Shown piece after piece: positions 1 to 64,000 of a DNA stretch of 64,000 nucleotides. The notes beneath the pieces were generated by a model. The model worked only from the letters and a program-made list of their open reading frames with translations. It searched no databases and was not told where the DNA came from. The stretch comes from Planctomycetota bacterium (GTDB taxonomy: Bacteria > Planctomycetota > UBA1135 > GCA-002748355): positions 1 through 64,000 of the forward strand of contig JALUUL010000010.1 in assembly GCA_027021385.1 (NCBI GenBank), in the 5' to 3' direction. Position 1 is the first letter of the stretch. Every line of letters begins with the position of its first letter. Position numbers and translations under genes: made by a program.

Positions 1-1341
1 GACCTCGGCTTCGCCGGCGGCTTCCTCCGCGCGAAGTCCCTCCTTGATCCGCCGCCAGGATTCGGCGAAGGCGACGGGGCAGGAGAGGAGGCGCTTGCCG
101 AGGATCTCGACGGTGAAACGGCCCGAGCGCCGCTTCGGATTCGGGCCGGATCCGATCGTGGCGTGCACGGCCTTGCGAAAGGCCGCGAAGGCCTCGCTGA
201 GCGCCGCCTCGCGCGGGTTCGACGCCAGGAGGAGGCCACTGGGCGGCAGGCGGCGGCTGAAGCGCGGCGGCGACGTGCGCTCGTTGATCTCACGCTTCAG
301 GCGGCGGACGACGATCTGCCGGATGCGCGCGCGCTGGGCCGGGGCGAGTTCGCTCGTCTGGCTGAAACGCACCGGATCGAGGATCTCGAGCAGGCCCGTG
401 AAAGAGGTCGTGTGTCCGTTGTGCGGGGTGGCCGAGAGGAAGATCCGGTGCTCGAAGTGCGGGGAAATCACCCGCAGCATCTTGCACAGGTCGCTGTCCT
501 CCCTGAACGGCGAGGGTATCAGGTTGTGGCACTCGTCCACGATGAGCAGGTCCCAGGGCAGGTGCGGCGAGCCCTCCGGCGTGCGGCACGAGGCCAGGAA
601 CTGCTCCAGGACGTCCGGCTGGCGGAGATAGTGATAGGAGGTGACGATGCGGCTGAACGAGCGCCAGGGGCTGGCGTCGATGCCGAGACAGCGGCGCAGG
701 CGATGCGTCGCGGCGCGGTCCACGAGTTCGAAGCGCAGGGAGAACTTCTCCCACAACTCCTCGCACCACTGGAGGCGCAACGAGGCCGGCGTGAGCACGA
801 GCACGCGCTGGATCCTGCGCCGCAGCAGGAGTTCCGTCAGGATCAAGCCGGCTTCCACGGTCTTGCCGAGGCCGACGTCGTCCGCGATAAGGAGATTGAC
901 GCGCGGCATGCGCAGCGCCTTCAAGAGCGGTACGAGCTGGTAATCTTCGACCTGCACGGCGCCGTGGAAAGGACTCGCGAAGGGATGGCGATCCAGGGGA
1001 CCCGTCCCGTCGGGGTCGAGGTAAGGCCTGAGCGCCGTCCATCGCGCCGCGCGGACCAGGGCGTCGCAGTCTTCCGGAGGCATCGCGTCCGCCGATGCGA
1101 CCTCCGGTAAGGCCGTCGGTTCGAGAAGACGGCGGTGCGGCTCCAGCTCCCAGAGAAGTCGTTCTCCCGCCGGAAGTTGATCGTCCTTGTACTCGATGTG
1201 CACCAAGTGGAGCCGCCCGTCCTCCCCGTCGAAGGGCTCGACGGCCGCCACGATCCCCCGGCGGTTCCGCACGAAGGCCAGCATCCCGGGACGCGGGATG
1301 CCGTTCTCCGATCTTTCCAATCGATTCGCCGAAGCCTTCAT
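1..1341 (-). CDS. SNF2-family DEAD/DEAH helicase, DrmD-like (C-terminus beyond window)
   Basis: Reading the minus strand from an ATG at 1341 gives 447 codons with no stop before the window edge, so only the N-terminal half is present. Residues 154-161 are the Walker A motif DDVGLGKT, 269-272 are the Walker B box DECH, and SATPH (motif III) follows near residue 305. These are SNF2/RapA ATPase hallmarks. The roughly 150-residue N-terminal leader, ending in VEDYQL and LRMPRVNLLIADD, resembles my recollection of DrmD, the SNF2 helicase of class 1 DISARM anti-phage systems. Other stand-alone SNF2 helicases share this core, so the DrmD label is tentative. Any genes downstream of it lie off the left edge. 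No strong Shine-Dalgarno is seen; AGGGATCGGA lies just upstream of the start. Confidence 0.85.
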   Translation of the reverse strand, partial: MKASANRLERSENGIPRPGMLAFVRNRRGIVAAVEPFDGEDGRLHLVHIEYKDDQLPAGERLLWELEPHRRLLEPTALPEVASADAMPPEDCDALVRAARWTALRPYLDPDGTGPLDRHPFASPFHGAVQVEDYQLVPLLKALRMPRVNLLIADDVGLGKTVEAGLILTELLLRRRIQRVLVLTPASLRLQWCEELWEKFSLRFELVDRAATHRLRRCLGIDASPWRSFSRIVTSYHYLRQPDVLEQFLASCRTPEGSPHLPWDLLIVDECHNLIPSPFREDSDLCKMLRVISPHFEHRIFLSATPHNGHTTSFTGLLEILDPVRFSQTSELAPAQRARIRQIVVRRLKREINERTSPPRFSRRLPPSGLLLASNPREAALSEAFAAFRKAVHATIGSGPNPKRRSGRFTVEILGKRLLSCPVAFAESWRRIKEGLRAEEAAGEAEV

Positions 1342-1529
1342 TCCGATCCCTGCTCGAATACCGCATTCATGGATTTGGGAAGCTGCGCCCGCCAGGTCGT
1401 CTTGCAGATTGCGGGCGCGCCTCGGAACCGGCCTTTCGCGTAGAGGCTGCCGGGCAAGCGGCGCTGCATGACCATGAGAGTCAGCCCGATGTTGCGGTCC
1501 CTCTTAGCCCCGGCCTCATTGCAATTCGA

Positions 1530-1571
1530 GCGGACCTGGTTTGTCCGCGCATCGTAGGAAGGCTTTTCCTA
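1530..1571. repeat. two adjacent small inverted repeats
   Basis: GCGGAC (1530-1535) pairs with GTCCGC (1543-1548) across 7 nt. TAGGAA (1555-1560) pairs with TTCCTA (1566-1571) across 5 nt. No T-run follows on either strand, so these look more like operator half-sites or leader hairpins than terminators. Confidence 0.35.
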
Positions 1572-1656
1572 TGGGGTCAAGCCACAGCCGATGGTTTTCG
1601 TCCGGCGCGCCTCGAAAATCGGGCGGCGGAGAAAACGGTTGCGCTTCCTGCTGATC

Positions 1657-1668
1657 GGGCGATCGCCC
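1657..1668. repeat. 12-bp perfect palindrome
   Basis: GGGCGATCGCCC is exactly self-complementary and lies about 100 bp before the small symporter-partner gene. It could bind a dimeric regulator, but that is a guess, and such palindromes arise by chance in GC-rich DNA. Confidence 0.3.
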
Positions 1669-1766
1669 TCAAAAACATCTTCTTCGGCCGCCCTGTAAGG
1701 ATTGGGACGGTTCCGGGCTTTCCCTATGGTGGCGGGGGAAGGGAGGCCTGGGAGGGGTCCGGAACC

Positions 1767-2036
1767 ATGTTCAAGAGCCGTCATCCGTTGCGTCCCCTGG
1801 CCTGGGCCTTCCTGGCCCTGGTCCCGGCTCCCCTCGCGGGGCTTCCCCTGGCGGGCGGCGAGGTCGCGGCAAGGCTCGAGAAGGGCTTCGCCCTCGCGTT
1901 GTTCCTGTGCGCGCTGGCTGCCTTCCTTCTGACGAGGGAGGGGAAGACCGCGGACCCGGGGGCCGAGGACGGGGGGCGCGCCGAGGAGGGGCGGGGACCT
2001 GAGAAGGGGCCGGGGTCCGACGGCGGGGGGGAATGA
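1767..2036 (+). CDS. small membrane protein, partner of sodium:solute symporter
   Basis: This 89-residue protein begins at an ATG preceded by GGGAGGGG. It has two hydrophobic stretches (about residues 10-30 and 43-60) and then an acidic, Gly-rich hydrophilic tail. Its stop overlaps the symporter start (ATGA at 2033-2036), implying translational coupling. The arrangement recalls small two-helix partners encoded just before some SSS-family symporters (for example the YhdT/PanF type), although I cannot assign it to a named family from sequence. A role as symporter accessory subunit is inferred from position. Confidence 0.7.
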   Translation: MFKSRHPLRPLAWAFLALVPAPLAGLPLAGGEVAARLEKGFALALFLCALAAFLLTREGKTADPGAEDGGRAEEGRGPEKGPGSDGGGE

Positions 2037-3904
2037 TGGCCCTTCACGGGATCGATATCGCGGTCTGCCTCTGGTGTCTCCTCGTGCTCGCCTGGCTCGG
2101 CTTCCGTTTTCCCGGAAGGGCGGGGGGAGGCTTCGAGGACTGGCTGCTCGCCGGAAGGAAACTGCCCTGGGGTCTGCTCGGACTGTCGATGGTCGCGACC
2201 TCCTTCGCCTCCGACACTCCGCTGGCCGTCACGGGGCTCGTCGGCAAGGGGGGCATCGCCGGGAACTGGCTCTGGTGGAGCCTCCTGGCCGGAACGACGA
2301 TGACGGCCTGCCTCTTCGCGGCCCCGTGGCGCCGCAGCCGCCTCGTCTCCGACGTCGAGTTCGCGGCCCTGCGCTACGGAGGGAATCCGGGGGGCTGCCT
2401 GCGCGGATTCCGCGCGCTCTACATGTCGCTGTTCTTCTCGGGGATCATCCTCGCCTGGGTGCTGAAGGCGATGGGGGTCGTGCTCGTCGTCCTCCTCGAC
2501 CTGGATCCGCGATGGAACGACGCGGTTCTCTACGGCCTGGTCGCCCTCGCCCTCGCCTACACGCTGGCCTCGGGGCTCTGGGGCGTCGTCGCCACGGACC
2601 TCGTGCAGCTCGTCCTGGCCTCCTTCGGGGCGGTCGCGCTGGCCGTGCTGGCCTCCGCGGAAGCCGGAGGGCAGGAGGGCCTGCGCGCGCGCCTCGTGGA
2701 CGGACTGCCCGCGGGACCGGCGGGGGGCTTCGACCCCTTTTCCTTCCTCCCCGACCTGGGCGGCCAGGGGCTGTGCGAGGGGGCGGGGCTCCTGCTCCTC
2801 TTCCAGCTCTCGATGCAGTGGTGGGCCGTCGTCTTCCCCGGCAACGAGCCCGGCGGGGGGAGCTATCTCGCCCAGAGGATGCTGGCGGCGCGGAGTCCGA
2901 AGGACGCGAGGCGCGGGATCACGCTCTACGTCCTATTGCACTACGCGCTCCGGCCCTGGCCCTGGATCTTCGTCGGACTCTGGGCCGCGGGTCGTTACGC
3001 CCTCCCCGAGGACCAGGTCGAGAAGGGCTACGTGTTCGCGATGCGCGACCTGCTGCCGCCCGGCCTCCTCGGTCTCGCGCTCGCGGGCTTCCTCGCCGCC
3101 TTTCTCAGCACGGTCGACACGCACCTGAACCTCGCGGCCGGCTACCTCGTGAACGACCTCTACAAGCCCCTCCTCGCGCGTCGCGCCGGTCCGCGCCACC
3201 TCCTGCGAGCCGCGCGCCTCGCCCTCCTCCTCGTCGCGGCCGTCGCGCTCTGGTTCGCCCGGTCGGTGACCTCGGTCGCCGGGGCCTGGAAGATCCTGAT
3301 CGCCCTCGGCGCGGGCACGGGGCTCGTCCTCCTGCTGCGCTGGTTCTGGTGGCGGATCAACGCCTGGTCCGAGATCGCGGCGATGACGGCCTCCTTCGCC
3401 TGCGCCTTCGTCCTCGAACCCGGCCTCCGCGCCTTCGTCCTCGGAAGGGAAGGCGCCGAGGCCTGGTCCGCCTGGTCCGGCCTGCCCGCCTCGCCGATCC
3501 CGGGGGAGGGGGCCCGCCTCTTCGCGATCTTCGGCGCGAGCACCCTGGTCTGGCTCGGGGTCACCCTGATGACGCCCGCGGTCCCCTTGGCGCGGCTGCG
3601 CGCCTTTTACGAGAGAGTCCGACCCTCGGGGCTCTGGGCCCCGGTCTTCGACGGGAAACGCCCGCCCGAACCCGCCGCCGACCTTCGGTCCGCCCTCGTC
3701 GACTGGGCTCTGACGACCTTCCTGGCCTTCTGCCTGCTCTTCGGGGTCGGCAAGCTCTGCTTCGGGGACCCTCTCGCGGCTACGGTCCTTCTCCTCGCGG
3801 CCCTCCTGGCCGGATTCCTCCTCTGGGGGAACGCCGGCGCCGCATCCGCGCCCCGATCGTCTGCCCCCCGAAGAAGGCCGCGACGAGGATCGGAATCGTC
3901 GTGA
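2033..3904 (+). CDS. sodium:solute symporter family (SSS) transporter
   Basis: This 623-residue polytopic inner-membrane protein has about 13-15 hydrophobic segments. The N-terminal pattern (periplasmic start, a DWLLAGRKLPW loop, then a helix with ATSFASDTPLA) is typical of Na+/solute symporters of the SSS family. The LAAFLSTVDTHLN segment around residues 345-357 matches the conserved helix carrying Na+-site Ser/Thr residues. The substrate cannot be predicted. It is co-translated with the small membrane protein upstream. The C-terminal tail of about 25 residues is Arg/Ser-rich and lies antisense to the 3' end of the gene at 3780-4070, so it may be poorly conserved. Confidence 0.92.
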   Translation: MMALHGIDIAVCLWCLLVLAWLGFRFPGRAGGGFEDWLLAGRKLPWGLLGLSMVATSFASDTPLAVTGLVGKGGIAGNWLWWSLLAGTTMTACLFAAPWRRSRLVSDVEFAALRYGGNPGGCLRGFRALYMSLFFSGIILAWVLKAMGVVLVVLLDLDPRWNDAVLYGLVALALAYTLASGLWGVVATDLVQLVLASFGAVALAVLASAEAGGQEGLRARLVDGLPAGPAGGFDPFSFLPDLGGQGLCEGAGLLLLFQLSMQWWAVVFPGNEPGGGSYLAQRMLAARSPKDARRGITLYVLLHYALRPWPWIFVGLWAAGRYALPEDQVEKGYVFAMRDLLPPGLLGLALAGFLAAFLSTVDTHLNLAAGYLVNDLYKPLLARRAGPRHLLRAARLALLLVAAVALWFARSVTSVAGAWKILIALGAGTGLVLLLRWFWWRINAWSEIAAMTASFACAFVLEPGLRAFVLGREGAEAWSAWSGLPASPIPGEGARLFAIFGASTLVWLGVTLMTPAVPLARLRAFYERVRPSGLWAPVFDGKRPPEPAADLRSALVDWALTTFLAFCLLFGVGKLCFGDPLAATVLLLAALLAGFLLWGNAGAASAPRSSAPRRRPRRGSESS

Positions 3905-4070
3905 AGCGGAACGGGATCCCCGCGCCCAGGCGGAGCGCGACGACGGCCGGCACCGGGACATGGATCGCGAGGAACCACGAGAGCGAGAACTTCCGCGTCC
4001 CTTCCCGCCACCAGCCGAAGGGGATGTTCAGGACGAGGATGAGCAGCGCAACCCAGACGATCGGATCCAT
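3780..4070 (-). CDS. small conserved-looking membrane protein
   Basis: This 96-residue product has an N-terminal hydrophobic helix (residues 4-20), then a GWWREGTRKFS loop, a second helix (about 29-47) and a third (about 56-70), and ends in a basic Arg/Gly-rich tail. The helices and short loops look like a genuine three-helix membrane protein. Function is unknown. It converges with the symporter gene and overlaps its last 125 bp; the overlapped part is the low-complexity tail of both proteins. It is followed on the same strand by nothing closer than the flanking transporter genes, so a role cannot be inferred from context. Confidence 0.65.
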   Translation of the reverse strand: MDPIVWVALLILVLNIPFGWWREGTRKFSLSWFLAIHVPVPAVVALRLGAGIPFRFTTIPILVAAFFGGQTIGARMRRRRSPRGGIRPGGPRGEGP

Positions 4071-4256
4071 GCCGTTTCCGTGATTCCAGCGGTTCTCGAG
4101 ACAGATATCGAGGAGGACGAGGTTCCTCCGGAGAGTTCCGGAGGGGGGCCCCGGGCATCGTAGGCCCCCGCATAGGTCGGAGAGCGACCTTCTTCCAGCG
4201 GGCCTCCTTCGTCGTCCCGGGAGAGGGCCCGGCCGGGGGGGTGGTGTTCCGGCTCC

Positions 4257-5534
4257 TCAGGCTTTCGGCCCGTCGAGGTCGATGCCCCCCCGTTCCTCCC
4301 GGCGCCTGGCCCGGCGGGCGAGGGGGAGGGAGCCGAAGCCCAGGAGGGCGAGGGCCGCGGCGAGGACGAAGAGGGGACGCATGCCGAGCCCGCCCCGGAG
4401 CAGGCCGCCGGAGGCGAAGCCGAGCCCCAGGGCGACCTGGATCGCGCTCTGGTTGAGGGCGTAGGCCGCGGCCACCGAGGCGCGCGGCGTGATCCTGGAG
4501 ATCGCGGCGTAGGAAAGGGGCAGCATGCCGGCGAAGCCGAGCGCGAAGAGGGCCCGGCAGGCCAGGAGCCCGAGGCTGTCGCCCGCAAAGGTCATGGCCG
4601 CGAGGGAGATCCCCATGATCGACCCGGCGACGGCCAGCGTCCGGACCGGCCGGAAGCGGTCGCCGAGCCGCCCCCAGATCGGTCCGAAGAGCAGGACCCC
4701 GAGGCCGAGGATGGTCGAAAGGAGGGCGATCGTCCGGTCGGTCGCGCCCTCGCCGTTCCCGGGGACGAGGAGGGCCAGGGGCCCGAGTTCCTCCCGGACG
4801 AAGACCGCGAGGAGGGGTTCGACGAGGCTTGCCCCGAGCCGACCGAGGACCATCGCTCCGAGGAAGAGCAGGAGGACGCGGGAACCGAAGAGGAGCCGGA
4901 AGCCGTCGAGAAGGCGCCCCTTCGGGGCTCCGCCGCTGCCGTCCTTGAGGGTGCTCCGGTCCTCTCGCACCGACAGGGTCAGCGCGAGGGCGAGGGCCAC
5001 GAGGAGCGCGGCGAGGCGGAACGGAGCCGCCCGCCCGAAGGTCGCGAGGGCCTCGGCCCCGAGGACCGGTCCGAGAAGGAGGCCGAGGGTCATCGCGACC
5101 TGCAGCCTGCCGAGCAGGGAGCCGCGGCGCTCGGCGGGCCAGCCCGCGGTCGCGAGGGAGAAGGCCGGGGCGACGTAGCCCGCGAACAGTCCCTGCAGGA
5201 AACGCAGCAGGACGAGAAGCCAGATCCGGCCCGCCAGGGGGAAGAGCAGAAAGAAGGCGAGGATCGCGAGCTGGGCCCGGGCGAGGTTGAACTTCCGCGA
5301 GAAGCGGTCGCCGAGCGCACCCCAGAGAGGGCCCGCCGCGGCCGCCGCCAGGGGGGCGGCCCCGAAGACCAGACCCGAGATCGTGGCCCAGCGGTCCCCC
5401 TCGAGATGGAAACGCTCCTCGAGGTAGCGGGGGACGTGGGGGAGGACCGCCATCATCGCCGTCGAGTTCAGGAAGACCGAGAACCAGACCTTGCGCATCT
5501 GGCGGCGGGTCCTCGGGTCCAGAGCGGCGGTCAT
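4257..5534 (-). CDS. MFS transporter
   Basis: This 425-residue protein has twelve predicted membrane helices. The loop between helices 2 and 3 reads GPLWGALGDRFSRK and its second-half counterpart reads GPIWGRLGDRFRPVRT; these are the two classic MFS motif-A loops. It resembles drug- or metabolite-efflux type MFS members (TetA/MdtG-like architecture), but the substrate is unknown. The start at 5534 was chosen because the protein then begins MTAALDPRTRRQ just before the first helix; a start 12 codons upstream is possible. It is transcribed divergently from the TPR gene at 5673. Confidence 0.9.
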   Translation of the reverse strand: MTAALDPRTRRQMRKVWFSVFLNSTAMMAVLPHVPRYLEERFHLEGDRWATISGLVFGAAPLAAAAAGPLWGALGDRFSRKFNLARAQLAILAFFLLFPLAGRIWLLVLLRFLQGLFAGYVAPAFSLATAGWPAERRGSLLGRLQVAMTLGLLLGPVLGAEALATFGRAAPFRLAALLVALALALTLSVREDRSTLKDGSGGAPKGRLLDGFRLLFGSRVLLLFLGAMVLGRLGASLVEPLLAVFVREELGPLALLVPGNGEGATDRTIALLSTILGLGVLLFGPIWGRLGDRFRPVRTLAVAGSIMGISLAAMTFAGDSLGLLACRALFALGFAGMLPLSYAAISRITPRASVAAAYALNQSAIQVALGLGFASGGLLRGGLGMRPLFVLAAALALLGFGSLPLARRARRREERGGIDLDGPKA

Positions 5535-5672
5535 GGGGGCGACCCTAGCCGCCCGCGGCGGCGGGCGCATGCCCGCGCGGCCGGGGGGGATTCAGGCGGA
5601 GGGGGTGAAACGCCGATAGGAAGGAGCATTCGAGACGGGGCTCCTGCCCCCTTTCCCCCAAGGAGCCTTCCG

Positions 5673-6431
5673 ATGGCCCAACCAGAATCCTTTTTCGTCG
5701 AGTTCCTCCGCTTCCACGCCCTGGGCGAGGGCATCCAGCGCTTCCGGGACGGGGCGGCCCCGCTGCCCGACGTTCCCGCACCCTCGGACTCCGAGTTGGC
5801 GGAGCGGGAGGAGGGCAGCCTCGACTTCATCCTCGCCGACCCCTCCTGGACCCATGAGAAGGGAAACGCGCGCCTCCTCTCGGAATGGCGCCGGCTCCTG
5901 AAGCCCGGCGGCGTTCTCGCGACCGTCGTGCCCTCCAGGGAAATCGATCCCGGCATGATCGGGCGGCTGCTCGTCCGCGAAGTCGGCCTCGTCCTCGAGG
6001 AGGAGATGGACTGCGGCGCGGGCTACTTCCTGCTCGTCGGACGCCGGGATCCGATCCAGGCGATCCGGCGCAACGTCGCCTCCCTCGGAGCCGAACTCGG
6101 AAGGAGGCTCCGGCCCGAGGGCTGGAAGGCCGAACTCTACTTCGGTCTCGGGACCCTCCAGCTCGAGGCCGGGGAGGGCGAGGCCGCCGCGCATTCCTTC
6201 GAGGCCGCGCTGGTCGACGAGCCGGGAAACAAGGAGGCCCGCATCGGTCTTGGGCTGGCGCGCACGCTCCAGGGCCGCCTGGCCGAGGCGGAGGCATGCT
6301 TCGACGCGATACTCGCGGTCGATCCGGAGAACGAACTCGCGAAGACCTGGAAGGCCCGCTGCGCGAGGACGCGTCGCGAGACGAAGGGCGTCGAGGTGCC
6401 CCGGCCGACGCGCGAGGGCGCCCCGGTCTGA
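5673..6431 (+). CDS. TPR protein with a methyltransferase-like N-terminal segment
   Basis: This 252-residue protein begins at an ATG preceded by AAGGAG. Residues about 48-110 (DFILADPSW, then EWRRLLKPGGVLATVVPS) resemble the later strands of a class I SAM-dependent methyltransferase, as in the LKPGG step after motif III. No glycine-rich SAM-binding motif I (GxGxG) precedes it, so catalysis is unlikely. Residues about 140-230 form two or three tetratricopeptide repeats (ELYFGLGTLQLEAGEGEAAA, EARIGLGLARTLQGRLAEAE). A flippase gene follows after 13 bp, so it may act in assembly of a surface polysaccharide. No function is assigned. Confidence 0.85.
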   Translation: MAQPESFFVEFLRFHALGEGIQRFRDGAAPLPDVPAPSDSELAEREEGSLDFILADPSWTHEKGNARLLSEWRRLLKPGGVLATVVPSREIDPGMIGRLLVREVGLVLEEEMDCGAGYFLLVGRRDPIQAIRRNVASLGAELGRRLRPEGWKAELYFGLGTLQLEAGEGEAAAHSFEAALVDEPGNKEARIGLGLARTLQGRLAEAEACFDAILAVDPENELAKTWKARCARTRRETKGVEVPRPTREGAPV

Positions 6432-6444
6432 GGCGCCTTTCCCG

Positions 6445-7938
6445 GTGCCCGCGGCTCTCGAGAATCCGCCGGCCGCCGCCCCGCCCCGCGGCTCCCGCAG
6501 GGAGGCGGTCCGCGGCGTGCGGGCGATGGTCGGCGTCCGTCTGGGGACGAAGGCCCTCGGGTTCCTCGGGACCCTGATCCTCGCCCGCATCCTTCTTCCC
6601 GGGGATTTCGGGCTCTTCGCGTTCGCGCTCGCCGTCCTCGGCATCCTCGGACAGGCCGTGCAGCTCGAGGTCCGGCGGGACCTCGTCCGCCTCGACGAGG
6701 GCCGTCCGGCGCGGGCCAAGGCCTATCTCCTGGTGCAGGCGGCTCTCGGCCTCGTCCTCGGCCTGTTCGTCGCCTTCGGAGCCGGCCCGATCTCGGCGGG
6801 GCTCGGACACCCCGAGGCCGCGCCCCTCCTCCTCGCGCTGTCCTGCTGGCCCCTGCTCGAGGGAATCCGACTGCCGGCCGCCGCCCTCCTGGAGGTCGAG
6901 GGACGTTTCCCCGCCCTCGCGAGGATCGAGGGGGCCGCCGCCCTCGGCCAGCTCGGGGTGGGCGTCGCCCTGGCCTTCGCCGGGGCCGGAGCCTTCGCCC
7001 TCCTCGGGGGCTTCCTCGCGGCCGCTCTCGGACGCACGCTGGCCTGCCAGGTCTGCGCCGGTCCGGGCCTGCGGCGGGCGCGCCCCTCCCGCCCGGACTT
7101 CGCCTCGGTCGGGAGGGTCGGGCTTCCGCTGCTCTTCGCGGGATTCCTGACGACCTTCTACTGGCGCATCGACGACGTCCTCGTCTTCGCGGGGCTGGGG
7201 GCCGCAGCCGCGGGCTACTACGCGCTCGCGTTCCAGGCGCCGCACGCCCTCCTGCAGGCCAGCGAGGCCCTGGGCCGCGTCTCCTTGGGCGTCCTCGGCG
7301 CCCGCCGCGACCTCGAGGCCCGCCGCCGCGTCTTCTCGGTTTCGATGCGCGCTTCCCTGGCCATCCTCGCCCCGGCCCTCGTCTTCGGCTGCGTGCACGG
7401 CGAGACCCTGTTCGCCCTCCTCTTCGGCCCGAAGTGGGTCCCCGCGGCCGGGGCCTTCACGATCTTTCTCCTCCTCGCGACCGCCCGCGGCGCGACCGCG
7501 CACTGGGCCGACGTCGCGACCCTCGAGGATCGCTTCGACCTCGTCGTCAAGAGCTGTCTCGCCCTCGCCCTGGCCCTTCCTCCGCTCGGATTCCTGGGCC
7601 TCCGCCTCCTCGGCATCGAGGGGATGGCGCTCGGCGTCCTCGCGGCCTGGGCCCTCCCCGCACCGTTCTACCTCTCCTGGACGCGTCGCCGCCTCTCCCT
7701 GTCCTACCTCGAACTCCTGGGCCCGACCGTCCTCTCCGCCTGCGCGGCCCTCGCCCTGGGGTTCATTTGCGTCCACCTCCTCGGCGCGCGGAGCCTTCCC
7801 GCCCGCATCCTCGTCCTCGGCGCCCAGGGCGCGCTCTTCTTTTTGCTCCTCGCGACCCTCGACCGCGATCTCGCCGCCCTGGCGCGCGAGACCCTCCCGG
7901 CCCTCCCTCGAATACGGAGGAAGGAAGCGGGGACCTAG
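6445..7938 (+). CDS. oligosaccharide flippase (Wzx/MOP superfamily)
   Basis: From the GTG at 6445 the protein has 497 residues with about 12-14 hydrophobic helices. The N-terminal block with RAMVGVRLGTKALGFLGTL and LARILLPGDFGLFAF is typical of polysaccharide biosynthesis flippases (Wzx family, lipopolysaccharide O-unit or exopolysaccharide lipid-linked repeat export). The charged motif YWRIDDVLVFAGLG around residues 235-248 also fits. GTG was chosen because it leaves a short basic leader before helix 1; an ATG at 6526 is the alternative. No strong ribosome-binding site is present for either. It probably forms an operon with the TPR gene upstream. Confidence 0.88.
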   Translation: MPAALENPPAAAPPRGSRREAVRGVRAMVGVRLGTKALGFLGTLILARILLPGDFGLFAFALAVLGILGQAVQLEVRRDLVRLDEGRPARAKAYLLVQAALGLVLGLFVAFGAGPISAGLGHPEAAPLLLALSCWPLLEGIRLPAAALLEVEGRFPALARIEGAAALGQLGVGVALAFAGAGAFALLGGFLAAALGRTLACQVCAGPGLRRARPSRPDFASVGRVGLPLLFAGFLTTFYWRIDDVLVFAGLGAAAAGYYALAFQAPHALLQASEALGRVSLGVLGARRDLEARRRVFSVSMRASLAILAPALVFGCVHGETLFALLFGPKWVPAAGAFTIFLLLATARGATAHWADVATLEDRFDLVVKSCLALALALPPLGFLGLRLLGIEGMALGVLAAWALPAPFYLSWTRRRLSLSYLELLGPTVLSACAALALGFICVHLLGARSLPARILVLGAQGALFFLLLATLDRDLAALARETLPALPRIRRKEAGT

Positions 7939-7941
7939 GAG

Positions 7942-8142
7942 TCAAAAGGCCGGGCCCGGTTGGGCGCCGAAGTGCTTCAGGATCCGGGCGAGGGGACAGA
8001 AACCGGTGAACGCGGCCTGGAGCTGGTTGGCCCCGACGAAGGCGGGGATCCAGTAGGCGTAGGGGGAGAGGTAGTACCCGAGCAGAAGTCCGAGAAGAAC
8101 GAGGCTTCCGGCCACGGCGAATACGATTCGGTCGATCGTCAT
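7942..8142 (-). CDS. DUF2892 (YgaP membrane domain-like) protein
   Basis: This 66-residue protein begins MTIDRIVFAVAG and has two hydrophobic helices separated by a short loop. It ends with FTGFCPLARILKHFG, which matches the DUF2892 family pattern (N-terminal DRxxR-like start, TGFCPL..L near the C-terminus). The role is unknown; members occur alone or fused to rhodanese domains. The gene converges with the flippase, with only 3 bp between the stops. A leader of about 300 bp without a gene separates it from the VWA gene at 8437. Confidence 0.85.
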   Translation of the reverse strand: MTIDRIVFAVAGSLVLLGLLLGYYLSPYAYWIPAFVGANQLQAAFTGFCPLARILKHFGAQPGPAF

Positions 8143-8436
8143 CGTGATTCCTCCTGGTTTCCGGGTTCCCCTCCTTCTTCGGATTTCCCTCGCCGGTCTT
8201 CAAGTCCGGGTCCGGAAGGAACGGTATGACGGATCCTTGCGGGGCGATTCGAGGCGGCCCTCCCCTTCCCGCGAGGGGCATGGAAGGGCGGATCCGGATC
8301 CATCTCGGAAGGCCTTTTCTTTTCCCTCCCGGGATCCTCGCCCGGCCGCCGTGACCCGCCTTGGAGCGGCGACTATCCTGGTTCCGCTCCCCGCCGTTTC
8401 CCGGATCCACGCGGGCTTCACGCCACGGTCCCCCAG

Positions 8437-10173
8437 ATGCCGCGATCTCCCCTCCCTTTCCTCCTCTCCTTCCTGCTCGCCCTCCAGGCCGGCCTGCTCG
8501 TTCCGGGAATCGCCGGATCGCAGCCCCCCCGGAACGGGGGCCGGAAGGACAAGCCCGCCGTCAGCGCCCTCGAGATCCGGGCCTTCGAACGGTGGCTCGA
8601 GGCCTATCTCCAGGGAAACCTCCCTTTCGTCTCGGGCGGACGGGTCGAGAAGACGCGGATCGCCCGCTGCGAGAAACTCTTTCGAGCCGTCGCCTCCTCG
8701 GGGGACCTGACGGCCGCCAAGCGGCTGTGGCCGGCCGCGACCCTGCGCCTCCGGGCGGACCTCGACAAGTTCAAACGCCTGGCGGCCCAGCCCGACCGCG
8801 TCCGCAATCTCGCGCGCCGCCTGATCGCCGGCCTGGAGGATCCGAGAATCGATGCCTGGCTCCTGCGCAAGGTCCTGCGCCGGGGCTCGGGTCGCTCGGC
8901 CCGGGGCGATCGGTCGGCCGCCGTCGACATCATCGGGCGCCGCCGGTCGAAGGGCCTCGGCGCCCTCCTGCAGAAGCGCATCTATGCCTTTCCGCTCGAG
9001 GAGCGCATCCCGCTGGTCCTTGTCCTCGAAAAGCTGGGGGACCCCTCGACGATCGAGGTCCTCCTCCGGCTGTTGAAGGATCGCGAGCCCAACCTCCGCA
9101 TCGCGGCGATCCAGGCTCTGACCGGGCTTCTCTCCCGGTGGAGCGACGAGACGAAGGAGGCGAACCTGGAGCCCGGCGGGATCGGGGCCCGCTGGACGCC
9201 GGAGGTCGTCGACCGCCTCGGAAAGATCCTGAAGCGGGATCCCCTTTGGCAGGTGCGGGCCGCGGCCTGCGATGGACTCGCGACCCTCAAGACCCGCCTC
9301 GCGATCCCGGTCCTGATCGAGGGCTTCGCGGCCGAAGTCAAGCGCGGCAAGGGCAGGAGCATGATGCTCGTGCGGGCCTTCCACGACGCCCTCGCCGGAC
9401 TCACGGGCAGGGATCTGCCGGAGGCCTCGCCCCAGCTCTGGGCGGATTTCTGGAAGAAGGAGGGAGCCCGCTTCCGGTTCCGCCCGGGCGCTTCCCGGAA
9501 GGGCGGCCGCGGGGGGGCCGGAGAGAAGGGCGCGAAGAAACCCGGCGGGAAGGGGATGCCGGTCTATGTCAAATACTTCGACTTCGCGCTGCGCAGCCGC
9601 CGGGTCCTCTTCGTCGTCGACTTCTCGGGGTCGATGGCGGAGAAGGTCACGGTCGACAGTCGATACGCGAAGGGACGGAAACGCCCGAAGTACGAGATCG
9701 TGAAGAAGGAGCTGGAGAAGGTCATTCGTTCGCTGCCCAGGGACACGATCTGCAACGTCGTCTTCTTCAGTTCGGAGGTCGCGGTCTGGAAGCGCGACGA
9801 CAACGGCCGGCCGGCTCTCGTCAAGATGACGGACCGCAACAAGTCCGATCTCCTTGAATACGTTTGGAGCACCGAGCCCGGCGGGGCGACGAACGTCTAC
9901 GGGGCGCTCGAAACGGCGCTCTCGATGGGGGAGCGGGGCGTCTACGACAAGTTCTACAAGGCGGCCTACGACACGCTCTACTTCCTTAGCGACGGGGCGC
10001 CGACCTGGGGAAGGACGACGGACACGAAGGAGATCCTGGCCGCGGTGCGGAAGACGAACGCGCTCCGCCGCATCCGCATCCACACGATCGTCTTCGGGAA
10101 CGAACGCAACAATCTGACCTTCATGAAGGCGCTGGCCGCGCAGAACGGCGGGCGCTTCCTGCAGGTCCGTTGA
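8437..10173 (+). CDS. exported VWA-domain protein with HEAT-like repeats
   Basis: This 578-residue protein has an N-terminal signal peptide (hydrophobic stretch about residues 7-27, ending near GIAGS). Residues about 90-340 are helical repeats of HEAT type; one includes IEVLLRLLKDREPNLRIAAI. A basic Gly/Lys-rich linker follows at about 345-375. The C-terminal von Willebrand factor A domain carries a metal-ion-dependent adhesion motif DFSGS at 395-399 and later a Thr in GGATNVYGAL and SDGAPTWG. This domain order is common in planctomycete secreted proteins. It is likely extracytoplasmic and involved in protein binding, with no enzyme activity evident. The ATG has no recognisable Shine-Dalgarno. 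Confidence 0.9.
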   Translation: MPRSPLPFLLSFLLALQAGLLVPGIAGSQPPRNGGRKDKPAVSALEIRAFERWLEAYLQGNLPFVSGGRVEKTRIARCEKLFRAVASSGDLTAAKRLWPAATLRLRADLDKFKRLAAQPDRVRNLARRLIAGLEDPRIDAWLLRKVLRRGSGRSARGDRSAAVDIIGRRRSKGLGALLQKRIYAFPLEERIPLVLVLEKLGDPSTIEVLLRLLKDREPNLRIAAIQALTGLLSRWSDETKEANLEPGGIGARWTPEVVDRLGKILKRDPLWQVRAAACDGLATLKTRLAIPVLIEGFAAEVKRGKGRSMMLVRAFHDALAGLTGRDLPEASPQLWADFWKKEGARFRFRPGASRKGGRGGAGEKGAKKPGGKGMPVYVKYFDFALRSRRVLFVVDFSGSMAEKVTVDSRYAKGRKRPKYEIVKKELEKVIRSLPRDTICNVVFFSSEVAVWKRDDNGRPALVKMTDRNKSDLLEYVWSTEPGGATNVYGALETALSMGERGVYDKFYKAAYDTLYFLSDGAPTWGRTTDTKEILAAVRKTNALRRIRIHTIVFGNERNNLTFMKALAAQNGGRFLQVR

Positions 10174-10179
10174 GATCGG

Positions 10180-10191
10180 GCGCCGCGGCGC
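10180..10191. terminator. possible GC palindrome between convergent genes
   Basis: GCGCCGCGGCGC is a perfect 12-bp palindrome in the 22-bp gap between the convergent VWA gene and DMT transporter gene. It has no T-run. The position suits a bidirectional terminator, but there is little else to support it. Confidence 0.3.
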
Positions 10192-10195
10192 GCGC

Positions 10196-11080
10196 TCAAT
10201 AGAGGCTCACAAGGGAGGCCCCGGCGACCGCGAGGAGCGTGCCGGCCAGGCTGCGCGCCGTGGGTTTCCGGCCCTCGAGGACCCATGCCGCGGGGATCGC
10301 GAAGATCGGGGTCGTCCCGGCCATCGAGGCCGCGATGCCGGCCTTCGTGTGCTTGACGCCGTAGATGTAGAGCCAGAAACCGAGGACGGTCCCGATCAGG
10401 GAACCCAGGACGAGACGGACCGTGTGCTTTCCCGGCCGGAGGATACCGGCGATGTTCCCCGCCTTCCCGGGCCTCCCTCCGAGGAGAAGGATGAAGGGAA
10501 GGGCGAGGAAGAGCCGCAGCATCGCGTTCGGACCCGCGTCCATGACTTCCAGCGAGGGCTTGTTCAGGATCAGCCCCAGACTCTGGAAGAACATCGCGAG
10601 GAAGGCCGGGAGCCAGCCGGTCCATCCGGGCCGGTCGGGTCCGCCGCGCGGGGCCTCGGCGAGGACGACGAGGGCCACCCCGCCGAGGGTGAGGAGAATG
10701 CCCAGGACCTGCAGGCTCTCGAGGTTTTCGCCGAAGAACGCGAGCCCGAGCAGCGCGCTCTGGATCGGGCCGAGAGTCCCGATGAGGAAGGTGCGCTGGG
10801 CTCCGATCCTCGAGGCCGCGAGGAAGACGAAGGTGTCGCCGAGGCTCATGCCGAGGAGGCTCGCGGCCGCGAGGGAGGACCAGTACCAGGTCGTCATCCC
10901 CTCGGACAGGCCCTCGAGGGACCCTGAGGTCCAGAGGATCGCCAGAAAGACGAGGCCTGCGACGAGGCACTTGAAGAAGTTGACGGCCGCGCTGCCCCGA
11001 TCGCGGATCGCCGGCCGGAAGAGCGTGACCGCGAAGGCCCAGCAGGCGGCGGAGAGCAGGCAGGAAAGGGAACCCGGCAT
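10196..11080 (-). CDS. DMT-superfamily transporter (EamA type)
   Basis: This 294-residue protein has ten hydrophobic helices arranged as two five-helix EamA repeats. The second repeat carries ASMAGTTPIFAIPAAWVLEGRKPT, the usual signature near the end of EamA proteins. Likely role: export or uptake of small metabolites across the inner membrane; substrate unknown. The start at 11080 (MPGSLSCLLSAACWAF) was chosen because it begins directly before helix 1. An ATG at 11164 would add 28 hydrophilic residues and overlap the divergent superoxide reductase gene. Confidence 0.88.
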   Translation of the reverse strand: MPGSLSCLLSAACWAFAVTLFRPAIRDRGSAAVNFFKCLVAGLVFLAILWTSGSLEGLSEGMTTWYWSSLAAASLLGMSLGDTFVFLAASRIGAQRTFLIGTLGPIQSALLGLAFFGENLESLQVLGILLTLGGVALVVLAEAPRGGPDRPGWTGWLPAFLAMFFQSLGLILNKPSLEVMDAGPNAMLRLFLALPFILLLGGRPGKAGNIAGILRPGKHTVRLVLGSLIGTVLGFWLYIYGVKHTKAGIAASMAGTTPIFAIPAAWVLEGRKPTARSLAGTLLAVAGASLVSLY

Positions 11081-11120
11081 CGCGTCCAGCGGAACTGCGG
11101 GGAAGTTCTCCGTCAAGGGA

Positions 11121-11149
11121 TTGTCGGTCCTTTCCGCCCGGCCTAGCTT
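11121..11149 (+). promoter_or_regulatory. candidate promoter of superoxide reductase gene
   Basis: TTGTCG (11121-11126) and TAGCTT (11144-11149) are separated by 17 bp, a good match to a sigma-70 promoter. The -10 ends 6 nt before the ATG at 11156, so transcription would start at or next to the start codon, giving a leaderless message. No Shine-Dalgarno is present. Confidence 0.55.
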
Positions 11150-11155
11150 CCCGGC

Positions 11156-11623
11156 ATGAAGCATGATCGCCGGCGTTTCCTCTCCCTGGCCGCAGAGGGT
11201 CTCCTCTTCGGCGCGGTCGTCTCCCTGATCCCCTCCTGTTCGAAGAAGGAGAAGGAGGAGGAGGGAGGTCTTCCGGAGCTACCGGGGGTCCCCGAGGGGG
11301 TCAGGGTCGACCTCGCGAACAAGCACACGCCCCGCTGCATCCTCGAGGACGGGGGGGAGGAATGGATCCTCCATGTCCGGGTTCCCCATGTCGTGAATCC
11401 CCGGCATTACATCAAGGGTGTGAAGATCGCCGGTCCCGGACCCGCTTTCGCGCCGGTCGCCTCCCATGAGTACCCGGAGGCCTACATCGCGAAGGCCGAG
11501 GACGGGGAATGGAAGCACGAGTTCCGCTTCCCGAAGAAACGCGTTCCGGAGGGAGCGCGGCACCTCGTCGTCTGGTCCCACTGCAACAAGCATGGTGATT
11601 ACGGGATGACCCAGGCGGTCTGA
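11156..11623 (+). CDS. exported (Tat-type) superoxide reductase / neelaredoxin-like protein
   Basis: This 155-residue protein starts with a twin-arginine-like signal (DRRRFLSLAAEG, then a hydrophobic stretch) ending in LIPSC. Cys28 could therefore be a lipobox cysteine, although Pro at -2 is unusual. The mature part matches the superoxide reductase (desulfoferrodoxin Fe-II centre) fold: NKHTP with His57, His78 and His84 six apart, and CNKHG with Cys143 and His146. Together these make the square-pyramidal Fe(His)4(Cys) site if one more His is counted among them. The Glu of the usual EKHVP motif is Asn55 here, while the neighbouring Lys56 is kept. There is no N-terminal desulforedoxin domain. 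Likely function: reducing superoxide to peroxide outside the cytoplasm. Confidence 0.88.
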   Translation: MKHDRRRFLSLAAEGLLFGAVVSLIPSCSKKEKEEEGGLPELPGVPEGVRVDLANKHTPRCILEDGGEEWILHVRVPHVVNPRHYIKGVKIAGPGPAFAPVASHEYPEAYIAKAEDGEWKHEFRFPKKRVPEGARHLVVWSHCNKHGDYGMTQAV

Positions 11624-11709
11624 GCGGGCAGGATCCGAGGGGTCTCGAGGAGGCGGGATCCGGCCCGGGGGGCGGGGGAGGGATTCCGCCCGGCAGGAGG
11701 CTCGCCGAG

Positions 11710-12447
11710 TTGGAAGGCCCCGTCACGACGCAAGCGCGGTGGATCAAGAGGGAGACCTGGACCTCGGTCCGGGTCGAGGGGGGGATCTGCACGAAGCGTT
11801 ACGTCGTCGAACCCTGGCTCAGGTGGCGGACGATCGGCCGGCGGTCCCGGGCGCGGAGGGAGCACGACAACCTGAACGCCCTCCGCCGGGCCGGGCTCCC
11901 CTCGCTCGAGGCGCTCGAATGGCGCGAGGAGCGCCGCTTCGGCCTGCTGCTCTGGTCCGAACTCGCGACACGCTGGGTCGGAGGCGCCCGTAATCTCCGG
12001 GAATGGCTGCGCGCCCCTTCGGGGGATCCCGTCCGTCTCGCGCGCAACCTGGGAGAGACCCTGGCCGCCCTGCATGAGGCCGGTTTCTGCTGGAACACGG
12101 CCTCCCCGAGAAACTGGCTCCTCCGCCGGGAGGAAGGTGGAGGTTTCCGGCTCTGGGTCTGCGATCCGGTGGCCCTCGTGCGTTGGCCCGGCTCCGTGCG
12201 GGGTAAGCGCCCCGGTTTCGTCGACCTCTACAACCTCGCGTTGAGCCCGCCGCGGCGACGGGAGATGTCCCGCGCCTTCCGGTTCCGGATCTGCCTCGCG
12301 TACTGCGGAGGGGATTCCCCCGCCGCCCGCCGGATCTACCGGAAGCTTTCCGCCTGGCCCCGCTTCCTATTCCGCCTCCACAAGGGCTCGCTCCTCTGTC
12401 TCCGGCCCCTCCTGCTGTCGGGTCCGGACGGAGGGCGCGGAGCCTGA
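11710..12447 (+). CDS. LPS-kinase-like (Kdo/WaaP fold) protein, possible pseudokinase
   Basis: This 245-residue protein has a TTG start at 11710, supported by CAGGAGG (11694-11700) nine bases upstream. It shows the layout of lipopolysaccharide core kinases: a VRVEGGICTKRYV strand with the ATP-binding Lys, an REHDNLNALRRAG helix with Glu, then LAALHEAG and a catalytic-loop segment. In that loop (GFCWNTASPRNWLL) the catalytic Asp position is Thr130 and the preceding His is Trp. The metal-binding Asn135 and the DFG-type Asp152 (WVCDP) are retained. It could be inactive as a kinase or use a rearranged site. The gene follows the superoxide reductase with an 86-bp gap and precedes a convergent gene by 4 bp. 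Confidence 0.75.
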   Translation: MEGPVTTQARWIKRETWTSVRVEGGICTKRYVVEPWLRWRTIGRRSRARREHDNLNALRRAGLPSLEALEWREERRFGLLLWSELATRWVGGARNLREWLRAPSGDPVRLARNLGETLAALHEAGFCWNTASPRNWLLRREEGGGFRLWVCDPVALVRWPGSVRGKRPGFVDLYNLALSPPRRREMSRAFRFRICLAYCGGDSPAARRIYRKLSAWPRFLFRLHKGSLLCLRPLLLSGPDGGRGA

Positions 12448-12451
12448 GGAT

Positions 12452-13423
12452 TCAGGGCCGGCGCGATCTGGCTTTCGGGAAGATCGCGCGGAAGCGGGCC
12501 TTGCGGTCGCGTGGGGGAACGGAAGGGGCCGCGTCCTTTCCGAGGAGCCGCCGGGCGAGACGGACTCCGGAGGGCGAGGGAAGGGCGCGGAGGAGGGTCG
12601 CGGCTCTCCGGCGGGCTTCCCGCGCGGCGGGAGGCGGCGCGCGGAAGGCGCCGAGGACGACGGAGGCGGGCAGCGCGCGCAGCATCCAGGCGCGCAGCGG
12701 GGCGTGAAGGTCGCGGTCCTTCTCGGAGAGGAGGAGGGTCCAGGAGAGGTTCGCGGCCTGGACCGGCTCGCTTCGGGCGAGGGCCTGGAGGAGGGAAAGG
12801 CCGAGGACCCTGTCCCCGCGGCGGCGGAGCATTCGGCCGCACGCGGCGCGCAGGCGCGCGCGCAGGTCGGGGCCGGCCTTTTCCCAACCCGGCATCGAGG
12901 GGAGGGCGAAGGCGGCGTCAGCGCGGACCCGGGGCGAATCGCTCCCGCACTGGCGCAGGACGAGGCGGATCCTGGAGTCCGGGTCCTTCACCGAGAGGAG
13001 GAGCCGGGCCGCCCTGGCCTCGGCGCTCTTCGCGGGGAGGAGCCCGCGGGCGCCTCCGATCGGAAGAGGACCCCTCGGGCGCTCGAGCAGGAAGGCGAGC
13101 AGTCGGTCCCCCTTCCGCAGGCCCGCGAGGGCACCCCCGCAGACCCGCCCGGTTCCAGATGCAGGTTCGAGGAAGACGGGCGGAGCCGAGAGCCGTCCCC
13201 GGATCGTCTCGATCACCCGGAAGGGCATTCTCAGGAATCCCCCCCGGACCTCGGGGTTCCCGCATTCGACCTCGAGAACGAGGGGGGCCTTGCGGGTCAG
13301 GACCTCGAGGGTCGAGGCCTCGGCCTGGGCGGCCAAGAGACCGGGGAGGAAGAGGACCGCCCCGACCGCCGGGAGGATCCCCGCGCGGGCGGAGTGGATG
13401 CGGATTCCGGCGAAGGCGTTCAT
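12452..13423 (-). CDS. exported protein of unknown function
   Basis: This 323-residue protein has an N-terminal signal peptide (residues about 12-35, ending LLAAQAEA). The first mature part (about 36-130) is beta-rich: PLVLEVECGNPEVRGG, FRVIETIRG, GDRLLAFLLERP. The rest is Arg- and Leu-rich and helical, resembling degenerate HEAT repeats (RVRADAAFALPSMPGWEKAG). No family is recognised. It starts 13 bp after the stop of the Ig-like/metalloprotease gene and is probably co-transcribed with it. Confidence 0.75.
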   Translation of the reverse strand: MNAFAGIRIHSARAGILPAVGAVLFLPGLLAAQAEASTLEVLTRKAPLVLEVECGNPEVRGGFLRMPFRVIETIRGRLSAPPVFLEPASGTGRVCGGALAGLRKGDRLLAFLLERPRGPLPIGGARGLLPAKSAEARAARLLLSVKDPDSRIRLVLRQCGSDSPRVRADAAFALPSMPGWEKAGPDLRARLRAACGRMLRRRGDRVLGLSLLQALARSEPVQAANLSWTLLLSEKDRDLHAPLRAWMLRALPASVVLGAFRAPPPAAREARRRAATLLRALPSPSGVRLARRLLGKDAAPSVPPRDRKARFRAIFPKARSRRP

Positions 13424-13436
13424 GCGGCGGGTCTCC

Positions 13437-16400
13437 TCATTTCAACAGGATGCGCTCGCGGAGATAGGCGAGGTTCAGGGCCCGGAAGCGGAAGGCCTGG
13501 GTGACGAGGCTCTCGTAGCCGATGACGGAACTCATGACGTCTCCGATCCCGGCGTAGCTGTTGTGCAGGCTGCTGTCCCCGTGGAGACCCGCGCTCGGCG
13601 CGCCGGTCGCGACGAGTCCTAAGGAATGGCCGATCTCGTGGGCGAGGATCACTCCGATGGCCGAGGCGAGGTCGTCCGCGGCGTCCATGACCGCGTCATA
13701 GCGCGCCTTCTCCTGGGGAGTCGCCTTCGCGTACTCGAAACCTTCCGCCAGGACCTTCGCGTCCAGGGCGTGGGAGCCCGCCGGGACCCCACCCATGTGC
13801 GGGGAGATTCCGCGGAAGCGCCGGCCGAAGGTCGTGATGTAGTAAGGGTAGAGGTCCAGGTATTGACGGGCCTGGTAGAGGAAGAGTTCGCCGGGGAACA
13901 CCCCAAGACCCGGGGTCGTGCCGGCGTTGTTCTCGTTCGGGGTGGCGTTGCGGTAGTCGAAGAGCGCGCGGCCGAGGATGCCCGTGCTCTCCGCGCCGTA
14001 GCCCCTCGAGGGCGGGCCGTCGGGATCCTTGCCCCCGACGGCTATCTGCATGTGGGGAGCCCGGCAGGGTTTCCGCGTCACGAGCCGGATGGATACGCTG
14101 CCCGACTTCCGCCCCCCCTCGTCCGCCCTCAGGAAGATCCGGTTGGCGACGGCGATGATGCCGTCCTCGACGACCTTGCGCATGAAGGCGTTGCGCTTGA
14201 TCGGGTCGCCCTTGCTCAAGAGACCGTAATCGAGCAGGTCTTGGTCGAAATCCGGGGTCCCGTCCCCCTTTCCCTTGCCCTCGCGGTCGGTGTCGAAACG
14301 GACCCAGACGATCTGGGTCCGCTCGAAGGGGCGGAGTTCGACAGTGCTCTCGGCCACTTCGAAAGAGAGCGTGGCGACGAGGCTCGTGTTGCCGCTCAGG
14401 TCCTTGACGGTCGCACGAAGGTTGTAGGTTCCCGTGGGGAGACGCATCGCCGCCGGAAGTTCGAGGGAGGCCTTTTCCGTGCCGAAGGCGCAGAGGGCGA
14501 AGAGTTCATCCGATCCCGGAACGCTTCCCGGTCCCTCGAGGTCGAGGGCGAGCGTTGTCCAGTCGAGGGCCGCGTCGATCGGATCATGGGCGCTGAAGTC
14601 CAGCGTGAATCCCGAGGGCGGCAGAACGAGCCCGCGGTTCCTCGAGACATCGATCTCGTTCGCGGTGACCGAGAGGACGGGGCGGGTCTGATCGCCCTGA
14701 TATCCGGTGCGGAAGCTGACCGTGTCGGTGGAGGACGACCAGTTCCCGCTTTTCAGGCGGAGGCCGGACGGTCCGCCGCGAAGGCTGACGGTGATGATCG
14801 AACCCGAGGGCAGACCGGAGTCTGGGGTGAAGATCAGGGCCCGGTTCCCTCGTTCGAGGCGAAGGCTGCCGGTGACCTTCGTGTTCGTCCCGGCGACGAC
14901 GTTCAAGGTGCTCGAGGTCGCGGTCGCCGGATCGAGGGGTTCGTTCGCGAGGATCGTGATCCTCCCCGCGGGAGGCACCCCCGTAGCTCCGTCACCCGGG
15001 CTGAAGAGATAGGACGGGAGAGTCGTCGAGGACGAGGTCGTGTAGTCGAGGAGGATGTCCCCCGCCAGGGGGTTGCCCGCGACGTCTTGGATTCCGTCGT
15101 AGCCGGATACCAGGGTGAGTCTGCAGGCGGTCGAGGTGGGGAGGTTCGAAGCCGGGAGGACCCTGAGCCTCGTTCGGCTCGCGTCCAGGGAGACCGAGGC
15201 CGGGAGGACCGTTCCTCCGGCCTCGAGCCGAATGGTCGCCATGTCGACGGTCGAAGTCTCGAGGGCCTCGTCGAAGACGAGGTCGAAGGCCGCGTTCGGC
15301 GAGATCCGATCCGAGCCTCCCGCGGGGGAGGCGGAGAGGAGGGTCGGGCCGGTCGCGTCCGATCCGACCGTGAAGCTCAGGTCCTGCGGGATCGCGATCG
15401 GGTTTCCGCTCACGTCCTTGAGGCCGGTGAAACCCGCCTCGAGGTGGAGCAGGTAGGTCTCTCCCTGGTTCAGGGGCTGAATCGGCAGGAAGTGGAGAGT
15501 CCGGAGGTTCCGGGTCGCCGTCATGTTCAGGGGCACGGGATTCATCGAGGCGTCCAGGAGGCTGGCCGCCGAGGGATCGTAGGTCGAGGGATCCATCGAT
15601 TCGTCGAAGGTCAGGGAGATCCGGACCCTGGGGGAGATCTCGATCGACCCCGTTTCAGGGTCGGAACGGACGAAGACCGGGGCCTTGGAATCGACTTCGG
15701 TCGTGAAACCGACCGACCAGGTCGAGACGAGAGGATTGCCGGGACGGTCCTTCACACCTCCCGTACCGCCGCGGAGGCTCAACACGAACTTCCGGTTTCC
15801 GGGAAGGTCCTGCCAGGGGACGATCGTCAGGCGTGTCCCCTCGAGCAGGAGATCGCATCCGTACAGGTTTCCCCAGAGATCCTTCAGGGTGACCGTCTTC
15901 GCGTTCATCGAGGCGGGATCCATTGCCTCGTCGAAGTCGACCGTGAAGGACGAGGTCCGGGAGACTCCGACCGCTCCGGGATCGACGTTCGCCCCCAGGA
16001 TTCGCGGAGGGATGTCGTCGAAGGATCGGAACGTGAATCGATAGTCCCGGTCCAGGGTCCGATAACCCCGGTCGCAGACCGTGGGCGCGAGGAAGAAGAC
16101 GTAGTCCTTCGCCTTCTCGAAGGGGAGACTCGGGCGGAAATGGACCCGTCGTCCACCCTCGCTCAGACTGTAGGTCCCGGGGATCGTGTTCCCTTTCTCG
16201 TCCTCGAGGTGGAGTTCGGTCTCGTTGAGGGCCCCCTCGTCGATGGCCCCGTCGAACAGGATCGTGATCTCCGCGTCGAGGGCCACCTGGAGCGCCCGAT
16301 CTTCGGGTTCGTGCCCCAGGATTTGGAGATCACCGACTCCGCCGGTGGTTCCGCCGCCCACCGGACCCCCGGCGGGCCCTCCGCCCCCGCCTCCGCAGGC

Positions 16401-16466
16401 GGCCGGCAGCCCCAGGCATACGACGATCATTCCGATGGATCGGACCCCCCGAAGCCATCCCCCCAT
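13437..16466 (-). CDS. Ig-like-repeat lipoprotein with HEIGH metalloprotease-like C-terminus
   Basis: This 1009-residue protein has a lipoprotein signal (hydrophobic residues 9-22, then AAC and a Gly-rich linker). About five SbsA-type (Big_5) Ig-like domains follow between residues 45 and 570. Each has an FDEAMDP-like motif and a GG-KD-GNP ending. A further beta region follows to about 715. The C-terminal part (about 720-1009) contains HEIGHSLGL with His943, Glu944 and His947, and GIGDVMSS, which looks like a metzincin Met-turn. The third zinc His expected at 953 is Ala; His960 might substitute. It is likely surface-anchored or periplasmic. Upstream AAGGGGGGG serves as the ribosome-binding site. 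Confidence 0.85.
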   Translation of the reverse strand: MGGWLRGVRSIGMIVVCLGLPAACGGGGGGPAGGPVGGGTTGGVGDLQILGHEPEDRALQVALDAEITILFDGAIDEGALNETELHLEDEKGNTIPGTYSLSEGGRRVHFRPSLPFEKAKDYVFFLAPTVCDRGYRTLDRDYRFTFRSFDDIPPRILGANVDPGAVGVSRTSSFTVDFDEAMDPASMNAKTVTLKDLWGNLYGCDLLLEGTRLTIVPWQDLPGNRKFVLSLRGGTGGVKDRPGNPLVSTWSVGFTTEVDSKAPVFVRSDPETGSIEISPRVRISLTFDESMDPSTYDPSAASLLDASMNPVPLNMTATRNLRTLHFLPIQPLNQGETYLLHLEAGFTGLKDVSGNPIAIPQDLSFTVGSDATGPTLLSASPAGGSDRISPNAAFDLVFDEALETSTVDMATIRLEAGGTVLPASVSLDASRTRLRVLPASNLPTSTACRLTLVSGYDGIQDVAGNPLAGDILLDYTTSSSTTLPSYLFSPGDGATGVPPAGRITILANEPLDPATATSSTLNVVAGTNTKVTGSLRLERGNRALIFTPDSGLPSGSIITVSLRGGPSGLRLKSGNWSSSTDTVSFRTGYQGDQTRPVLSVTANEIDVSRNRGLVLPPSGFTLDFSAHDPIDAALDWTTLALDLEGPGSVPGSDELFALCAFGTEKASLELPAAMRLPTGTYNLRATVKDLSGNTSLVATLSFEVAESTVELRPFERTQIVWVRFDTDREGKGKGDGTPDFDQDLLDYGLLSKGDPIKRNAFMRKVVEDGIIAVANRIFLRADEGGRKSGSVSIRLVTRKPCRAPHMQIAVGGKDPDGPPSRGYGAESTGILGRALFDYRNATPNENNAGTTPGLGVFPGELFLYQARQYLDLYPYYITTFGRRFRGISPHMGGVPAGSHALDAKVLAEGFEYAKATPQEKARYDAVMDAADDLASAIGVILAHEIGHSLGLVATGAPSAGLHGDSSLHNSYAGIGDVMSSVIGYESLVTQAFRFRALNLAYLRERILLK

Positions 16467-16612
16467 GGGCTTCCCCCCCCTTCGCGTGACCTTCTTAGAG
16501 ATCGGAGGGTCGGGGGGGGGACTTGAAGCTGGAAGGATCCACCGGTGTCAAGGCTTGCAACGCCCGTGGATCCTCGTACGGGGGCTCGGAGCCGGGTCGG
16601 TAAGGGGTCGGC

Positions 16613-19315
16613 TCAGCCCCCGGCGAGGTCCCGCATCGCCTCGGCCTGGCGGCGCTCCTGGGCCGCCACCCGCTCGGCGGCCCAGCCGTTCCACCAGAGG
16701 AGGAGTAACAGCAGGAAGGCGCAAGCCGCTCCGGAGATCCATAGACCCTTTCGGAAGGGGGAGGGGTCGTATTGCCAGAGGACCTCGTGGTCTCCCTGCG
16801 GGATCCAGACCGCGCGGAGGAAGAGGTTCGCCCGCCACCAAGGGACGGGCTGCCCGTCGAGGAGGCAGCGCCAGTGCGGCATCGCCGTGTCCGCGAGGAG
16901 CAGCCAGGCTCCGGGCGAGCGGCGGACGACGAGGCGGAGGCTCGAGGTCCGATCCTCGCGGAACTCGACGACGGGGACCTCCGCGGATTCGGCAGGGCGC
17001 GTGGAGGGGCGGCGGGGCTCAGGGAGAGGGGGCCGCTCGGTCCCGGCCAGGCCCTCCCTCGTGAAGACCTCGTGCAGCAGGACCTCGGCCAGGGGATCAA
17101 AATCCTCGGAGACGAGCCGTTCGAGAGCCTCCTTCTCCTCCGCGTAGCGGCCCCTCTCGACCAGGAAGGCCCGGGAGAGGGCGGTCTTGCGTTCGTAGAC
17201 GAGGAATTTCCCCCCCGGGCCCGAGAGAGGGGGAATCACGGGCTTCCCGAGCCCCGGGAGTTCCTCGCGGGACAGCAGGTAACGGACCCCGAGAAGGTCG
17301 AAGAGGCCGTACTCCAGGCGGGCGTCCGCGGGAAAGGCGTTGAGCCAGTAGCCGCGGATCATCTGGGACGGACCGTAGAGTTCCAGGAACGGAAGATGGC
17401 TCCGGCCGTCGACGAAGGCATAGGCGTTCAGGTCGCGGATCCGAAGGGGGATCAGGAGATCGGGAGGAAAGGCCTCCGGGGGAGTCGCGGTCCTCGCCAC
17501 GCGCGCGACCATGAACCCGCCCTCGGTCTGGTGGCGAAGCGCCTCGCTACGGAGGAAATCGTGCACCGGGGTCTGGGAGAGGTCCCGGTGCGGGAAGCTC
17601 GGGTTGACGGGAAGACCCGCGCCGACGAGGTCGAGGAGGGTGACCGCGATCCAGAGGAAGCGGAGGAGGGCGCTGCCCCGATGGCGGCGTCCGTGTTCGA
17701 GGATGCGGCCCCGCATCGCCAGGAGGAGGAGAGCGGCTCCGATCCCGAAGAAGAGGGCGGAGCGCAGGGCCTGGGAGCCGAGACGATGGAGGGCCGGGCC
17801 AAGGTAGGGGCCGAGCAGGGAACGGACCTCGGTGAGATCGTGGCCGGGAGGGACCTCGGCCCAGCGCGCGTGGATACGTTCGAGGATCCAGGATGGTGGG
17901 GAGTCCGCAGCGGCGAGGGCCGCGAGGCCGAGGGCGAGGAGCGAAAGCGGCAGGAGGACGATCAGGACCGAGAAGACCCGGCGCGCCCGTCCGGAAAGGT
18001 CGGCGAAGCCCGCGTCGAGACCCATCCCCGCGAGCGCGGCCGCGAAGAAGCCGACGACCCCGGCGAGCCGCATCGGAGGGATCGACCGCAGGGGGCCGAA
18101 CCAGGCGAAGGCCGAATACAGGAATCCTCCGGTCGCGAGGGCGAGGAAGAGGAGGATGCCGCCGAAGGCCAGGGTCCTGAAGCGGAGGCCGGGGGAGAAG
18201 AGAGCCAGGAGGAGGGAGAGGAACGGAAGCGCGCCGAGATAGAGTGCGTACTCGGTACCGTTGTAGTTGGGGAGAAGGGGAAGGCCGCTGCCCGGGTCCT
18301 TCAGGGACGAGAGGAGGTAGACGAGGGGGTTGCGGTCGTAGGGGAGGACATGGCTCGAGACTCCGTCGCCGAAGGGGGAGGGGAGGATCAGGCCCAGCCA
18401 GCCGAAGGGTTCCAGACCCTGGGAAGCCAGTGAGGCCGCGTTCTGGTGGAGGTTCCGCTGGGAATCGGGGAAGTAGTCCAGCATCGGCAGGAGCTGGATC
18501 GCGGCGATCAGGATCCCGATCCCGACCGCGGCCGACGCGAAGAAGCCGAAGGAGAAGGCCTGCCGGAAACCGTCGACGCGAAGGCTCCGGGCGAGGAGGA
18601 CGAGACCGTAGAGCCCGAGCGCCAGGGAGACCGCCAGCGCATAGGGGGGAAAGCCGGCGAGCCAGCAGAGGGCGAAGGAGAACGAGAGTCCCGCGAATGG
18701 AAGGATTCCGCGGGGTCCGCGGCTGCGGTGCAGGCGCAGCAGGGCCCAGAAGCAACCCGGCGCCCAGGACAGGACCTCCATGCGCATAAAGAAGTGCCCG
18801 TTCGCACTCAAGGTTCCCGAGAACTGGAAGGCGACGGCGCCGAAGAGGGAGGCCGCGCGCCCGAGCCCCATCGAGCGGAGGAAGCCGAACATCAACAGGC
18901 CCGCCACCGCGAAGGCGATCCAGGCCACGAGGTCCGCTCCGCCCTCGATGCCGAGGAAGAAGAAGGGCCAGTGTCCGGGATAGGCGAAACCGTCGAGGGC
19001 GTTCGCGAAGAGAGGGGAGCCCGTGCGGACGTAGGGATCCCAGTGGGGGAAGCGTCCGTCGAGGATCTCCTCCCGGGCGAGCAGGTATTCGGGGGAGCAG
19101 AGGAGGGTCTTCTCGGTGATGTCGTAGTTCCCGCCCTTGCGCCGGGCGGCGAGTTCCTCGGGGGTCAGCGAGATGGACCAGGGAGCGAAGGTCGTCAGGT
19201 CGAAAGGGACATAATCCTCCCCGAGAAAGAGCGGGCGGAAGAGGAGGGCCGTCGGCAGCAGGAGGAGTAGAAGGGCGATGCCCATCCGCTGGAAGCTGGG
19301 TCTGCGCCAGGGCAT
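16613..19315 (-). CDS. YfhO-family-like polytopic membrane protein
   Basis: This 900-residue protein has an N-terminal helix, a periplasmic loop with LFLGEDYVPFDL and RFPHWDPYVRTGSPLFAN, 12 or more membrane helices, a large periplasmic domain (about 560-830) and a C-terminal helix near 865-885. The P-W-DPY/GxPLFAN loop is typical of YfhO-like proteins, which are GT-C-fold membrane proteins linked to glycosylation of cell-wall or surface polymers. The nucleotide-sugar or lipid donor is unknown. It is the last gene of a minus-strand cluster, 75 bp downstream of a paralogue at 19391-21982, suggesting an ancient tandem duplication. Confidence 0.85.
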   Translation of the reverse strand: MPWRRPSFQRMGIALLLLLLPTALLFRPLFLGEDYVPFDLTTFAPWSISLTPEELAARRKGGNYDITEKTLLCSPEYLLAREEILDGRFPHWDPYVRTGSPLFANALDGFAYPGHWPFFFLGIEGGADLVAWIAFAVAGLLMFGFLRSMGLGRAASLFGAVAFQFSGTLSANGHFFMRMEVLSWAPGCFWALLRLHRSRGPRGILPFAGLSFSFALCWLAGFPPYALAVSLALGLYGLVLLARSLRVDGFRQAFSFGFFASAAVGIGILIAAIQLLPMLDYFPDSQRNLHQNAASLASQGLEPFGWLGLILPSPFGDGVSSHVLPYDRNPLVYLLSSLKDPGSGLPLLPNYNGTEYALYLGALPFLSLLLALFSPGLRFRTLAFGGILLFLALATGGFLYSAFAWFGPLRSIPPMRLAGVVGFFAAALAGMGLDAGFADLSGRARRVFSVLIVLLPLSLLALGLAALAAADSPPSWILERIHARWAEVPPGHDLTEVRSLLGPYLGPALHRLGSQALRSALFFGIGAALLLLAMRGRILEHGRRHRGSALLRFLWIAVTLLDLVGAGLPVNPSFPHRDLSQTPVHDFLRSEALRHQTEGGFMVARVARTATPPEAFPPDLLIPLRIRDLNAYAFVDGRSHLPFLELYGPSQMIRGYWLNAFPADARLEYGLFDLLGVRYLLSREELPGLGKPVIPPLSGPGGKFLVYERKTALSRAFLVERGRYAEEKEALERLVSEDFDPLAEVLLHEVFTREGLAGTERPPLPEPRRPSTRPAESAEVPVVEFREDRTSSLRLVVRRSPGAWLLLADTAMPHWRCLLDGQPVPWWRANLFLRAVWIPQGDHEVLWQYDPSPFRKGLWISGAACAFLLLLLLWWNGWAAERVAAQERRQAEAMRDLAGG

Positions 19316-19390
19316 GGGAGGGGATCGTATCGCGCGGGGCGTCCTCCCGCGCCAAAATGTTCCCCTCGGGTTTTCGTCTCCTCGAGGGGA

Positions 19391-21982
19391 TCAGGTTGGC
19401 GGGGCCGCGGCGCGCCCTCGCGGGCGGAGCGGGAAGAGGGCGAGGAGGAGGGTCAGCCCCGCGAGGGCGAGGAGCAGGCCCCGCCGGAAGGACGCGGGGC
19501 GGTAGCGCAGTTCGATCCGGCCCTTCCCCTTCGGCAGGGGGAGGGCCTGGAAGAGGATCTGGGCCGGCCGGGTCGGCTTCCAGGGGCCCTCGTCGATCCG
19601 GTAGAACCAACCGGGGGCCCAGGCCTCGGCGAGGAACAGCCAGCAGGGACGTTCGGCCTCGAAACGGATGCCCATCGCTCCCGCCTTCCATCGGAGGAGT
19701 CCGACCCTGGCAGGAGGGCGGGAGAACGGGTGCGGGTCCGCATTCCCGGGAGGGGCTCCGGGGGCCTCGCCTTCGAAGGAGGCCAGCAGGAGTTCGGCTC
19801 GCGGATCGATGCGCCGCAGGGCGTCCGGGATCCGCGCGGCGGGCAGGAGGCGGGCCTTCCCGTAGACCCTGAGGTAGGGGGCGCGGGGTCGCCGCTCGAA
19901 GAGGGAGACGGTTCCGGCCCGTCCCAGGAGCTTCCAGCCCGGGCCCGCCTCCTCGAGGTCGGTCCAGAGGTAGGCGGGCGCGCAGAGATCCAGGAGGGGG
20001 GAGCGAAGGATCTTAGGATCGCGGAAGGCCGCGACCCCGGCTCCGCGGGCCGGGGCGCCTGGGTCGAGCATTCCGAAAAAGATCTCCGCGGCCCTCGGGG
20101 GGATCGGCGCGTAGCCCTGGAGGTCACCGAGCCCCATCGCGAGCGGGAGATTCGGGGGAAGGAGGCGCAACCGCCCGCGGCCCCGCACCTCGGCGCGGGT
20201 GTCGAGCCTCAGGATCCGATCCGGGGGTCTCCTCGCGGCGCTTTCCCCTGGCAGCAGCGGGAGGCGGAGATCGAGGGAGGCTGCGGCGGGGGCCGGGGAC
20301 AGGGACCAGGCGACCGGAAGGCGTTCGACCGCGGTCGCGAGCAAGAGGAGAGGAAGGAGCCGCCGGAAGGGTGCGAGGAGAGGCAGGGCGAGGGCGAGAC
20401 CGGCGAGGAGGAGGGAGCGCCCGAGGAGATCCAGATTGAGCCCTGCTTCTCCGGGCGCGAGCTTCGTTAGGAAGGCCTGCCCCGCTTCCCTGCCGTACCT
20501 GAGTTCCAGAAGCTTCGCGAAGCCCTTCCCGAAATCCTCCGCGCCGACCGCGAGGAGCAGCCAGGTCCCCACGGCGGAGAGGAGGAGGGCCAGCCCGAGG
20601 AGGGGGCGCCGGAGGCCTTTCGCGAGCGCGGGACCCGGGCGGCCGCGCGCGCGGCGTTCCCAGCGGTCGTAGCCGAGACCCGAGAGGACGGGAAGGCAGA
20701 GCGCGGGAAGCATCGTCCATCTCTTGAGATCGCCCCGGGCCGTCCCCGGGAACAGGAGGGCCAGGTCCAGGACGAGGGGGAGCGCCATCGCGGTCGCAAG
20801 AGCGAAGAGGGCGAGGCCCGCCAGGAGTCCCGTCTGCAGCCTGCGGGGGTTCCCGGGGAGGAGACCGGGGAGGGCGGCGAGGGCGAGGAGGAAGGGCCAG
20901 AGACCGAAATGGACGGCGGTCTCCGTGTGGTTCCAGACGCCCTCGGCGAGGGCGGGGAGCCGCGAGGCCGGGGTGAGCAGTAGGGCGGCGAAGGTCGGGC
21001 GTGGCTCGCCGGGAAGGGGACAGATGTCGCCGGGAGCGGACATCAGGGAAGGCCAGAGGTATTCGAGGAGATGGGGCCAGGCCAGGGCCTTCGAGGTCAG
21101 GAGGGCCTTCCCTCCTTCCTCCCGGGCCGAACGCGCGGCCATCTCGAGGCTCGGGAGGATCTGGGGGGCCGCCAGGGCCAGACCGAGGGCGATGCCGGCT
21201 CCGATCCATCCCCAGGTTCTCCAGGGGAGCCCGCCCCCGTTTCTCCATCCGCCGAGGCCGAGGACCAGGGCGCTCGCGCCGACGAGGAGGATCGCGAGGA
21301 GTCCGGCTTGGAGGAAGCCGGCGAAGCAGGCAAGGGCGAGGGAGAGGGCGAGTACGGCCGTGGTCCGCCTTCCGCTCCAGGCCCGCCCGGGTTCCTCGTC
21401 GAAGATCCGTACGACCGCCTCGAAGGCCGGAAGGGCCCAGACCGAGGCCATGAAGATCATCGGGTGATGGATGTGGGCCAGGGCCCAACCGGAGCCGACG
21501 AAGGCGAGGTCGGCCAGGAGGGCTCCGCTCGTGGAGACCTTGAGCGCGCGGGCCAGGCGGAACATCGCCCAGCCTCCGAAGGCGAGATGGGCGAGATAGA
21601 GCCAGGCGTAGCAGAGTTCGGGTGGGAAGAGCCCGAAGAACAGGGCCGTCGGGTAGAAGGGCCTCGAGGTGCCCTGGGCGGCGAGGGGGAGGCCGCAGAG
21701 GAGGCGGGGTTCCCAGAGGGGCGGCTCCCCTCGGGCCCAACTCTCCCCGACCACCCGGTCGAAGGGTAGGAACTGCAGGAGTTTGTCGAGGCGGTGCGGG
21801 ACCGCCTCCCGGTCCAGGGCCCGGGCGAGTCCGGGCGGAAGCCCGGCGCGCCAGGGTTCGAAGGTCCTCGGGTCCTGGGGGAGCAGGGTCCGGCCCGGGA
21901 GCAGGTATGGAGCCAGGTAGAGGAGGCCGAAGAGAAGGGCGAGAAGAAAGGCCCCCGCCCCTGCGCGCGAGGCTCCCCGCAC
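19391..21982 (-). CDS. second YfhO-family-like membrane protein
   Basis: From the GTG at 21982 the protein has 863 residues. It shares its layout with the neighbour at 16613-19315: N-terminal helix, a loop with DPRTFEPWRAG and LWEPRLLCGLPLAAQ, many membrane helices, a long periplasmic part and a final helix at the C-terminus. GTG was chosen because it lies right after the protease stop. A CTG overlapping that stop, which is closer to GGAAGGGG, is possible. Reading upstream of 21982 continues open only as an out-of-frame shadow of the protease gene. It probably acts in surface glycan transfer with its paralogue. Confidence 0.82.
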   Translation of the reverse strand: MRGASRAGAGAFLLALLFGLLYLAPYLLPGRTLLPQDPRTFEPWRAGLPPGLARALDREAVPHRLDKLLQFLPFDRVVGESWARGEPPLWEPRLLCGLPLAAQGTSRPFYPTALFFGLFPPELCYAWLYLAHLAFGGWAMFRLARALKVSTSGALLADLAFVGSGWALAHIHHPMIFMASVWALPAFEAVVRIFDEEPGRAWSGRRTTAVLALSLALACFAGFLQAGLLAILLVGASALVLGLGGWRNGGGLPWRTWGWIGAGIALGLALAAPQILPSLEMAARSAREEGGKALLTSKALAWPHLLEYLWPSLMSAPGDICPLPGEPRPTFAALLLTPASRLPALAEGVWNHTETAVHFGLWPFLLALAALPGLLPGNPRRLQTGLLAGLALFALATAMALPLVLDLALLFPGTARGDLKRWTMLPALCLPVLSGLGYDRWERRARGRPGPALAKGLRRPLLGLALLLSAVGTWLLLAVGAEDFGKGFAKLLELRYGREAGQAFLTKLAPGEAGLNLDLLGRSLLLAGLALALPLLAPFRRLLPLLLLATAVERLPVAWSLSPAPAAASLDLRLPLLPGESAARRPPDRILRLDTRAEVRGRGRLRLLPPNLPLAMGLGDLQGYAPIPPRAAEIFFGMLDPGAPARGAGVAAFRDPKILRSPLLDLCAPAYLWTDLEEAGPGWKLLGRAGTVSLFERRPRAPYLRVYGKARLLPAARIPDALRRIDPRAELLLASFEGEAPGAPPGNADPHPFSRPPARVGLLRWKAGAMGIRFEAERPCWLFLAEAWAPGWFYRIDEGPWKPTRPAQILFQALPLPKGKGRIELRYRPASFRRGLLLALAGLTLLLALFPLRPRGRAAAPPT

Positions 21983-21990
21983 GGCGGCGT

Positions 21991-23166
21991 TCAGCGCCCC
22001 TTCCGGGGCTCCTCGGGGTCGGAGAGCCGGATATCGACCTTGCGGCGCCGGCCTTCCCGCTCGACGGTCACGGACACTTTCTGACCGGGCTGGAACTCCT
22101 CGAGGGCGTCGTGGAGGTCGTTGACATCCCGGATCTTCCGGCCTTCGATCTCGACGATGCGGTCTCCGAGGACGAGGTTCTCTTCTTCGTCGTAGTGGGC
22201 GGCCTGGAGCCCCGCGGCCTCGGCGCCGAGTCCCGGGGCGACGCCGAGGACCATGACACCCTCGAGTCCGTATTGACGTTCGATCCTGCGGAACTGGTCG
22301 ATGTTGATCCCGAGGATCGGACGGCGGATCCGTCCGTTCCGAATCAGCTCGGGCACGATACGATTCAGGGTGTCGACCGGGATTGCAAAGCCGATTCCCG
22401 CGTAGGCGCCGGAGGGGCTGTAGATTGCGGTGTTCATGCCGATCAGGCGCCCGGCGCTGTCGAGCAGCGGTCCACCCGAGTTGCCGGGGTTGATCGCCGC
22501 GTCGGTCTGGATTACGTCCTTGATCCGCTTTCCACGGACCGGCTCGATCTCCCGGCCGAGCGCGCTGATGATCCCTGTCGTCAGGGTCTGGTCGAGACCG
22601 AAGGGGTTCCCGATCGCGTAGACCTTTTGTCCGACCTGCAGGTCGTGGGAGGATCCGATCTTGAGGGCGCGGAGCTTGGAGGGGGGAGCGCCGATCTTGA
22701 GGACCGCTATGTCCTTCGTCGAGGAACCGCCGACGAAGCTGGCCCTCCAGCTCGAATGGTCGGCGAGGGTCACGATCCAGCGGTTCCTCGGGTCGCCGAT
22801 CACGTGAAAGTTCGTGACGACGTGGCCCTTGTTGCCCCAGAGGAAGCCGGTCCCGGAGCCCTGGATCCTCTCGTAGGCGGGACCATAGAAGGTATTCACT
22901 TCCCGGACTCCCCGCGTCGTGATGTAGACGACGGCCGGGGAGGCCTCTTTGAAGAGCCGTATCGTCCGCATCTCGTCGGGCTCGAGTTCCCCCCGGGCGG
23001 TGATCGGCTGGGGTTTCGCCTCCGGATCGTAGAGGCTCGTGCCCCGGAGGTTCGAGAATCTCCAGAAGAGGACCGCGGCGAGAATCAAGATGGCGGCCGC
23101 CGGGAGGCGCATGTCGGGGCGCTGGCGGGTCCCGGTTCTGCCGGGCGGTTCGAAGGGTGCGGACAT
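21991..23166 (-). CDS. HtrA/DegP-type serine protease with PDZ domain
   Basis: This 391-residue protein has an N-terminal membrane anchor (about residues 21-38). Its trypsin-like domain carries the catalytic triad His121 (NFHV), Asp152 (KDIAV) and Ser230 (GNSGGP). It is followed by one PDZ domain (about 285-380) with GVMVLGVAPGLGAEAAG and a degenerate carboxylate loop. It belongs to the S1C family of periplasmic quality-control and regulated-proteolysis enzymes. A TAGAAT hexamer on the minus strand (23241-23236) lies about 70 nt before the start and may be the promoter of the protease/YfhO cluster. Confidence 0.93.
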   Translation of the reverse strand: MSAPFEPPGRTGTRQRPDMRLPAAAILILAAVLFWRFSNLRGTSLYDPEAKPQPITARGELEPDEMRTIRLFKEASPAVVYITTRGVREVNTFYGPAYERIQGSGTGFLWGNKGHVVTNFHVIGDPRNRWIVTLADHSSWRASFVGGSSTKDIAVLKIGAPPSKLRALKIGSSHDLQVGQKVYAIGNPFGLDQTLTTGIISALGREIEPVRGKRIKDVIQTDAAINPGNSGGPLLDSAGRLIGMNTAIYSPSGAYAGIGFAIPVDTLNRIVPELIRNGRIRRPILGINIDQFRRIERQYGLEGVMVLGVAPGLGAEAAGLQAAHYDEEENLVLGDRIVEIEGRKIRDVNDLHDALEEFQPGQKVSVTVEREGRRRKVDIRLSDPEEPRKGR

Positions 23167-23238
23167 CGTTCGGCTTTCTGCCTGGGGTCTCAGGGCCGGT
23201 CGCGCGGGCGGGCCGGCGGGGAAAGGCGAGGGGAGATT

Positions 23239-25644
23239 CTATCCCCTCGAGGGCCTTTCCGTCAGCGCCGGATCCCGAAGCTCCGCCCCCGGGTCCGCCT
23301 CTCCGCCCTCGGTGTGTCCGAGAACGGCTTCGAGGGTCCGGAAAAACAGGGCGCGGTCCAGGGGCTTCGACAGGCAACCGTCGCAGCCTGCGGCCCGGGC
23401 CTCCTCCTCCTTCTCCCTACGGCCGTAGGCGGTCAGTGCGAGGATCGGAACATCGAATCCCCGTTCCCGGAGGATCCTCGTCGCCTCGAAACCGTCCAGG
23501 ACGGGCATCTGCAGGTCCATCAGGATCAGGTCGAAGGGCCTGCCCTCTTCCCTCGCCGCCGTCGCCAGATCGACGGCCTCTTTCCCGTTCTCCGCGAAGG
23601 CGACCTCGCAGGCCGCCTTCTTCAGGAGAAAGCGGAGGAACTTGCGGTTGTCCTCGCCGTCCTCGGCGAGAAGGACCCGCGCCTTCAACTTGGGGACCGT
23701 GGTCGGGGGCCTCGGGGCCGCTGTTCGAGGTTCTGCTTCTCTTTCCGGGATGACGAGGGGGACTCCTTCCAGGGGACCGGGATCGATCGTGAATCGGAAG
23801 GTCGTACCGGCTCCGAGTTCGGATTCGACCGAGATCTCCCCCCCGAGGAGACGCACCAGGTCTCTCGAGATCGAGAGTCCGAGCCCCGTTCCACCGAAAC
23901 GCCGCGCGGTGCTCGTCTCGGCCTGGGCGAAGGCGTCGAAGACATGCCGCATCTGTTCCTCGGTCATCCCGATGCCCTCGTCCCGGACCTCGAAGCACAG
24001 CTTCGCCCCGTCCGTTCCGCGTTCCATCCCTGCGCGGAGCTCGATTCGACCCTCTTTCGTGAACTTGACCGCGTTCCCTAGGAGGTTCAGGAGGATCTGT
24101 CGTAAACGGGTTGGATCGGTCTCGATCTCGCGGGGTATCGGTTCCTTCGCGACGAGGGTGCATTCGTTCCCCCGGGCCTTGGCGCGGATCCGCATGAGCT
24201 CGACGACTTCGTAGAGCAGGCGGGGGAGGTCGAATCGGATCCGTTCGATCTCGAGCTTTCCAGCCTCGACCTTGGAGAGATCGAGGATGTCGTCGAGGAT
24301 GCGGAGAAGGTGCCGTCCGTTGGCGTCGGCCGCCCGGACGAGGTCCCACGATTCCTCGGGAAGATCCTCATCGAGGAGGATCTCCGTACAACCGAGAATG
24401 GCGGCCAACGGGGTCCGGATTTCATGACTCGTCTGGGCGAGGAATCTCGATTTCGCGGCCAAGGCCGCTTCGAGTTCCGAACTCGACCGGGACAGGGAGC
24501 TGTAGGCTTTCTCGAGCTTGAAGGCGTATTTGATGAGCTTCTCCTCGACGGCCTTCCGTTCCCCGACGTCCTGCATGACGGCGGTAAGGATCCTCCTGCC
24601 GCGGAGTTCGAACTCCGAGATCGCCATTTCGAGATGGATCGGAGTTCCTTCCTTGTGGCGCCCCTCGATCTCGAGGAGCCGGCCGTCGATCGGCGCAATG
24701 TGGAACCTGAGGGCTCGCTCGAGAAAGCCTTTCGTGTCCTCGCCCCGGATCTCGACTCCCAGGACCGAGAGGAAGTCCTCGCCGCAGACCTCTCCGGCCT
24801 GGTATCCAAAGATCCTGGCGGCTCCCTCGGACCAGGTCTCGATCGAACCCTCCCGGTCGAAGGTGACGATTCCGACGGGCGCATGGTCGATCATGGCGCT
24901 CGTGCGGGCCTCCATTTCTTCGATCGAACGGAACATCGCGTTCATGTCCCGTCCGAGTGCCGCGATCTCGTCTTCTCCGTCGAGACGGATCGAGTTTCCG
25001 ATCTCACCCCGGGTCCGTGCGTGGACGACCTCGAAGATCCGGTGGAGGCGCTGGAGGACGATCTTCTCGAGAAGGAGGACGGAGAGACCGACCACCCCGA
25101 ACAGCACGAGGAGAATCGTGAGGAACATACCCCGCAATTCGGAGGCGATTCTCGGTCCGAACTTCGTCGCGTCGAGGAGTAGAAGAAGACGTCCATCCCG
25201 GATACCGAGTCTCTCCAGGGAGAGGGGGCTCGAAGAACGCAGAAGTTCTCCATTCCGCAACTCCCTCCATTCCTCCCCTTTCCCCGGAAGAATGAGGGAG
25301 CGCGGGTCTCCGGCCGAGGTCGCGAAGGGCGGGGGCATCTTGGAGGAACCGCTGGTGGCGAGGATGCGGGGTGGGCTGCCTCCAAGGACGGCCGCCGCGC
25401 GAAGTCCGGTTACCGAGTGGAGGGTCGCAAGGATCCCGGGGAGGTCCTCCCGTGTCTCCGCCCGCTCGAGGATCGCCTTCGCGAGTCCGCGGAATCGGAC
25501 GGCTTCTTCAAGGAGGAGGTTCTTGTGTTCGTTCCGGCTCCGCCAGATCTCGAGGAAGGCCCCCGCCGAACCCAGCAGCAGGGACCCTACGAGGATCGGC
25601 AGGATCAGCTTGCAGCGCAGGCGTTTACAGAATCGAAGATCCAT
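23239..25644 (-). CDS. hybrid sensor histidine kinase with receiver domain
   Basis: This 801-residue protein is built of a helix (14-32), an extracytoplasmic sensor region (about 33-170), a second helix (172-192), HAMP (about 193-245), PAS (about 246-370) and HisKA with the phospho-acceptor His407 in SHEIRTP. The HATPase domain follows, with N-box NLLGNAVKF near 520-528, G1 DEGIGM at 555-560 and FGGTGLGL at 583-590. A C-terminal receiver domain has the phospho-acceptor Asp710 in LILMDLQMP. It autophosphorylates and relays to its own receiver; no cognate output regulator is seen nearby. GAGAGGGA precedes the ATG. Confidence 0.94.
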   Translation of the reverse strand: MDLRFCKRLRCKLILPILVGSLLLGSAGAFLEIWRSRNEHKNLLLEEAVRFRGLAKAILERAETREDLPGILATLHSVTGLRAAAVLGGSPPRILATSGSSKMPPPFATSAGDPRSLILPGKGEEWRELRNGELLRSSSPLSLERLGIRDGRLLLLLDATKFGPRIASELRGMFLTILLVLFGVVGLSVLLLEKIVLQRLHRIFEVVHARTRGEIGNSIRLDGEDEIAALGRDMNAMFRSIEEMEARTSAMIDHAPVGIVTFDREGSIETWSEGAARIFGYQAGEVCGEDFLSVLGVEIRGEDTKGFLERALRFHIAPIDGRLLEIEGRHKEGTPIHLEMAISEFELRGRRILTAVMQDVGERKAVEEKLIKYAFKLEKAYSSLSRSSSELEAALAAKSRFLAQTSHEIRTPLAAILGCTEILLDEDLPEESWDLVRAADANGRHLLRILDDILDLSKVEAGKLEIERIRFDLPRLLYEVVELMRIRAKARGNECTLVAKEPIPREIETDPTRLRQILLNLLGNAVKFTKEGRIELRAGMERGTDGAKLCFEVRDEGIGMTEEQMRHVFDAFAQAETSTARRFGGTGLGLSISRDLVRLLGGEISVESELGAGTTFRFTIDPGPLEGVPLVIPEREAEPRTAAPRPPTTVPKLKARVLLAEDGEDNRKFLRFLLKKAACEVAFAENGKEAVDLATAAREEGRPFDLILMDLQMPVLDGFEATRILRERGFDVPILALTAYGRREKEEEARAAGCDGCLSKPLDRALFFRTLEAVLGHTEGGEADPGAELRDPALTERPSRG

Positions 25645-25773
25645 TCCCTCTCGAGACCTCCCCAGACACCTCGTCCTTTTCGGTCAGCCGAGGCCGAGCC
25701 TGGATCTCTCCTTAAAGAGGCGCGCATCTTCTTGCCATGGAAGGGTTTGCGCTCCTTTTTAGGCCTGGCGGGC

Positions 25774-25779
25774 TATACT
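25774..25779 (+). promoter_or_regulatory. -10-like hexamer TATACT, 7 nt before ATG
   Basis: TATACT in the context GGGCTATACTTC lies 7 nt before the ATG at 25787. No ribosome-binding site intervenes. This fits a leaderless or near-leaderless transcript for the glycosyltransferase gene. No clear -35 element is found at 17 bp. Confidence 0.45.
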
Positions 25780-25786
25780 TCGACCT

Positions 25787-27388
25787 ATGGAACTGGACGT
25801 GGACCGCCCGCCGCCCCTGCCAGAGGACATCTTTGAGGAGGAAAGGAGGGTGGAGACCCGGCCGGCCTTCGACGGCGCACCTCCCGAACAGGGAGGTTGG
25901 GATCGGAGCAGCTTGTTCCTCCTGGCTGGCATGACGATTCTCTCGGGGATCCTGAGGCTCTATCACCTGGGTCTCTGGTCCTTCTGGGTCGACGAGGCGC
26001 ATACCCTTCGGGACGCCCTCCTGATCCCGATGGACGAGTTCCTGCAGACGACGCGGGGCCGATACCCCCTGGGCTTCCTCCTGATCCGCTGGCTCGCGCC
26101 GATCCTTCCCGGAGTAGGAGAGGGTGCCTTCCGGCTACCCTTCGCCTTCTTCGGCATCCTTTCGATTCCCTTGATGGCCGTCGTCGTCCGGCATCTTCTC
26201 GGGAGGGGGCCCGCCCTCGTCTCCGCCCTGATCCTCTGTCTCTCTCCCTGGCACATCTACTGGTCCCAGAACTGCAGGGTCTATTCCCTCGTGCTCTTCC
26301 TGGGACTTCTCGCGATCGGACTCTTCCAGGTCGGAGTCGAACGGGGGCGGCCGGTCCTCCTTCTCGGCTCCCTCCTGACCTCGCTGCTCGCAGGTCTCTC
26401 CCATCCCTCGGGCCTCTTCCTCCTTCCCGTCTTCGTCATCTACGTTCTTTCCTTCCGATTCCGGCTCGCGAAGCCCCCCGAGGCCTTCGACCGGAGAGCC
26501 TTCTGGAGCTTCATGCTCCCGGTGCTCCTGCTCGGCCTTCTAGCCATCCTCTTCTTCTGGGACGCGATCCGGGTCTTCCAGAGGGCCAAGGGGGGAGAGT
26601 CCTTCTTCCACCTTGTGAACACGACGGTGTTCTTCGTGCGGGTCCCCGTGCTTGTGGCCGCCCTGGGAGGCGCCTTCCTCCTCTGGAAACGCCGAGCCCG
26701 GTCGGGGTTCTTCCTGATTCTCCTGATCGCGGTCCCCGTCCTCGAGGCCTCCTTCGCCTCCCTCTTCATGAAGGCGACCGCGCAATACCTGTTCTTCACG
26801 CTTCCCGCCTGGTGCGCCCTCTCGGGCTATGGGGCCTATGAGATCACACGGTCCCTCAAGGTCGAGGGTCTGGGGAGACTCCTGATCCGGGCCTTGCCTC
26901 TGGGCATGCTGGTCCTCGACCTCGCGGCCGAGGACCACCTCTATTTCAACTACCGTTACGGCGACCGTCCGCGCTGGCGGGAGGCCGCGGACTACATCGA
27001 CCTCCACGCGGGGCACGAGGACCGGATCGCCAGCACGAATCAGCCGAGCATGGAGTGGTACTTGAACCCGAACGACCCGCAACTCGGAGTCCTGGCGATC
27101 CGCAATCCGGGCCGCCGGAGGGTCGAACAGCTCGCCGACTGGACGCTTCCGAATCTTCCTCGCTGGGTCGAGGAGGCGAAGGCCGACGGGAAGAGGGTCT
27201 GGCTCGTCATCACCGAGCCGGAGTTCTACGAGTGGGATCGCTCGAAGCGCTGGGATACCTGGGTGCGCGCCCGCTTCCACCAGGTCAAGCGCCTTCCGAA
27301 TTGGAACGGGCCCAAGGATATGACGATCCTCGTGTTCCGCTTCGACCCCGCAACGCCTGACCGGGAGAACGGTCGGGAGCGCCGATGA
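25787..27388 (+). CDS. GT39/ArnT-like membrane glycosyltransferase
   Basis: This 533-residue protein has a hydrophilic N-terminus of about 40 residues, then about 11-12 membrane helices and a C-terminal periplasmic segment (about 385-520). The first periplasmic loop has FWVDEAHTLRD with Asp69-Glu70, the catalytic DE motif of GT-C enzymes (PMT/ArnT, GT39/GT83), and RYPLGFLLIRW follows. It uses a polyprenyl-phosphate sugar donor to glycosylate protein or lipid on the outer face of the membrane. The exact donor and acceptor are unknown. Its stop overlaps the phosphatase start by 4 bp. Confidence 0.88.
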   Translation: MELDVDRPPPLPEDIFEEERRVETRPAFDGAPPEQGGWDRSSLFLLAGMTILSGILRLYHLGLWSFWVDEAHTLRDALLIPMDEFLQTTRGRYPLGFLLIRWLAPILPGVGEGAFRLPFAFFGILSIPLMAVVVRHLLGRGPALVSALILCLSPWHIYWSQNCRVYSLVLFLGLLAIGLFQVGVERGRPVLLLGSLLTSLLAGLSHPSGLFLLPVFVIYVLSFRFRLAKPPEAFDRRAFWSFMLPVLLLGLLAILFFWDAIRVFQRAKGGESFFHLVNTTVFFVRVPVLVAALGGAFLLWKRRARSGFFLILLIAVPVLEASFASLFMKATAQYLFFTLPAWCALSGYGAYEITRSLKVEGLGRLLIRALPLGMLVLDLAAEDHLYFNYRYGDRPRWREAADYIDLHAGHEDRIASTNQPSMEWYLNPNDPQLGVLAIRNPGRRRVEQLADWTLPNLPRWVEEAKADGKRVWLVITEPEFYEWDRSKRWDTWVRARFHQVKRLPNWNGPKDMTILVFRFDPATPDRENGRERR

Positions 27389-28029
27389 GGGCGACCCGGC
27401 TCCATTTCTGCAGGCACGGGGAGGTGGATCCGTCCTGGAGGGACCGGGTCTACGGAGGTCTCGACATCCCGCTCTCCGCGGAGGGGCGCGCCCGCTTCGA
27501 ACGACTCGCCCTCGCCCTCGCAGACCAGCCCTTCGACGCGGTCTATTCGAGCGACCTCGAACGAGCCCTGGTGGGTGCGCGCCTCCTCGCGGCCCCGAGG
27601 GGGCTCGAGGTGCGCGCCGACCCGAGGCTGCGCGAGATCGATCGGGGGCGCTGGGCGGGCAAGAGCTTCGACCGGATCGAGGAGGAGTGGCCGGGGGCCT
27701 GGGAGGCCTACCGGAGGGATCCCGACGGATACAGGGGACACGGCGGGGAATCTCATCGGGACCTCCTGGACCGTGTCCTCCCCTTCCTCGAGGAGGTCCT
27801 CGCCGAACATGAGGGGGGGATCGTGCTCCTCGTCTGCCACGGCCAGGTCATGCGGGCGGTCACCGCCCGCGTTCTCGGCATCCCCGGACCGCGGAGCCTC
27901 TCCTTGATGCATTCCTACGGGGGGTTGACGACGATCGACGTCTTCGAGGACGGGGAGTGGGTCGTGCAGGCGCTCAACGCGCCCGTCCTGCGTCCCGAAC
28001 CCTGGGGGGGGCGGACGACGAAGCCCTGA
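27385..28029 (+). CDS. histidine phosphatase superfamily protein (CobC/GpmB-like)
   Basis: This 214-residue cytosolic enzyme has the catalytic RHG at residues 10-12 (His11), Arg60 in SSDLERA, GGES at about 120-123 and the second catalytic His152 in CHGQ. This is the branch-1 histidine phosphatase fold. Substrates of such proteins include alpha-ribazole phosphate and phosphosugars, and none can be selected here. The ATG overlaps the preceding stop (ATGA), so it is translationally coupled to the glycosyltransferase, which may hint at a phosphosugar substrate. Confidence 0.9.
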   Translation: MRATRLHFCRHGEVDPSWRDRVYGGLDIPLSAEGRARFERLALALADQPFDAVYSSDLERALVGARLLAAPRGLEVRADPRLREIDRGRWAGKSFDRIEEEWPGAWEAYRRDPDGYRGHGGESHRDLLDRVLPFLEEVLAEHEGGIVLLVCHGQVMRAVTARVLGIPGPRSLSLMHSYGGLTTIDVFEDGEWVVQALNAPVLRPEPWGGRTTKP

Positions 28030-28161
28030 GCTTTCCACATCCCGCGACCCTTTTTCACGCCGACCGCTCGGCGCGATGCTGGCCCCCGCGCCCCGCACGG
28101 CTAGAATTCCCGCCTTTTCCCCGGGCCCCTGCTCGAACCCGTTATCTCCACGAGGACCTCG

Positions 28162-30468
28162 ATGAGCGACGTCAAAGCGCTGTTTCCGCTCGAAGATCTT
28201 GCCAAGGACTATGGCAGGATGGACAGGTTCCGGCTCTTCGCCGACCAGTTCATCGACATCATGTTGAACCACAGGCAGAGCGGACATCCCGGGGGGTCCC
28301 GCTCGAAGGTCCACATGATGACCGCCCTGATGACGAGCGGGGCGATGCGCTGGGACGTCCGGGATCCAACGCGTCCTTTCGCCGACCGTTTCGTCCTGAT
28401 CGCAGGCCATTGCATCCCGCTCGTCTACGCCTGCCTCTCCGTCGTCAACCAGGCGATGAAATTGCGCTACGAGTGGACCGGGGACGAGCGCTTCCGTGTC
28501 CATGGAGGAGAGTCGCGGATCCTCCTTCCCGAGGACCTGCTCACGCTCCGGCGGAACGGCGGACTCCCGGGGCATGCGGAGTTCGAGGGGAAGACCCTGT
28601 TCATCAAGTTCAACACCGGTCCGTCCGGACACGGGGCCCCGGCGGCCGCCGGGGAAGCCCTTGCGCTCAAGCACGCGGGCTGCGGCGAGGTCCGAGTCTT
28701 CGCGATCGAGGGGGAGGGAGGGCACAGCGCCGGCTGTCACCATGAGACGAAAAACACGGCCTACGGACTCGGACTCTCGAACCTCGTCTATCTTTTCGAC
28801 TGGAACGACTACGGCATCGACCCGACGCCCCATTCGAGGGTCGTGCACGGGAATCCTGAGGATTGGTTCCGGCCCTACGGTTTCCACGTCGCGGGAACGG
28901 AGAGGGGGAGCGACTTCTCAGGGGTCGTTCCCGCCCTCTACGAGGCGGTCTATGGGGATGCGCCGAAGGACGCTCCCCGCATGGCCTGGTTCAAGACCGT
29001 CAAGGGGCGCGGATACGGGGTGACCGGAAACAAGTCCCATGGAGCGGCGCACAAGAGGAACAGCCCTCTCTTCTGGGAGACCAAGAAGGAGTTCCAGGAT
29101 TTCTACGGAGTGCGTTTCGAGGGCTTCGGCGAGGGCGACCCGGGCATGCCCGCCGCGACCGAGCAGGCCGCGAGCCATATCCGGACCGTCTGCGAGGCCA
29201 TGGCCCAGGACCGCGAGTTCGTCGAGTGGTTGACCGACCGCCTCGTCGCGATCGCGGAGACGGTGCCCGACAGAATCGAGGGGATCCGGGTCGATCCCGC
29301 CGTCGACCTTCTCGCCGACGATCCCATCTTCACCGATCTCGAGAATCTGCCCCCGGAACTCTTCGTCGATCCCGGAACGAAGGCGCCGAACCGGAAGGGG
29401 CTCGAGAAGTTCGGGGCATGGTGGAACTCCTACGCCCTGTCGAAGTACGGGCGTCCGATCGTTATCGCGATGTCCGCGGACCTTGCGGAATCGACGAACA
29501 TCGCCGGTTTCATGAAGGACTTCGGGGACGCGAAAGGCAGCGGTTGGTACGACCGGGAGGAGAATCCCGGAGGCGCTCTCCTTCCCCAGCAGATCACGGA
29601 GTTCACGAACGCAGGCCTCTGCGCGGGAATGGCCTCCGTCAACCTGGCCGCCGATCCCGAGAAGAAGTTTGCGGGGTTCATCGGGGCCTGCTCCACCTAC
29701 GGGTCGTTCTCCTATCTCAAGTACGGACTTGTCCGCCTCTTCTCGCAGCTCAGCCAGGACTGCGACTTGAAGACCGGCAGGATCCTGTGGATCGCGGGGC
29801 ACTCGGGGCCCGAGACGGCCGAGGATTCCCGGACCCACTTCGGGATCTTCGCGCCGGGGGTCACGCAGCTCTTCCCGGACGGCCAGATCGTCAATCTCCA
29901 TCCCTGGGAACACAACGAGGTCGCCCCGGCCCTCGTTGCGGCCTTCAAGACCGGGGTTCCGGTCATCGCCCTGCACCTGACCCGTCCGCCGGTCGAGATT
30001 CCGGACCGGCGGAAGCTCGGCATGGATTCCCATCTGGCCGCCGCGAGGGGTGCCTACGTCCTGCGGCGACCGGACGACCGTCCGGTCGAGGGCACCGTCC
30101 TCGTGCAGGGGACGAGCGCCGTGGAGAGTGTCGTCCGGCTCCTGCCGTGGTTCGCCTCCGAAGGTCCGAACGTCAAGATCGTTTGTTGCATCTCCTACGA
30201 GTTGTTCCGGATGCAGGATGAGGAATACCGAGAGGAGATCCTGCCCGAGCGGGAGTGGTACGGTTCGATGATGATTGCGACCCAGGCCCGGCGGATCGTG
30301 CGCGACTGGATTCCCGATCGGCGACTCGAGGAGTTCGCCCTTACCCCCGATCACGACGACCGCTGGAGAACGGGAGGATCCCTCGAGGAGATCGTCGCCG
30401 AATCCCATCTAGATCCCGATTCGATCCGCGAAGGGATTCTCCGTTACGTGGAGGCCTACGGCCACTGA
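28162..30468 (+). CDS. transketolase-like ThDP enzyme, atypical long form
   Basis: This 768-residue protein (classic transketolases have about 660) has transketolase landmarks: SGHPGG at 40-45, AGHC at 81-84, GPSGHG at 153-158, a ThDP/metal region EGEGG ending in WND (about 183-216), DLAESTNI, ITEFTNAGLCAGMA with the catalytic Glu, and a THFGI His motif. The metal-binding Asp of GDG is Glu185 here; Asn215 is retained. The likely reaction is transfer of a two-carbon ketol unit between sugar phosphates, but the altered motif and extra length leave substrate choice open. ACGAGGACC precedes the ATG. A TAGAAT hexamer at 28102-28107 may be its -10. Confidence 0.85.
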   Translation: MSDVKALFPLEDLAKDYGRMDRFRLFADQFIDIMLNHRQSGHPGGSRSKVHMMTALMTSGAMRWDVRDPTRPFADRFVLIAGHCIPLVYACLSVVNQAMKLRYEWTGDERFRVHGGESRILLPEDLLTLRRNGGLPGHAEFEGKTLFIKFNTGPSGHGAPAAAGEALALKHAGCGEVRVFAIEGEGGHSAGCHHETKNTAYGLGLSNLVYLFDWNDYGIDPTPHSRVVHGNPEDWFRPYGFHVAGTERGSDFSGVVPALYEAVYGDAPKDAPRMAWFKTVKGRGYGVTGNKSHGAAHKRNSPLFWETKKEFQDFYGVRFEGFGEGDPGMPAATEQAASHIRTVCEAMAQDREFVEWLTDRLVAIAETVPDRIEGIRVDPAVDLLADDPIFTDLENLPPELFVDPGTKAPNRKGLEKFGAWWNSYALSKYGRPIVIAMSADLAESTNIAGFMKDFGDAKGSGWYDREENPGGALLPQQITEFTNAGLCAGMASVNLAADPEKKFAGFIGACSTYGSFSYLKYGLVRLFSQLSQDCDLKTGRILWIAGHSGPETAEDSRTHFGIFAPGVTQLFPDGQIVNLHPWEHNEVAPALVAAFKTGVPVIALHLTRPPVEIPDRRKLGMDSHLAAARGAYVLRRPDDRPVEGTVLVQGTSAVESVVRLLPWFASEGPNVKIVCCISYELFRMQDEEYREEILPEREWYGSMMIATQARRIVRDWIPDRRLEEFALTPDHDDRWRTGGSLEEIVAESHLDPDSIREGILRYVEAYGH

Positions 30469-30496
30469 GGTCTACCCGCGGGGGGGCGGGGAGGGC

Positions 30497-30502
30497 TAGA
30501 CT
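30497..30502 (+). promoter_or_regulatory. -10-like hexamer TAGACT, 9 nt before ATG
   Basis: TAGACT (in GGGCTAGACTC) lies 9 nt before the ATG at 30512, with no Shine-Dalgarno between. It resembles the hexamers in front of 25787 and 37262. No -35 is evident. Confidence 0.4.
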
Positions 30503-30511
30503 CTGACCCCC

Positions 30512-32095
30512 ATGACGGAATCCCGCGCGCAGTGGAAGTCCAAGATGGGCTTCATCCTGGCGGCCTCGGGGTCGGCCATCGGGCTGGGGAACATCGTGAT
30601 GTTCTCCTCGAACGCCTACCGTTTCGGGGGAGGGGCCTTCTATCTCCCGTATTTCATCGCGCTCTTCCTGGTCGGCATGCCGGTCATGGTCGCGGAGTTC
30701 GGGTTGGGAGCCTCGACGAGGAAGAGCTTCCCCCTCGCGATGCGGGTCGCGGGTGGGCGGGCCGGGGAGTTCGCGGGTTGGTTCGCGATCCTGAACGCCG
30801 GGTTCATCACGATGTACTACATCACGATCCTCGGCTGGGTCGCGGGGATGGCCTGGGGCGCTCTGACGACGGACGTGACGGCCTCCTTCGGGGCCTCCGC
30901 GAAACCGCCCTTCTTCGACTCCTTCAAGATGACCTACGGCCCCTTCTTCGGGGTGGTCCTCGTCTGGATCCTGAATCTCCTGATCGTCAGCCGGGGGACG
31001 AAGTCGATCGAGCCCGTCGTCAAGGTCTTCCTGCCCCTGATGTGGCTCGCGATGATCGTTCTCGTCTTCGTCGGCATGTCCCTGCCGGGAGGCTTCGAGG
31101 GGGTCAAGGTGCTGTTCACCCCGCAGCCGGAGGTCCTCGGCGATCTCTCGGTCTGGCAGGGGGCGTTGAGCCAGATGTTCTTCTCCCTTTCGCTCGGTTT
31201 CGGCGTCATGACGGCTTACGCGAGCTACCTTCCGAAGGATTCCGACCTGACGCACAACGCGGTCACGACCTCCCTCTTGAACTGCGGCTTCGAGTGGATC
31301 GCCGGGGTCGCGGTCTTCTCGATCCTGTTCTCTTTCGCGATCGCACCGAGTTCCTCGACGATCGCGATGATGTTCTACGTCGTTCCGGCCGGCATCGCCG
31401 CGATGCCCTTCGCTGCGAAGGCCTTCGCGATCGGCTTCTTCCTCCTGCTCCTGGTCGCAGGCCTGACCTCGAGCATCTCCCTCCTGGAAGCCCTCGTGGC
31501 GGCGGGGCAGGACAAATTCCGCCTGCCGAGGTGGCGGACGCTCGCGATCTTCGGGACGGTGGGGGTCATCGGATCGCTCGTCTTCGCCCTTCCGGCCGCC
31601 GCGCTTCCGGGACTGCCGCTGGGGCTCTGGCTTCTCGACCTGACCGACCACTGGGCCTTCGGTTACGGACTCCTGATCGTCGGACTCGTCGAATGCATCG
31701 TCATCGGGTGGGTCGTCGGCAGCGGACGGATCCGGGACTTCGTCAATGCGAACAGCCGGTTCCGTCTGGGTGTCTGGTTCGACCTGCTCCTCAGGTTCGT
31801 GATTCCCGGGCTTCTCCTGATGATCCTGATCTCGGCCGTCTCCCAAGGAGAGGCGGGAGGGCTCTACGGCACGAAGACCGATTTCTCGAAGACCGAGGGG
31901 ATTCTCGGTTCCTTCCTGCGCGTCTCTCCCTGGGTCGTCTTCCTGGTCTGGATGCTCGGGGGGGGCGGGCTTGCCTGGTGGCTCTCCGGCCGGAGGGGAG
32001 TCGAGGAGGGGCTTCCCGATCTGGAGGCTCCTCTTCCCTCGGGGCCGGGAGTTCGTTCCGCGGGGGAGGGGACGGCAGGGGAGGTCGATTCATGA
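30512..32095 (+). CDS. neurotransmitter:sodium symporter (NSS/SNF) family transporter
   Basis: This 527-residue protein has about 12 membrane helices. Helix 1 carries GFILAASGSAIGLGNI, the Na+/substrate-binding unwound segment of the LeuT fold, and helix 6 carries FFSLSLGFGVMTAYASY. It imports an amino acid or related compound with Na+; the substrate is unknown. Its stop overlaps the start of a small membrane protein by 4 bp, and a second small protein follows. Some bacterial NSS transporters, such as MetP of Corynebacterium, need small subunits, so these may be partners. Confidence 0.93.
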   Translation: MTESRAQWKSKMGFILAASGSAIGLGNIVMFSSNAYRFGGGAFYLPYFIALFLVGMPVMVAEFGLGASTRKSFPLAMRVAGGRAGEFAGWFAILNAGFITMYYITILGWVAGMAWGALTTDVTASFGASAKPPFFDSFKMTYGPFFGVVLVWILNLLIVSRGTKSIEPVVKVFLPLMWLAMIVLVFVGMSLPGGFEGVKVLFTPQPEVLGDLSVWQGALSQMFFSLSLGFGVMTAYASYLPKDSDLTHNAVTTSLLNCGFEWIAGVAVFSILFSFAIAPSSSTIAMMFYVVPAGIAAMPFAAKAFAIGFFLLLLVAGLTSSISLLEALVAAGQDKFRLPRWRTLAIFGTVGVIGSLVFALPAAALPGLPLGLWLLDLTDHWAFGYGLLIVGLVECIVIGWVVGSGRIRDFVNANSRFRLGVWFDLLLRFVIPGLLLMILISAVSQGEAGGLYGTKTDFSKTEGILGSFLRVSPWVVFLVWMLGGGGLAWWLSGRRGVEEGLPDLEAPLPSGPGVRSAGEGTAGEVDS

Positions 32096-32547
32096 TCCGT
32101 TTCCTTCTCGTCTCGGTTCTTCTCGCCGCGGGGCTCCGGGCCCAGGGCTTTGAGATCACGGACTACGCCCCCCGCGAGGACCGCTTCCTCGTCGTCGGGA
32201 GGGAGACGCAGCTCCGCTGGCGGGGTGAGGATCCGAGCATCGTGGTTCGGGCCGTCTACAGGCCGGGTTCGAAGGTCGAAAAGGTCGAGGAACTCGGAGG
32301 CGGAGGAGGGGAGGTCTACTGGACCCCGACCGCGCCCGGGCTCGTCAAGCTGAGCGTCTACCGGCTCACGAAGGGGAAGGATGGGAAGACCACGGAAACC
32401 GAGATCGACAAGGAGTTCGTCTCGGTGAAGTTCGGCGGAGGATTCCCTCTCGGAATCGTCGTCATGTTCCTGGCGGGCCTGATCCTCTTCGGGGGGGCGG
32501 GCTGGTCGATTCGCGCCCTTCTCCGTGCGTCAGAGCCTCGAGCTTGA
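32092..32547 (+). CDS. small exported protein with C-terminal membrane anchor
   Basis: This 151-residue protein has an N-terminal signal (residues 3-17, ending LRAQG), a beta-rich domain (about 20-120) with a Gly-rich loop, and a C-terminal helix (about 122-143). It starts at an ATG overlapping the transporter stop (ATGA). The N-terminus would be outside and the short tail cytoplasmic. No family is recognised. Position suggests an accessory subunit of the NSS transporter. Confidence 0.75.
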   Translation: MIRFLLVSVLLAAGLRAQGFEITDYAPREDRFLVVGRETQLRWRGEDPSIVVRAVYRPGSKVEKVEELGGGGGEVYWTPTAPGLVKLSVYRLTKGKDGKTTETEIDKEFVSVKFGGGFPLGIVVMFLAGLILFGGAGWSIRALLRASEPRA

Positions 32548-32881
32548 CCCCCTGCGCCCGACGGCCGGGGACCGCTGCCTCGTGCGGATCCGGGCCGAGA
32601 GCGCGGGATTGATCGGGGAGGTCTTCGACCAAGGGGGCCGGCTCGTCCTGCGCACTCCTCCCTCCGGCAGGGACGGCGTCCTGCGATTCGAAGCGCCCGA
32701 GGCGGGGCGCTACGAACTCGTCGTGGGGATCGGAGGGGTTCCCCATCGGCTGGTTTTCGACGTTTCGGCGGAGCGCCCCCTTCCCTGGCTGCCCGCCGTC
32801 CTGGCTCTTGCGATCCTGGGTTTCGGGGTCGCCCTCCGCCTCCGCCGTTTTGGGTCTCAGACCGGCCGGAAACTTTCGTAG
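32525..32881 (+). CDS. small protein with C-terminal transmembrane helix
   Basis: This 118-residue protein has a GTG start overlapping the preceding gene by 23 bp. Residues 1-80 look like one beta-sandwich domain (GDRCLVRIRAESAGLIGEV, GRYELVVGIGG), and residues about 86-104 form a membrane helix followed by LRLRRF. There is no signal peptide, so topology is unclear. It resembles the previous protein in layout (beta domain then helix). It converges with mqnE, overlapping its end by 25 bp. Confidence 0.65.
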   Translation: MRQSLELDPLRPTAGDRCLVRIRAESAGLIGEVFDQGGRLVLRTPPSGRDGVLRFEAPEAGRYELVVGIGGVPHRLVFDVSAERPLPWLPAVLALAILGFGVALRLRRFGSQTGRKLS

Positions 32882-33975
32882 GTCGTGTCTCTGAGCACGG
32901 GCTCGAAACCCGCGCCGCGGATCAGGCGCACGAGTTCGTCCCGGGGGAGGAGCATCGGGGCCGAGGTCCCCGCGTCGTGCGTGATGCGTTCCTCGGTCAC
33001 CGTGCCGTCCAGATCGTTCGCGCCGAAGGAGAGCGCCGTCTGCGCGACCCGCGGAGTCATCATGACCCAGTAGGCCTTGATGTTCGGGATGTTGTCGAGC
33101 ATGAGTCTCGAGACCGCGATCTGCCGGAGATCGTTCCACCCCGTCGTGACCTTGCCGTAATTCCGCAGGGCCGTGTTGTACGGCCAGAAGGCGAGGGGGA
33201 TGAAGGTCATGAATCCCCCCGTTTCGTCCTGGAGCCGCCGGAGCCGGCAGAGGTGTTCGACCCGCTCCTCGACCCGCTCGACGTGGCCGTAGAGCATCGT
33301 CGCGTTCATCTTGAAACCGTGCGTCTGGACCTTGCGCGCGGTCTCCAGCCATTCTTCGGGGCCGATCTTTTCCCGGAAGACCGCCTTGTGGATGCGCGTC
33401 GCGAGGATCTCCGCTCCCCCGCCGGGACAGGAGCCGAGGCCCGCCTCGCGCAGATCCTCGAAGACCCGGTCCTCGCTCTTCCCGGAGATCTTCAGGATGT
33501 GGTCGATCTCGACCATCGTGAAGGCCTTGACATGGATGTCCGGCTTCGCGCGCTTGGCGGCCCGAACGATGTCGAGGTAGTAGTCGTAGTCGAGGTCGGG
33601 GTGGATGCCCGCGACCATGTGCACCTCCGAGAGGTCGCTGTCCGCGACAGCGGAGATGCGCGCGTGGACGTCCTCCGGAGTCATCAGGTAGGCGCGGTCC
33701 TCGCCGGGCTTCGCGGCGAAGGCGCAAAACTTGCAGGAGTAGAGGCAGACGTTCGTGTAGTCGAGGTGCAGGTTGATGTTGAAATAGGCCTTCCGCCCGT
33801 GCTTCCTCGTCCTGACCTCATGGGCGAGGGCTCCGACGGCGGCCAGGTCCGGGTGGCGGTAGAGACGCACGCCGTCCTCGAAGTCCAGGCGCTCGCCTCT
33901 CTCGATCTTGTCCCGGATGTCCGCCAGGTCCGAGCCCTCGAGGAGGCGGTCGAGCCCCTCGACCACGGCGCTCAC
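32857..33975 (-). CDS. mqnE: aminofutalosine synthase (radical SAM), futalosine menaquinone pathway
   Basis: From the GTG at 33975, preceded by GGGAGG, the protein has 372 residues. The radical-SAM cluster motif CLYSCKFC has Cys77, Cys81 and Cys84. MqnE-type segments follow: EVHMVAGIHPDL, the GGGAEI motif after LGSCP, and FMTFIPLAFWP. MqnE condenses the chorismate-derived enolpyruvyl benzoate with adenosine, using SAM, to give aminofutalosine. The start codon overlaps the mqnC stop (GTGA), so the two are translationally coupled. The N-terminal start is also supported by the domain beginning GLDRLLEGSDLADI. Confidence 0.93.
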   Translation of the reverse strand: MSAVVEGLDRLLEGSDLADIRDKIERGERLDFEDGVRLYRHPDLAAVGALAHEVRTRKHGRKAYFNINLHLDYTNVCLYSCKFCAFAAKPGEDRAYLMTPEDVHARISAVADSDLSEVHMVAGIHPDLDYDYYLDIVRAAKRAKPDIHVKAFTMVEIDHILKISGKSEDRVFEDLREAGLGSCPGGGAEILATRIHKAVFREKIGPEEWLETARKVQTHGFKMNATMLYGHVERVEERVEHLCRLRRLQDETGGFMTFIPLAFWPYNTALRNYGKVTTGWNDLRQIAVSRLMLDNIPNIKAYWVMMTPRVAQTALSFGANDLDGTVTEERITHDAGTSAPMLLPRDELVRLIRGAGFEPVLRDTTYESFRPV

Positions 33976-35132
33976 GAGACCGCCTCCCGGCTTCGGACCG
34001 TTCCATGGCCCATGGGCCGCACGCCGGTTCCCGGAAGGGGACGGTTCTCCTCGTCGAGGATCCGGTAGAGCATGTCCCGTCTCCTCGGGATGAAGCCCGC
34101 GTCCTCGATATGGCGCTCGATCTCTTCGAGGGTCGTCATGTTGTCGCAGCCGGCCGAACTGACGACGTTCTCCTCGAGCATCGCGGAACCGAAGTCGTTG
34201 GCCCCCATGCCGAGCCCGATTTGGCAGATCTTGATGCCCTGCGTGACCCAGGAACTCTGGATGTTCTCGATGTTGTGCAGGTAGATCCGGGAGAAGGCGA
34301 GCATCCGGAGGTATTCGGCAGCGGTGGCCTTTCCGCCTCCTTCCCGTCTCCATTCGGTCTCCATCGGCGTGTGGTCGGGTTGGAAGGTCCAGGGGATGAA
34401 GGCCGTGAACACCCCGCACTCCTCCTGGAGGGCCCGGATCCTCTCGAGGTGTTCGACGCGCTCTCTCGGAGTCTCGACCGTCCCGAACATCATCGTGGCC
34501 GTCGTCCTCATCCCGAGATCCGCGGCCTGCCGCATGACTTCGAGCCATTCCTCGGCCGAGGCCTTCTTCGGGGCGATCCGCCCGCGCACGCGGTCGACGA
34601 GAATCTCGGCGCCGCCTCCCGGCATCGAATCGAGCCCCGCTTCCTGGAGCGTGCGGAGGACTTCGCGGGGGGTGCATTTCCCCAACTTCGCGAGATGGAC
34701 GATCTCGGGAGGGCTCATGCCGTGGATCCAGATGTCGGGGTGCCGGCTCTTGATCCGGCGGAAGAGATCCGCGAACCAATCGACCTTCAGGCCGGGGTGG
34801 TGGCCTCCCTGGAGGAGGAGCTGGACCCCGCCGGCCTCCTTCAGTCCGCGGATCTTGGCCTCCAGTTCCTCGTCGTCGAGGACGTAGGCCTCCTTGTGGC
34901 CCGGGCGGCGGTAGAACGCGCAGAAACCGCAGTCGGTGACGCAGACGTTCGTCGGATTCACGTTGCGGTCGACGATGTAGGTGACGATTCCGTCGTCGTG
35001 GAAGCGCTTCCGGACCCTGTCGGCGAGCATGCCGAGGATCGGGAGTTCGGCCTCGAGATAGAGTTCGAGTCCTTCCTCCGGATCCAGCGGAAGACCGTCC
35101 AGGACCTTGTTTATGCTTGCAGCGAGGGCCAT
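33972..35132 (-). CDS. mqnC: cyclic dehypoxanthinyl futalosine synthase (radical SAM)
   Basis: This 386-residue protein has the cluster motif CVTDCGFC (Cys64, Cys68, Cys71). Diagnostic MqnC segments are YRRPGHKEAYVL, LLLQGGHHPGLKVDWF, MPGGGAEIL and FIPWTFQPDHTPM. It cyclises dehypoxanthine futalosine in the futalosine route to menaquinone. AAGGAAC precedes the ATG at 35132. The gene is the first of the mqnC-mqnE operon and divergent from glyS. Other pathway genes (mqnA, mqnB, mqnD) are not in this window. Confidence 0.94.
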   Translation of the reverse strand: MALAASINKVLDGLPLDPEEGLELYLEAELPILGMLADRVRKRFHDDGIVTYIVDRNVNPTNVCVTDCGFCAFYRRPGHKEAYVLDDEELEAKIRGLKEAGGVQLLLQGGHHPGLKVDWFADLFRRIKSRHPDIWIHGMSPPEIVHLAKLGKCTPREVLRTLQEAGLDSMPGGGAEILVDRVRGRIAPKKASAEEWLEVMRQAADLGMRTTATMMFGTVETPRERVEHLERIRALQEECGVFTAFIPWTFQPDHTPMETEWRREGGGKATAAEYLRMLAFSRIYLHNIENIQSSWVTQGIKICQIGLGMGANDFGSAMLEENVVSSAGCDNMTTLEEIERHIEDAGFIPRRRDMLYRILDEENRPLPGTGVRPMGHGTVRSREAVS

Positions 35133-35159
35133 CGACTTGTTCCTTGTGGGGCTCGAGGT

Positions 35160-35178
35160 CCCGGGGACAGGCCCCGGG
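35160..35178 (-). promoter_or_regulatory. GC-rich hairpin in mqnC leader
   Basis: CCCGGGG (35160-35166) and CCCCGGG (35172-35178) form a perfect 7-bp stem with a 5-nt loop, 28 nt before the mqnC start. It sits in the presumed 5' leader and could influence translation or transcription of the operon. No ligand-binding structure is recognised. Confidence 0.35.
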
Positions 35179-35270
35179 CCGAGCAGCAAGGCGGTGAGGC
35201 TAGCCCTCCCTCCGAGCCCCCACAAGGCGGCCCCTCGGCCGTGATTCGACGAAACGATCCGGACCCACCG

Positions 35271-36656
35271 ATGAACAAGCCCGAACCCGATCTGATGGAA
35301 CGCGTCGTGAGCCTGTGCAAGCGGCGCGGCTTCATCTTCCAGGCGAGCGAGATCTACGGGGGATTGGGCTCCTGCTACGACTATGGTCCCCTCGGCGTCG
35401 AACTCAAACGAAACGTCAAGGAGGCCTGGTGGGCGGCGATGGTCACCTCCCGTAGAGACGTCGTCGGCCTGGATTCGGCCATCCTCCAGAGCCCGAAGGT
35501 ATGGGAGGCTTCGGGACACCTCAGCGGGTTCTCGGATCCGATGGTCGACTGCCGGGAATGCAAGGCCCGGTTCCGGGCGGACGACCTCGAGGGCCGGGTC
35601 TGTCCGAACCGGAGGTTCAAGAAGCGTCCCGCAACCGAGTGCAGGGACGCGGGTTTCTTCACCGAGCCCCGCCAGTTCAACCTGATGTTCAAGACCTTCA
35701 TGGGGCCGGTCGAGGATTCGGCCTCGATCGTCTACCTGCGTCCGGAGACCGCGCAGGGGATCTTCACGAATTTCCTGAACGTCCAGGGGAGTTCCCGATT
35801 GAAGCCGCCCTTCGGGATCGCCCAGATCGGGAAGTCTTTCCGGAACGAGATTACGCCCGGGAACTTCGTCTTCCGGATGCGGGAGTTCGAGCAGATGGAA
35901 ATGGAGTTCTTTGTTCCGCCGGCCGAGGACGAGAAGTGGTACGAATACTGGGTCGCGGAGCGCCTGCGCTGGTACGTGGATCTCGGAGTGGATCCTGAGA
36001 AGCTCCGCCTGCGGCCGCATGGAGAGGATGAACTCGCGCATTACAGCGCGGGCTGCACGGACGTCGAGTACCTGTTCCCCTTCGGGTGGAGCGAACTCGA
36101 GGGCATCGCGCGAAGGACGGATTACGACCTGAAACGCCACTCCGAGGCTTCCGGCACCCGGCTCGTCTTCTGGGACGAGGAGACGAAGGAACGCTATACC
36201 CCCTATGTCGTCGAACCGGCGGCCGGAGTGGATCGGGCGGCGATGACCTTCCTCGTGGACGCCTTCGAGGAGCAGGAACTCGGAGTCGACAAGAAGGGGC
36301 GTCCGGATACGCGGACGGTCCTGCATTTCCACCCGAGGATCGCTCCGATCACGGTCGCGGTCTTCCCCCTCGTCAAGCGCGACGGCATGCCCGAGCGCGC
36401 GGACGAGATCGAAGCCGATCTGCGGGCCGAGGGTTTCCGGACCTTCTACGACGAGAAAGGGGCGATCGGCCGCCGCTACCGGCGCCAGGATGAGATCGGA
36501 ACTCCCTGGTGCGTGACTGTGGACGGCCGGACCCTCGAGGACGGGACGGTGACCCTCAGGGACCGGGATTCGATGGAGCAGGAACGCCTCCCTGCGACCG
36601 AGCTTTCCGCCAGGCTCCGCGAGGCCCTCCGGAATTGGAGCCGGCCCCCCGACTGA
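35271..36656 (+). CDS. glyS: glycyl-tRNA synthetase, single-chain alpha2 type
   Basis: This 461-residue class II aminoacyl-tRNA synthetase begins MNKPEPDLMERVVSLCKRRG. It has the GlyRS opening SEIYGGLGSCYDYGPLG (27-43), a zinc-binding-like Cys cluster (Cys94, Cys97, Cys111, Cys124), YLRPETAQGIF (155-165) with RNEITPGNF and REFEQME (motif 2 region), and a C-terminal anticodon-binding domain. It charges tRNA-Gly. An in-frame GTG at 35241 is possible, but the ATG matches the usual family start. This is the eukaryote/archaea-like homodimeric form, not the GlyQ/GlyS heterotetramer. Confidence 0.95.
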   Translation: MNKPEPDLMERVVSLCKRRGFIFQASEIYGGLGSCYDYGPLGVELKRNVKEAWWAAMVTSRRDVVGLDSAILQSPKVWEASGHLSGFSDPMVDCRECKARFRADDLEGRVCPNRRFKKRPATECRDAGFFTEPRQFNLMFKTFMGPVEDSASIVYLRPETAQGIFTNFLNVQGSSRLKPPFGIAQIGKSFRNEITPGNFVFRMREFEQMEMEFFVPPAEDEKWYEYWVAERLRWYVDLGVDPEKLRLRPHGEDELAHYSAGCTDVEYLFPFGWSELEGIARRTDYDLKRHSEASGTRLVFWDEETKERYTPYVVEPAAGVDRAAMTFLVDAFEEQELGVDKKGRPDTRTVLHFHPRIAPITVAVFPLVKRDGMPERADEIEADLRAEGFRTFYDEKGAIGRRYRRQDEIGTPWCVTVDGRTLEDGTVTLRDRDSMEQERLPATELSARLREALRNWSRPPD

Positions 36657-36798
36657 GACGCCGCTCTTTTTCTGCGAGAAAGCAGAGGGTGGGGTAGGTT
36701 TCTCTGGTCGATAGAAACGCACGCGTAGCGCGGGGCGGGCGGCCCCACGACGCGCAGGCGGATCGGCCGCTCGAACTCCGTTTTCTCGGGAGGGAATC

Positions 36799-37185
36799 AT
36801 GCGGCGAACGATCGCCACCCTTACTCTGATCCTTTGTGCATCCCTGACGGCGGAAGCCCTCGAGGCCGCCGCCCCGGCGGAGCCCCTTTCTCCGTCTCCG
36901 CAGGACGTCCGGAACGAACGCAAGCCCGAGTGGTGGGCCTTCTGGAAGAGGGCGAGGATCCGCCACCGCGGTTATCGGCCTTCGAGTCCGGGGGGGGGAG
37001 GTTCCGCTCCCGCTCCCCGACCCGCTCCCCGACCCGCTCCGAAGAAGGGAGGGGCCTCCCCTAAGAAAGGGAACGGGGACGGCCCTCCTCCGGGCAGCCC
37101 GACACCCGAACCCGGAACGCTCGCCCTCCTGGCCCTGGCCGGAGGCGGTGCCTGGCTCGGCCGGCGGAGACGGAGGAGGAGATAG
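36799..37185 (+). CDS. PEP-CTERM sorting-domain protein
   Basis: This 128-residue exported protein has an N-terminal signal (residues 4-20), a central low-complexity stretch rich in Pro, Gly and Lys, and a C-terminal PEP-CTERM signal: PEP at 103-105, a hydrophobic helix, then an Arg cluster of eight. PEP-CTERM tails are cut by an exosortase during export in exopolysaccharide-producing bacteria. No exosortase lies in this window. GGGAGGGA precedes the ATG. The middle contains a PAPR repeat encoded by 12-bp units. Confidence 0.85.
   Translation: MRRTIATLTLILCASLTAEALEAAAPAEPLSPSPQDVRNERKPEWWAFWKRARIRHRGYRPSSPGGGGSAPAPRPAPRPAPKKGGASPKKGNGDGPPPGSPTPEPGTLALLALAGGGAWLGRRRRRRR
37011..37040 (+). repeat. 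12-bp tandem repeat within the PEP-CTERM gene
   Basis: The unit CGCTCCCCGACC occurs two and a half times, encoding repeats of Pro-Ala-Pro-Arg. It may vary in copy number between strains, which would lengthen or shorten the spacer in frame. Confidence 0.6.
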
Positions 37186-37249
37186 ATCCCCATCCTTGGA
37201 ACCCCGGGGCGGCCCCGTTCGAGGGGCTCGGCAGAGGCGGAGGGACGGA

Positions 37250-37255
37250 TAGAAT
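37250..37255 (+). promoter_or_regulatory. -10-like hexamer TAGAAT, 6 nt before ATG
   Basis: TAGAAT in CGGATAGAATCCCCGC lies 6 nt before the ATG at 37262, so the transcript would begin at or next to the start codon. No Shine-Dalgarno is present. Confidence 0.45.
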
Positions 37256-37261
37256 CCCCGC

Positions 37262-38167
37262 ATGTACGCCACCCTCCTGTCTCTCCTTCTCTGCGGGTCC
37301 CTCCTGTTTCAGGGGACTCCCCGTCCCGCGCGTGGGGAGAGGATCCCGGCTTCCCGGCCCTCGGAATCGAAGGGGCTTTTCGACCGCGTCGTCGCGGTCG
37401 GTGCCAGTGTGACCGCGGGCTTCGGGAACGGCCTCCCGCTTGGAAAGGCCTTCGGGGCCGCCCTCGTGAAGGCGAAGGCGCGCCCCTACACGGTCCCGGG
37501 GGGAGAGATGATGTTCCTTGCGCCGAGGAGGCTCGGGAAACGAAACATGGACCTCGCGTTGAAGCGCGATCCGACCCTCCTTCTCGCGGTCGATTACCTG
37601 TTCTGGTTCGCCTACGGAACCCGCAGCCCCGAGAAACGAAAGCGGCTCTTCGAGGAAGGGCTCGAACAGTGCGCCCGATTCCAGGGCCCGATCATCCTCG
37701 GAGACATCCCCGACATGCGCGGGGCCTCCCCGAAGATGCTGCCCCCCACGGCGATCCCGAGCCCAAAGGAACTCGCGGCTTTCAACGACCGCCTCCGGAA
37801 GTGGGCGGAGAACCGGCCGAACGTACTCCTCGTTCCTCTGGCGGCCTGGACCCGCCGGATGCGGGGCGGGGGCATGGTTCTGCCGGTCGGGAAGGACGGG
37901 GGTTCGAAACGCTTCGGCCCCGAGACGCTCCTGCAATGGGACCGCCTGCATCCCTCCCGCTTCGGCGCCTATGCGCTCGTGGGAGAGATCGTCGAGTTCC
38001 TCAGGGGATCCAGATGGAGCGAGAAGGCGAAGAAGGATCTCGACCTGGCCCTGGAGGACTACCTTCCCCGGGCGCGGAAGCGGAAGGACGGGGCGGGGCA
38101 CGACAAGAAGGTCCGTCCCCCCGCCTCGAGACCCGGTGGAAGGAAGGGAGCGCCGTCGCTACCCTAA
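37262..38167 (+). CDS. exported SGNH/GDSL-type hydrolase
   Basis: This 301-residue protein has a signal peptide (residues about 3-18). The nucleophile Ser49 lies in VGASVTAG (block I, with Ala instead of Asp after Gly), and the Asp227/His230 pair sits in DRLHPS (block V). SGNH hydrolases are esterases or lipases, and some act on cell-wall glycans; the substrate is unknown. The C-terminal 35 residues are Lys/Arg-rich. The likely leaderless promoter is noted just upstream. Confidence 0.82.
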   Translation: MYATLLSLLLCGSLLFQGTPRPARGERIPASRPSESKGLFDRVVAVGASVTAGFGNGLPLGKAFGAALVKAKARPYTVPGGEMMFLAPRRLGKRNMDLALKRDPTLLLAVDYLFWFAYGTRSPEKRKRLFEEGLEQCARFQGPIILGDIPDMRGASPKMLPPTAIPSPKELAAFNDRLRKWAENRPNVLLVPLAAWTRRMRGGGMVLPVGKDGGSKRFGPETLLQWDRLHPSRFGAYALVGEIVEFLRGSRWSEKAKKDLDLALEDYLPRARKRKDGAGHDKKVRPPASRPGGRKGAPSLP

Positions 38168-38218
38168 ACGAAACCGAACATAGGGCCGGCGGGCCCGGGA
38201 GGGGGCGCGGAGACGAGG

Positions 38219-40609
38219 ATGACGCAGGAGGGCGCGGGCAGGGAGATCGAGCTTGGAGGCGTTCCCGAGGGGGGTGGGGTACGTCGGGTCCTGGGAGGGC
38301 GGAGGGTCGAGGAGATCGTCCGCCTCCTCAAGGAAGGGGAGGCCTGGAGGGACCGGATCCCCCATTGGGTCGAGGTCCCGGCCCGGGAGGGGCACATCGT
38401 CCCCTTCCCCGAGGGGCTGCGGCCCGAGATCGTCCGCGTCCTCGAGGAACGAGGCTTCGACGGGCTCTATGCGCACCAGGCCGAGGCCGTGCGCCTCGCC
38501 CTCGACGGGCGCGACGTCTGCGTCGCGACGCCGACCGCCTCGGGGAAGACGCTTTGTTACACGATTCCGATCCTCCAGTCTCTGTTCGAGAGCGGAGGGG
38601 CGGCGAAGGCTCTCTGCCTCTTCCCGACGAAGGCCCTCTCCCAGGATCAGACCGTCGGATTCACGTCGATGATCGAGGCGATGGGGGAGTCCTGGAACTG
38701 CTGCACCTACGACGGCGACACCCCTCCCGCGGTGCGCCGTTCCCTGCGCGCACGCGGGCATCTGATCCTGACGAATCCGTGGATGCTGCACCAGGGGATC
38801 CTCCCGAACCACGCGAAGTGGTCCGATCTCTTCCGCGACCTTCGCTGGATCGTCGTCGACGAACTCCATACGCTCTCGGGGGTCTTCGGATCGAGTGTCG
38901 CGAACGTCCTGCGCCGGCTGCTGCGCGTCGCCCGGCATTACGGAGCCTCTCCCCGCTTTCTCGCCTCCTCTGCGACCCTCAGGGAGGCCGGCGAACACGC
39001 GGCGAGGCTCTTCGGCCGCGAGGTCGCCGTCGTCGATCGGGACGGCTCGCCCTCCGGGAAGCGTTACTTCGCGGTCTACGATCCCCCTCTCGTCGACCCT
39101 GGCAGGGGGCTTCGTGCGAACGCCCTCGAGGAGGCGCGCCGCCTCGCCGCCGCAGTCTGCGGACCCGGGCACCAGACGATCTTCTTCTGCCGCAGGCGCA
39201 CGGCCGTCGAGGTCCTGACGCGCTACCTGAAGGAAAGCGCGGCCCGGCTCGGGCTGCGCGAGTCCGAGATCCGCGGCTACCGGGGCGGGTATCTCCCCGC
39301 GATGCGGAGGGAGATCGAACGGGACCTCAAGGAAGGGCGGACGAAGGTCGTCGTCGCGACCCACGCCCTCGAACTCGGTATCGACATCGGGGCCCTCGAT
39401 GTTGCGGTGCTCGTCGGCTATCCGGGTTCGCAGGCCTCGTTCCGGCAGCGCGCGGGACGCGTCGGCCGCCGGGGAGAGCCTTCCCTCGTCGTGCAGATCG
39501 CCCGTTCCGACCCCCTCGACCAATACCTCGTCCGTCATCCCGAACTCCTGTTCCGGAGCGGAGGGGAGCGCCTCGCGCTCGACCCGGACAACCTCGTGAT
39601 CCTGTCCGAACAGCTCAAGTGCGCGGCTTTCGAGCTGCCCTTCCGGGAAGTGGAAGGAGGGCTGCCCGACGAGCCTGAGTTCGGCGCGGTCGAGGCGGTT
39701 CCGGGCATCCTCGAATACTTTGCCGAGGAATCGGGCTTCCTGCGACGGCGTGGGGGCCGCTTCTTCTGGATGGCCGACGCCTATCCGGCGCAGGACGTGA
39801 CCTTGAAGGGCAATGAGCCGGACAACGTCGTCATCCTCGACCGGGAGAGCGGGAAGGCGATCGGCGAGATCGACCGCGAAGGCTCGATTACGACCGTGCA
39901 CGAGGGGGCGATCTATCAGGTCGAGGGGGAGACCTGGAAGATCGAACGATTCGACTACGAGAACCGCAGGGCCTACGCCCGCAGGGTCGATTCGGACTAC
40001 TTCACGGACGCGCATACCGAGACCGAGTTGCGCGTGCTGCGCCTCGAGGAGGAAAGGCGCCATCCACGAAGCGGGGAAGGGCTCAAGTGGGATGTCCGGG
40101 TCGGGGAGGTGCACGTCACGACCCTGGCGACGCTCTACAAGAAGATCCGTTTCTACACGAGGGAGAACCTGGGCGCCGGGGACATCCGTCTTCCTCCCGA
40201 GGAGATGGATTCGGAGTGCTTCCTGCTCGGCCTCTCGGAGGAGACCGCCGCCGAACTCGGCCTCCGAGGAGGGGACCGGGGCGCTGCCTGGCGCGCGGTG
40301 GGGGCCATCCTCCGCCGCGTCGCTCCGCTCCATCTCCGCTGCCAGCCCTCGGACCTCGGTCTGTCGGCCCGCATCCGGGACCCGCACTTCGAGCGGCCGA
40401 TGCTCTACCTCTGGGACCGGGTCATGGGCGGGGTCGGTCTCGCGCGGCTCCTCTTCGAGGAGCACATGGTCCTCCTCTCCGCCGCCCGCGAGGTCGTCGC
40501 GAACTGTCGTTGCGGGAGCGGGTGCCCCGCCTGCGTCGGGCCCAGCGAGGAGGTCGGGCCGGAGGGGAAGGCCTGCGCGCTCGAGGTCCTCTCCCGTCTA
40601 CGGGCTTGA
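38219..40609 (+). CDS. mrfA: DEAD-box DNA helicase MrfA (YprA) with DUF1998 domain
   Basis: This 796-residue helicase has Walker A TPTASGKT (104-111), Walker B DELH (214-217), SSATL (motif III), a motif V/VI region (THALELGIDIG, QRAGRVGRRG) and a C-terminal DUF1998-type zinc or disulphide module with Cys763, Cys765, Cys769 and Cys772 (CRCGSGCPAC). In Bacillus subtilis MrfA works with MrfB in a UvrABC-independent repair of mitomycin C lesions. Here too the next gene encodes the MrfB-like nuclease, 54 bp away. GGAGACGAGG precedes the ATG. Confidence 0.9.
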   Translation: MTQEGAGREIELGGVPEGGGVRRVLGGRRVEEIVRLLKEGEAWRDRIPHWVEVPAREGHIVPFPEGLRPEIVRVLEERGFDGLYAHQAEAVRLALDGRDVCVATPTASGKTLCYTIPILQSLFESGGAAKALCLFPTKALSQDQTVGFTSMIEAMGESWNCCTYDGDTPPAVRRSLRARGHLILTNPWMLHQGILPNHAKWSDLFRDLRWIVVDELHTLSGVFGSSVANVLRRLLRVARHYGASPRFLASSATLREAGEHAARLFGREVAVVDRDGSPSGKRYFAVYDPPLVDPGRGLRANALEEARRLAAAVCGPGHQTIFFCRRRTAVEVLTRYLKESAARLGLRESEIRGYRGGYLPAMRREIERDLKEGRTKVVVATHALELGIDIGALDVAVLVGYPGSQASFRQRAGRVGRRGEPSLVVQIARSDPLDQYLVRHPELLFRSGGERLALDPDNLVILSEQLKCAAFELPFREVEGGLPDEPEFGAVEAVPGILEYFAEESGFLRRRGGRFFWMADAYPAQDVTLKGNEPDNVVILDRESGKAIGEIDREGSITTVHEGAIYQVEGETWKIERFDYENRRAYARRVDSDYFTDAHTETELRVLRLEEERRHPRSGEGLKWDVRVGEVHVTTLATLYKKIRFYTRENLGAGDIRLPPEEMDSECFLLGLSEETAAELGLRGGDRGAAWRAVGAILRRVAPLHLRCQPSDLGLSARIRDPHFERPMLYLWDRVMGGVGLARLLFEEHMVLLSAAREVVANCRCGSGCPACVGPSEEVGPEGKACALEVLSRLRA

Positions 40610-40663
40610 GGGGGCGCCCGGCGCTATCGTCCCCCGGCGGGCGATCGGGAAGGCTTGGATCGG

Positions 40664-42076
40664 ATGAACGGATCGAAGGAAGAGTTCCGGGAACGCCTGC
40701 GCCGCCTGCGGCGGGAAACGGAAAGCGCCCCCGCCCGGAGAGCGCCGCGTTCCGGAATGCCGGAATGGCTCCGGCGCCGGCTCGCGACCGGAAAGGCGCG
40801 GGATTCCGATCCCATACGGGAAGGGGGCGGGGATTCCCCGCTCCGAACCCGGGGACTTCCCTTGAACCTCCGGACGGCGGTCCGCGGGGGCGAGACCCAC
40901 GCCTTCCGTCTCCAGGTCTTTTCCCCGGAGCACCGGCACGGCCTGCGCCGCCTCCGCTCGGTCTTCGAGGTCGATCCCGAAGTCTTCGCCTTGCTCAGCG
41001 GGGACCCGTCCTTGCGCGGTCTGGAACTCCGTTCCGCGGTCTTCCTCGATACCGAGACCACGGGGCTCGAATCGGGCGCCGGCGTCTTCGTCTTCCTCGT
41101 CGGGCTCGGCCGCTTCACGGGGCGGGGCTTCGAACTCTGGCAGGGCTTCCTGCGCGGGCCGGAGGAGGAGCCGGCTCTCCTCCGGGAGGCGGCGCGCCGG
41201 ATTGCCCGCGCCAGGGCGGTCGTCAGCTTCTTCGGCAAATCCTTCGACCGCCACCGGCTCGAGGACAAGATGCGGATCCACGGGGTCGAACCTCCGTTCG
41301 GGGGATTGCGACACCTGGACCTCTACCATCCGATGCGCCGCCTCCATCGGGGAAGACTCGGAGACGCGCGGCTGGCGACCGTCGAGCGGGCCTTCTGCGG
41401 ATTCGAACGGGATTCCGACCTGCCCGGGAGCGAGGCGCCGGGAGCCTGGATGGACTTCCTCGACGGGCGTCCCCACCTGCTCGAGGGGGTCTTCGCGCAC
41501 AACCGGGACGACGTGCTCTCGCTCGTCGCGCTGTCCTCCTGGCTCGGTTCGATCGCTTCGACCGAGGATCCGGAGGGAGGGGAGAGGCGCGAGCCTCCCG
41601 GGGGGGAGGGGGTCCGGAGGCTCGAGATCGCCCGCGGGTACGCGGGACTGGGGGACCTCGAGGCCGCCCGCCGGTCCTACCGGGGCGCCCTGGAGATCCT
41701 GGGGGAGGACGCGCCGGATCTCCCCGCTGCCCTCTTGGAATACCTCGGACTCTGCCGGAAGGCGCGCGCCTTCGGCGAGGCCGAGGGCGCGGCCGGGCGG
41801 ATCCGGACGGCGGCGGAAGCCCTCCTGGACGGAAACCCCTCGTCGCCCCCGGGACAGGCCCTGCTCCGCGGCCTGCGGCAGGCGGCCCTCCTCTTCGAGA
41901 GGGACCAGCGGCGTCTCGAACCGGCTCTCGCCTGCACACGGCTGGCCCTGCGCCTCCTCGCCCGCGCCGTGGGGGGAGCGCCTCCGTCCCTGAGCCTGGA
42001 TTTCGAGAAGCGCCTCCGCCGTCTCGAAGCGCGGAGGGCGCGGAGCGGGGGCCGGGTCCCGGAAGGGCCTCGATGA
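40664..42076 (+). CDS. mrfB: MrfB-like exonuclease (RNase H fold, YprB) with TPR tail
   Basis: This 470-residue protein has an RNase-H-fold DEDD exonuclease domain (about 70-295): FLDTETTGL with Asp129 and Glu131, the FGKSFDRHRL helix, and HNRDDVLSL with His279 and Asp282/Asp283. A TPR-like C-terminal part (about 310-450) follows. It is the presumed partner of MrfA in repairing mitomycin C-type crosslinks or adducts. The start at 40664 follows GGGAAGG; a TTG three codons earlier is possible. Its stop overlaps the next gene by 4 bp. Confidence 0.88.
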   Translation: MNGSKEEFRERLRRLRRETESAPARRAPRSGMPEWLRRRLATGKARDSDPIREGGGDSPLRTRGLPLNLRTAVRGGETHAFRLQVFSPEHRHGLRRLRSVFEVDPEVFALLSGDPSLRGLELRSAVFLDTETTGLESGAGVFVFLVGLGRFTGRGFELWQGFLRGPEEEPALLREAARRIARARAVVSFFGKSFDRHRLEDKMRIHGVEPPFGGLRHLDLYHPMRRLHRGRLGDARLATVERAFCGFERDSDLPGSEAPGAWMDFLDGRPHLLEGVFAHNRDDVLSLVALSSWLGSIASTEDPEGGERREPPGGEGVRRLEIARGYAGLGDLEAARRSYRGALEILGEDAPDLPAALLEYLGLCRKARAFGEAEGAAGRIRTAAEALLDGNPSSPPGQALLRGLRQAALLFERDQRRLEPALACTRLALRLLARAVGGAPPSLSLDFEKRLRRLEARRARSGGRVPEGPR

Positions 42077-44256
42077 ACCTCCTCTTCCTCTTTCCGAGCC
42101 TCCTGTCCGCGACGGCTGCGGGGGCTCCCCTCCGGGCGGCTCGCCAGGAGTCCTCCGCCGGGTCCTACCAGGTCCGCATCGCCCGAATCGGCCCCGAGGC
42201 CGGGATCCGGATCGACGGGGAACTCGGGGAAAGGGCTTGGGAGAAGGCCGCCCTTCTCGGTCCGCTGACGCAGGTCGATCCCGTCGAAGGCGCGAAGCCC
42301 ACGAGGAGGACCCAGGTGAGGCTCGCCTACGACCGGGAGAGGTTCTACCTCGCGATCGAGTGCTTTGACGAGCCGTCCTCCGTCCACGACAGGCTGATGG
42401 CGCGGGATGCGAACCTCGATCCGGACGACCGCGTGGAGTGGTGGATCGACACCTTCCACGACCGCCGTTTCGCCTACTGGTTCCAGATCGGGGCCGGCGG
42501 AAGCAAGGGGGATGCGCTGATCGCCTTGAACGGCCGGAGCTTCAACAAGGACTGGGACGCGATCTGGTACGGGAAGGCGAAACGGACTCCCCGCGGATGG
42601 CAGGCCGAGGTCGCGATCCCCTTCTCCTCGCTGGCCTTCGCGGAGGGGGGCGGGGTCTGGGGCTTCAATCTGCGGCGCCTGCGCAAGGCGAACGACGAGG
42701 AGGACCGCTGGGCCAACCCCAGGGTCGCCTATTTCTTCTTCCGCCTTGCCGAGGGAGGGGAGATCCACGGGCTGAAGGGACTCCGACAGGGCCTCGGCCT
42801 CGACATCACGCCCTTCCTCAAGTTCGCGGGGCGGAATCTCCGCGAGGACCGCCGTGCGAGGATCGGGACCGCGGAGGCCGGGGGGGACCTTCGGTTCCGG
42901 ATCAGCCCCTCGATGAGTGCCGTCCTGACCTGGAACACCGACTTCGCCGAGACCGAGGTCGACGCGCGGCGGCTCAACCTGACGCGCTTCCCGTTGTTCT
43001 TCCCGGAGAAACGAGACTTCTTCCTCGAGGACGCGGGGCTCTTCGAGTTCGGGGCCCCCGACCTGCGCCGGAACCTGCTTCCGTTCTTCTCGCGCAGGAT
43101 CGGCCGGGATGCGTCGGGGCGGGCCATCCCCCTTTATGGGGGGCTGAAGGTGACGGGACGGAGCGGTCCCTGGAACCTCGGATTCCTCGGGACCCTGAAC
43201 AAGGAACACGGGGGCTTCCCGTCGCGGGGGCAGGGAGTCCTCCGACTCAGCCGGAACCTCGGGCGCGAGTCCTCGGCGGGGGTGATCGTGACCGAGGGGC
43301 GTCCGGAGGCTCCGGGACGGGCCCGGACCGTCGGGGCCGATCTCTCCCTGAACGACAGCCGGGCCTTCGGGAGGGACCGCAGCCTGCGCTTCGACGCCTG
43401 GTTCCTCGCCTCGTCGGGGAAGGGCGAGGAAGGCGGCCAGGCCTTCGGCTTGGGTTCGGAGTTCCGGACGAGGGACTGGGTGCACAGGGCCTCGATGCGC
43501 GTCGTGGATGACGATTTCGACCCGGCCCTCGGCTTCGTCCGGAGGGAGGGGATCGTCCGCTGGCGCTGGCAGAGCCGTTACGCCTGGCGCAGCGAGGGCG
43601 CCTTCCTCCGCCGCCTCACCTTCCGTCTGGCCCCGACCCTGACGACGGATCTCGGGCACGACCGGGACAGCTGGTCCGTGCCCCTGCGCTGGCTCGGGCT
43701 CGAGTTCGATTCCGGGGACACGATCGAGATCGAATCGCATCGGATCTTCGAGCGCCTGCCGGAGGATTTCGAGATCCGTGACGGGGTCGTCGTGCCCGAG
43801 GGGGACTATTCGATGACTCGGCACTTCCTGACCCTCGAGCTCTCGGACCGTCGCGCGCTCTCCGGAGAGATCCGGCTCGAAGCCGGACGGATCTATGACG
43901 GTTCGATCTCGCAGGTCTCGGTCGCGCCCCTCTGGATTCCGAACCCGCGGATCAAGCTCGGGGGCCTCTACGAGGAGACGCGGGTCCGCCTGAACCACGG
44001 GGACTTCACGGACCGGGTCGCCTCCTTCTCCTTCGACTTCCAGGGATCCCCGGATCTCGTGCTGCGCAACCTCCTCCAATACGACACCGAGTCCCGCGAA
44101 CTCGGTCTCCAGTCGCGCCTGCGCTGGATCCTGGAACCGGGGAAGGAACTCTTCCTCGTCCTTCTCGCGGGCTGGCGGCGTCCCGAGGGCCGGAGGGTCC
44201 TCCAACCCCTCGACACCGAGGTCGTGATGAAGTTCTTCATGACCTTCCGCTTTTGA
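42073..44256 (+). CDS. DUF5916-type exported protein with CBM9-like domain
   Basis: This 727-residue protein has a signal peptide (residues about 3-18). Residues about 35-235 form a carbohydrate-binding family 9-like domain (IRIDGELGERAWEKA; VEWWIDTFHDRRFAYWF). The long C-terminal region (about 250-727) is beta-strand-rich, ends in Phe (KFFMTFRF), and has FFPEKRDFFLEDAGLF, the hallmark of DUF5916 outer-membrane proteins. This suggests an outer-membrane beta-barrel with a periplasmic binding domain. The ligand is unknown. Its ATG overlaps the mrfB stop (ATGA), but a functional link with DNA repair is unlikely. Confidence 0.88.
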   Translation: MNLLFLFPSLLSATAAGAPLRAARQESSAGSYQVRIARIGPEAGIRIDGELGERAWEKAALLGPLTQVDPVEGAKPTRRTQVRLAYDRERFYLAIECFDEPSSVHDRLMARDANLDPDDRVEWWIDTFHDRRFAYWFQIGAGGSKGDALIALNGRSFNKDWDAIWYGKAKRTPRGWQAEVAIPFSSLAFAEGGGVWGFNLRRLRKANDEEDRWANPRVAYFFFRLAEGGEIHGLKGLRQGLGLDITPFLKFAGRNLREDRRARIGTAEAGGDLRFRISPSMSAVLTWNTDFAETEVDARRLNLTRFPLFFPEKRDFFLEDAGLFEFGAPDLRRNLLPFFSRRIGRDASGRAIPLYGGLKVTGRSGPWNLGFLGTLNKEHGGFPSRGQGVLRLSRNLGRESSAGVIVTEGRPEAPGRARTVGADLSLNDSRAFGRDRSLRFDAWFLASSGKGEEGGQAFGLGSEFRTRDWVHRASMRVVDDDFDPALGFVRREGIVRWRWQSRYAWRSEGAFLRRLTFRLAPTLTTDLGHDRDSWSVPLRWLGLEFDSGDTIEIESHRIFERLPEDFEIRDGVVVPEGDYSMTRHFLTLELSDRRALSGEIRLEAGRIYDGSISQVSVAPLWIPNPRIKLGGLYEETRVRLNHGDFTDRVASFSFDFQGSPDLVLRNLLQYDTESRELGLQSRLRWILEPGKELFLVLLAGWRRPEGRRVLQPLDTEVVMKFFMTFRF

Positions 44257-44289
44257 ACGCCTTCCGCCGAACCGCCGCTCCCGCGGGGT

Positions 44290-45597
44290 TCAGGTTCCGG
44301 CCAGGGTGAATTCGATTGCCTGGGAGAGGGCGAGGCCCGAGCCCGCCCCGCAGAGGACGAGCCATTGCGCGCAGAGGGTGAGGCCGCATGCCCTGGGGTC
44401 CGCGGGGAGGGGAAGGGGCTGGCGCACGGATCCCAGGCACTGTCCCTTTCCGCTCAGGGCCCCCGAGAGGATCGCGAGGGGAGGAGGAGCCAGGCTGGGG
44501 AAGAACGGGGCGCAGAGGAAGGGGAGGCGGAGACCCTTGCCGCAGGGTCCGACCCCGAGCAAGAGGATTCCGAAACCGGGTATCGGTCCGTTCTCCACCT
44601 GGAGGCCGAAGGCGGGGTTCCCGAGGGAGGGGATCCCTCCGACCAGGGTCTGGCGGATCCTTCCGCAGAACGGACAGCCCTTACCGGAGCAACCCGAGCC
44701 GGTGTCCCGCCTCTTCCAGCCCGGCAGGACCGCGAGTCCGGTCCAGGTTCCGGCCGATCCTTTCCGGCAGCAACCGAGGCTCTTCCAGACGAGCTTCAAG
44801 GGGTCGAGAAGGAGGACCAAGAGGGTGTCGCTTCCGTCGGTGGCGTAGAGTCGCTTGCTGCAGGCCTCGTAGGCGAGTCCGGTGACCGGTCCCCAGGGGT
44901 TCGCTCCGGTCTGGCAGGTGCCGAGGGCGGACTTGACGGCCTTGCAGGGATTGGAGGCGGGGGCGACGTAGAGGTCCGTGACCCAACCCACGAAGGCGGG
45001 CCTCGAGACCGTGAAGTAGAGGAGGTCCCGGAACTCGTCGTAGGCGAGGCCTCCGGCGAGGGCCCGGGAGTCCCGGAGGGTCAGGGAACAGCCTCCCCGG
45101 GTCGGGACCGGAGGGCAGGAGCGCAGGAACCAGGGACGGATGCCGACGTAGCCGGGCGCGCTCTCGAGGACGTAGAGCAGGCCGCGCCGGTCCGCGATCG
45201 CGAGTCCGCGGAGGGAGGCCTTCGGATTCATCAGGACGGTCTTCGTCGTGCAGATCTTCCGGCATGCCGGCGCGAGCGCCCATTCCTCGATCGCGAGGGA
45301 GTCCGCGATCCAGAGGGAATCGTGGCGGGGGTCGTAGGCGGAGCCGCCCGACCCGCCGGGCTTGAGTCCGGGAAGGACCCCCGAACATCGAAGGGCGGCG
45401 GTCCGGCACCCTCCATCGACATCCTGGATCTGGATGGTCGCCTTGGAGGTCGAGGTCTGTGGCGGCACGAGTCCGAGGATCCTATTGCCCGCGGCAGCTT
45501 GTCCCGAAGCGGAGGGGACCGGGATCAGGATCCCGAACAGGGCGGCCGCGAGGAGGGGCGCGGGCCGGAGGTTTCGACCTGTGCGACAAGGGCGCAT
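44290..45597 (-). CDS. exported cysteine-rich protein, probable beta-propeller
   Basis: This 435-residue protein has a signal peptide (residues about 12-33) and many cysteines spread along the chain, suggesting disulphides. It contains repeated strands of the type GSAYDPRHDSLWIAD, GLAIADRRGLLYVLE, GLAYDEFRDLLYFTV and GLAYEACSKRLYATD, which look like propeller blades. The C-terminal part ends AIEFTLAGT, a tail type common in planctomycete secreted proteins. Function is unknown. A TATCCT hexamer sits 6 nt before the ATG on this strand. Confidence 0.75.
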   Translation of the reverse strand: MRPCRTGRNLRPAPLLAAALFGILIPVPSASGQAAAGNRILGLVPPQTSTSKATIQIQDVDGGCRTAALRCSGVLPGLKPGGSGGSAYDPRHDSLWIADSLAIEEWALAPACRKICTTKTVLMNPKASLRGLAIADRRGLLYVLESAPGYVGIRPWFLRSCPPVPTRGGCSLTLRDSRALAGGLAYDEFRDLLYFTVSRPAFVGWVTDLYVAPASNPCKAVKSALGTCQTGANPWGPVTGLAYEACSKRLYATDGSDTLLVLLLDPLKLVWKSLGCCRKGSAGTWTGLAVLPGWKRRDTGSGCSGKGCPFCGRIRQTLVGGIPSLGNPAFGLQVENGPIPGFGILLLGVGPCGKGLRLPFLCAPFFPSLAPPPLAILSGALSGKGQCLGSVRQPLPLPADPRACGLTLCAQWLVLCGAGSGLALSQAIEFTLAGT

Positions 45598-45603
45598 GCA
45601 TCG

Positions 45604-45609
45604 AGGATA
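45604..45609 (-). promoter_or_regulatory. -10-like hexamer TATCCT, 6 nt before ATG (minus strand)
   Basis: On the minus strand TATCCT ends 6 nt before the ATG at 45597, with no ribosome-binding site between, again fitting a leaderless message. A TATTCT hexamer (45648-45653) on the plus strand serves the divergent CDF gene, 12 nt before its ATG. Confidence 0.4.
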
Positions 45610-45665
45610 CGAGAGGATTCCTGAGGCGTGCAGGGGAGGAGGAAGGGTATTCTTCCGCTCCGATC

Positions 45666-46298
45666 ATGGCCGGTTGTTGCGGAGACTGCGGAGGAGCGGG
45701 GCTGGACCCCCGGGAGGAACGCCAGCGCAGGACCCTGTGGTGGGTTCTCGGGATCAATTCCGTCATGTTCGTCGTGATCGCCGCCGCGGCCCTGATTGCG
45801 GGGTCCAACGCCCTGCTCTCCGACAGCCTGGACGACCTCGGGGATTCCCTGACCTACGCCATCAGCCTCTGGGCCGTCGGAAAGAGCGGCGGGGCTAAGG
45901 CCCGGGTCGCCCTGTTCAAGGGGCTCCTGATCCTCGCGGCCGCCCTCTTCGTCCTCGGGCGCTGCCTGTTCTTCCTCCTCGATCCGAGAGTTCCGGTCTT
46001 CGAGACGATGGGGGCCTTCGCCCTCCTCGCCCTGGCCGCGAACCTCGTCTGCCTCGCCCTTCTCTACCGGCACCGCAACGAGGACCTGAACATGTCCTCG
46101 GTCTTCGAATGCTCGAGGAACGACATCGCGGTCAACCTCTCGGTCTTCGCGGCGGCCTTCGGGGTCTGGGCGACCGGGAGCGCCTGGCCGGACCTCGTCA
46201 TCGCCCTCGGCCTGGTCGTCCTCCTCCTCAGGTCCTCGGGCCGCGTCCTCCTCGCCTCCTTCCGTGGAATCCGGAAAGCGGGAGAAGGTTCCCTGTAG
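45666..46298 (+). CDS. cation diffusion facilitator-like transporter
   Basis: This 210-residue protein has a Cys-rich N-terminus (CCGDCGG) and six membrane helices. The DSLDDLGD segment (53-60) in helix 2 holds the metal-binding Asp residues of CDF transporters, paired with SRNDIAVN (Asp153) in helix 5. It lacks the cytoplasmic C-terminal domain found in longer CDF members. It exports a divalent metal such as Zn2+ or Co2+; the metal is not predictable. An upstream in-frame extension is possible but has no membrane features. Confidence 0.87.
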   Translation: MAGCCGDCGGAGLDPREERQRRTLWWVLGINSVMFVVIAAAALIAGSNALLSDSLDDLGDSLTYAISLWAVGKSGGAKARVALFKGLLILAAALFVLGRCLFFLLDPRVPVFETMGAFALLALAANLVCLALLYRHRNEDLNMSSVFECSRNDIAVNLSVFAAAFGVWATGSAWPDLVIALGLVVLLLRSSGRVLLASFRGIRKAGEGSL

Positions 46299-46387
46299 AG
46301 CCTCTCCCGGAGCCGGGGCATCATGGAGTGTCATCGGCCGGCGGGAGGGTTTCCCGCGGGATCGGCCGGAGGAGGACGGAGCATTCG

Positions 46388-48028
46388 ATGAAGGCCTCGG
46401 ACCTGTTCGTCCGCTGCCTGGAGGAGGAAGGCGTCGAGTACGTCTTCGGCATCCCCGGCGAGGAGAACCTCGACCTCCTCGAATCCCTCCGAAAGTCGAG
46501 GATCCGACTGATCCTGACGAGGCACGAGCAGGCTGCTGGATTCATGGCTGCGACCTACGGGAGGCTGACCGGGAAGGCCGGAGTCTGCCTTTCGACCCTG
46601 GGGCCGGGTGCGACGAACCTCGTGACCGCGGCCGCCTACGCCCAACTCGGCGGAATGCCGATGCTGATGATCACCGGTCAGAAACCGGTCAAGCGTTCCA
46701 AGCAGGGCCGGTTCCAGATCGTGGACATCGTCGACATGATGGCGCCGCTCACGAAGTACACCCGGCAGCTCGTCAGCGGCGATACGATCCCCTCGAGGGT
46801 CCGGGAAGCCTTCCGGTTGGCGGAGGAGGAGCGTCCGGGCGCCGCGCATCTCGAACTCCCCGAGGACGTCGCGGCGGAGGAGAGTTCCGAGGCCCCGATT
46901 CCGGCGAGCCTTTCGAGACGTCCGCTGGCCGAGGACAAGTCGATCGTCGCCGCCGTCGAGCGGATCGAGAGGGCGCGCCGGCCCCTCCTCCTGATCGGCG
47001 CCGGCGCCAACCGGAAGCTCACGAGCCGCATGCTCCGCGACTTCGTCGACCGGCAAGGGATCCCCTTCGTGACGACGCAGATGGGGAAGGGCGTCGTCGG
47101 CGACGATCATCCCCTCTGTCTCGGGAATGCGGCCCTCTCGGACGGGGATTTCGTGCACCGCGCGATCGAGGCCGCGGACCTGATCCTCAACGTCGGGCAC
47201 GATGTCGTCGAGAAGCCCCCGTTCTTCATGCACCGGGGAGGGCGGCAGGTCATCCACGTCAATTTCAGCTCGGCCTCGGTGGATCCCGTCTATTTCCCGC
47301 AGGTCGAGGTCGTCGGAGACATCGCGAACAGCATCTGGAGGATCGGGCGAAGGCTCGTCCCCCGGGAATCCAGGGTCGACGAGTTCTTCATGAAGGTGCG
47401 GGACGCGGTCCAGGCGGACATCGAATCGGGAGCGGGGATCGAGGGATTCCCGGTCGATCCGAGGCGCCTCGTCGCGGAGGTTCGTTCGGTCCTGCCCGAC
47501 GACGGGATCCTCGCGCTCGACAACGGGATGTACAAGATCTGGTTTGCGCGCAACTATCCGGCCCGCGCGCCGAACACCGTGCTTCTGGACAACGCCCTCG
47601 CGACGATGGGGGCGGGGTTGCCCTCGGCCATGGCCGCGAGCCTGCTCCATCCGGACCGGCGGGTCCTAGCCGTCTGCGGGGATGGAGGATTCATGATGAA
47701 CTCCCAGGAGTTGGAGACGGCCGTACGCCTGAGGATGAACCTCGTCGTCCTCGTCCTGGACGACGCTTCCTACGGAATGATCCGCTGGAAGCAGGCGAGC
47801 CTGGGTTTCGAAGATTACGGTCTCGAGTTCGGGAATCCGGATTTTCCGGCCTATGCCGAGAGCTACGGCGCCCACGGGCATCGTATCGGGTCCGTCGGGG
47901 AGATCGCTCCGGTCCTGGATCGAGCCTTCTACGAGGGCGGCGTCCACCTGGTCGATCTTCCGGTCGACTATTCGGCGAACGACCGGGTCCTGAATCAGGA
48001 GATCGTCGAAGCGAGCGAAGCGCTCTGA
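46388..48028 (+). CDS. acetolactate synthase large-subunit-type ThDP enzyme
   Basis: This 546-residue protein has the catalytic Glu47 (TRHEQAAGF), the STLGPGATN loop, a central FAD/domain-2 region and the ThDP-binding GDGG at 431-434. The metal-ligand segment reads LDDASYGMIRWKQ, with Asp458 where Asn is usual. It resembles catabolic (AlsS-like) acetolactate synthases: pyruvate to 2-acetolactate. No regulatory subunit (IlvN) or acetolactate decarboxylase is next to it; an aldehyde dehydrogenase follows after 16 bp. GGAGGACGGAG precedes the ATG. Confidence 0.9.
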   Translation: MKASDLFVRCLEEEGVEYVFGIPGEENLDLLESLRKSRIRLILTRHEQAAGFMAATYGRLTGKAGVCLSTLGPGATNLVTAAAYAQLGGMPMLMITGQKPVKRSKQGRFQIVDIVDMMAPLTKYTRQLVSGDTIPSRVREAFRLAEEERPGAAHLELPEDVAAEESSEAPIPASLSRRPLAEDKSIVAAVERIERARRPLLLIGAGANRKLTSRMLRDFVDRQGIPFVTTQMGKGVVGDDHPLCLGNAALSDGDFVHRAIEAADLILNVGHDVVEKPPFFMHRGGRQVIHVNFSSASVDPVYFPQVEVVGDIANSIWRIGRRLVPRESRVDEFFMKVRDAVQADIESGAGIEGFPVDPRRLVAEVRSVLPDDGILALDNGMYKIWFARNYPARAPNTVLLDNALATMGAGLPSAMAASLLHPDRRVLAVCGDGGFMMNSQELETAVRLRMNLVVLVLDDASYGMIRWKQASLGFEDYGLEFGNPDFPAYAESYGAHGHRIGSVGEIAPVLDRAFYEGGVHLVDLPVDYSANDRVLNQEIVEASEAL

Positions 48029-48044
48029 AGCGCGAGGAGGAATC

Positions 48045-49472
48045 TTGTTGCGGGAGACCTACCCCTTCTACCTGGCGAACCGTCCCGAGGCTCCGAATTT
48101 CGACCTCGAGGTCCATGACAAGTTCCGCGGCGGGGTCGCGGCGAAGGTCGCGATGGCGGACGGGACGGCGATCGAGCGGGCCATCGCCGCGGCCCGTGAG
48201 GCGGCGCCGGCGATGCGGGAGATGGCCGCCTACGAACGATCCGAGGTCCTGCGGCGCTGCGTGGCGAGCTTCGAGGAACGCCGGGACGAACTCGCGGAGA
48301 GCCTCTGCATCGAGGCGGGGAAGCCGATCCGGGACGCGCGGGGGGAAGTCGGTCGTCTGATCGACACCTTCAGGGTCGCCTCGGAGGAAGCGACCCGGAT
48401 CTATGGAGAGGTCCTGCCGATGGACGTCACCGCGAGGGCCCGCGGCTATTCGGGTTTCTGGAAGCGGGTTCCGATCGGTCCCTGCTCGTTCATCTCCCCG
48501 TTCAACTTCCCGCTGAATCTCGCCGCCCACAAGATCGCCCCGGCGATCGCCGCGGGCTGTCCCTTCGTGCTCAAGCCCGCGAGCCTGACGCCGATCGGAG
48601 CCCTCCTGATCGCGGAGGTCCTCTCCGAGACGGGTCTTCCCGAGGGGGCGTTCTCGATCCTCCCCTGCAGGCGGGACGGCGCCGATCTCTTCACGACCGA
48701 CGACAGGCTGAAGCTCCTGAGCTTCACCGGGTCCCCGGAGGTCGGATGGGCCTTGAAGGCGAAGGCGGGGAAGAAGAAGGTCGTCCTCGAACTCGGGGGC
48801 AACGCCGCCTGCATCGTCGACGAGGACGCGGACCTCGAGGACGCCGCGGCCCGGATCCTGATCGGAGCCTTCTACCAATCGGGGCAGAGTTGCATCGGAG
48901 TCCAGAGGATCCTCGTCCACGCCTCGATCTACAAAAGTTTCCGGGACAGGCTCGTCGAGAAGACCCGCGCTCTCCGGATGGGAGATCCCCTCGAGGAGGA
49001 CACCTTCATCGGTCCGATCATCTCCGAGAAGGAAGCGCGCCGCCTCGAGGAATGGGTCCGCGAGGCGGAGGAGGCCGGAGGCAGGGTCCTCTGCGGAGGG
49101 CGGCGCGAGGGGGTGATGATGGAGGCCACGCTTCTCGAGGACGTCCCCCGGAACGTTCGCCTCGTGTGCAAGGAGGCCTTCGGACCGGTCGCCGTCCTGA
49201 GTTCCTTCGAGGATTTCGACGCCGCGCTGGCCGAGGTCGACGATTCGGAGTTCGGGCTCCAGGCGGGGATCTTCACGAGGGATCTCTACAAGGCTCAGAG
49301 GGCCTGGGACCGCCTGGAGGTCGGCGGGGTCGTCATCGGCGACGTTCCTTCCTGGCGGGTCGACCACATGCCTTACGGGGGGGTCAAGGACAGCGGTCTC
49401 GGGCGGGAGGGAATCCGATGGGCGATCGAGGACATGACCGAGATCCGCCTGCTCGTGATCCGGACGCCCTGA
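48045..49472 (+). CDS. NAD(P)-dependent aldehyde dehydrogenase
   Basis: This 475-residue protein has a TTG start supported by GAGGAGG at 48034-48040 (a second TTG follows at once). It has Asn154 (SPFNFPLN), Glu249 (LELGGN) and the nucleophile Cys283 (QSCIGVQRI), the standard catalytic residues of ALDH. It sits directly after acetolactate synthase and is probably co-transcribed, so the two may act in one pathway. The aldehyde is not known; lactaldehyde or succinate-semialdehyde type enzymes are nearest in appearance. Confidence 0.92.
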   Translation: MLRETYPFYLANRPEAPNFDLEVHDKFRGGVAAKVAMADGTAIERAIAAAREAAPAMREMAAYERSEVLRRCVASFEERRDELAESLCIEAGKPIRDARGEVGRLIDTFRVASEEATRIYGEVLPMDVTARARGYSGFWKRVPIGPCSFISPFNFPLNLAAHKIAPAIAAGCPFVLKPASLTPIGALLIAEVLSETGLPEGAFSILPCRRDGADLFTTDDRLKLLSFTGSPEVGWALKAKAGKKKVVLELGGNAACIVDEDADLEDAAARILIGAFYQSGQSCIGVQRILVHASIYKSFRDRLVEKTRALRMGDPLEEDTFIGPIISEKEARRLEEWVREAEEAGGRVLCGGRREGVMMEATLLEDVPRNVRLVCKEAFGPVAVLSSFEDFDAALAEVDDSEFGLQAGIFTRDLYKAQRAWDRLEVGGVVIGDVPSWRVDHMPYGGVKDSGLGREGIRWAIEDMTEIRLLVIRTP

Positions 49473-49490
49473 ACATCCAGCCCTTGGGCT

Positions 49491-49621
49491 CGGCCGCGCC
49501 CGCGGGGTCCGGACCTCCGATGCGAGGGGGGGGACGGCCCGCTCTCCGCCTCGCGGGATTCCATTGTCGATGCTCGAGGGGAGACGCCCGCTGCCGGGAA
49601 CGGCCCGGCCGCGCCCGCGGG
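49491..49621. repeat. 16-bp direct repeat flanking intergenic region
   Basis: CGGCCGCGCCCGCGGG occurs at 49491-49506 and again at 49606-49621, both between the aldehyde dehydrogenase and the channel gene. Each copy contains the palindrome CCCGCGGG. It could be a pair of regulator sites, but chance is possible in GC-rich DNA. Confidence 0.4.
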
Positions 49622-49638
49622 CGGAAAGGGAAGAGGGG

Positions 49639-50433
49639 ATGGAACAGGCGGTCACGGAAAGAAGCGTGCTCCGGAACCTCCGGAGAATCGTCGAGGAGAC
49701 GACCACATGGGGGGGAAGGCTTTTCGACCTGATCGTGCAAGGCATGATCCTGCTTTCCCTGATCTCGTTCAGTATCGAGACCCTGCCCGATCTCCGGCCC
49801 GAGGTCACGTGGACCCTCCGGGAGATCGAGGCCGTCTTCGTCGCCTTCTTCACGGCCGAGTACGTCCTGCGGATCCTCGTCGCGGAACGTCCGCTCCGTT
49901 ACGTGTTCAGCTTCTTCGGGATCGTGGACCTCCTTTCGATCCTTCCGTTCTACTTGACGGCCCGATTCGATCTCGTCGCCCTCCGGACCCTCCGTCTGCT
50001 CCGAGTCTTCCGCGCCTTGAAATTCTTCCGCTACCACCGTGCGTTCGAGCGGTATGTGCGCGCCTACCATCTCGTGCAGGCCGAACTCTTCCTGTTTTTC
50101 ACGTGGATCCTGGTGCTGCTTTTCCTCACAGCCGTGGGCATCTACCATTTCGAGCATCCCGTCCAACCCGAGGCTTTCAAATCCATCTTCCACAGCCTGT
50201 GGTGGGCGGTCTCCGCCTTGACGACCCTGAGCTACGGCGAGATCTATCCGGTGACGGCAGGGGGCAGGATCTTCACGTTCTTCGTGCTCTGTTTCGGGCT
50301 TGCGGTCGTCGCGATCCCGAGCGGGCTGATTGCCTCCGCGCTCAGCGAAGTGCGCCGTCTCGAACGGGAGGAGGCCTCGAGGGGGACGGGAGCGCCATCC
50401 TCCGGTTCCGGAGAGTCCTGCGGTCCATCTTGA
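49639..50433 (+). CDS. voltage-gated-type ion channel (Kv fold) with atypical filter
   Basis: This 264-residue protein has six helices. Helix S4 (about 113-133, LRTLRLLRVFRALKFFRYHR) has a positive residue at every third position, as in voltage sensors, and a pore helix follows at about 185-196. The filter region reads TTLSYGE (195-201), where K+ channels have TTVGYGD, so the first filter glycine is Ser198. A final helix and a charged C-terminus follow. It is likely an inner-membrane potassium or other cation channel, with selectivity uncertain. The start at 49639 follows GAAGAGGGG. Confidence 0.85.
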   Translation: MEQAVTERSVLRNLRRIVEETTTWGGRLFDLIVQGMILLSLISFSIETLPDLRPEVTWTLREIEAVFVAFFTAEYVLRILVAERPLRYVFSFFGIVDLLSILPFYLTARFDLVALRTLRLLRVFRALKFFRYHRAFERYVRAYHLVQAELFLFFTWILVLLFLTAVGIYHFEHPVQPEAFKSIFHSLWWAVSALTTLSYGEIYPVTAGGRIFTFFVLCFGLAVVAIPSGLIASALSEVRRLEREEASRGTGAPSSGSGESCGPS

Positions 50434-50443
50434 AAGGCGCGCC

Positions 50444-51259
50444 ATGGCCTTCCGCTCCCCCCGTCCGGGCTTCCTTCCTCCCGCCCTCGGTTTCCTTTTC
50501 TTCCTGGGCTGCGCCGGATCCCCGCTTCCCCGCTCGGAGGCCGGGGTGGACGGAATCCCCGTGGCGGGGTATCGGCTCGTCTTCGCGGACGAGTTCGATG
50601 GAGAGGGTCTGGATCCGAACCGGTGGCGGAACCATCTCCCGGGCCTCCGGAGATCGGCCGTCAACGTGGCGGAAGCGGTCCAGACGGATGGAAAGGGGCA
50701 CCTGGTCCTGACGACCTTCTTTCGGAACGGAACCTTCTTCACCGGGATGATCTCGACCCGGGGGCTCTTCGAGCGGGCCTTCGGCTACTACGAATGCCGC
50801 GTCCGACTGCAGAGGCGGATCGGGCACTGGTCGGCGTTCTGGTTGCAGACCCCCACGATGGGGAATCCTCTTGGAGACCCGGGCAGGGCGGGGGCGGAGA
50901 TCGACGTCTTCGAATACCTGCGGCGGGAGGGGAACCGAGTGCACCACACCCTTCACTGGGACGGCTACGGAGCGAGCCATCGGTCCGAGGGGAAGCTCGT
51001 CACCGTGCCGGGGCTGTCCGAGGGCTGGCATCGCTTCGGTCTCCTCTGGACCGAGGACCGCTATGTCTTCTACGTGGACGGCGAGGCGACCTGGCAGTCG
51101 CGGAACGGGGTCTCCAGGCGTCCTCAATACATGATCCTCTCCCTCGAGGTGGGTCCCTGGGCCGGCCGGGCGCGGCGGGGGGACTTCCCGGACTCGCTGC
51201 TCGTCGACTACGTCCGGGTCTACGCTCCCGGGAACCCGAACGACCCCCCGCTTCCCTGA
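50444..51259 (+). CDS. GH16-family glycoside hydrolase lipoprotein
   Basis: This 271-residue lipoprotein has a signal ending LFFLGC (Cys23). Its catalytic motif EIDVFE has nucleophile Glu152, Asp154 and acid/base Glu157, which define GH16 (laminarinase/agarase/carrageenase clan B). A jelly-roll body ends with SLLVDYVRVY. It cleaves beta-1,3- or beta-1,4-linked polysaccharides in the periplasm or at the cell surface; the substrate is unknown. Gap of 10 bp from the channel gene. Confidence 0.9.
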   Translation: MAFRSPRPGFLPPALGFLFFLGCAGSPLPRSEAGVDGIPVAGYRLVFADEFDGEGLDPNRWRNHLPGLRRSAVNVAEAVQTDGKGHLVLTTFFRNGTFFTGMISTRGLFERAFGYYECRVRLQRRIGHWSAFWLQTPTMGNPLGDPGRAGAEIDVFEYLRREGNRVHHTLHWDGYGASHRSEGKLVTVPGLSEGWHRFGLLWTEDRYVFYVDGEATWQSRNGVSRRPQYMILSLEVGPWAGRARRGDFPDSLLVDYVRVYAPGNPNDPPLP

Positions 51260-51305
51260 GGGCCGCGGAAGGAGGATCCTGGGGATCCCGGGGGCGGGGA
51301 GCGTT

Positions 51306-52859
51306 ATGCTTCCCGGATTCGTCGCTTACGGTCCGCCGGAGGTGAACCTGATTTCCGCCTGGATCCTCCCGTCCTCTTCCGCCGTTCCTCCCCTTCCTCC
51401 GGCCGCCGGTGAACCCTCCGCCCTCGTGGACTTCCTGTCGAAGGCCGCGGACATCGCCTGGGGGCTCCCCTTCATCCTGATGCTCGCTGGGGTCGGTCTG
51501 TACTTCACGCTGCGGCTCGGCTTCCTCCAGTTCCGGAAGATGGGGCACGCGGTGGCGATCGGGAGGGGGAAGTACGACGAGCCCGACGCCCCGGGGGAGG
51601 TCACGCACTTCCAGGCCCTCTGCGCGGCCCTGTCGGCGACGGTCGGCGTCGGGAACATCGGGGGGGTCGGAACGGCGATCTGGTACGGGGGGCCGGGGGC
51701 GGCTATCTGGATGGCCTTGTTCGGGGTCCTCGGGATGATGACGAAGTTCGCGACCTGCACGCTGTCGGTGCGCTTCCGGGTCACGGACTCCGAGGGGCAC
51801 ATCCTCGGGGGGCCAATGGAGTCGATCGCCCGGGGGCTCGGTTCCCGGTTCCGGTGGATCGCGGTCGTTTTCGCCGTATGCGCGGTCATCGCCTCCTTCG
51901 GCGGGGGGAACATGGTGCAGGCCAACCAGATGGCCGGGGCCTTCGCCGACGAGTTCGGGAAATCGCTCCCTGCGGCCCTGTCGGAGGGCTTCGAGATGCT
52001 GCCCGGACAGGAGACGAATGCGTTGCGCTTGATCCTGGGCCTCGTCCTCGCGGTCCTCGTCGGCGCGGTCATCATCGGCGGGATCAAAAGGATCGGGAAG
52101 GTCGCCGGGGTCCTCGTTCCGGTCATGGCGGTCTTCTACGTCGGCGGAGCCTTGACGGTCATCTTCGTGCACATCTCCGAGGTGCCGGGGATGATCGGGG
52201 AGATGTTTGCGCTTGCCTTCGGGGGGGACGTCTCGCGGAAGGCGGCCGGGGGGGCCATCGGGATGACCGTGCTCCAGGCCCTGACCTGGGGGGCGAAGCG
52301 CGCCGTCTTCTCGAACGAGGCGGGGCTCGGATCCGCCCCGATCGCGCACGCCGCCGCGAAGACGGCCGAACCGGTCCGCGAGGGGCTGATCGCGATGCTC
52401 GGTCCCTTCATCGACACCGTCGTCATCTGCATGATGACGGCCCTCGTGATCTGCCTGACCGGGGTATGGGAGACCTTCCCCGACGGCGACCAGGGGGCCG
52501 TGTTGACGAAGGCCGCCTTCCAGGCGGGCCTCCCGGAGGGATACGGCTGGATCGGTCGCTACACGGTCTCGATCGGATTGATCCTCTTCGCGCTTTCGAC
52601 GGCGATCTCGTGGTCCTACTACGGAGACCGCTGCATCTCCTATCTCTTCGGAGCGCGGGCCGTCATGCCCTATCGCTTCGTCTACGTCCTGGTCCTCTTC
52701 CTCGGAGCGAACGTCAAGGGCGAGATCGTCTGGAAGTTCTCGGACGTCGCCAACGCAGCGATGGCCTTCTGGAACATCATCGGGACCCTCGGACTGGCGG
52801 GGGTCGTCGTCGCCCTGTCCCGGGACTATTTCTCCAGGTCCCAGGAACCCCTCAGATAG
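51306..52859 (+). CDS. alanine/glycine:cation symporter (AGCS) family transporter
   Basis: This 517-residue protein has about 11 membrane helices. It has the AGCS features ALSATVGVGNIGGV near 102-115, GGGNMVQANQMA near 197-208 and SNEAGLGSAPIAHA near 337-350. It imports alanine or glycine with Na+. The ATG at 51306 lies inside TATGCT, which resembles the -10 boxes in this window, so a downstream start such as GTG 51342 or CTG 51348 (after CCGGAGG) is possible. Residues 1-40 are non-conserved. A membrane protein and an ExbD-like lipoprotein follow with tight spacing. Confidence 0.9.
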   Translation: MLPGFVAYGPPEVNLISAWILPSSSAVPPLPPAAGEPSALVDFLSKAADIAWGLPFILMLAGVGLYFTLRLGFLQFRKMGHAVAIGRGKYDEPDAPGEVTHFQALCAALSATVGVGNIGGVGTAIWYGGPGAAIWMALFGVLGMMTKFATCTLSVRFRVTDSEGHILGGPMESIARGLGSRFRWIAVVFAVCAVIASFGGGNMVQANQMAGAFADEFGKSLPAALSEGFEMLPGQETNALRLILGLVLAVLVGAVIIGGIKRIGKVAGVLVPVMAVFYVGGALTVIFVHISEVPGMIGEMFALAFGGDVSRKAAGGAIGMTVLQALTWGAKRAVFSNEAGLGSAPIAHAAAKTAEPVREGLIAMLGPFIDTVVICMMTALVICLTGVWETFPDGDQGAVLTKAAFQAGLPEGYGWIGRYTVSIGLILFALSTAISWSYYGDRCISYLFGARAVMPYRFVYVLVLFLGANVKGEIVWKFSDVANAAMAFWNIIGTLGLAGVVVALSRDYFSRSQEPLR

Positions 52860-52868
52860 GCGGTCGGC

Positions 52869-53462
52869 ATGGTGCGCATGGCAGTCCTCGCGATCCTCGC
52901 TCCGATCCTCGGGGTCGTGGTCCTTCTCTCCGTCGGCGCCGGGGAGGGGAGCGGGATCCGGAGCACGTACTTTGCCTGGTTCGCGGTCGGCGCGGCCACG
53001 GAGATCGCCTCGGGTCTCCTGCTCCTCAGGCCGACGAGAGAGTCCTGGCGCCGGGGCTGGGGGATTCTCTGGATCGCCTGCATCGCCTACATGGGGGGCT
53101 ATTCGAACCTCTTCCTGCAACGCTCCGAAATCGACGGGGTCCGGAGCGCGGCGGTCGAGGTCCTGAACCTCGAGCGGCGGGCGGCGGAGAGACCCGGGGA
53201 CATCGATCTGCGGGCCGGACTGCGGGCCGTGAGGGAGCGCTTCGCCCGCGAACGTCCGGGGCTATCCCCCTCGCCCGATCTTGTCGACGATCTCGGAGCG
53301 GACGCGGAGGTCCTCGGGGTCCTCGAATACGTCCTCGGCCTCCTCTTCGTCGCGGCCTTCTTCGTCCTTTCGTTCGCGACCTCGCCCGAGGCGCAGCGCT
53401 TCTACGGCTTCGAGGACCGGCCGGAGGAGGGAGGAGTCCTGGGGGGAGGAGCCCCGGCATGA
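52869..53462 (+). CDS. membrane protein of unknown function, AGCS-linked
   Basis: This 197-residue protein has four hydrophobic helices: about 4-24, 36-52, 66-82 and a C-terminal one at 152-168. Between helices three and four lies a charged, probably helical domain of about 65 residues. No family is recognised. The ATG follows AGGCGG, and the stop overlaps the next start by 4 bp. It is encoded 9 bp after the symporter, so it may be an accessory subunit. Confidence 0.75.
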   Translation: MVRMAVLAILAPILGVVVLLSVGAGEGSGIRSTYFAWFAVGAATEIASGLLLLRPTRESWRRGWGILWIACIAYMGGYSNLFLQRSEIDGVRSAAVEVLNLERRAAERPGDIDLRAGLRAVRERFARERPGLSPSPDLVDDLGADAEVLGVLEYVLGLLFVAAFFVLSFATSPEAQRFYGFEDRPEEGGVLGGGAPA

Positions 53463-53779
53463 GGCGGGCCGCCTCTCTCCTCCCCGTCGTCCTGTTGGCT
53501 TGCGCGGGCTCCGGAGTTTCGATCCCCGAACCCTCCGGCCGCCTCGTCGTTCTCCGCCTCCTCCCGAACGGCGGCATCGAGACCCCGGAGGGAAAGGCGA
53601 TCCCCCCCGCGGAGGCCCTGGACTGGCTTCGCGCGAGGGTCTCCGCCGCCCGGGAGGCCGGAGCGGAAGGACTTAGGGTCCGTTGCCTCCTGTCCCCGGG
53701 GCTCGCGGAGGGCGCGATCGATCGATTCCTGGATCTCTGCCAGAACGCGGGGGTCGGGGCCGTGGACCTGGATTTCTAG
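53459..53779 (+). CDS. small lipoprotein with ExbD/TolR-like periplasmic domain
   Basis: This 106-residue protein has a lipoprotein signal ending LLACAGS (Cys15). Residues about 28-106 read RLVVLRLLPNGGIETPEGK, a helix, and a final VGAVDLDF strand. This matches the beta-alpha-beta periplasmic domain of ExbD/TolR, but it is lipid-anchored instead of having a transmembrane helix with the proton-path Asp. It is coupled (ATGA) to the membrane protein upstream. Function is unknown. Confidence 0.7.
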   Translation: MRRAASLLPVVLLACAGSGVSIPEPSGRLVVLRLLPNGGIETPEGKAIPPAEALDWLRARVSAAREAGAEGLRVRCLLSPGLAEGAIDRFLDLCQNAGVGAVDLDF

Positions 53780-53790
53780 GCCGATAGGGG

Positions 53791-54462
53791 ATGGGCCTTC
53801 CCTTCGAACTCGTCGTCTTCGATCTCGACGGGACCCTCGTCGATACGGAGGCCTGGTGGCCCGCCGTCGCCCGGGAGGCCGTCCGGCGGCTCGGGGAGCG
53901 CTGGGGGCGGGAGCTTCCGCTTCCGGACGCGGAGAGAGCCTGGTCCCTCGTCGGCCTGCCGGACCGGGCCGTCTTCGAGGGGCTCCTCCCGGAGGAGGAC
54001 CGGCATGCCTGGAAGGAGATGCGCGCGCTCGTCCTGCCCCTCGAGGTCGAGGTCCTTCGCGGAGGGCGGGATTTCGTTTTTCCGGGAATGCGGGAACTCT
54101 GCCGCGACCTGCGGGAGGCGGGGGTCCCGCTCGGGATCGCGAGCAACTGCGGGCGGGCCTACTTCGAGGCCTGTCTCTCGGGGCAGGGTCTCGGGGATCT
54201 CGTCGATCTCGCGTTCTGCCTGGACAGCGGAGCGGGGGACAAGGCGGGCATGTGCCGGGCGATCCGCGCAGCCCTGGCGCCCGGGGCCCCGGAAAAGGCC
54301 TGCGTGCTCGTCGGGGATCGGGAGACGGACGCCCGGGCCGCGCGAAGCCTCGGATGGGCCTTCCTCCTGCGCCTGGGCTTCCACCGGCGCGGGGATCTCG
54401 GAGGGGTCCCGTCCGTCGCGGACGCTCGGGAACTCCGGGCGAGGCTCCTGCCGGGATCCTGA
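53791..54462 (+). CDS. HAD-superfamily phosphatase
   Basis: This 223-residue protein has motif I FDLDGTLVDTE with nucleophile Asp11 and Asp13, motif II ASNCG near 127, and motif III/IV GDRETDARAA near 177. It resembles phosphoglycolate phosphatase/beta-phosphoglucomutase-type HADs with a helical cap; the substrate is unknown. GATAGGGG precedes the ATG. Confidence 0.9.
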   Translation: MGLPFELVVFDLDGTLVDTEAWWPAVAREAVRRLGERWGRELPLPDAERAWSLVGLPDRAVFEGLLPEEDRHAWKEMRALVLPLEVEVLRGGRDFVFPGMRELCRDLREAGVPLGIASNCGRAYFEACLSGQGLGDLVDLAFCLDSGAGDKAGMCRAIRAALAPGAPEKACVLVGDRETDARAARSLGWAFLLRLGFHRRGDLGGVPSVADARELRARLLPGS

Positions 54463-54556
54463 TCCCCGGGTTTCCCGGGACCCGCGTCGCCTCTCCCGGG
54501 TCTCGTTTCCCCGGTCCTTGGCCGAAGGGCCCCGGTCCGTCATCCTTGGGAGCGGC

Positions 54557-55156
54557 ATGACCGACGAGCGGAAGGAGATCCTGGAACGCCTGCCTGGCGG
54601 GACCGAGGTCGAGACCTACGGGGCCTCCCTGCTCGAACTCTGGGGAGCGCCGGGGCGGGGCTTCCGCTGGCGCTGGAACTTCCGGATGCGGAGCCGGGCC
54701 GGGGCGGCCTGGCTGCACGAGGACCGGATCGACCTCAACCCGAGGCTCCTTGCGCAGAACCCGGACTCGTGGAAGGCCATCCTCGCACACGAACTCGCGC
54801 ACCTCCTCGTTCACGACCGGCACGGGGAGGAGGCGAGGCCGCACGGACCCGAGTGGCGGGACCTGATGCGCCGTGCCGGGCATCCGCCGGCGGCCACCCA
54901 TTCCTTCGACACGAGAGGCCTGCGGCGGCAGAGACCTCGCAGGAAGAATCGCGCCTGGCTCTTCCTGCATTGCTGCCTCCATTGCACGGCTTCCTGGATC
55001 TCGGGGCGTCTCCGCCGGGACCGGGTCTGCCCGAACTGCGGTCCGGGGGAGATCCGGGTCTTCCGCGGCCCCAGGAATCCGTCCGGCCGCCGGGATCTCG
55101 AATCCCTGGCCCGGGATCACGCCCGGGGGCTGGACCCCGAAAGCCTCCGGGCCTAA
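54557..55156 (+). CDS. SprT-like zinc metalloprotease
   Basis: This 199-residue protein has HELAH with His78, Glu79 and His82, a likely third ligand (His86 or His96, in PHGPEW), and a C-terminal zinc ribbon: Cys140, Cys143, Cys158 and Cys161. This is the SprT/Spartan-like fold; the eukaryotic relative removes DNA-protein crosslinks. A role in protein turnover or DNA damage tolerance is inferred. GGGAG precedes the ATG. Confidence 0.86.
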   Translation: MTDERKEILERLPGGTEVETYGASLLELWGAPGRGFRWRWNFRMRSRAGAAWLHEDRIDLNPRLLAQNPDSWKAILAHELAHLLVHDRHGEEARPHGPEWRDLMRRAGHPPAATHSFDTRGLRRQRPRRKNRAWLFLHCCLHCTASWISGRLRRDRVCPNCGPGEIRVFRGPRNPSGRRDLESLARDHARGLDPESLRA

Positions 55157-55165
55157 GCAACGGGC

Positions 55166-56014
55166 ATGGCCGATCTCTTCGAGGAAATCGTCCGGTGCCG
55201 CGAAGCCGGGATCCCCGCGGCCCTCGCGACGATCCTCCACACCCGCGGCTCGACCCCGGGCAAGGAGACGATGCGCATGCTCGTCCGGGAGGACGGGAGC
55301 TTCCTGGGGACCGTCGGGGGGGGCTGTCTCGAGGCCGAGGTCTTCGCGGCGGCGAAGGAGGTCATCGCGGAGGAGACGACGCGCACGCTGACCTTCAAGC
55401 TGACCGAGTTCGAGACCCCGGAGAACGGCCTGCTCTGCGGGGGCGAGGTCACGGTCTTCCTCGAGCCGGTCACGGTCCCGACCCTTTGCTGCTTCGGCGG
55501 GGGGCATATCTCGAGGGTCCTTTGCGGCCTCGCGAAGACCGCGGGGTTTCGGATCGTCGTCTGCGAGGATCGGGAGGCCTTCGCGACGAAGGAACGGTTC
55601 CCCGAGGCCGACGGCCTGCATGTCGGGGGCTTCCGGGAACTGGGAGCCTCCGTCCCGATCGGACCCCTGACCTACGTCGTCGTCGCCACCCGCGGGCACA
55701 AGGGGGACGGGGAGGTCCTGGCCGGGCTCTTCGAGAGGAAGGAGCGCCCCCGCTACCTCGGCATGATCGGCAGCCGCACGAAACGGAGGATCCTCTTCCG
55801 GAAGCTCCTCGAGGAGGGGCTGGCGACGGAGGAGGACCTAGCCCGGGTCCATTCCCCGGTCGGCCTGGCGATCGGGGCCCGGAGCCACGAGGAGATCGCG
55901 GTCGCGATCCTGGCCGAGATGATCCTCGTCCGGCGGCTCGGGAAGGCCGGACCGGTCTTCCCCGCGACCCTGACCGGCAGCGGGAGGAGGGCCGAGCCCG
56001 GTCCGGAGGGATGA
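55166..56014 (+). CDS. XdhC/CoxI-family molybdoenzyme maturation protein
   Basis: This 282-residue protein has an N-terminal XdhC/CoxI domain (TRGSTPGKE, VGGGCLEAEV) and a C-terminal Rossmann domain (CFGGGHISRVL, MIGSRTKR). XdhC binds and sulphurates the molybdenum cofactor and hands it to xanthine dehydrogenase-type enzymes. No such molybdoenzyme gene lies in this window, so its client is elsewhere. Its start is 9 bp after the SprT stop. Confidence 0.9.
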   Translation: MADLFEEIVRCREAGIPAALATILHTRGSTPGKETMRMLVREDGSFLGTVGGGCLEAEVFAAAKEVIAEETTRTLTFKLTEFETPENGLLCGGEVTVFLEPVTVPTLCCFGGGHISRVLCGLAKTAGFRIVVCEDREAFATKERFPEADGLHVGGFRELGASVPIGPLTYVVVATRGHKGDGEVLAGLFERKERPRYLGMIGSRTKRRILFRKLLEEGLATEEDLARVHSPVGLAIGARSHEEIAVAILAEMILVRRLGKAGPVFPATLTGSGRRAEPGPEG

Positions 56015-56144
56015 ACCTGGGGGCCCTCCCTTCGTTGCCCGGGGTCGGCCCCTCTGGCAGAATGTTCGCCCTTCTCGCTCGGGCGGGAGCCCGCGAAGCC
56101 CGGCGAGACCCCGCCCCGCGACCGCCGACGATCGGACCCTCCCG

Positions 56145-57260
56145 ATGACTCCAATCATGGAAAGCGTCCTCCCCTTTCGACGTCTCGCGTTCCCGGTCCT
56201 CCTGCTGGCCGCCGCCGGCCCCCTCCGGGCCCAGTCGGTCGACACGATCCATCTGATCGACGGAAGCAGGATCACGGGCGCCCGGGTGATCTCCTGGAAC
56301 GTGAAGGAACTGCGCTACCGCAGGGGGTCCGAGGAGAAGATCCTCGACGGGGAGCGCGTGCTCGACGTCGAACTCAACCAGAGCCTGGTGCGCGGCATGT
56401 TGAAGAGCGCCCGGCGCGCCGTGACCGAAGAGGACTGGGCCACGGCCTACGAGAAGTTCATGGAGGCGGGCAACAAGGCCCAGGCTCGGAAGAAGCTGAA
56501 GGACTTCCTTCCCCAGTTCGCCTACTGGAGAGCCTTCGAGGTCGCCCGGGACCATGGGACTCCCGAGGATCGGAAGGAGGCGATCTCCGAACTCCTGAAG
56601 GCCGCTCCCGACAGCTTCTATCTTCCCAGGATCTGGAGCGACCGGATCCGCGATGCCTACCGTCGGGCCGGGCAGAGCCGGGAGGGGCTCGAAAGGGTCA
56701 AAGGCGTCGTCGCGGCCTGGAAGGCCGAGGTCGAAAAGCTCGAGTTGCCGTCCCGCTTCCAGATCGACGCCGAACTCGAGACGGTCCTGATCCGCCAGCG
56801 TCTCCGGGAGATTCCCGCCCCGGAGGTCCAGAAGAAGCTCGAGAGCCTCCTGACCCGGTGCGAGGGCGCCTATCCCGGCCTCGCGAACCGGATGAAACTC
56901 GAACTCGCGAACGCGACCCTCCTCGGCGGGGACACTGCCAAGGCCAGGGAGATGTACGACGCGATTCTCGAGAGCGGCGTCGCGGACCAGGCGACCCTGG
57001 CGGGCGCATATCTAGGGCGCGGACACAGCCGGTTCCGCGCGAAGGACCGCAAGCCCGAGGACGCCCGTCTCGCCCTCCTCGACTACATGCGCGTGGCCGT
57101 CCTCTTCCCCGACATCGACGACGAACTCGTCGGCGAGGCCCTCTACTACGCCGAGCGGGCCTACCGGGCCTGGACCCCGACGCCTCCGATCATCGCCTTG
57201 AGGCGACTGCGCACCGCCCTCAAGACGAAGTACGCCGAGAGTTCCTGGGCGAAGAAGTAG
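56145..57260 (+). CDS. exported TPR protein
   Basis: This 371-residue protein has an N-terminal signal peptide (residues about 13-30, ending LRAQS). A beta segment follows (DTIHLIDGSRITGARVISW, with a similar start to SHD1/DUF-type domains of planctomycetes), then helical TPR-like repeats (WATAYEKFMEAG, and others to about residue 350). Function is unknown. A GCAGAAT hexamer at 56057-56063 may be a -10. An ATG four codons later is an alternative start. Confidence 0.8.
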   Translation: MTPIMESVLPFRRLAFPVLLLAAAGPLRAQSVDTIHLIDGSRITGARVISWNVKELRYRRGSEEKILDGERVLDVELNQSLVRGMLKSARRAVTEEDWATAYEKFMEAGNKAQARKKLKDFLPQFAYWRAFEVARDHGTPEDRKEAISELLKAAPDSFYLPRIWSDRIRDAYRRAGQSREGLERVKGVVAAWKAEVEKLELPSRFQIDAELETVLIRQRLREIPAPEVQKKLESLLTRCEGAYPGLANRMKLELANATLLGGDTAKAREMYDAILESGVADQATLAGAYLGRGHSRFRAKDRKPEDARLALLDYMRVAVLFPDIDDELVGEALYYAERAYRAWTPTPPIIALRRLRTALKTKYAESSWAKK

Positions 57261-57430
57261 CCCTCCCGGCGGTAGGGGGAATCCTCTCCGCCGTTTTCTC
57301 CTCTCAGGCTCCTCCTTCCCGGACCGCCGGATGCGCGGTGCGTCCTTCCTGATCGATGGGCGCCGCGGGGGTCGCGACGCCCGTCCCGGATTCCCGTGTC
57401 GGGGAGTCGCGGATCCCGAGGAGGGGCGGA

Positions 57431-58234
57431 ATGAGGGATCGGGAGTGGCTGCGCTGGTACCGGTTGACGGAGGCGTTCCTCGCGAAACGGCTCGGCGACC
57501 GGCACAAGGTCGAGGACCTCGCCCAGGAGACCTGTCTCCGGGCCTTCGAGAGCCTGGAGCGGAAACGTATCGAGGATCTCGGAGCGGCCTGGGTCTTGAA
57601 GATCGCGCGCAACCTTCTGATCGACCACCTCCGACGCCTGGGGCGCTCCCGCGAGACCGGCGCGTGTCGGATGGAGCATCTCGATGGAAGGGCGATCCTC
57701 GAAGGGAGGGCGGAGCGGAGATTCAAGGTCGCGGGCCGGGAGATACCGAGATCCCGGGCGGTCGCGCTCCTCGAGTCCTGTCTTCCCCTCCTTCCCCCGC
57801 ATCTCCGCGCGGCGATGCAGGCCCGCCTCGAGGGTCTGAAGATGTTCGAGATCGGGCGGCTCCTCGGACTCGGGGAGGATACGGTCCGCATGCGGCTCTA
57901 CCGGGGGAGGCGCATGCTGCACAAGGCGATCCTGGATCGCCTGGAGGAAGAAGATGAGGCGCGTGCAAAAACCGCGAAGGCCCTGGCCTGTCTGGATCCT
58001 GTTCCTTGGAGGCGTTCTCGTTTCCGGGGATCTTCCTGCCCTGCAGTCCGTGAAGCTGCGGAAGGAGGCTCCTTCCACGCAGGGGAGGAAGGCGGAGGAG
58101 ACTCCGGCGAAGGCCCCCCGGCGGAAGACGGATCCCCGGGTCCTCGCCGCCCGAAAGAAGATGGTCGAGGCCGGAAAGCTCGGGACCCGGAAGAAAGGGA
58201 TCGGGTCCGAACAGAGGGTCGCGAACATCCATGA
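57431..58234 (+). CDS. ECF-type sigma factor (C-terminal part probably frameshifted)
   Basis: From the ATG at 57431, preceded by GAGGAGGGG, residues about 5-70 form sigma region 2 (HKVEDLAQETCLRAFESL, AARNLLIDHLRR-like) and about 120-175 form region 4 (LEGLKMFEIGRLLGLGEDTV, RLYRGRRMLHKAI). This is a complete sigma-70 ECF protein by residue 175. The frame then runs on for about 92 low-complexity residues inside the next gene. A TGA at 57955-57957 in a shifted frame overlaps the next ATG (ATGA), the usual junction here, so one base may be missing upstream of it. Directs RNA polymerase to unknown promoters. Confidence 0.75.
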   Translation: MRDREWLRWYRLTEAFLAKRLGDRHKVEDLAQETCLRAFESLERKRIEDLGAAWVLKIARNLLIDHLRRLGRSRETGACRMEHLDGRAILEGRAERRFKVAGREIPRSRAVALLESCLPLLPPHLRAAMQARLEGLKMFEIGRLLGLGEDTVRMRLYRGRRMLHKAILDRLEEEDEARAKTAKALACLDPVPWRRSRFRGSSCPAVREAAEGGSFHAGEEGGGDSGEGPPAEDGSPGPRRPKEDGRGRKARDPEERDRVRTEGREHP

Positions 58235-58862
58235 GGCTCTCGGTCGGCTCGCGCGGATCGAGGCGGAGGCCCGGGACCTTCCTGTGGTCGCGGCCGAGGC
58301 GGCCTTCCGGCAGGCAGTCTTCCTCGTTCGGCTGGGGAGGCTCGAGGACGGGGTCGCGGCCTTCAAGCGGGCGGCGGCTTCCGACACCCGTCGTTACGGG
58401 GCCCGCGCCCTCTACGAGGCCGGACGGGCCTGGAGTCGGGGGAAGCGGGCCGCAAAGGCCCTCGAGGAGTGGAAGGCGGCCTGGGCGACGAAGGACCCGA
58501 AATACGGGGTCCGCGCCCGCCTGGAGATCGGGCACGCCCTCCTCCTACTCGGTCGGGCGGAGGAGGCCCGGAAGCACTGGAAGAGCATGGCCGAGGATGC
58601 GAACGTGGATCCCGTCTTCAGGGTCCGGGCCTACGACGCGCTGGCGAGGCAGTACCTGGACGCGCGGGAATGGGCCGAGGCGAGGACCGTCCTGCGGCGG
58701 GCGGACGAGACTCTCGGGGCGGCCGCGACCGGCGACGGGAAGAAGGCCCGTTCCGTCCGCAAAGCCCTCGACCGGATGCTCGCCCGCAAGAGGCTCGAAC
58801 GGATCCTCGAGAAGGAACTCGAACGCGGAGGGGCGTTGCGCCTCCGCGGGGAAGGACGCTGA
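57954..58862 (+). CDS. TPR protein with N-terminal signal/anchor
   Basis: This 302-residue protein starts at an ATG with the ribosome-binding site GGAGGAAG. Residues about 11-28 are hydrophobic. A Lys/Arg-rich linker follows to about 75, then TPR-like helices (IEAEARDLPVVAAEAAFRQA, ALYEAGRAWSRGKRAAKALE, ALLLLGRAEEARKHWKSMAE). Function is unknown. It overlaps the sigma-factor reading by 281 bp, which is best explained by a frameshift in the latter. It lies next to the sigma gene, so it may be a regulator or a target of it. Confidence 0.75.
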   Translation: MRRVQKPRRPWPVWILFLGGVLVSGDLPALQSVKLRKEAPSTQGRKAEETPAKAPRRKTDPRVLAARKKMVEAGKLGTRKKGIGSEQRVANIHEALGRLARIEAEARDLPVVAAEAAFRQAVFLVRLGRLEDGVAAFKRAAASDTRRYGARALYEAGRAWSRGKRAAKALEEWKAAWATKDPKYGVRARLEIGHALLLLGRAEEARKHWKSMAEDANVDPVFRVRAYDALARQYLDAREWAEARTVLRRADETLGAAATGDGKKARSVRKALDRMLARKRLERILEKELERGGALRLRGEGR

Positions 58863-58868
58863 ACCGGA

Positions 58869-58908
58869 AGGGCGCCCGTCCGGGGGGAATCCTCCGGCCG
58901 GGCGCCCT
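58869..58908. terminator. bidirectional terminator between convergent genes
   Basis: AGGGCGCCCG (58869-58878) and CGGGCGCCCT (58899-58908) form a perfect 10-bp stem around a 20-nt loop in the gap between the convergent TPR gene and the exported gene at 58920. No long T-run follows on either strand, as is common in such GC-rich genomes. Confidence 0.65.
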
Positions 58909-58919
58909 CGTTCCTCCGC

Positions 58920-60071
58920 TCACCGAAGATCGAGGGCCAGCACCGGGGTCCGGTCGAGGTAGACCGTGCCGGAACTCGCCGCCGGCGCGTAGGCCTGCAC
59001 CATCGACATGCCGAGGGTGGGCGGTTTCGTTCCGAAGCGCGCCAGCACGGCGTCGCTCGCGGTGAGTCCGAGCCTGTTCCGGCGGGGCTCGAGGAAGAGC
59101 CATTGCTGGTAAAGCGTCGCTCCGGCGAGGCTCGTGAAGTTCGGCAGCGGGAAGAGGAGCCGGAACTCCCCGAAGGGGTAGGAGCGGTCGAAGCTCCGGG
59201 GCGGGACGGCGACCGCGAGGTCGATCGAGACGTAGAGCTTGCAGCCCGGCGCGCCGAGGAGTCCGAGGTCGAAGGGCAGGGGGATCCCCGCGAAGCTCTT
59301 GTTCGAGAGGCCGAGAAGGGCGAGGGCCGGAAGGCCCTTCGGCCCGGTGGCCTCCGCCTCGAAGGAGGCGCCCGGAGCCAGGGTCGAGGTCTCGACCTGG
59401 GCGTTCGTCGCGAGGAATCCGACGGGGCTCTTCTTCCCGGCGAAGAAGCAGTCCTTGCCGAAGGAGAGGGCCCTCGCTCCGAGGTCCTGCACCCAGAGGT
59501 CGGCGATCCAGTTCTCGGGCGGGAGCTTGCCGGTCGAGGGGGCGGGCCTGCGATTGACGAGTTCGAGGCAGAGCGCGCCGGAGGAGGCCGCCGGGAGCGG
59601 AATCTTGAACGGGACGCGAAGCGCGTGCGGACTCCGGAACGGAGCGGGGCCCGACCCGGACCAGGTCGAGGTCGGGACGGCTACGAGTCCGCGGTAGACC
59701 GAGAAGACCCGCTTCCCGTGGTTCTTCGCGAAATCGCGCGAGGGGGCTTTTGGGTCCGCCGGGGTCCACGAGGCGCGGATCTCGAGGTCGATCCATCCTC
59801 CCTTCCATCCGCGCTTCCCGAGGTCTGTGTTCATCCCGGTGTCCCGCCGGATCGAGATTCCGTAGAGGAGCTTCTTCGCGGAGGGGCCGAGAACGGAACG
59901 AGAGATCAGGATCTGTGTCCGGCTCTCGATGCCGGAGGCGAGTTGGGCGTCGACGGAGGAGCCTTCGGCGCGGGTGGCGGAGGCCGGCAGGATCAAGGTG
60001 GACTGAGCGGCTGCCGCCTGGATGGCGAGGGCCGCGAGTCCCAGGGAGAAGGGGGCGGTTCGTCGGAGCAT
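58920..60071 (-). CDS. exported protein of unknown function
   Basis: From the ATG at 60071, preceded by AAAGGA, the protein has 383 residues and a signal peptide (residues about 7-22, ending AAAAQS). The body is beta-rich: SRTQILISRSVLG, YGISIRRDTG, WIDLEIRASW, LPFDLGLLGAPGCKLYVS. It is similar in style to planctomycete secreted proteins with no assigned role. An ATG five codons earlier exists but lies before the ribosome-binding site. Confidence 0.75.
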   Translation of the reverse strand: MLRRTAPFSLGLAALAIQAAAAQSTLILPASATRAEGSSVDAQLASGIESRTQILISRSVLGPSAKKLLYGISIRRDTGMNTDLGKRGWKGGWIDLEIRASWTPADPKAPSRDFAKNHGKRVFSVYRGLVAVPTSTWSGSGPAPFRSPHALRVPFKIPLPAASSGALCLELVNRRPAPSTGKLPPENWIADLWVQDLGARALSFGKDCFFAGKKSPVGFLATNAQVETSTLAPGASFEAEATGPKGLPALALLGLSNKSFAGIPLPFDLGLLGAPGCKLYVSIDLAVAVPPRSFDRSYPFGEFRLLFPLPNFTSLAGATLYQQWLFLEPRRNRLGLTASDAVLARFGTKPPTLGMSMVQAYAPAASSGTVYLDRTPVLALDLR

Positions 60072-60125
60072 GATGGGTCCTTTCATCAGAGGTGGAAGTG
60101 AGTCCTCGGGAGAGGGCCGTCGTCC

Positions 60126-60377
60126 CTAGCGGGTGATCCAGCGGATCAAGGCCCCGGGCCGGCCCTTCTTCGTCGTCAGGAAGAGGACCAGCCCGTCGAT
60201 CAACCAGGATCTCGGGATCACGAACTTGCGCCGGCCCTTGACGGGCACCGGGACGGTGCGCCCGCCGTCGACCTGGAAGTAGACGGTGTCCTCGGGGCCG
60301 CTGTAGGTGACGGTGACGTCCTGTCCCTCGACCGGAGGGTCGGGCTGGATCGAAAAATGGGAGGGGAAGCCGGCCAT
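60126..60377 (-). CDS. small Ig-like beta-sandwich protein
   Basis: This 83-residue protein looks like one beta-sandwich: FSIQPDPPVEGQDVTVTYSG, VYFQVDGG, RRKFVIPRSW. It has no signal peptide. Its start is 3 bp after the stop of the gene at 60381, and AAGGA lies in that junction, so the two are co-translated. Function is unknown. Confidence 0.65.
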   Translation of the reverse strand: MAGFPSHFSIQPDPPVEGQDVTVTYSGPEDTVYFQVDGGRTVPVPVKGRRKFVIPRSWLIDGLVLFLTTKKGRPGALIRWITR

Positions 60378-60380
60378 CGT

Positions 60381-60848
60381 TCAGTCCTTCGTTCCGGGGT
60401 TCGGGGGGGCGGAGAGGAGTCCCCCGCGTTCGAGTTCCATGCGGAGGTCGAAGCGGCCGAGGAGATGGAGGCCGCTCCAGACGATCTGCCGCGTCTCCTC
60501 GAGGTCCGCCCCCTGGAGTTCGGGCAGGACCTCCGCGAGCTTCGTGAAGCCCTTCGCCAGGGCGCCGATCCCCCGGAACTTGAACGCGAGGCGCATCAGG
60601 TCCGGGGCGTGGGGGAGGAGATCCGCCGGAGCGGCGCTCTCGATCCGATCGAGCATGCGAGCCAGGTCGGCCCAGTCGGGGTCGATCCGGTCGGGGGAGG
60701 CGATACCCTCGCCGGGCGGGAAGGGAGGGAGGAGGAAGCGGGTCAAGCCCCCGCCGAACAGGCTCCCGGCGAGGAATCCGAGCAAGGTCCTCCGCTTGCA
60801 GGGGGCGGGTTTGGAGACGAGGGGGTGGAGGGAAGAGGGGCTTTGCAT
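60381..60848 (-). CDS. exported helical protein with Tat-like signal
   Basis: From the ATG at 60848, preceded by GGAGGA, the protein has 155 residues. KRRTLLGFLAGSLFGGG near residues 20-36 looks like a twin-arginine signal. The mature part is helical, rich in Leu and acidic residues. No family is recognised. A good promoter lies upstream. It heads a two-gene operon with the beta-sandwich protein. Confidence 0.7.
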   Translation of the reverse strand: MQSPSSLHPLVSKPAPCKRRTLLGFLAGSLFGGGLTRFLLPPFPPGEGIASPDRIDPDWADLARMLDRIESAAPADLLPHAPDLMRLAFKFRGIGALAKGFTKLAEVLPELQGADLEETRQIVWSGLHLLGRFDLRMELERGGLLSAPPNPGTKD

Positions 60849-60878
60849 CGAGTCCTCCGGCTTGGATATACGCAAAAA

Positions 60879-60906
60879 AGTATGGGCGGCCGCGATTCTC
60901 CGTCAA
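60879..60906 (-). promoter_or_regulatory. sigma-70-like promoter of the 60848 gene
   Basis: On the minus strand TTGACG (60906-60901) and CATACT (60884-60879) are separated by 16 bp. A T-run and the GGAGGA ribosome-binding site follow before the ATG at 60848. This is the best classical promoter in the window. Confidence 0.6.
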
Positions 60907-60955
60907 GACCGGATCTCGAGAAGAACTGTCTTGATTTGAGATCCCTCGAGGGGGC

Positions 60956-61729
60956 TCAACCGTTCCGGCGGATCCGGCCCTCGGCGTCGAAGCAATGGTC
61001 GTTGGAGGGGGACCAGACGAAGAAGCGATAGAGGGGGCCCAGCCCGACGAGGCCCTCGAGCAGCCGTTCGCGGAGTTCCGGCCCCATCGCGATGCCGGCC
61101 TCCCTCGGGAAGCGACGGCGGAGATTCCACCAATGCTCCCCCGGCCGGAAGTAGGCGAAGAAGTTCTCGAGATCGCGGTGCTCCAGGCGGCCCGGCAGGT
61201 ATTCCCGCCTCCAGCGGTCGATCGTCAGAACGAAGCCCTCGGGCAGGTCGGCGAGGAGCGAGAGGAAGACCGCGGCCCCCTCGCGCGTCGCGCAGAGGTT
61301 TCGGAGGTTGATCGCGTCCCAGAAGGCGAGGGGGTGGATCCTCAGAGAGGTCTCGAGGCCCTCCGCGTCGAGACAGCAGACGATCGTCGTCTGGATGTAG
61401 TGGGTGTCGACGTCCTGGCCGATCGTGTCGCCGACCCGTTCGACCAGGGCCTTGCGGTCCTTCGGACTTCGCGAGAGATAGGCCCACTGGGCGCGGACCC
61501 TTCCGAGATTGAACCGGTAGGGGTGGTTCAGGCTCGTTCGCGAGGCCAGGTTCAGTCCGTGCTCCTTCTTCAGGGCCGCCTTGGCCGCTTTCGCGTAGAG
61601 ATCCAGCTTGCGGCGGACCCTGAGCCGGTAGGGGTTGTACTCGGGATCCCGCTGGCGGTGTTCCTCGTAGGCCGCGAAGTCCCGCTCCTCGAAGAGAGGG
61701 AGGGTGGAGGGGTCAGGAGTCCGTTTCAT
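60956..61729 (-). CDS. conserved-looking protein of unknown function
   Basis: This 257-residue soluble protein contains LPLFEERDFAAYEEHRQRD, a basic helix and a region with DAINLRNLCATREGA and GEHWWNLRRRFP. No family is recognised and no catalytic motif is seen. Its start overlaps the end of the glycosyltransferase gene by 17 bp, so it is the last gene of that operon. Confidence 0.7.
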   Translation of the reverse strand: MKRTPDPSTLPLFEERDFAAYEEHRQRDPEYNPYRLRVRRKLDLYAKAAKAALKKEHGLNLASRTSLNHPYRFNLGRVRAQWAYLSRSPKDRKALVERVGDTIGQDVDTHYIQTTIVCCLDAEGLETSLRIHPLAFWDAINLRNLCATREGAAVFLSLLADLPEGFVLTIDRWRREYLPGRLEHRDLENFFAYFRPGEHWWNLRRRFPREAGIAMGPELRERLLEGLVGLGPLYRFFVWSPSNDHCFDAEGRIRRNG

Positions 61730-62462
61730 CGTTCCGCCGGGATCTCGCAGGCGCGCCGTCGCGGTAGCGGCGGGCGAGGGTTTCCGGGCTCGCCCCGAAC
61801 CGGAAGCGGAGGCGGAGCCACTGGTTGAGGAGGACGGTGCGGAGCGGACCGAGACGCCGGTATCTCCGGGCCGAGGTCTCGACCCTCTCCTTCAGGATGC
61901 GGGCCCGCGAGCGGGCCTTCAATCGCCGGGACAGTTCGAAGTCGTCGAAGAGGGACCAGTCGGGGTGCCCGCCGACCTCGAAATAGAGCGATCGCTCGAC
62001 GAAGGGGGCCTGGTCGCCCAGGGGCATCGAGAGCCGGAGACTGCGGAGGTTCGCGCCGAAGGAGATCCACCGGTAGTGGCCGCCTTCCAGACGGTGGCGG
62101 AAGGCTCCCCACCGGGCGCCGCATCCGCGGGCCTCGAGGATCGAACGAGCCCACCCTGCGGGGAGGAGGGTGTCGGCGTGGAGGAAGCAGAGGGTCGATT
62201 CGCGGCCCTCCGCCGCGGCCTCGCGCAGGCGGAGCCCCCGCGGGCCCTTCCGGGAGAACAGGGTCCAGCCCTCCGCCTCGAACTCCCGTCGCGTCACTTC
62301 CCGGAACGACGTCGCGCATAGGACGAAGGGGATCGCGCCCGCCGCGGCGCGATCGAGGCCCGACCGGGCCCGTGCGGTTTCGGGAAGAGCGGGAAGGGGG
62401 CGGTCTCCGGTCCCGAGGGGGACGCAGACGCGGATCGGGGCCCCGCTCCCCTCCGACGTCAT
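61713..62462 (-). CDS. family 2 glycosyltransferase (TIGR04283-like)
   Basis: This 249-residue protein has GPRGLRLREAAAEG, FLHADT, the GGHYRWISFGANLRS segment and PLGDQAPFVERSLYFEVGG, all typical of the small GT2 enzymes in the TIGR04283 family. It transfers a sugar, probably to a lipid or pigment, in the cytoplasm; the substrate is unknown. It sits in an operon between the DUF442-like lipoprotein gene (28 bp upstream) and the unknown protein at 60956. Confidence 0.85.
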   Translation of the reverse strand: MTSEGSGAPIRVCVPLGTGDRPLPALPETARARSGLDRAAAGAIPFVLCATSFREVTRREFEAEGWTLFSRKGPRGLRLREAAAEGRESTLCFLHADTLLPAGWARSILEARGCGARWGAFRHRLEGGHYRWISFGANLRSLRLSMPLGDQAPFVERSLYFEVGGHPDWSLFDDFELSRRLKARSRARILKERVETSARRYRRLGPLRTVLLNQWLRLRFRFGASPETLARRYRDGAPARSRRNDETDS

Positions 62463-62490
62463 CGAGGGCTCCCCGGATTCTCCGGAGTCC

Positions 62491-63069
62491 TCAATCCAGG
62501 CCGAGAAAGGTCTTCGCCTGTTTCAGGCGGCCGCCCCGCAGGCCGAGCCGGACGGCCCGGTCCAGGGCTTCCCGGGCGGGGACCCGATGGAACTCCTGCA
62601 TCCAGCAGGCCCAGAGGGCCTTGACCCTCGTCCCCGAGGCGCAGGTCAGGAGGGCCTTCCCCGCCCCGGCGAGAGCCTTCTCGAAAGCTTCGAGATGCGC
62701 TTCCCTCGAGATCGGTTCGCGTCCCAACGGAATCCAGAAATACCGGAGGCCGTTGGCGCGGGCCCACTTCTCGACATCCTCCCGGGGCCAGGATTCCCGT
62801 TCGCTCAGACTGACGACGAGAGTGTCGTATCCCGCGAGCCGGATCTTCCGGAACGAATCGGGATCGGTCGGACAGGCCGCGAAGTCGACGCCGGTGCCGG
62901 ACCAGGTGAAGCGGGAGAGGCCCTCCAGCCCGAGCGGGGCGCTCGACTCGATCCGGTCGAGTCCGATCCGGGGTTTCGAGGAGCCGGCGCAGGCGACCAG
63001 CATCGGGAGCAGGACGGCGGCGAGCGGGAAGAGGGCTCTTCGTTCGAGCTTCGGGCGTTTCGGATTCAT
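62491..63069 (-). CDS. DUF442/tyrosine-phosphatase-like lipoprotein
   Basis: This 192-residue lipoprotein has a signal ending LVAC (Cys27). The fold has LSRFTWSGTGVDFAACP, a YDTLVVSLSE strand, and LLTCASGTRVKALWACW, where Cys143 and Arg148 form the CxSGTR loop of DUF442 (beta-lactamase-hydrolase-like phosphatase) proteins. Being exported is unusual for this family. Substrate unknown; it is the first gene of the operon leading to the glycosyltransferase. Confidence 0.78.
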   Translation of the reverse strand: MNPKRPKLERRALFPLAAVLLPMLVACAGSSKPRIGLDRIESSAPLGLEGLSRFTWSGTGVDFAACPTDPDSFRKIRLAGYDTLVVSLSERESWPREDVEKWARANGLRYFWIPLGREPISREAHLEAFEKALAGAGKALLTCASGTRVKALWACWMQEFHRVPAREALDRAVRLGLRGGRLKQAKTFLGLD

Positions 63070-63225
63070 CTCGTCTCCTTGGATCCTCGCGGCTTCGGTG
63101 GCGCGGAAGCCTGCGTCGATCTGACGCAAGGCGCCCGGGGCGGGCGGGCGGGACCCTCCTTGCCTTGTCCGGAGCGTGAGGGAAGGATGCCCCGCCCGGT
63201 TTTCGGAGTCCATGGAGAACCCTCG

Positions 63226-64000
63226 ATGTCGATCTGCCTGCCCCTCGTCACGCTTCTTCTCGGCTTCCCCGCGCTTCAGCAATCCCGCCCGGCGTCTCGC
63301 TCCTCCCAAGCCGCCACGAAGGACGCCCTGCTTCCCGCCTCTCCGGCGGAACAGGCCTTGATGAAGAAGACCTATCCCCCGTACCAGGGCTTCTGCGCGG
63401 GATGCCATGGACCGACGGGGAGAGGCGACGGACCGATGGCCCGATTCCTCGAACCGAAGCCGATGAACTTCCGCAAGGCGATGTTCAAACTCGTCCGGAC
63501 CGTGAACGGGGTCCCCTCGGAGAAGGACCTGGTCGCGACCGTGCAGAAAGGCCTTCCCGGTTCCGCGATGCCCGCCTTCGGGCACATGCCGCCGCATATG
63601 GTCCGGATGGCGGTCCGGTCGGTCCTGAACCTCGCCCGGGCCGGCCGTGCCGAACTGCTCCGTTCCGCCGCTTCGCTCCCGGTCGAGGAGGCCGCGAAGA
63701 AGGCCGAGGCCGAACTCGTCCCGGGCGCGCCCGTGCGGCTCCCTCCCCTCGACCGGACGGACTTCGATCTCGAGAAGGGCAAGGTCCTCTTCGAGCGGAA
63801 CTGCGCCCTCTGCCACGGGGCGGACGGGAAGGGGAAGGACGGGCTTCCGTTCCGGGACGCGGTCGGCCTGCCGATCCGGCCCCGGAACTTCACGAAGGGG
63901 GTCTTCAAGGGCGGAGCCGATTTCGAGGATCTCGGCACGAGGATCCGGGCGGGCATCCCCTATGCGGCGATGCCCGCCTTCGATCGGAAGGCCGTTCCCG
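63226..64000 (+). CDS. dihaem cytochrome c (C-terminus beyond window)
   Basis: From the ATG at 63226, with GGAG upstream, 258 codons run to the window edge. A signal peptide (residues about 3-18) is followed by two haem-binding motifs: CAGCH at 57-61 and CALCH at 193-197. Methionines in GSAMPAFG and AAMPAF may be the axial ligands. It is a periplasmic electron carrier, with partners likely in the unseen region to the right. It is divergent from the lipoprotein at 63069. Confidence 0.88.
   Translation, partial: MSICLPLVTLLLGFPALQQSRPASRSSQAATKDALLPASPAEQALMKKTYPPYQGFCAGCHGPTGRGDGPMARFLEPKPMNFRKAMFKLVRTVNGVPSEKDLVATVQKGLPGSAMPAFGHMPPHMVRMAVRSVLNLARAGRAELLRSAASLPVEEAAKKAEAELVPGAPVRLPPLDRTDFDLEKGKVLFERNCALCHGADGKGKDGLPFRDAVGLPIRPRNFTKGVFKGGADFEDLGTRIRAGIPYAAMPAFDRKAVP

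Follow-up and report, generated by a model that had tools for sequence, protein, structure and literature searches.

A truncated DrmD-family helicase gene at a planctomycete contig end is likely the first gene of an ARMADA-like anti-phage array

Among the described anti-phage systems, those closest to the locus considered here are class 1 DISARM and ARMADA. In the first of these the genes are arranged in the order drmD-drmMI-drmA-drmB-drmC, and the YprA-type helicase DrmA, together with DrmB, senses the structure as well as the methylation of DNA ends (PMC9142583). For ARMADA (Bell et al. 2025, PMC12458937), the type II system of E. coli is reported to be anti-phage and non-abortive, and its activity depends on all four genes as well as on intact Walker motifs in the SNF2 helicase. 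According to the same authors, the gene order of ARMADA type I is reversed in many archaea and cyanobacteria, which gives the order that is seen in the relatives of the present locus.

The stretch of DNA analysed in this work (the window) comprises 64,000 nucleotides from a Planctomycetota assembly, and its position 1 is also base 1 of a contig of 70,912 bases (C10); due to this, the contig offers no sequence further left that could be read. At this left edge, a minus-strand open reading frame begins with the ATG at 1341 and stays open through position 1 (Table 1). The visible part corresponds to the first RecA lobe, and it contains a Walker A motif (DDVGLGKT, residues 154-161), a DECH motif (residues 269-272) and SATPH (residues 303-307). 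Its N-terminal leader, PRPGMLAFVRNRRGIVAAVEPF, aligns with the leaders of DrmD proteins (e.g. EPGQLVEVRRRRWVV) and falls within the DrmD profile match. Neither chance nor high GC content accounts for the frame, as complete proteins from four other genomes align with it over 430-450 residues at 60-64% identity; the full-length relatives are about 1,090-1,130 aa long. The preliminary description of this DNA had reported an SNF2 helicase gene running off the window at the left edge, the first two of these motifs and a DrmD-like leader; all three observations are confirmed, and the positions given for the motifs are exact.

Table 1. Coordinates of the features discussed (window positions, unless a locus or contig is named).
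Feature	Position	Strand	Details
SNF2-type helicase, DrmD/ArmA family, N-terminal 447 residues (~40%)	1..1341	-	ORF, profiles, alignment
Intergenic region upstream of helicase gene	1342..1766	.	425 bases, 62.6% GC
Putative sigma-70-like site, TTGACC-18 nt-TACGAT	1551..1580	-	Consensus match, ~210 bases upstream of helicase start
Sodium/solute symporter, right of gap	2033-3904
YprA/MrfA-like helicase, 796 aa	38219-40609	+	MZB and HRQ1-type winged-helix domains
Slot regions between methylase and YprA genes	L090:12150-13895; L095:14326-17037; L054:11858-15029; L053:12085-13323
AAA ATPase after methylase	L024:18119-19381
Synechocystis sp. B12 plasmid copy	L068:16983-34166
Decayed copy in G233	L092:4396-9309
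BREX type 3 locus, same genome	G000:C81:16431-21379 (L107)		PglZ and second SNF2 helicase, near contig end

The NCBIfam model NF038317 (DISARM_DrmD) matches this helicase with 386 bits over 415 of its 1,021 positions, and the PADLOC model for DrmD gives 389 bits, whereas the scores for DpdE (114 bits) and RapA (109 bits) are far lower; Pfam recognises the SNF2/DEAD core only. A best match to RapA/HepA-type helicases, the contrary outcome raised in the preliminary description, was looked for, and DrmD scores highest; as judged from these profile matches, the protein is a member of the DrmD family and not of RapA, in agreement with the family named earlier. It is also very likely a defence gene. 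The NCBI DrmD model has a curated full-length cut-off of 610, and the fragment in the window, being 40% of the protein, falls below it (386). With the same model, the full-length members of the window helicase clade score 649-672, slightly above the cut-off, a true DISARM DrmD (from G213) scores 1377, and the ARMADA ArmA proteins score 301-436. Because the clade members pass the cut-off so narrowly when a true DISARM DrmD reaches more than twice its value, the name assigned automatically, 'DISARM system SNF2-like helicase DrmD', is not diagnostic of DISARM, and for the window gene the word 'DISARM' in it is probably misleading. Since both the NCBI and the PADLOC DrmD models name this lineage 'DISARM', genomes with this lineage will be counted as having a DISARM component despite partners of the ARMADA/Druantia branch.

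In the helicase tree, the window protein forms a clade with the proteins of loci L021-L025 (support 100/100), and in a wider tree it is part of an eight-member clade which also includes G177, G384 and G464 (100/100). In the tree rooted with RapA, whose outgroup branches are long, this clade joins the DISARM DrmD proteins (99/99), and its joining to ARMADA ArmA is rejected (p-AU 0.0036). An unrooted tree with more sequences, in which the position of the root is free, splits ARMADA from DISARM plus the window clade (100/99).

The genes accompanying this helicase were examined in its four closest complete relatives, which are from Rubripirellula, Neorhodopirellula, a Proteobacteria MAG and a Deltaproteobacteria MAG. 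In all four of them the helicase is followed by a methylase of 1,677-1,838 aa, which matches an IIG-type model with 1,340-1,580 bits and DrmMI with 395-452 bits. In the Proteobacteria MAG, the next gene encodes a YprA-family helicase of 1,818 aa with its own MZB, whose best match is to DruE profiles. In Rubripirellula and Neorhodopirellula the YprA helicase (1,944-1,976 aa) lies a few kb beyond the methylase, and after it comes a GajB/UvrD-like helicase of 704 aa whose N-terminus is extended. In the Deltaproteobacteria MAG, the genes that come after the methylase, close to the contig end, encode an AAA ATPase and a transposase, and a matching YprA helicase is located near the end of a separate contig. 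Searching 392 genomes of the phylum brought in four further genomes, namely G177, G464, G384 and G233. Profiles built from DISARM, from ARMADA and from the window lineage were then run on all these loci; some of the loci are themselves profile sources, while G177, G464 and Synechocystis are not. Five contiguous loci (L021/L053, L022/L054, L023/L055, G177 and G464) possess both the methylase of the lineage (~1,700 aa, IIG-type) and a fused ARMADA-type YprA helicase (~1,800-1,980 aa), and the same two partners are present in a frame-broken copy on a Synechocystis plasmid; in G384 the contig ends inside the methylase. This association of partners is found within a single clade, and it counts as one evolutionary event rather than many independent ones.

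The preliminary description had suggested class 1 DISARM, in which case drmD would be followed leftward by drmMI, drmA, drmB and drmC. The best match of the window helicase to DrmD, the scores of its full-length relatives above the NCBI cut-off and the joining of its clade to DISARM DrmD in the outgroup-rooted tree are all in favour of this suggestion. However, no match by profile to DrmA, DrmB or DrmC was obtained in L021/L053, L022/L054, L023/L055, L068, L090 or L095/L096, and no member of the window clade carries these genes, whereas DrmMI, DrmA, DrmB and DrmC were all matched in G213, G204 and G128, whose helicases are of the DISARM type, and the annotated plasmid DISARM loci agree with this. 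Further, the 10 DISARM operons with partners (six annotated plasmid loci, G033, G213, G204 and G128) start with a different lineage of DrmD, which is 35-40% identical to the window helicase among those compared and reaches, in the case of G213, the much higher model score given above, and a DrmB (MZB) match was not found elsewhere in the window genome, where the sole MZB domain is that of a repair-type helicase. A class 1 DISARM system at this locus is thus unlikely, and the earlier suggestion holds for the protein family but not for the system, as the clade loci with readable downstream genes carry a fused ARMADA-type YprA helicase in the place of DrmA, DrmB and DrmC.

The loci of the relatives resemble ARMADA, as described in PMC12458937, in having an SNF2 helicase, a PglX/IIG-type methylase and an MZB-fused YprA helicase in that order. 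The placement of the methylase before YprA is as in the reversed order of type I, and the GajB-like fourth gene of the planctomycete relatives resembles ArmD of type II; ArmD of type II has a RelE-like N-terminus, and a likeness to it in the extended N-terminus of the Rubripirellula and Neorhodopirellula helicases is a judgement by eye only. No match to ArmD was seen in G177, G464 or Synechocystis. The SNF2 helicase of the relatives belongs to the same superfamily as ArmA, which is BrxHII/RapA-like, and occupies the same position in the operon; however, it groups with DISARM DrmD and not with the sampled ArmA proteins in the RapA-rooted tree, and in the methylase tree the window lineage lies on a branch between DISARM and ARMADA. 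In the YprA tree, in contrast, the lineage forms one clade (98/98) that is placed with ARMADA ArmC against DrmA (100/100, and 96/98 in another tree). The ARMADA reference in these trees is the E. coli plasmid locus, whose four genes are arranged as in the published type II, and the references from Thermus, Natribaculum and Tsukamurella are called ARMADA here by their gene layout. All of this comparison is drawn from the relatives, the window itself showing one half of the helicase. What the relatives share with class 1 DISARM is a helicase of the DrmD family and, immediately behind it, a methylase gene; they differ in being without DrmA, DrmB and DrmC and in having a YprA helicase that is one large fused protein from the other major branch; by BLAST, the YprA helicases of the clade match DrmA with E of about 0.004 or worse. 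The likeness to Druantia lies in the YprA helicase of the relatives, for which DruE profiles give the highest scores (353-384 bits); this is a nearest-family call, as no ARMADA-named model is present among the PADLOC matches listed. Druantia systems are not known to include a DrmD-type helicase plus an IIG methylase.

In the C-terminal tails of the YprA proteins, a YLDG...HG...RKD/RRD pattern is conserved, as seen by eye, in four of the six proteins; the other two, which are planctomycete, have an extra tail. The pattern is that of a probable, putative Vsr/PD-(D/E)xK-like nuclease, for which Pfam profiles gave no support and a search of solved structures gave a best E of 0.21. The interval between the methylase and YprA genes differs from genome to genome, with genes for an OLD-like ATPase, a KAP NTPase, a reverse transcriptase-like protein or a TPR protein, and it looks like a swappable accessory slot. 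Between Rubripirellula (L021/L053) and Neorhodopirellula (L022/L054), the YprA helicases are 96% identical and the end branches of the SNF2 helicases are about 0.01, whereas the methylases are only 71% identical, which suggests a recent transfer in which the methylase has changed fast or has been exchanged. In the Synechocystis sp. B12 plasmid copy (L068), each of the three lineage genes is split into several frames and IS elements are present beside and between them, indicating either a decayed copy or a plasmid sequence of low quality. The copy in G233 is decayed, with a late-starting helicase frame, a shortened methylase and a brief fragment of the YprA helicase.

Based on these results, it is likely that the gene in the window opens an anti-phage array of ARMADA-like type with DrmD, the rest of which lies beyond the contig end, since the helicase clade is recovered with 100/100 support and its members carry the methylase and a fused ARMADA-type YprA helicase, without DrmA, DrmB or DrmC. 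The presence of the array in this particular genome we infer from the partners of the clade members. To the left of position 1, one would then expect the remaining part of the helicase (about 650 aa), followed by an adenine methylase of IIG/PglX type (~1,700 aa, ArmB-like), an optional accessory gene and a YprA-family helicase of ~1,800-2,000 aa with its own MZB and a probable nuclease tail (ArmC-like). By analogy, the methylase would label the DNA of the host as self, the SNF2 motor specified by the window gene would move along or remodel unmodified DNA, and the YprA helicase-nuclease would be the effector that unwinds and cuts the invader, with survival of the cell; this likely mechanism is drawn from knowledge of the families and from the published work on E. 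coli ARMADA type II and on DISARM. Two observations are counter to the array reading, viz. that the assembly yielded no partner gene, no C-terminal half and no match to a methylase or to ArmC, and that the helicase by itself groups with DISARM DrmD and not with ARMADA ArmA. We also suggest, tentatively and with somewhat greater doubt than conviction, that these loci represent a distinct lineage between DISARM and ARMADA, with a DrmD helicase, an intermediate methylase, an ARMADA-type YprA helicase and a variable slot before the latter; if so, it either arose by module exchange or survives as a relic from the time when DISARM and ARMADA separated. The lineage may already be included in ARMADA type I as described in PMC12458937, and the parts of its main text covered here do not state the existence of arrays with a helicase of the DISARM DrmD lineage. 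ARMADA itself is recent but described. A lineage in which a DISARM-like motor is paired with an ARMADA-like helicase would also make it possible to ask which protein decides the DNA target, as laboratory representatives exist for both systems and can be compared.

As some of the relatives are decayed (viz. G233), the gene in this genome could also be an orphan or a broken gene, i.e. a remnant of such an array in which the helicase was kept and the partners were lost. The partners are indeed missing from an assembly that is 93% complete: a search across it with the C-terminal 651 residues of a relative found only a paralogue on contig C81, the IIG-type methylase model PDLC03622 (related to DrmMI) had no match in it, and its sole MZB domain is in the 796-aa helicase within the window, which from its domains is probably a DNA repair protein and not a defence protein. 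The decay of the G233 copy and the many frames and nearby IS elements of the Synechocystis copy are also consistent with such a fate. However, the 447 visible codons are intact with all of the motifs present, and the contig merely ends within the gene. The assembly is in 86 contigs, and due to this and its 93% completeness the absence of an island of 13-17 kb is unremarkable. No other contig has the first 25 bases of C10. In three other draft assemblies (L060, G075:C376; L061, G025:C78; and L025) the contigs also end at or near the helicase gene, and two of them (G075 and G025) break inside it, at differing points. The missing partners are therefore best read as an assembly gap, and loss of the array is improbable. 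No viral contig with a relative was found.

The orientation of the helicase, the 425-base gap and the divergent neighbour across it fit the first gene of an operon. The gap presumably holds the helicase promoter. One promoter-like consensus match, a putative site, is present on the helicase strand (shuffles giving a mean of 0.0). The preliminary description had noted here a less GC-rich gap with hairpins and had taken it as the edge of a defence island. The lower GC content is real (62.6% against a window mean of 68.3%, below ~96% of tiles of the same size), but the hairpins are at chance level: in comparison with dinucleotide shuffles the gap shows no excess of folding stability (z -0.85, with 16 of 100 shuffles as stable), its inverted repeats are short ones only, and no terminator-like site was seen in it. 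The first four genes scanned on the right encode a sodium/solute symporter, an MFS transporter, a TPR protein and a polysaccharide flippase; none of them shows defence-island features, and with ordinary transporter and surface-polysaccharide genes as neighbours the proposed island edge is not upheld. No tRNA gene that could serve as an integration site is present in the 64-kb window, and for an empty-site comparison through the symporter, the related genomes offered only distant homologues (40-49%).

A RapA/HepA-type or BREX BrxHII helicase, a very remote reading that draws on the common SNF2 core, on RapA being the solved structure nearest by sequence (75 bits), on the PADLOC BrxHI/HII match (122 bits) and on the presence in this genome, on C81, of a BREX type 3 locus that includes an SNF2 helicase, is ruled out by the profile scores, the identities and the helicase tree. 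The DrmD match has three times the score and extends over the N-terminal leader, RapA is only 33% identical over 198 residues and differs in gene context, and the helicase on C81 is a distant paralogue (32% identity over 257). The PglZ of the C81 locus matches NCBIfam BREX_PglZ_3 with 701 bits, and the SNF2 helicase of that locus is presumably BrxHII.
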